Below are positions 1 to 12,302 of a stretch of 12,302 bases of DNA, in pieces. The stretch covers positions 1-12,302 of the forward strand of contig CASDWR010000226.1 in NCBI GenBank assembly GCA_949284665.1, in the 5' to 3' direction. A program made the position numbers and the translations under genes. The stretch comes from an uncultured Rikenellaceae bacterium (lineage in GTDB: Bacteria > Bacteroidota > Bacteroidia > Bacteroidales > Rikenellaceae). The first letter of the stretch is position 1, and each line of letters begins with the position of its first letter. The notes beneath the pieces were generated by a model that saw only the letters and a list, made by a program, of their open reading frames with translations, did not search any database and was not told the origin of the DNA.

Positions 1-722
1 CCCGTGACACTGCCTTTCCCTTCCGGCAACATCGTGCCTGCCATGGTGGAAGCGTCCTTGGTCAACAACAACGCCGTTTCATTCTCTTTATTATATAGGG
101 TACGATACTGCTCGGACGATCCGCCGGCATTGGCAAAAGGCAGCAACGTGGTTTGGAAAAATACGTCCTGCAGTGCGACCAGTTGATTTTCATATGCTCT
201 GGAGGTCGGGTCGAGTTGAGAGAGTGTCAACGACAAGGGCGTGATATCAGCGCCTTTGCCGATTGCGAAAACATTGTTTCTTGTTTGGCGATTGTCCAGC
301 GTGAGGGCTTGTTTACGAATTCCCTCACCGGTGACATTGCTTGCCAGTTGCAATACGCCCCCGATGTCGGCAAGCATCATCCCGCGGCACTGGACGGACA
401 CTTTTTGTCCCTTGCCGTAGTATTCGTTGGATGAACCCATGTCGATGTTGAGCAGAATGGCTCCCGTTTCGTCCTGAATGACGAGTTGACGCGCAAAGTT
501 GCCTTCAGCGTCGCTCGACGTTACGGTACCCTGCACGTAGATCTCATCCGAGATAACGGCATCGGGAGTGTACTCTTTCAGTTTGGAAATTGAAATCTGT
601 TCGCCGTATGGCTCGTATACGAAAACATCCTCTACAAACTCATTCTCTTCCAAACAGGAGAAGGTTAAAAATGAGATTGCCAATGCTGCGATACAGAAAT
701 AAAAGACTTTTATCCCGTTCAT
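1..722 (-). CDS. DUF5689 domain lipoprotein, 3' part missing at window edge
   Basis: An open frame runs without a stop from an ATG at 722-720 to the left edge, giving 240 full codons. The N-terminus (MNGIKVFYFC...) is a typical lipoprotein signal: a hydrophobic stretch followed by FLTFSC, with the acylated Cys at residue 23. Residues 43-130 match the DUF5689 pattern well: ISISKLKEYTPD, then I-VQGTVTSSDAEGNF, then QLVIQDETGAILLNID, then the YYGKGQKVSVQCRGM segment. This is an OB-fold-like domain found in Bacteroidota surface lipoproteins, often near SusC/SusD genes or exported nucleases and phosphatases. The molecular role is unknown, and it is probably an outer-membrane or surface protein. 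The gene is divergent from the phosphoesterase-SusCD unit, so it belongs to another transcript. The family call rests on visible motif similarity only. The missing C-terminal part could carry another domain. Confidence 0.85.
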   Translation of the reverse strand, partial: MNGIKVFYFCIAALAISFLTFSCLEENEFVEDVFVYEPYGEQISISKLKEYTPDAVISDEIYVQGTVTSSDAEGNFARQLVIQDETGAILLNIDMGSSNEYYGKGQKVSVQCRGMMLADIGGVLQLASNVTGEGIRKQALTLDNRQTRNNVFAIGKGADITPLSLTLSQLDPTSRAYENQLVALQDVFFQTTLLPFANAGGSSEQYRTLYNKENETALLLTKDASTMAGTMLPEGKGSVT

Positions 723-1206
723 AACTTTTAATAGTTGGCTTTGTTTGGTTCGTTGGTTCTGATCCGAACGGGTAGCCTCATGTCTCTCTGTAAAGAACCG
801 TTCCCGTAAAAAATCGATACCGACCTTTACGGCTCTTATCGCAGGACAATAATACTCTCTTTTTTTTAAACGAGCAAACATTTTTTAAAGTTTTTTTAAA
901 AAAAGAAGGGGGTCTCTCTTTTTTTTTGAAAAATTTGGTTTTGATGTCGCGAATTAATGAAATCTTAATAAAATTTTAATCTATGGAGATTACTTTTATC
1001 GCGGTTTTGATTCCGAACGGTAACACGAATGCAGCATCTGAGTCTCGAGAGATGTGATTGACGAAACGTCCGTGACAACGGAAAAGTTCCGATTTCTCTC
1101 CCGGTTTTGCGGAGCGATCTCGCTATTTCCGTACTGATGATCGTTGCAACATCCGCTCTCGTTGCTTGAACCGAGAAAATGCGAACTTTAAACAACAAGT
1201 TGATTG
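723..1206. other. Divergent intergenic region, A/T-rich core with small palindromes
   Basis: No credible gene lies here. Bases 860-935 are almost pure A/T runs, including a self-complementary T7A7 tract at about 890-903. From about 1000 the composition becomes mixed, with short symmetric motifs such as GTTGCAAC (1143-1150) and AGCGA-TC-TCGCT (about 1112-1123). The region must hold the start signals for the rightward phosphoesterase-SusCD unit, but no full TTG-N19-TAnnTTTG match was found on the plus strand. The closest is TTG at 1162-1164 with GAACTTTA at 1183-1190, which is weak. A promoter that depends on an activator would fit the poor consensus, but that is inference. Confidence 0.5.
847..878 (-). 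promoter_or_regulatory. Putative Bacteroidota promoter for the DUF5689 gene
   Basis: Read on the minus strand, TTTG (878-875) is followed by a 20-base spacer and TATTATTG (854-847). This is one mismatch from the TAnnTTTG -7 consensus, at the usual spacing. Transcription would begin near 840 and leave an untranslated leader of about 115-120 bases before the ATG at 722. No better candidate was seen on this strand. Confidence 0.5.
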
Positions 1207-2391
1207 ATGATGAGAAAACGTGTACCTGTTTTATTATTGTTATTGTGTACATCGGGTATTCTCTCTTGTGTCAGTGCACGTGAATCGGGCAGTGATTCCG
1301 ACGACACCGTCGCGAAAAAGCCAACCAGTACGAAAACCGACTCGTCGATGAGTTTTGTTCTGCTGGGTGATTTGCATTACGACAAGTTGGAGAATCACGA
1401 CATGGAGTGGTTGTCCCGGGAGAAGCCGGGTGATGTGCGCCAGGTGACAGTAACCTATGTGCCCAATACCGAGTTGAACTGGGACGGACTGATGTACAAT
1501 GTTCGTCAGGTGGTTCGGACTGAAAAGCCCCGAGTACGGGGAATCGTTCAAATCGGTGACCTTTCCGAAGGTCTTGCAGGTTCGGAAGAGTTGGCCGTAC
1601 AGATGGCCCATAGCGCCATCAATGCTGCCAAGGATACGAAAATGGGAGTACCGTGGTTGCTCGCCAAAGGGAACCACGATATTACCGGACCGGGAGCCAA
1701 AGAGGCATTCGTGGAGGTATATACTCCGTTTATCCGTGAGCAGTCGGGTGATCCCACCATTCAGAATGCTACGTATGCCTATCGGGATGGCGATGTCCTT
1801 TTCGTGTTCCTCGATCGGTGGGATTCGAAAGTCGACATAACGGATTTTGCACAGCGAACCCTCAGCGAATCGGATGCCAAGTATAAGTTTGTGGTGATGC
1901 ACGAACCGGTCATTCCGGTAACGGAACGCTGTTGGCATGTGTTCCGGAATGAAGACGAAAAGGCCGAACGTGAAGCATTTATGAAAGTGCTGGCTGAGAA
2001 TGGCGCGATTGTCCTGGCGGCACATTTACACCGTTATGCCGTAGTGAGACGCGAGACGGGATATGGCCCGATTGTTCAGGTTATGGTAGGAAGCGTCATC
2101 GGTAAGGAACGCCGTGGATTACCGACCTATGAAAGAACGCTCCGGGATTACGGTCCGCCCTTGGTGGATTTGGTTCCCTCCTATAAACCCGACAATGCAC
2201 AGGAACGCAAAGCAATACTTTCGGCCGAAGCGTTGCATGTTACCTATTATACGATGTGCGATCTGGCCGGTTATGCCGTGCTGAAAATCGACGACAAGAA
2301 AAATGAGGTGACACTGGACTATTATGCCGGGTTTGAACAAATGCCTTATGACAGAGTCAATCTTACAAAGCTTTGCAATCAATCCAATTAG
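1207..2391 (+). CDS. Calcineurin-like metallophosphoesterase lipoprotein
   Basis: The product is 394 residues with the full metal-ligand set of the calcineurin-like phosphoesterase fold: GDLHYD (54-59), GDLSE (117-121), GNHD (155-158), MHEP (231-234) and AHLHRY (272-277). The last is GHxH-like with Ala in place of Gly. Such enzymes bind two metal ions and hydrolyse phosphomonoesters or phosphodiesters. The N-terminus MMRKRVPVLLLLLCTSGILSC is a lipoprotein signal with the Cys at residue 21, followed by an acidic Ser/Asp/Thr-rich linker to about residue 47. The protein is therefore expected to be anchored on the periplasmic or outer side. The start lies in a TTG-ATG-ATG run at 1204-1212. ATG 1207 is chosen, ATG 1210 is equally possible, and TTG 1204 is less likely. 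The gene ends 56 bases before susC on the same strand, with no terminator between them, so co-transcription is likely. The substrate is unknown. Confidence 0.9.
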   Translation: MMRKRVPVLLLLLCTSGILSCVSARESGSDSDDTVAKKPTSTKTDSSMSFVLLGDLHYDKLENHDMEWLSREKPGDVRQVTVTYVPNTELNWDGLMYNVRQVVRTEKPRVRGIVQIGDLSEGLAGSEELAVQMAHSAINAAKDTKMGVPWLLAKGNHDITGPGAKEAFVEVYTPFIREQSGDPTIQNATYAYRDGDVLFVFLDRWDSKVDITDFAQRTLSESDAKYKFVVMHEPVIPVTERCWHVFRNEDEKAEREAFMKVLAENGAIVLAAHLHRYAVVRRETGYGPIVQVMVGSVIGKERRGLPTYERTLRDYGPPLVDLVPSYKPDNAQERKAILSAEALHVTYYTMCDLAGYAVLKIDDKKNEVTLDYYAGFEQMPYDRVNLTKLCNQSN

Positions 2392-2447
2392 AACGGGATA
2401 CGGTATAGAAAAAAGTCGTACCCACATTTCAAAAGCGATTCAAATTT

Positions 2448-5400
2448 ATGAAAAAAATAGTATTGATCCTTATAGCCGTTTTGAGTTCGGCGGTTTTATC
2501 GGCACAGGAGAAAACCTTGTCCGGCCGGGTGACCGAAAGCGATACCGGTGAACCGTTGATCGGTGTATCGGTATTGGTAAAGAACGGAAAAGGAAACGTG
2601 AAAGGAACGGCCACAGGGCCGGATGGAAAGTATTCGATCAAGATCGATAAGGAAGATACCGAAGTGACGTTCCAGTATATTGGTATGGAGTCTGTTACGC
2701 GTACTATCGGGAACAACCAGGTGATCAACGTAGTCATGAAAACCGAAACCCAGATGGTGGACAAGGTCGTGGTGATTGCCGGTGGTGGCAGTCGTGCCCG
2801 GCGTGCGTTGGAAGCTTCGCAGCAGAGTGTCGACGCCGAACAACTGATGGATGTCCGAACTCCGGATTTCGTATCTTCGCTTGCCGGTAAGGTAGCCGGT
2901 CTGGTGGTTAATCCTGCCGGACAAAACACCGGTTCGGCAAGTATCGTCTTGCGCGGTAACAGTTCTGCTACGGCTGACAACAATGCCATCTTCGTGGTGG
3001 ACGGTGTGATCATGGAAAACGGTGCCGTGGGTGGGGAATCCTCCTCGCTGGACTTTGGTAACGGCATGGGTGATATCAACCCCAACGACATCGCTTCGAT
3101 CGAGGTACTGAAAGGTCCGAATGCAACGGCACTTTACGGGTCCCGTGCTGCAAACGGCGTGATCATGATCACAACCAAACAGTCTTCCGGAACCGGTATC
3201 AAAGTCCATTTCCAGAACAGCACGATGTTCCAGCGGATCATCCAGTATCCCGAATATCAGAATACCTTCGGTGTGGGAATGGACCTCGATATCCAGACTT
3301 CCAATACCATGTATCTGCCGAACCCCAAAACCGGCAGCCGGTATCGCAGCTGGGGGCCGATGATGCTTGGCCAGCCCTATATCGCCATCGACGGCAAGGA
3401 ACGGGCATATCTTCCGCAACCGGATAACATCAAAGATTTCTATCAGTCTGCCAGTCTGATAACCAATGCTGTAACCATCGAAGGCGGTACTCGTGAGAAT
3501 AGCATGCGTCTTTCTTATACCAATTATTCCGGTAACAGCGTGGTAGAAGGCATGAATCAGAACAACAAACATACCATCGGACTCAACTTGAACAACAATT
3601 TCACCAAAGCGTTGACGTTGACGTCCCGTATTACCTTCATACACGATGATGTGAAAAACCGGCAGTATCTGAATGCCAACAACCGAAATCCGGTCAATGC
3701 CTATGTGCACATGGCAAGATCCACTTCGTTGGACGAGTTGCGCGATTATAAGGATGAGTTCGGTTACGAACAGTCCACCAACCGGAATACCTCCAATCCT
3801 TACTGGTTGATTAACGAAAATCCCACACATGATGTGCGTGATCGTCTTCAGGGGGCATTCAACCTTCGCTACAAATTGCCGTGGAATATTACGTTGGCCG
3901 GACGTGCCGGTGTGGAATTTTATTGGATGCAAGGTACGCTTTTCCAAAATCTGGGCGGCTTCTATGATCCGGCAGGTCGTGTGGAAGAGTTTACCGAGTT
4001 TTTCAACAGCATTACCCTCGAAGGTACGGCTACGTGGAACAAGAATTTCGGCGATACGTTCAGTGTGACGGCTATGGCCGGTGCTTCCACGAACACTCGG
4101 TCAAGGGATAAGCGTACACAAACCGTGATTGGACTGGTTCAGCCCGATTTTATCCACATATCCAATACAACCGATAAGATTACCCCGGTACAAGATATGT
4201 ACAAACGGGCCACCAATTCGGTGTATGGTTCGGTCTCTCTCGGATACAAGGGAATGCTTTATTTGAATGCTACGGCCCGGAACGACTGGTCATCGACGTT
4301 GCCGCTTGACAATTGTTCCTTCTTCTATCCTTCGATCGGAACCAGTTTCCTCTTTTCGGAATTGCTCAAAGGGGCAATAAATCCCAATGTATTGACATCC
4401 GGTAAGCTGCGCTTCTCTTATGCTATGGTCGGTAATGACACCGCACCTTACCGTATCGCTCAAACCTACGCTATCGGAGGTGTTTTCAATGGCGTACCTT
4501 ACGGTTCGGTTTCGACGACGATGAACAATCCCGAACTGAAACCAGAAATCACGCAGAGTTGGGAAGCCGGATTGGAAATGTCGCTTTTCAGAGACCGGTT
4601 GAGTTTCGACGTGACATGGTACAAGGCATCGACTTATAACCAAATCGTACAGGCATCTGTTTCGCCTACAAGCGGTTATCAGCGGCGTTATTTCAATGCC
4701 GGTGAGATTCGCAACTCGGGTCTTGAAGTAAGTTTCCATGCGACACCCGTGCGTAAAAGGAATTTTTCTTGGAGTACGGATATAAATTTTGCGAAAAACA
4801 ATTCGATGGTTGTCAGCCTTCTCGAAGAGTATAACGTAAACAGCCTGACGCTTTACAGTACATCCAATACATCGGTAAATGTCGAAGTGGGTCAGCCGTA
4901 CGGTTATATCCGAGGTGTAGGCGTTCTGCGGAACGAGGCGGGTCAGATGATTATGGCTGACGGAGCTTCGCCGAGTGATTTCGAACAGGTGCCCAATATG
5001 GGATTCGGAACTTCGAGTCCCGACTGGATGCTCGGATATAACAATATGTTCCAATGGAAGGGGATATCACTTTCATTCCTGGTCGATGTTCGTTTTGGAG
5101 GTATCATATATTGCAACACTTTCTCGAAAATGATGACCAATGGTATGACCACCGTTAATTATGACGGTCGTGTGGGATATGCTCTTTCGAAACAAGTGTA
5201 CAACGAAAACGATGAGGAGATGACACACGGTATCCAATGGGCCAATGCCGTTCAGCGCGTATATGCCGAGGATGGAGTTACGGTGATCGGATATAAACCT
5301 GTGACGAAATATTTCACTCCGTCCGGATACGAATACACAAGAAGTTCGATCAACGAGTTCTCGGTGTTCGATGCGACCTATGTAAAACTTCGTGAGGTGA

Positions 5401-5621
5401 CGTTGGGCTATACGTTACCGGCCGCTTGGGTTCGTAAGACTCCGTTCTCGAATGTGCGTTTTTCTCTGGTAGGACGTAACCTTTGGAATATCTATCAGGA
5501 TACTCCTCGTGGTGTGGATCCCGAATCAGCTGCAACGTCCGGTAACGGTCGGGGTATTGAGAACGGGTCGCTTCCTCCTATAGCCACGTATGGTTTTAAT
5601 ATCAGTTTCTCATTACAGTAA
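2448..5621 (+). CDS. SusC/RagA-family TonB-dependent outer-membrane transporter
   Basis: The product is 1057 residues, normal for SusC. In order: a cleavable signal peptide (1-19, ending VLSA before QE), a carboxypeptidase-regulatory-like beta-sandwich domain (about 23-100, with SGRVTESDTGEPLIGVSVLV and the GPDGKYSI turn), a TonB-box-like segment VDKVVVIAG (104-112), the plug (about 118-245, with LAGKVAGLVV, LRGNSS, FVVDGV and the signature LKGPNATALYGSRAANG), then a long beta-barrel ending in the aromatic outer-membrane terminus FNISFSLQ. It would import a bound oligomer through the outer membrane with energy from TonB-ExbBD, with the SusD-like protein encoded next door acting as the lid. 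There is no N-terminal STN domain, which argues against signalling to an anti-sigma factor. The start has an A/T-rich leader (CAAATTT before ATG) and no Shine-Dalgarno, as is usual in this phylum. The ligand cannot be read from the sequence. Confidence 0.97.
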   Translation: MKKIVLILIAVLSSAVLSAQEKTLSGRVTESDTGEPLIGVSVLVKNGKGNVKGTATGPDGKYSIKIDKEDTEVTFQYIGMESVTRTIGNNQVINVVMKTETQMVDKVVVIAGGGSRARRALEASQQSVDAEQLMDVRTPDFVSSLAGKVAGLVVNPAGQNTGSASIVLRGNSSATADNNAIFVVDGVIMENGAVGGESSSLDFGNGMGDINPNDIASIEVLKGPNATALYGSRAANGVIMITTKQSSGTGIKVHFQNSTMFQRIIQYPEYQNTFGVGMDLDIQTSNTMYLPNPKTGSRYRSWGPMMLGQPYIAIDGKERAYLPQPDNIKDFYQSASLITNAVTIEGGTRENSMRLSYTNYSGNSVVEGMNQNNKHTIGLNLNNNFTKALTLTSRITFIHDDVKNRQYLNANNRNPVNAYVHMARSTSLDELRDYKDEFGYEQSTNRNTSNPYWLINENPTHDVRDRLQGAFNLRYKLPWNITLAGRAGVEFYWMQGTLFQNLGGFYDPAGRVEEFTEFFNSITLEGTATWNKNFGDTFSVTAMAGASTNTRSRDKRTQTVIGLVQPDFIHISNTTDKITPVQDMYKRATNSVYGSVSLGYKGMLYLNATARNDWSSTLPLDNCSFFYPSIGTSFLFSELLKGAINPNVLTSGKLRFSYAMVGNDTAPYRIAQTYAIGGVFNGVPYGSVSTTMNNPELKPEITQSWEAGLEMSLFRDRLSFDVTWYKASTYNQIVQASVSPTSGYQRRYFNAGEIRNSGLEVSFHATPVRKRNFSWSTDINFAKNNSMVVSLLEEYNVNSLTLYSTSNTSVNVEVGQPYGYIRGVGVLRNEAGQMIMADGASPSDFEQVPNMGFGTSSPDWMLGYNNMFQWKGISLSFLVDVRFGGIIYCNTFSKMMTNGMTTVNYDGRVGYALSKQVYNENDEEMTHGIQWANAVQRVYAEDGVTVIGYKPVTKYFTPSGYEYTRSSINEFSVFDATYVKLREVTLGYTLPAAWVRKTPFSNVRFSLVGRNLWNIYQDTPRGVDPESAATSGNGRGIENGSLPPIATYGFNISFSLQ

Positions 5622-5626
5622 ACAAT

Positions 5627-5633
5627 GGAGGAG
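5627..5633 (+). promoter_or_regulatory. Strong Shine-Dalgarno sequence deciding the susD-like start
   Basis: GGAGGAG lies nine bases ahead of ATG 5643 and just after the susC-like stop codon (5619-5621). It overlaps the alternative start at 5625, which therefore is probably not used. The other genes in the window have no comparable site. Confidence 0.6.
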
Positions 5634-5642
5634 ATCAATATT

Positions 5643-7376
5643 ATGAAAAGGAAAAATATATGTTTCCCGGTTTTTGTGCTGGCTGCGCTGCTGGGCCTGT
5701 ACTCGTGTACCCGTAATTTCGAAGAACTCGGGAAAAATCCCAATCAGATAGAAAAACCTACTCCCGATCTGTTGCTGGCATCGTCGGTACGAAATGCGAT
5801 GGACTTTTACGGAGGAGATTTCAATCGGGTGGTAATGTTCAATTATACGCAACATTTTGCCGGATTCCAGGGCGATTTCCAGCGCTATGCTTCGGATGTG
5901 ACCACATTGAACAACTATTGGCGTGATGCATGGATGCCGGTGAAGGATATTCATGAAGTCATCGAGATATATGGGGATGATCAGGCCTACCACAACCGTG
6001 TGCTGATTGCTCGTATCTGGAAGATCTACCTGCTTTCACAGATTGCCGCCATCTGGGGACCGATCCCTTATGAAAATGGACTGGACGGGAAAATCGTGAT
6101 TCCGTACAATCGTGAACAGGATCTCTATTACATGATGCTCGACGATCTGAAAGAGTGTGCGGAAGGTTTGGACCCCGAGGGTGACTACTATACGAAAGAT
6201 CTGCTTTTGGGCACTCAAATTTCGGACAATGTGACCATGGCATCCGACATTGTCAAATGGAAAAAATTCGCCAATTCGTTGCGGTTGCGGCTTGCCATGC
6301 GAATTTCGAACAGTGCTCCCGATGGTGATCCGGTAAAGGCACAGGAAGTGGTTGAAGAGGTGTTCCAGCAGGAAGACTTGACCATTACGTCCGATGACGA
6401 AACTGTTGCATGCAAATGGGGTGGTAATATCACTACTCAGGGAGGGGATGTCAACCCTCTCTATGAGCGTGCTATTTACAATAAATTGGCTAACCTCGGA
6501 TCGTTGCCGGTATTCGGTGAGACGGCAGTCTACCATATGAAACCTTACGGTGATCCGCGCCTTCCGATCTATGCCGAACCCGTTGTACAGAAAAAGGTGG
6601 ATGGAACGGTTCCAGTACATGCCGGTGAGTATTTTGGCGATACCAATTCATACGGTGGGTATGGAGGTAACAGTGGTATCGAGGTGAGTGCGGACCAGCG
6701 GATTCACAGCGGATTGACCCGAGAGGATTATTCTCCGATCGGTTCCCGCTTTACGGCTGCCGATGCCGAGTTCATATTCCTCTCCTGTGCCGAGGTTTGC
6801 TTTTTGAAGGCGGAGGCCCGGTTGCTGGGATGGGGCAATACCTCTTCTAAAAGTGCGGAAGACTATTATTATGAGGGGATTCGGGCGTCGATGAGCCATT
6901 ATGATATTCTGGAGTCGGATGTGGCTGCTTATCTCGAAACTCCGGGGATCAAGTGGGGTACCGCTACCAAAACGACCAACGATCTCGGCGAAGACATTTC
7001 AGCTCAATTCATGGATTGGTTGAAACTTTGCAGCAGCATCGTGGGACAGAATGATTTCCGTCATCAGATCGTTATGCAGCATTGGCTCGCTATTCCCAAT
7101 CAGGGCGTAGATGCATGGACGTTGATGCGTCGTACGCAGGAGTTGCAGTTCGAACCCTGTTTCTCGCCCCCCGACGGTACTTACCGTTATCTGCCGTACC
7201 GTCTCGAATATCCGGTCAACGAAATTCAATACAACGGTCCCGAAGTGGAGAAAGCGATCAACAGTTACCTCACTCCGAGGGGAATTTTCCGCGGAAACGA
7301 CATGTATGTAAAATTGTGGTTTGCCCTGCCCAACAAGGCGATTGACGGCATTCCCAATCCGACAGATTATCTCTAA
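5643..7376 (+). CDS. SusD/RagB-family outer-membrane lipoprotein (SusD-like_2 type)
   Basis: The product is 577 residues from ATG 5643. The signal is MKRKNICFPVFVLAALLGLY-SC with the lipid-anchored Cys at residue 22, then NFEELGKNPN, the usual beginning of this family. The helical TPR-like core carries the SusD-like_2 hallmark WKKFANSLRLRLAMRIS (206-222). The C-terminal part has YPVNE followed by a short loop and a late LWF segment, also typical. It sits on the cell surface and binds ligand for the SusC encoded just upstream. An in-frame ATG at 5625 would add MEEINI in front of the signal peptide. ATG 5643 is preferred because it restores a normal signal and has GGAGGAG (5627-5633) nine bases upstream. 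The gap after susC is 21 bases, so translation is probably coupled within one operon. The family call is secure; the ligand is unknown. Confidence 0.95.
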   Translation: MKRKNICFPVFVLAALLGLYSCTRNFEELGKNPNQIEKPTPDLLLASSVRNAMDFYGGDFNRVVMFNYTQHFAGFQGDFQRYASDVTTLNNYWRDAWMPVKDIHEVIEIYGDDQAYHNRVLIARIWKIYLLSQIAAIWGPIPYENGLDGKIVIPYNREQDLYYMMLDDLKECAEGLDPEGDYYTKDLLLGTQISDNVTMASDIVKWKKFANSLRLRLAMRISNSAPDGDPVKAQEVVEEVFQQEDLTITSDDETVACKWGGNITTQGGDVNPLYERAIYNKLANLGSLPVFGETAVYHMKPYGDPRLPIYAEPVVQKKVDGTVPVHAGEYFGDTNSYGGYGGNSGIEVSADQRIHSGLTREDYSPIGSRFTAADAEFIFLSCAEVCFLKAEARLLGWGNTSSKSAEDYYYEGIRASMSHYDILESDVAAYLETPGIKWGTATKTTNDLGEDISAQFMDWLKLCSSIVGQNDFRHQIVMQHWLAIPNQGVDAWTLMRRTQELQFEPCFSPPDGTYRYLPYRLEYPVNEIQYNGPEVEKAINSYLTPRGIFRGNDMYVKLWFALPNKAIDGIPNPTDYL

Positions 7377-7405
7377 ACAAACAGATTCGGTATTAAAGAA
7401 AGATT

Positions 7406-8533
7406 ATGAAAAGAATATTGAATATTTCGACATTGGCCGTCGTTGTCGCAGCAGTCTTGTCCGCTTGTAAAACCAACGAATATCTGCCGCCCGACTGGGC
7501 TTATCCCATTCCTCAGACGACACTCGATCGGAGTGCCAATCTCGGAGCCTATTATACGATGCGGACGACCCAGGCTTGGGCCGAAGGAATCAAGGATACT
7601 CCGTTGCTGAACATCGTGTCGGAGGAGGGTGAAGAGCCTCAGACCGTCGTTTATACGACCAATCTGAACGGCATTATGACCCAGCAATGCAAATGGGCGG
7701 ATCAGGCCGGCATCGATTTTTTCATCTTCCCTTGGAACGCTACGGCCGAAAATCGGGAATTGATGGATATTTATCTCTACTATCGGGAGATTGATAACCC
7801 GAATGTGAAAGTGGTTTTCAACTACTCATTCGGTCATCTCTCGCTTGGTGCGGAAAAACAACTCGTTGATTTTGGAGAGGCCTTCGATCAGTTGGTTGCT
7901 GAATTCAAAACGTTGTACACGGACTATTTCAGTCAGGATTTTTACTATCGTCTTCCGGATGGTCGGCCGGTAATTCTGTTCCCCGGAACGGTAAACGAGA
8001 ATGTTGATTTCTCGCTTTTCATCGGAGCATTCCGGCAGGCCATGAGTGAGTTTACTGTCGAGTTGCAGGAGGCGGACCCGTCGATCCCTTCGTCGGTTAT
8101 GGATTTCTATATCATCGGTGAAGTGTCCGGCAACTGGCTACCGCCGCAGCGTAATGAAAGTGTGTCAAAGTATCTGGATGGGAATTTCGTTAAGCAATGG
8201 TATCCGACACGATATTACGAACGCTGGTATGCATTCTATTCCTATACGGATATGGCGTGGGAAAACTGGAGGAATTACAGTGCCAACTGGGGCAACGATT
8301 TCGTGCCGTGTATTTTCCCGGAATATTACGTGACCGAAAGCGGTTCGCGTTCCATTGAACGTACGGAGGATAATTATGTCAGTTTCTGCAATGTCGCAAA
8401 ACGCAATATCGGAAGCAATTATGTGGTGATTATCAATTCGTGGAACGAATTCGAGACCGGATCGGCTCTCGAACCTGCCCTCGAATATGGAGAACGTTAT
8501 CTCGACATTACTCGCGAGCAATTCAAGAAATAA
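7406..8533 (+). CDS. GH99/WbsX-like (GH71-99 group) TIM-barrel lipoprotein
   Basis: The product is 375 residues, of about the size of a single TIM-barrel domain. MKRILNISTLAVVVAAVLSAC is a lipoprotein signal (LSAC, Cys 21). The body resembles glycoside hydrolase family 99 and the related WbsX-like domain: LGAYYTM near the start (47-52), KWADQAGIDFFIFPWN (96-111, early strand-helix), FPEYYVTES (304-312), and the C-terminal INSWNEFETGSALEP (343-357) followed by YGERYLDITREQF. GH99 enzymes are endo-acting alpha-mannosidases/mannanases. In those enzymes the last motif is roughly NEWHEGTxIEP with two catalytic Glu; here it is NEFETGSALEP, so the second Glu position is Thr 351 and Glu 350 lies next to it. 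Activity on alpha-mannosides is possible but unproven. It is the last gene of the unit, 29 bases after the susD-like gene, and a strong terminator follows. It probably acts at the cell surface or in the periplasm on glycan handled by the SusCD pair. Confidence 0.75.
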   Translation: MKRILNISTLAVVVAAVLSACKTNEYLPPDWAYPIPQTTLDRSANLGAYYTMRTTQAWAEGIKDTPLLNIVSEEGEEPQTVVYTTNLNGIMTQQCKWADQAGIDFFIFPWNATAENRELMDIYLYYREIDNPNVKVVFNYSFGHLSLGAEKQLVDFGEAFDQLVAEFKTLYTDYFSQDFYYRLPDGRPVILFPGTVNENVDFSLFIGAFRQAMSEFTVELQEADPSIPSSVMDFYIIGEVSGNWLPPQRNESVSKYLDGNFVKQWYPTRYYERWYAFYSYTDMAWENWRNYSANWGNDFVPCIFPEYYVTESGSRSIERTEDNYVSFCNVAKRNIGSNYVVIINSWNEFETGSALEPALEYGERYLDITREQFKK

Positions 8534-8564
8534 TCGATCGAGATTATCAGTCAATGTCAGTCGG

Positions 8565-8599
8565 AGCGCTGTCCGTTTTAAGCGGACAGCGCTTTTTTT
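8565..8599 (+). terminator. Intrinsic terminator of the phosphoesterase-SusCD-GH99-like unit
   Basis: A perfect 11-base-pair stem, AGCGCTGTCCG (8565-8575) with CGGACAGCGCT (8583-8593), encloses a 7-base loop. The last stem base starts a run of seven T (8593-8599). It lies 31 bases after the last stop codon and has a T-run only on the plus-strand side, so it is one-directional. Confidence 0.93.
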
Positions 8600-8783
8600 G
8601 GACGGTGGGGAATCGCCATATCCGGGATGTGCTTTGGAGCCCACTGGCCGCGATGATTTTGTAAGAGAGAGAAATGAATTTGTTGCTGTGATGGAGACAA
8701 TCAATGAGTAAGTTCCCATTCGCCCAGCGATGTCAAACAGATGGAGGCTTGTCGAATGAGGAAGTAAATTTGTTATCCGAGGG

Positions 8784-8813
8784 TTGTTATGGAACAAAAG
8801 TTTTTTATATTTG
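8784..8813 (+). promoter_or_regulatory. Consensus Bacteroidota promoter of the SARP-type regulator gene
   Basis: TTG (8784-8786), a 19-base spacer and TATATTTG (8806-8813) form an exact TAnnTTTG promoter. Transcription should start near 8820, giving a leader of only about 20 bases with no Shine-Dalgarno before ATG 8839. The regulator is thus transcribed independently of the terminated operon upstream. Confidence 0.82.
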
Positions 8814-8838
8814 TAGAAAAATGTAACCCAACATCTTT

Positions 8839-11388
8839 ATGCGGCTCCACCGTTTTGTACTGCTCGTATACGGTTTATGTCTTGTATGCCATTCCCCGTT
8901 GCATGCTCAATTCCTGGGAGGTATTGAGTTCCGTTCGTATGAGACGAATCAGGATGAGCGAAGTTCGGTGTTGATCCCTGCAACGGGAAAGGGTTTGCCG
9001 CTCCGTGATGGTCTGACAATCGAGTTTGATGTCCGAGTCAGGGAAGGAGCGGACAGGTTCGGCTATATCGCCCGTATCCTTATCGGTCAGACCGACAACC
9101 TTGATATCATGCTTAATAACCCGTCCGGGGACGAATCGTTCATGTGTCTCATCAAGAATACAAAATTCTTGACCAAAATTCATCCGGACACCTTGATACG
9201 GTTGGATGAGTGGAATCGGGTGAAATTGGAATTGTCGACCGGGAACGATGGATTGTACATTGGCGAGAACGGAACGACCCTTGTTCGTGACACCTTGTTG
9301 GCAGCCGATCGATATGTGAAGATCTTTTTCGGTCGGAATACGGAACCGGGGTTTGCGACTACGGATGTTGCCCCGGTATGTGTCCGGAATCTCGTTGTGA
9401 CGGTCGGTCATGATAAAGAGGTCTATGAGTGGCCTTTTTCACGACCGTCGTCGACTTCAAAGGTGACCGACGACTCGGGTAAAATGATTGCCGACGTGCG
9501 AAATGTAAATTGGATGAGTGCAGCCCATCTTTGTTGGAAAAAGGTCGGCGGATGGAGATTTTCCTCAAAAGTGTTCCCCGTGATTGCACCGGAAGAGAGG
9601 ATGTTTTATCTGGTTACCGAAAATGAGGTGATCGGATATCGTCCGGCCGACAATGCCGTGTATCGTTATCCATTTACGCCTTCATTACCGGTTCGAATGC
9701 TGTCGGACCAATTCGTGTATGATCGGGCATGCGGCGGTTTGGTGTTATACGATTTCGAGCGTCCTGCCGAATCAACACTTTCCGTATTCGATTTTGAAAA
9801 GAAAAAATGGAGCGTTCCTGTTGTGCGAACGCGGGAAGCGGCCAATCTGCACCATAGTAAATTCGTTTCGCCGATCGATACCTCGATTGTGCAACTTTTC
9901 GGCTATGGTTTTCACAAATATCTTGGCGGTTTGTCGGCCATCTCTCCTTCCGGAATCCGTACAGAAAAAGATTTGTCGGATTTCCTGCCTCCGCGTTATC
10001 TCAGTGCTGTAGGTTGTGCCGATTCATCGCTCTACATTTATGGCGGAGTGGGAAATGAACTCGGTATGCAGGAATACGGCATCCATGTGTACAACGACTT
10101 GTATCGAATGAATCTCGCTGACTTGAGCATTGTTAAAATCGTCCAGACCGAGCCCGCCAAAGTACCCGAAACGGCAGCATCTTCGTTGATCGTCGACGAG
10201 AAAACCCAATCTGCGAGAGCTCTTTTCTTTTCGCCCAGTAGATATCAATCTTATCTTGTTTTGAAAGATATAGATCTGACGACAGGAAAGACAACGATAC
10301 TTGCCGATACAATTCCTTATATCTTCACCGATACCGAGTCGGATGCCGATTTGATTTTCGATTCCGTACGAAATGCCTACTATGCGATAACCGTACACAA
10401 AATTCCTGAAGGCGGATATGAAACGAACATTTATGAGGTGCGTGCCCCGGTCCTTTCACCGTTGAATGCTGCCGTGCAGCATCCTGTACGGGACAGAAAA
10501 TGGATATGGGTGGTGTTACCGGTAATTCTTGCCGCAATTATCGTAATTTGTCTGCTCGTGTTGCACCGACGCCGTCACAAGGTCGACGCTCCGTCTGGAG
10601 CCCTTTCCCTTTCGGATGAGAGCGATGCGGCACTGCCGCTTGATTTGACGACTGAACGTCAGAAAAAGCCGGGAATCTATTTGTTGAACGGGTTCCAGAT
10701 CATTGCTTCCGATGGCAGCGACATAACAGGAGAGTTTACACCCATCATGCGTCAACTGTTGTCGTTGATCATTCTCTATACGCAGAATAGCGAAAAGGGG
10801 ATCTCGAATGTGAAATTAAAGGATTTCCTTTGGTTCGACAAATCGGAAGAGAGTTCACGCAACAATCGAAGTGTCCACATCAGTAAGATCCGGCTGTTGC
10901 TTGAGTCCGTCGGAAATTATCGGATTAGTTCGCACAATGGATATTGGAAATTCGTTTGCGGAGATGATGGGTGGTGCGATTATATCTATGCGACCAATGC
11001 TGTCGATCGTCTCAAGGGGCAGAAAGATCCCGGAGAGACAGAACTCCATACTGCCATTCTTATTGCATCATGGGGTCAGTTGCTTCCCAACCTGCAATTC
11101 GATTTCCTGGATGGTTTCAAGGCCGATTACTCGGATTCGATGATTGTTTTGCTCTCTGAGTTGTTGAGAAACAGACCGAAAGATGATTATCAGACGAAAA
11201 TCAAGATTGCCGATGGAATTCTGCGATTCGATTCGTTGGATGAGAATGCGGTCAAGGAGAAGTGCCGATCATTGGTGGCATTGAGAAGGATCGGTATGGC
11301 GCATACTACGTTCGATATTTTCATCCGGGAGTATGAACAGGTGATGGGAGTCTCGTGTGAGAGCAGTTTCGACGAATTCATCCGATAG
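8839..11388 (+). CDS. Membrane-spanning one-component regulator: LamG-Kelch sensor with SARP/BTAD output
   Basis: The product is 849 residues. A signal peptide (1-23, ending LHA) precedes a beta-rich region at about 25-200 that reads as a concanavalin/LamG-like jelly roll (DGLTIEFDVRV; LDEWNRVKLEL; VRNLVV). Residues about 235-535 look like a Kelch-type propeller, with blades such as VGCADSSLYIYGGVG (391-405) followed by NDLYRMNLADLS. One transmembrane helix spans 555-575, followed by HRRRHK, which places the C-terminus in the cytoplasm. Residues 612-708 form an OmpR/SARP-type winged helix (YLLNGFQII; LLSLIILY; NNRSVHISKIRLLLES; NGYWKF), and 711-849 match the helical BTAD domain (FDSLDENAVKEKCRSLVALRRIG; FIREYEQVMGV). 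The likely role is to sense a glycan or envelope ligand outside and activate transcription directly inside, without phosphorelay. The target is inferred to be the adjacent operon. The Kelch and LamG calls are from pattern only. Confidence 0.85.
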   Translation: MRLHRFVLLVYGLCLVCHSPLHAQFLGGIEFRSYETNQDERSSVLIPATGKGLPLRDGLTIEFDVRVREGADRFGYIARILIGQTDNLDIMLNNPSGDESFMCLIKNTKFLTKIHPDTLIRLDEWNRVKLELSTGNDGLYIGENGTTLVRDTLLAADRYVKIFFGRNTEPGFATTDVAPVCVRNLVVTVGHDKEVYEWPFSRPSSTSKVTDDSGKMIADVRNVNWMSAAHLCWKKVGGWRFSSKVFPVIAPEERMFYLVTENEVIGYRPADNAVYRYPFTPSLPVRMLSDQFVYDRACGGLVLYDFERPAESTLSVFDFEKKKWSVPVVRTREAANLHHSKFVSPIDTSIVQLFGYGFHKYLGGLSAISPSGIRTEKDLSDFLPPRYLSAVGCADSSLYIYGGVGNELGMQEYGIHVYNDLYRMNLADLSIVKIVQTEPAKVPETAASSLIVDEKTQSARALFFSPSRYQSYLVLKDIDLTTGKTTILADTIPYIFTDTESDADLIFDSVRNAYYAITVHKIPEGGYETNIYEVRAPVLSPLNAAVQHPVRDRKWIWVVLPVILAAIIVICLLVLHRRRHKVDAPSGALSLSDESDAALPLDLTTERQKKPGIYLLNGFQIIASDGSDITGEFTPIMRQLLSLIILYTQNSEKGISNVKLKDFLWFDKSEESSRNNRSVHISKIRLLLESVGNYRISSHNGYWKFVCGDDGWCDYIYATNAVDRLKGQKDPGETELHTAILIASWGQLLPNLQFDFLDGFKADYSDSMIVLLSELLRNRPKDDYQTKIKIADGILRFDSLDENAVKEKCRSLVALRRIGMAHTTFDIFIREYEQVMGVSCESSFDEFIR

Positions 11389-11389
11389 C

Positions 11390-11411
11390 GTTTCCCGAGA
11401 AGGGAAGATGT
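11390..11411 (+). terminator. Weak terminator-like hairpin after the regulator gene
   Basis: Directly after the stop codon, TTTCCC-GAGAA-GGGAAG can form a six-pair hairpin with one G-T pair. The following bases are only loosely T-rich, so it may stabilise the 3' end or terminate inefficiently. Confidence 0.3.
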
Positions 11412-11605
11412 GTTTTCGTGTATGGTGGCTTTTGGATCGACGACAGAACTTTTCAGGGCTCGGATTGCGGGGCGAGGTGTTGTTTTATCGAGATATCCTT
11501 CCGAGTAGTGTGATGGTCGTTGTAACTCGATTCCAGTATTTATACTTTTTTGAAGAGGGAGTTTTTCTTTTGAGAATCAAAAATTGTCGGACATGGACAA
11601 AAAAT

Positions 11606-11644
11606 ATGCTGGAAGATTGATCCGATGAGGTTATCTTCCTGCAT
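11606..11644. repeat. 12-base interrupted inverted repeat
   Basis: ATGCTGGAAGAT (11606-11617) and ATCTTCCTGCAT (11633-11644) are inverted copies with 11 of 12 positions matching and a 15-base spacer. No T-run follows, so it is a poor intrinsic terminator. It ends 42 bases before the strong promoter at 11687, so it could be a dimeric protein-binding site as well as an RNA 3'-end hairpin. Confidence 0.5.
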
Positions 11645-11686
11645 GACAACGATGTTTATAAATTTATTTAAAAAATTATTAAAAAA

Positions 11687-11718
11687 TTTGCACAATAGCA
11701 TTTTTAGCACTATCTTTG
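11687..11718 (+). promoter_or_regulatory. Consensus Bacteroidota promoter with no protein gene downstream
   Basis: TTTG (11687-11690), a 20-base spacer and TATCTTTG (11711-11718) match the phylum's housekeeping promoter fully. Transcription should start near 11725. The next feature downstream is a terminator hairpin ending at 11814, not an open reading frame. Confidence 0.8.
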
Positions 11719-11724
11719 CATCGA

Positions 11725-11815
11725 AGTTTTAAGGTTCATTTCAGGTTAGTAGTTTTAGGTTAGTGAGGGAATACGGAGAAAAGGACGTTCTGTCCGAACC
11801 GTATTTCCTTTTTTG
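11725..11815 (+). ncRNA. Candidate small RNA, about 90 nt
   Basis: The segment is bounded by a full-consensus promoter (11687-11718) and a terminator hairpin (11766-11814), and it lacks any convincing reading frame. Its 5' half is predicted to be single-stranded and carries AGGTT three times (11732, 11743, 11757). The last two occurrences extend to AGGTTAGT and are 14 bases apart. Its 3' half folds into a two-tier hairpin. This layout of a repeated single-stranded 5' motif and a terminator stem is common in regulatory small RNAs. I do not recognise a known family, and it does not look like 6S RNA. An orphan attenuator or leader left by a lost gene is the main alternative. The start is inferred from promoter spacing, so the 5' end is uncertain by a few bases. 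Confidence 0.55.
11766..11814 (+). terminator. Two-tier terminator hairpin of the candidate small RNA
   Basis: Bases 11766-11776 pair with 11799-11809 (11 pairs, one of them G-T). Inside, GGAC (11783-11786) and GTCC (11792-11795) form a smaller hairpin. Six T follow (11809-11814), and after one G four more T. This is a good intrinsic terminator with an unusually structured apical part. Confidence 0.7.
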
Positions 11816-12142
11816 TTTTCCGGCAGTGCGGCTCGGAGTAGACAGTCCTTATAAACAAGCCTTTGACAATCATGTCCGAAAGAGCCGTTCTTGCCGGTTT
11901 TTTCATATTCTATGCCGAGTCCGTTTTGGGATGTTTGCATGATGGCGTTCGGGTGATGGCGCTTATAAATTTTACATTGATTCGGACAAATTGTGTGTCG
12001 GTAGGTTCGTTTCGATGGAGGATATATGTTTAGCAATGTAGCTCTGTCGAAGGATTGAAACAGGAATAGCAGGAAGAAGTATAAATATGTGGATTGGCAG
12101 AAAAAAAATCATCAAAAACTTCCCGGTAAGCGAAAAATTGTA
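11816..12142. other. Intergenic stretch with no gene recognised
   Basis: Short open frames exist on the minus strand, but none has recognisable protein character, a plausible start region or a family match. GATGGCG occurs twice close together (around 11941 and 11956), and no mobile-element ends or long repeats were seen. The region is T-rich towards its right end, where the tRNA promoter begins. Confidence 0.5.
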
Positions 12143-12150
12143 TATATTTG
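12143..12150 (+). promoter_or_regulatory. -7 element of the tRNA-Leu promoter
   Basis: TATATTTG matches TAnnTTTG exactly. At the -33 position there is only TTC (12120-12122), 20 bases upstream and one mismatch from TTG. The start would be near 12157, leaving about 60 bases of leader to be trimmed before the mature tRNA. Confidence 0.6.
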
Positions 12151-12215
12151 CACACCTTTTCCGTTGGAAAGGTCTTCGATTCCGGAATGGGAGAGAAGGT
12201 TCGACCGACAATGTC

Positions 12216-12297
12216 GCCCAGGTGGCGGAATAGGTAGACGCGCACGTTTCAGGTGCGTGTGCCGCAAGGCGTGCAGGTTCGATTCCTGTCCTGGGCA
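12216..12297 (+). tRNA. tRNA-Leu (anticodon CAG)
   Basis: This is a complete class II cloverleaf. The acceptor arms are GCCCAGG (12216-12222) and CCTGGGC (12290-12296), with discriminator A at 12297. The D stem is GCG/CGC with GG in the loop. The anticodon stem CACGT/GCGTG encloses the loop TTCAGGT, with anticodon CAG at 12250-12252. A long variable arm GCC-GCAA-GGC follows, then a T arm with TTCGATT. The long variable arm and A discriminator agree with leucine. It reads CUG codons. The CCA end is not encoded (CTC follows) and must be added after transcription. Confidence 0.96.
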
Positions 12298-12302
12298 CTC
12301 AA

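Follow-up and report, generated by a model that had tools for sequence, protein, structure and literature searches.

The gene at 8839..11388 encodes a transmembrane protein with a SARP-type output half, and we read it, with a probability of roughly 0.77, as a one-component activator in the inner membrane that would control its neighbouring polysaccharide utilisation locus (PUL) by binding tandem DNA repeats. Computation gives the architecture, predicted topology, SARP homology, gene linkage, conserved repeats and promoter geometry; we infer the ligand, the positive sign of control, dimerisation, the identity of the repeats as the regulator's own sites, and its working while tethered to the membrane. 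Apart from the regulator gene, the window (the whole analysed stretch of 12,302 nucleotides, contig C226 of genome G000) holds the following features:

3..722, - strand: DUF5689 protein gene, cut by the window end and divergent from the SusCD operon (domain search)
954..979, no strand assigned: predicted operator of three TTAA units at 11-bp spacing (pattern search, shuffles)
991..998, + strand: -7-like element TACTTTTA, on the SusCD side of the operator, one off TAnnTTTG
1207..2391, + strand: calcineurin-like phosphoesterase, first in the run (Pfam)
2448..5621, + strand: SusC/RagA TonB-linked porin (Pfam/NCBIfam)
5625..7376, + strand: SusD-like protein, SusD-like_2 (Pfam)
7406..8533, + strand: GH99/WbsX-like protein (Pfam WbsX, 3.2e-6)
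8565..8599, + strand: hairpin and T-run, likely terminator (read in the sequence; a scan reports a shorter stem at 8580-8594)
8806..8813, + strand: -7-like element TATATTTG of the regulator gene (by the -7 consensus)

Bacteroidales promoters are of the -7/-33 type, with TAnnTTTG as the -7 consensus. The divergent promoter region between the DUF5689 gene and the phosphoesterase-SusCD run spans 723-1206, and the putative operator lies about midway within it, 227 nt from the ATG at 1207 and 231 nt from the DUF5689 start; as it is about equidistant from both, it may serve the divergent DUF5689 gene as well as, or instead of, the SusCD operon. Since the hairpin with its T-run and the element TATATTTG both lie between the operon and the regulator gene, the latter is probably transcribed separately from the SusCD operon. 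The WbsX match of the last operon product is one that we take to indicate kinship with GH99.

The regulator itself is divided into these parts:

8839..11388, + strand: transmembrane SARP-type regulator gene, 849 aa (ORF call, structure model, profile-profile comparison)
8839..8907, + strand: predicted signal peptide, residues 1-23 (read from the sequence; helix 2-17 in the model)
8914..9516, + strand: N-terminal beta-rich domain, residues 26-226, LamG-like at best (model, domain searches)
9523..10458, + strand: Kelch beta-propeller, residues 229-540 (domain matches, structure search)
10504..10560, + strand: transmembrane helix, residues 556-574 (hydrophobicity; helix 554-581 in the model)
10561..10668, + strand: cytoplasmic linker, poorly conserved, residues 575-610 (conservation, model)
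10669..10968, + strand: OmpR/SARP-type winged helix, residues 611-710 (profile comparison, Pfam in relatives, model)
10969..11385, + strand: BTAD (TPR-like) domain, residues 711-849 (profile comparison, Pfam in relatives)

The original prediction, made from the letters of the window alone, had described a single chain with this domain order and one transmembrane helix at 555-575, and the analysis returned the same order with one helix at 556-574. Exactly one hydrophobic helix beyond residue 60 was found by a topology scan in 89 of 91 family proteins, and the mean net charge of the 12 residues after the helix was +3.9 versus +0.9 before it (n = 90); a single helix followed by positive charge predicts a sensor half outside the inner membrane and a SARP half in the cytoplasm. 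Both this helix and the Kelch propeller at 229-540 are well supported, and the regulator carries the Kelch repeats and the propeller fold. The earlier description of the periplasmic half as LamG-Kelch thus holds for its Kelch part, while the LamG (jelly-roll) name for the N-terminal domain is weakly supported: Pfam Laminin_G has no match in the window regulator and matches one or two of 48 family members. A comparison of its N-terminal part with the LamG region of the relative L016 reached 1.1%. Structural statements refer to a model built from a 61-row alignment, used in place of a single-sequence AlphaFold2 model that was discarded (pLDDT 34.5). Within its own genome (1.89 Mb, 281 contigs, 76.6% complete) the regulator itself was the only match found to the protein, and no relative appeared in a viral-contig scan or in the first scan of genome contigs.

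The winged helix plus BTAD of SARPs is best known from regulators of antibiotic clusters, and a canonical SARP is soluble with its DNA-binding domain at the N-terminus. A half of this kind had been proposed at residues 612-849, and here homology to such a half, rather than its absence, was found: hhalign matched the C-terminal half to SARP profiles at 99.3-99.8% probability (shuffled controls at most 0.7%), collinear with SARPs over 240 columns, with the winged helix followed directly by BTAD. In relatives, at E values up to 1, Pfam reports BTAD in 21 of 55 members and Trans_reg_C in 17 of 55. Because the DNA-binding domain is C-terminal and lies behind a transmembrane helix, the protein is a variant with a SARP output half and not a canonical SARP. 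Other searches were less informative and were set aside, namely a single-sequence PDB search, which gave nothing credible, and a search with the C-terminal profile, which gave mainly designed-TPR and saposin matches and one response regulator at E 0.76; the structure-search lists for the full model contain no SARP fold, but as propeller matches fill them this does not speak against one. The Pfam scan of the window protein itself gives no match in the C-terminal half, as would fit a degenerate SARP kept for protein contacts and not for DNA. We consider this extremely improbable, as conservation among six protein segments compared is highest for residues 611-710, the structure model is confident over them, and matching DNA repeats exist.

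To characterise the surroundings of the family, neighbour genes were clustered over 95 loci and recounted for 92 distinct loci, leaving out L022, L024 and L026 as duplicates of L030, L051 and L074; the family names of clusters rest on one or a few representatives per cluster. The expected linkage of homologues to SusCD genes emerged from this survey, with SusC in 66 of the 92 loci and SusD likewise in 66, along with GH76 in 55, GH92 in 28 and GH125 in 11. Further clusters comprised a 271-aa protein without a Pfam match (56 loci), a 733-aa protein without a Pfam match (42), a CarboxypepD_reg protein (30) and a GtaA-type protein (26). At least one of GH76, GH92 and GH125 occurs in 76 of the 92 loci, and six loci (L028, L051, L054, L055, L071 and L088) have neither SusC/SusD nor any of these three families. 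A first SusC count was rejected as inflated, since the iterated profile also matched 600-aa CarboxypepD_reg proteins; the corrected count places SusC in 58 of 80 named loci and in 11 of 12 of the own-family and extra set. Among the named loci flanked by 9 kb or more in each direction, SusC lies within 9 kb in 46 of 61, and 14 of the 22 named loci with no SusC have such flanks. As these genomes are rich in SusC genes (18 to 33 matches per genome among the matches listed), the linkage taken alone is moderate and not decisive.

Around L017 and L018, the two nearest relatives of the window, we found GH92, alkaline phosphatase and DUF5689 genes, with phosphoesterase and GH99-like genes also present at L018, the GH99-like one below the Pfam cut-off. 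Taken jointly, GH76, GH92 and GH125 give a hint of substrate, and the glycosidase set of the neighbouring loci points to alpha-mannan.

SARP operators are described as two or three heptamers, classically in 11-bp units and usually overlapping the -35 element (PMC10972967, PMC5930380). With a SARP as its C-terminal half, the regulator would be expected to have targets with tandem repeats of about 11 bp. We therefore collected gaps of 100-520 bp that separate the regulator from an upstream gene in divergent orientation encoding 480 aa or more, which gave 52 gaps, or 37 after dropping regulators at least 80% identical; 195 gaps from the same loci that do not adjoin the regulator, in any orientation, served as control. 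A motif-free count at offset 11 found 190 repeats in the 52 gaps, where shuffles gave 39, and 136 in the 37, where shuffles gave 27.9 (z 15.5), the runner-up being offset 23 (z 7.2). Periodicity is present in the control gaps too: offset 22 reaches z 10.7, and offset 11 is slightly in excess (161 against 95.7, z 3.8). The motif GGGTTA-N5-GGGTTA, at up to two mismatches, was found in 31 of the 37 divergent gaps, always in the same orientation, versus 5 of the 195 control gaps, and in one of 14 gaps where the upstream gene shares the regulator's strand. Divergent gaps without it are those of L018, L032, L038, L054, L096 and L100.

In the direction of the sugar operon the consensus reads TTAACCC-N4-TTAACCC-N5-TTAACC, followed after ~12 nt by TTTG. 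In this orientation a third TTAA[CT] stands 2-8 nt after the second repeat in 24 of the 31 gaps, and TTTG stands 20-33 nt downstream of the second repeat in 22 (shuffles: mean 2.07, maximum 6). Information per column is 1.46 bits for the two-repeat core, compared with 0.42 for the 36 columns before it, 0.55 for the 28 that follow and 0.18 downstream of these; with the core conserved so far above its flanks, recent common ancestry does not account for it. At ten loci chosen by hand, where the operon shares the strand of the regulator or has some other placement (12 gaps, no shuffle control), TTAACC-like triplets pointing toward the operon were found in seven, clearly at L021, L029, L075, L080 and L099 and more weakly at L025 and L061, while the gaps examined at L019 and L043 had none and L015 had an imperfect pair. 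Direct repeats at about 11-bp spacing near the core promoter, as described for SARP operators, are present as a prediction from sequence only. We propose that they are operators bound by the neighbouring regulator; as predicted SARP-like operators before sugar operons next to such a regulator, they are new here.

A site lying between regulator and operon, as in the 37 divergent gaps, could serve either gene, and the protein might then act as a repressor or mainly autoregulate its own gene. We regard this as highly improbable: the orientation of the repeats and their distance to the -7 element follow the sugar operon, at co-directional loci too, and the predicted operator in the window is 7.9 kb from the regulator gene, before which there is no TTAA match. 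SARPs, moreover, are described as usually activating (PMC10972967).

The clade of the window appears to use a variant of this site. The recognition helix of the window regulator reads NNRSVHISKIR, against KNSRGVTINHLR in the TTAACCC type, and a GGGTTA operator was rejected for the window, with 5 matches at three mismatches versus 8.6 expected, not beyond chance. A TTAA pattern was instead derived by inspecting the promoters of the window, L017 and L018, leaving L020 unused. The window contains a single match to TTAA-N7/8-TTAA-N7/8-TTAA, which lies at 954-979 in the promoter region of the SusCD operon (mean in shuffles 0.01). Further triplets stand upstream of both GH92 and a DUF5689 gene at L017, between the phosphoesterase-SusC genes and a DUF5689 gene as well as before a GH99-like gene at L018, and before SusC and before GH43 at L020, with shuffle means of 0 to 0.03 across the clade loci. 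No triplet was found at L019 or L015, though both have the NNR recognition-helix type of the window, so helix type does not map onto operator type without exception. The score of the window triplet was reached in 16 of 1000 shuffles and is no higher than the scores that spacings of 9 and 30 bp give in this promoter; L018 at strict 11/11 spacing was reached in 316 of 1000 shuffles and is not significant, its actual spacing being 11/12. Since the statistics of the window promoter are modest alone, the case rests on the family.

Genome-wide, with a backward pattern as control, TTAA matches numbered 2 in G167 (control 1), 6 in G093 (8), 4 in G018 (0), 4 in G000 (0) and 1 in G206 (1). Those near the regulator were 2 of 2 in G167, 5 of 6 in G093 (at three places of the contig that carries the regulator), 2 of 4 in G018, 1 of 4 in G000 and 0 of 1 in G206; in G093 and G206 the totals are not above the backward control and only location is telling. 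The matches in G000 fall at three places, one of which is the window. A second place, on contig C175, is ~100 bp ahead of consecutive phosphoesterase, GH99-like and GH92 genes, with an unidentified ORF beginning at a similar distance from the match in the opposite direction. At the third, four repeats stand in front of a PHO4 phosphate transporter gene.

Pho boxes likewise consist of 7-bp repeats at 11-bp spacing, and the repeats could be Pho boxes or the sites of another OmpR-family response regulator, with the membrane protein not being the binder. The richness of the window's clade in phosphatases, the PHO4 match in G000, and the lack of clear sites at L019 and L015 all speak for such an origin. 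We nevertheless judge it improbable, because the pattern is scarce in 22 genus-mates of G000 (0-2 matches each, 15 in total against 43 for the backward control), and none of the 12 sites read among these 15, with 4 inside ORFs, precedes a phosphate-related gene recognisable by eye, without a family search. No genus-mate stands among the 12 regulator matches listed. The sites in G167 and G093 cluster at the regulator's locus, in G093 around SusC and GH43, and the TTAACCC form marks gaps adjoining the regulator, at loci mostly with mannan enzymes.

The above analyses suggest how the proposed membrane-bound activator could work. Its periplasmic beta-rich domain and Kelch propeller would bind an oligosaccharide that the adjacent SusC/SusD pair imports, most probably a fragment of alpha-mannan and, in the clade of the window, perhaps a phosphorylated one. 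Binding would alter how the chains pair or oligomerise through their single transmembrane helix. Two or three of the cytoplasmic SARP domains could then cooperatively occupy the tandem direct repeats, which with their 11/12-bp spacing lie on the same face of the DNA and of which the last is close to the -33 region, and bring RNA polymerase to the -7 promoter that serves the SusCD/glycosidase operon. The same regulator might instead be cut by regulated intramembrane proteolysis, which would free the SARP half; the poorly conserved linker 575-610 after the helix could be a release tether, and the freed soluble form would resemble ordinary SARPs, while SusR and HTCSs are described as membrane proteins (PMC3878776). 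We hold this route to be a serious but less probable alternative and prefer control by the tethered protein. The predicted operators add evidence for direct control of the neighbouring operon.

The same design and the predicted DNA site recur in many Bacteroidota, and there is a good chance that these proteins form a distinct class of regulators, a variant with SARP output. At somewhat better than even odds, we further propose a phylum-wide fourth class of PUL regulators, modular transmembrane SARPs that would read periplasmic glycans and directly bind a TTAACCC/TTAA 11-bp code, with sensors exchanged among members (beta domain plus Kelch, beta domain alone, other folds) and an operator code that shifts with the recognition helix. 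Three Bacteroidetes-specific systems were proposed for PUL control in 2013, namely SusR, HTCS and ECF sigma/anti-sigma (PMC3878776), and our search of the open-access literature listed no account of a membrane-spanning SARP from Bacteroidota, subscription papers being outside the scope of the search. If the proposal is true, PUL control would gain a further class, free of phosphorelay and directly testable through its predicted operator, which would govern in many Bacteroidota the alpha-mannan PULs that B. thetaiotaomicron runs with HTCSs. SARP output domains would then act outside Actinobacteria as membrane receptors, and a compact sensor-promoter pair would be at hand for engineering gut commensals. 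Many unassigned loci also receive a hint of an alpha-mannan substrate.

Among known systems, ToxR and CadC share single-chain membrane-to-DNA signalling and an OmpR-type winged helix with the regulator; their DNA-binding domain is N-terminal and their sensor C-terminal, the reverse of the order here, and they are not known to carry a BTAD. With SARPs of the AfsR/DnrI type it shares the winged helix and BTAD half and two or three predicted 11/12-bp repeats near the core promoter, but it differs in spanning the membrane, in its C-terminal SARP half and periplasmic Kelch sensor, and in standing beside sugar loci in Bacteroidota rather than in antibiotic clusters. No ECF sigma or anti-sigma domain was found in it by Pfam/NCBIfam scans, and Pfam matches up to E 10 include no histidine kinase, receiver or AraC domain, in agreement with the original prediction that kinase and receiver are missing. 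The resemblance to HTCSs that was also proposed holds for the large periplasmic sensor and the PUL target, and Foldseek of the regulator model also matches the extracellular domain of BT4673 (3va6, 3ott), an HTCS (PMC3878776). HTCS motifs are reported to average 21 bp between sites, and BT2628 and BT3786 are given as the HTCSs of two alpha-mannan-activated loci of B. thetaiotaomicron (PMC3878776). The functional layout, on the other hand, is closer to SusR than to HTCS: SusR is described as a membrane protein with a periplasmic sensor and a cytoplasmic DNA-binding domain that activates the sus locus (PMC3878776), and the regulator shares this layout. What sets it apart, by that same description, is its SARP half and its predicted repeats at 11/12 bp, as the DNA-binding domain of SusR is reported to resemble no other known one significantly, and the sites in the motifs predicted for SusR are separated by 67 or 77 bp (PMC3878776), a spacing that the operators predicted here do not show.

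The sensor half of the transmembrane SARPs looks modular, because two such proteins encoded side by side on one contig (genome G433, contig C3; loci L118 and L129) differ in their Kelch repeats. One carries the N-terminal beta domain, with no Kelch repeats seen by eye, and the other carries both. A further homologue lies on a plasmid record:

L016:10177-12855, transmembrane SARP, Parabacteroides distasonis (NZ_OY725768.1)

Here a transmembrane SARP half like that of the window regulator is joined to an N-terminus of another kind, which clearly contains a Laminin_G_3 domain (4.8e-14) together with an additional domain that looks PLC-like, and which gave no Kelch match. SARP halves were also present in distant genomes of the same phylum (L121, L122, L124, L125 and L130), on proteins with soluble-looking N-termini of TPR or receiver type, as judged by eye. 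Regulator homologues, one nearly full length, occurred in faecal records labelled 'Bacteriophage sp.' (MT835908.1, MT836524.1 and MT836310.1), which are probably bacterial contigs deposited as phage.

Two proteins kept near the regulator had no Pfam match in their representatives, and a tRNA gene lies 3' of the regulator gene in the window:

L030:168-980, representative of a 271-aa protein, 56 loci
L032:19175-21373, representative of a 733-aa protein, 42 loci
window 12216-12298, tRNA-Leu(CAG)

Operator-like sites were found elsewhere in the window's own genome (G000):

C175:2651-2677 (L163), predicted operator before a phosphoesterase, GH99-like and GH92 gene run
C167:11851-11887 (L162:5852), TTAA repeated four times with an 11-bp period, immediately before a PHO4 phosphate transporter gene

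The four-unit site may belong to the regulon, be a Pho box or have arisen by chance.
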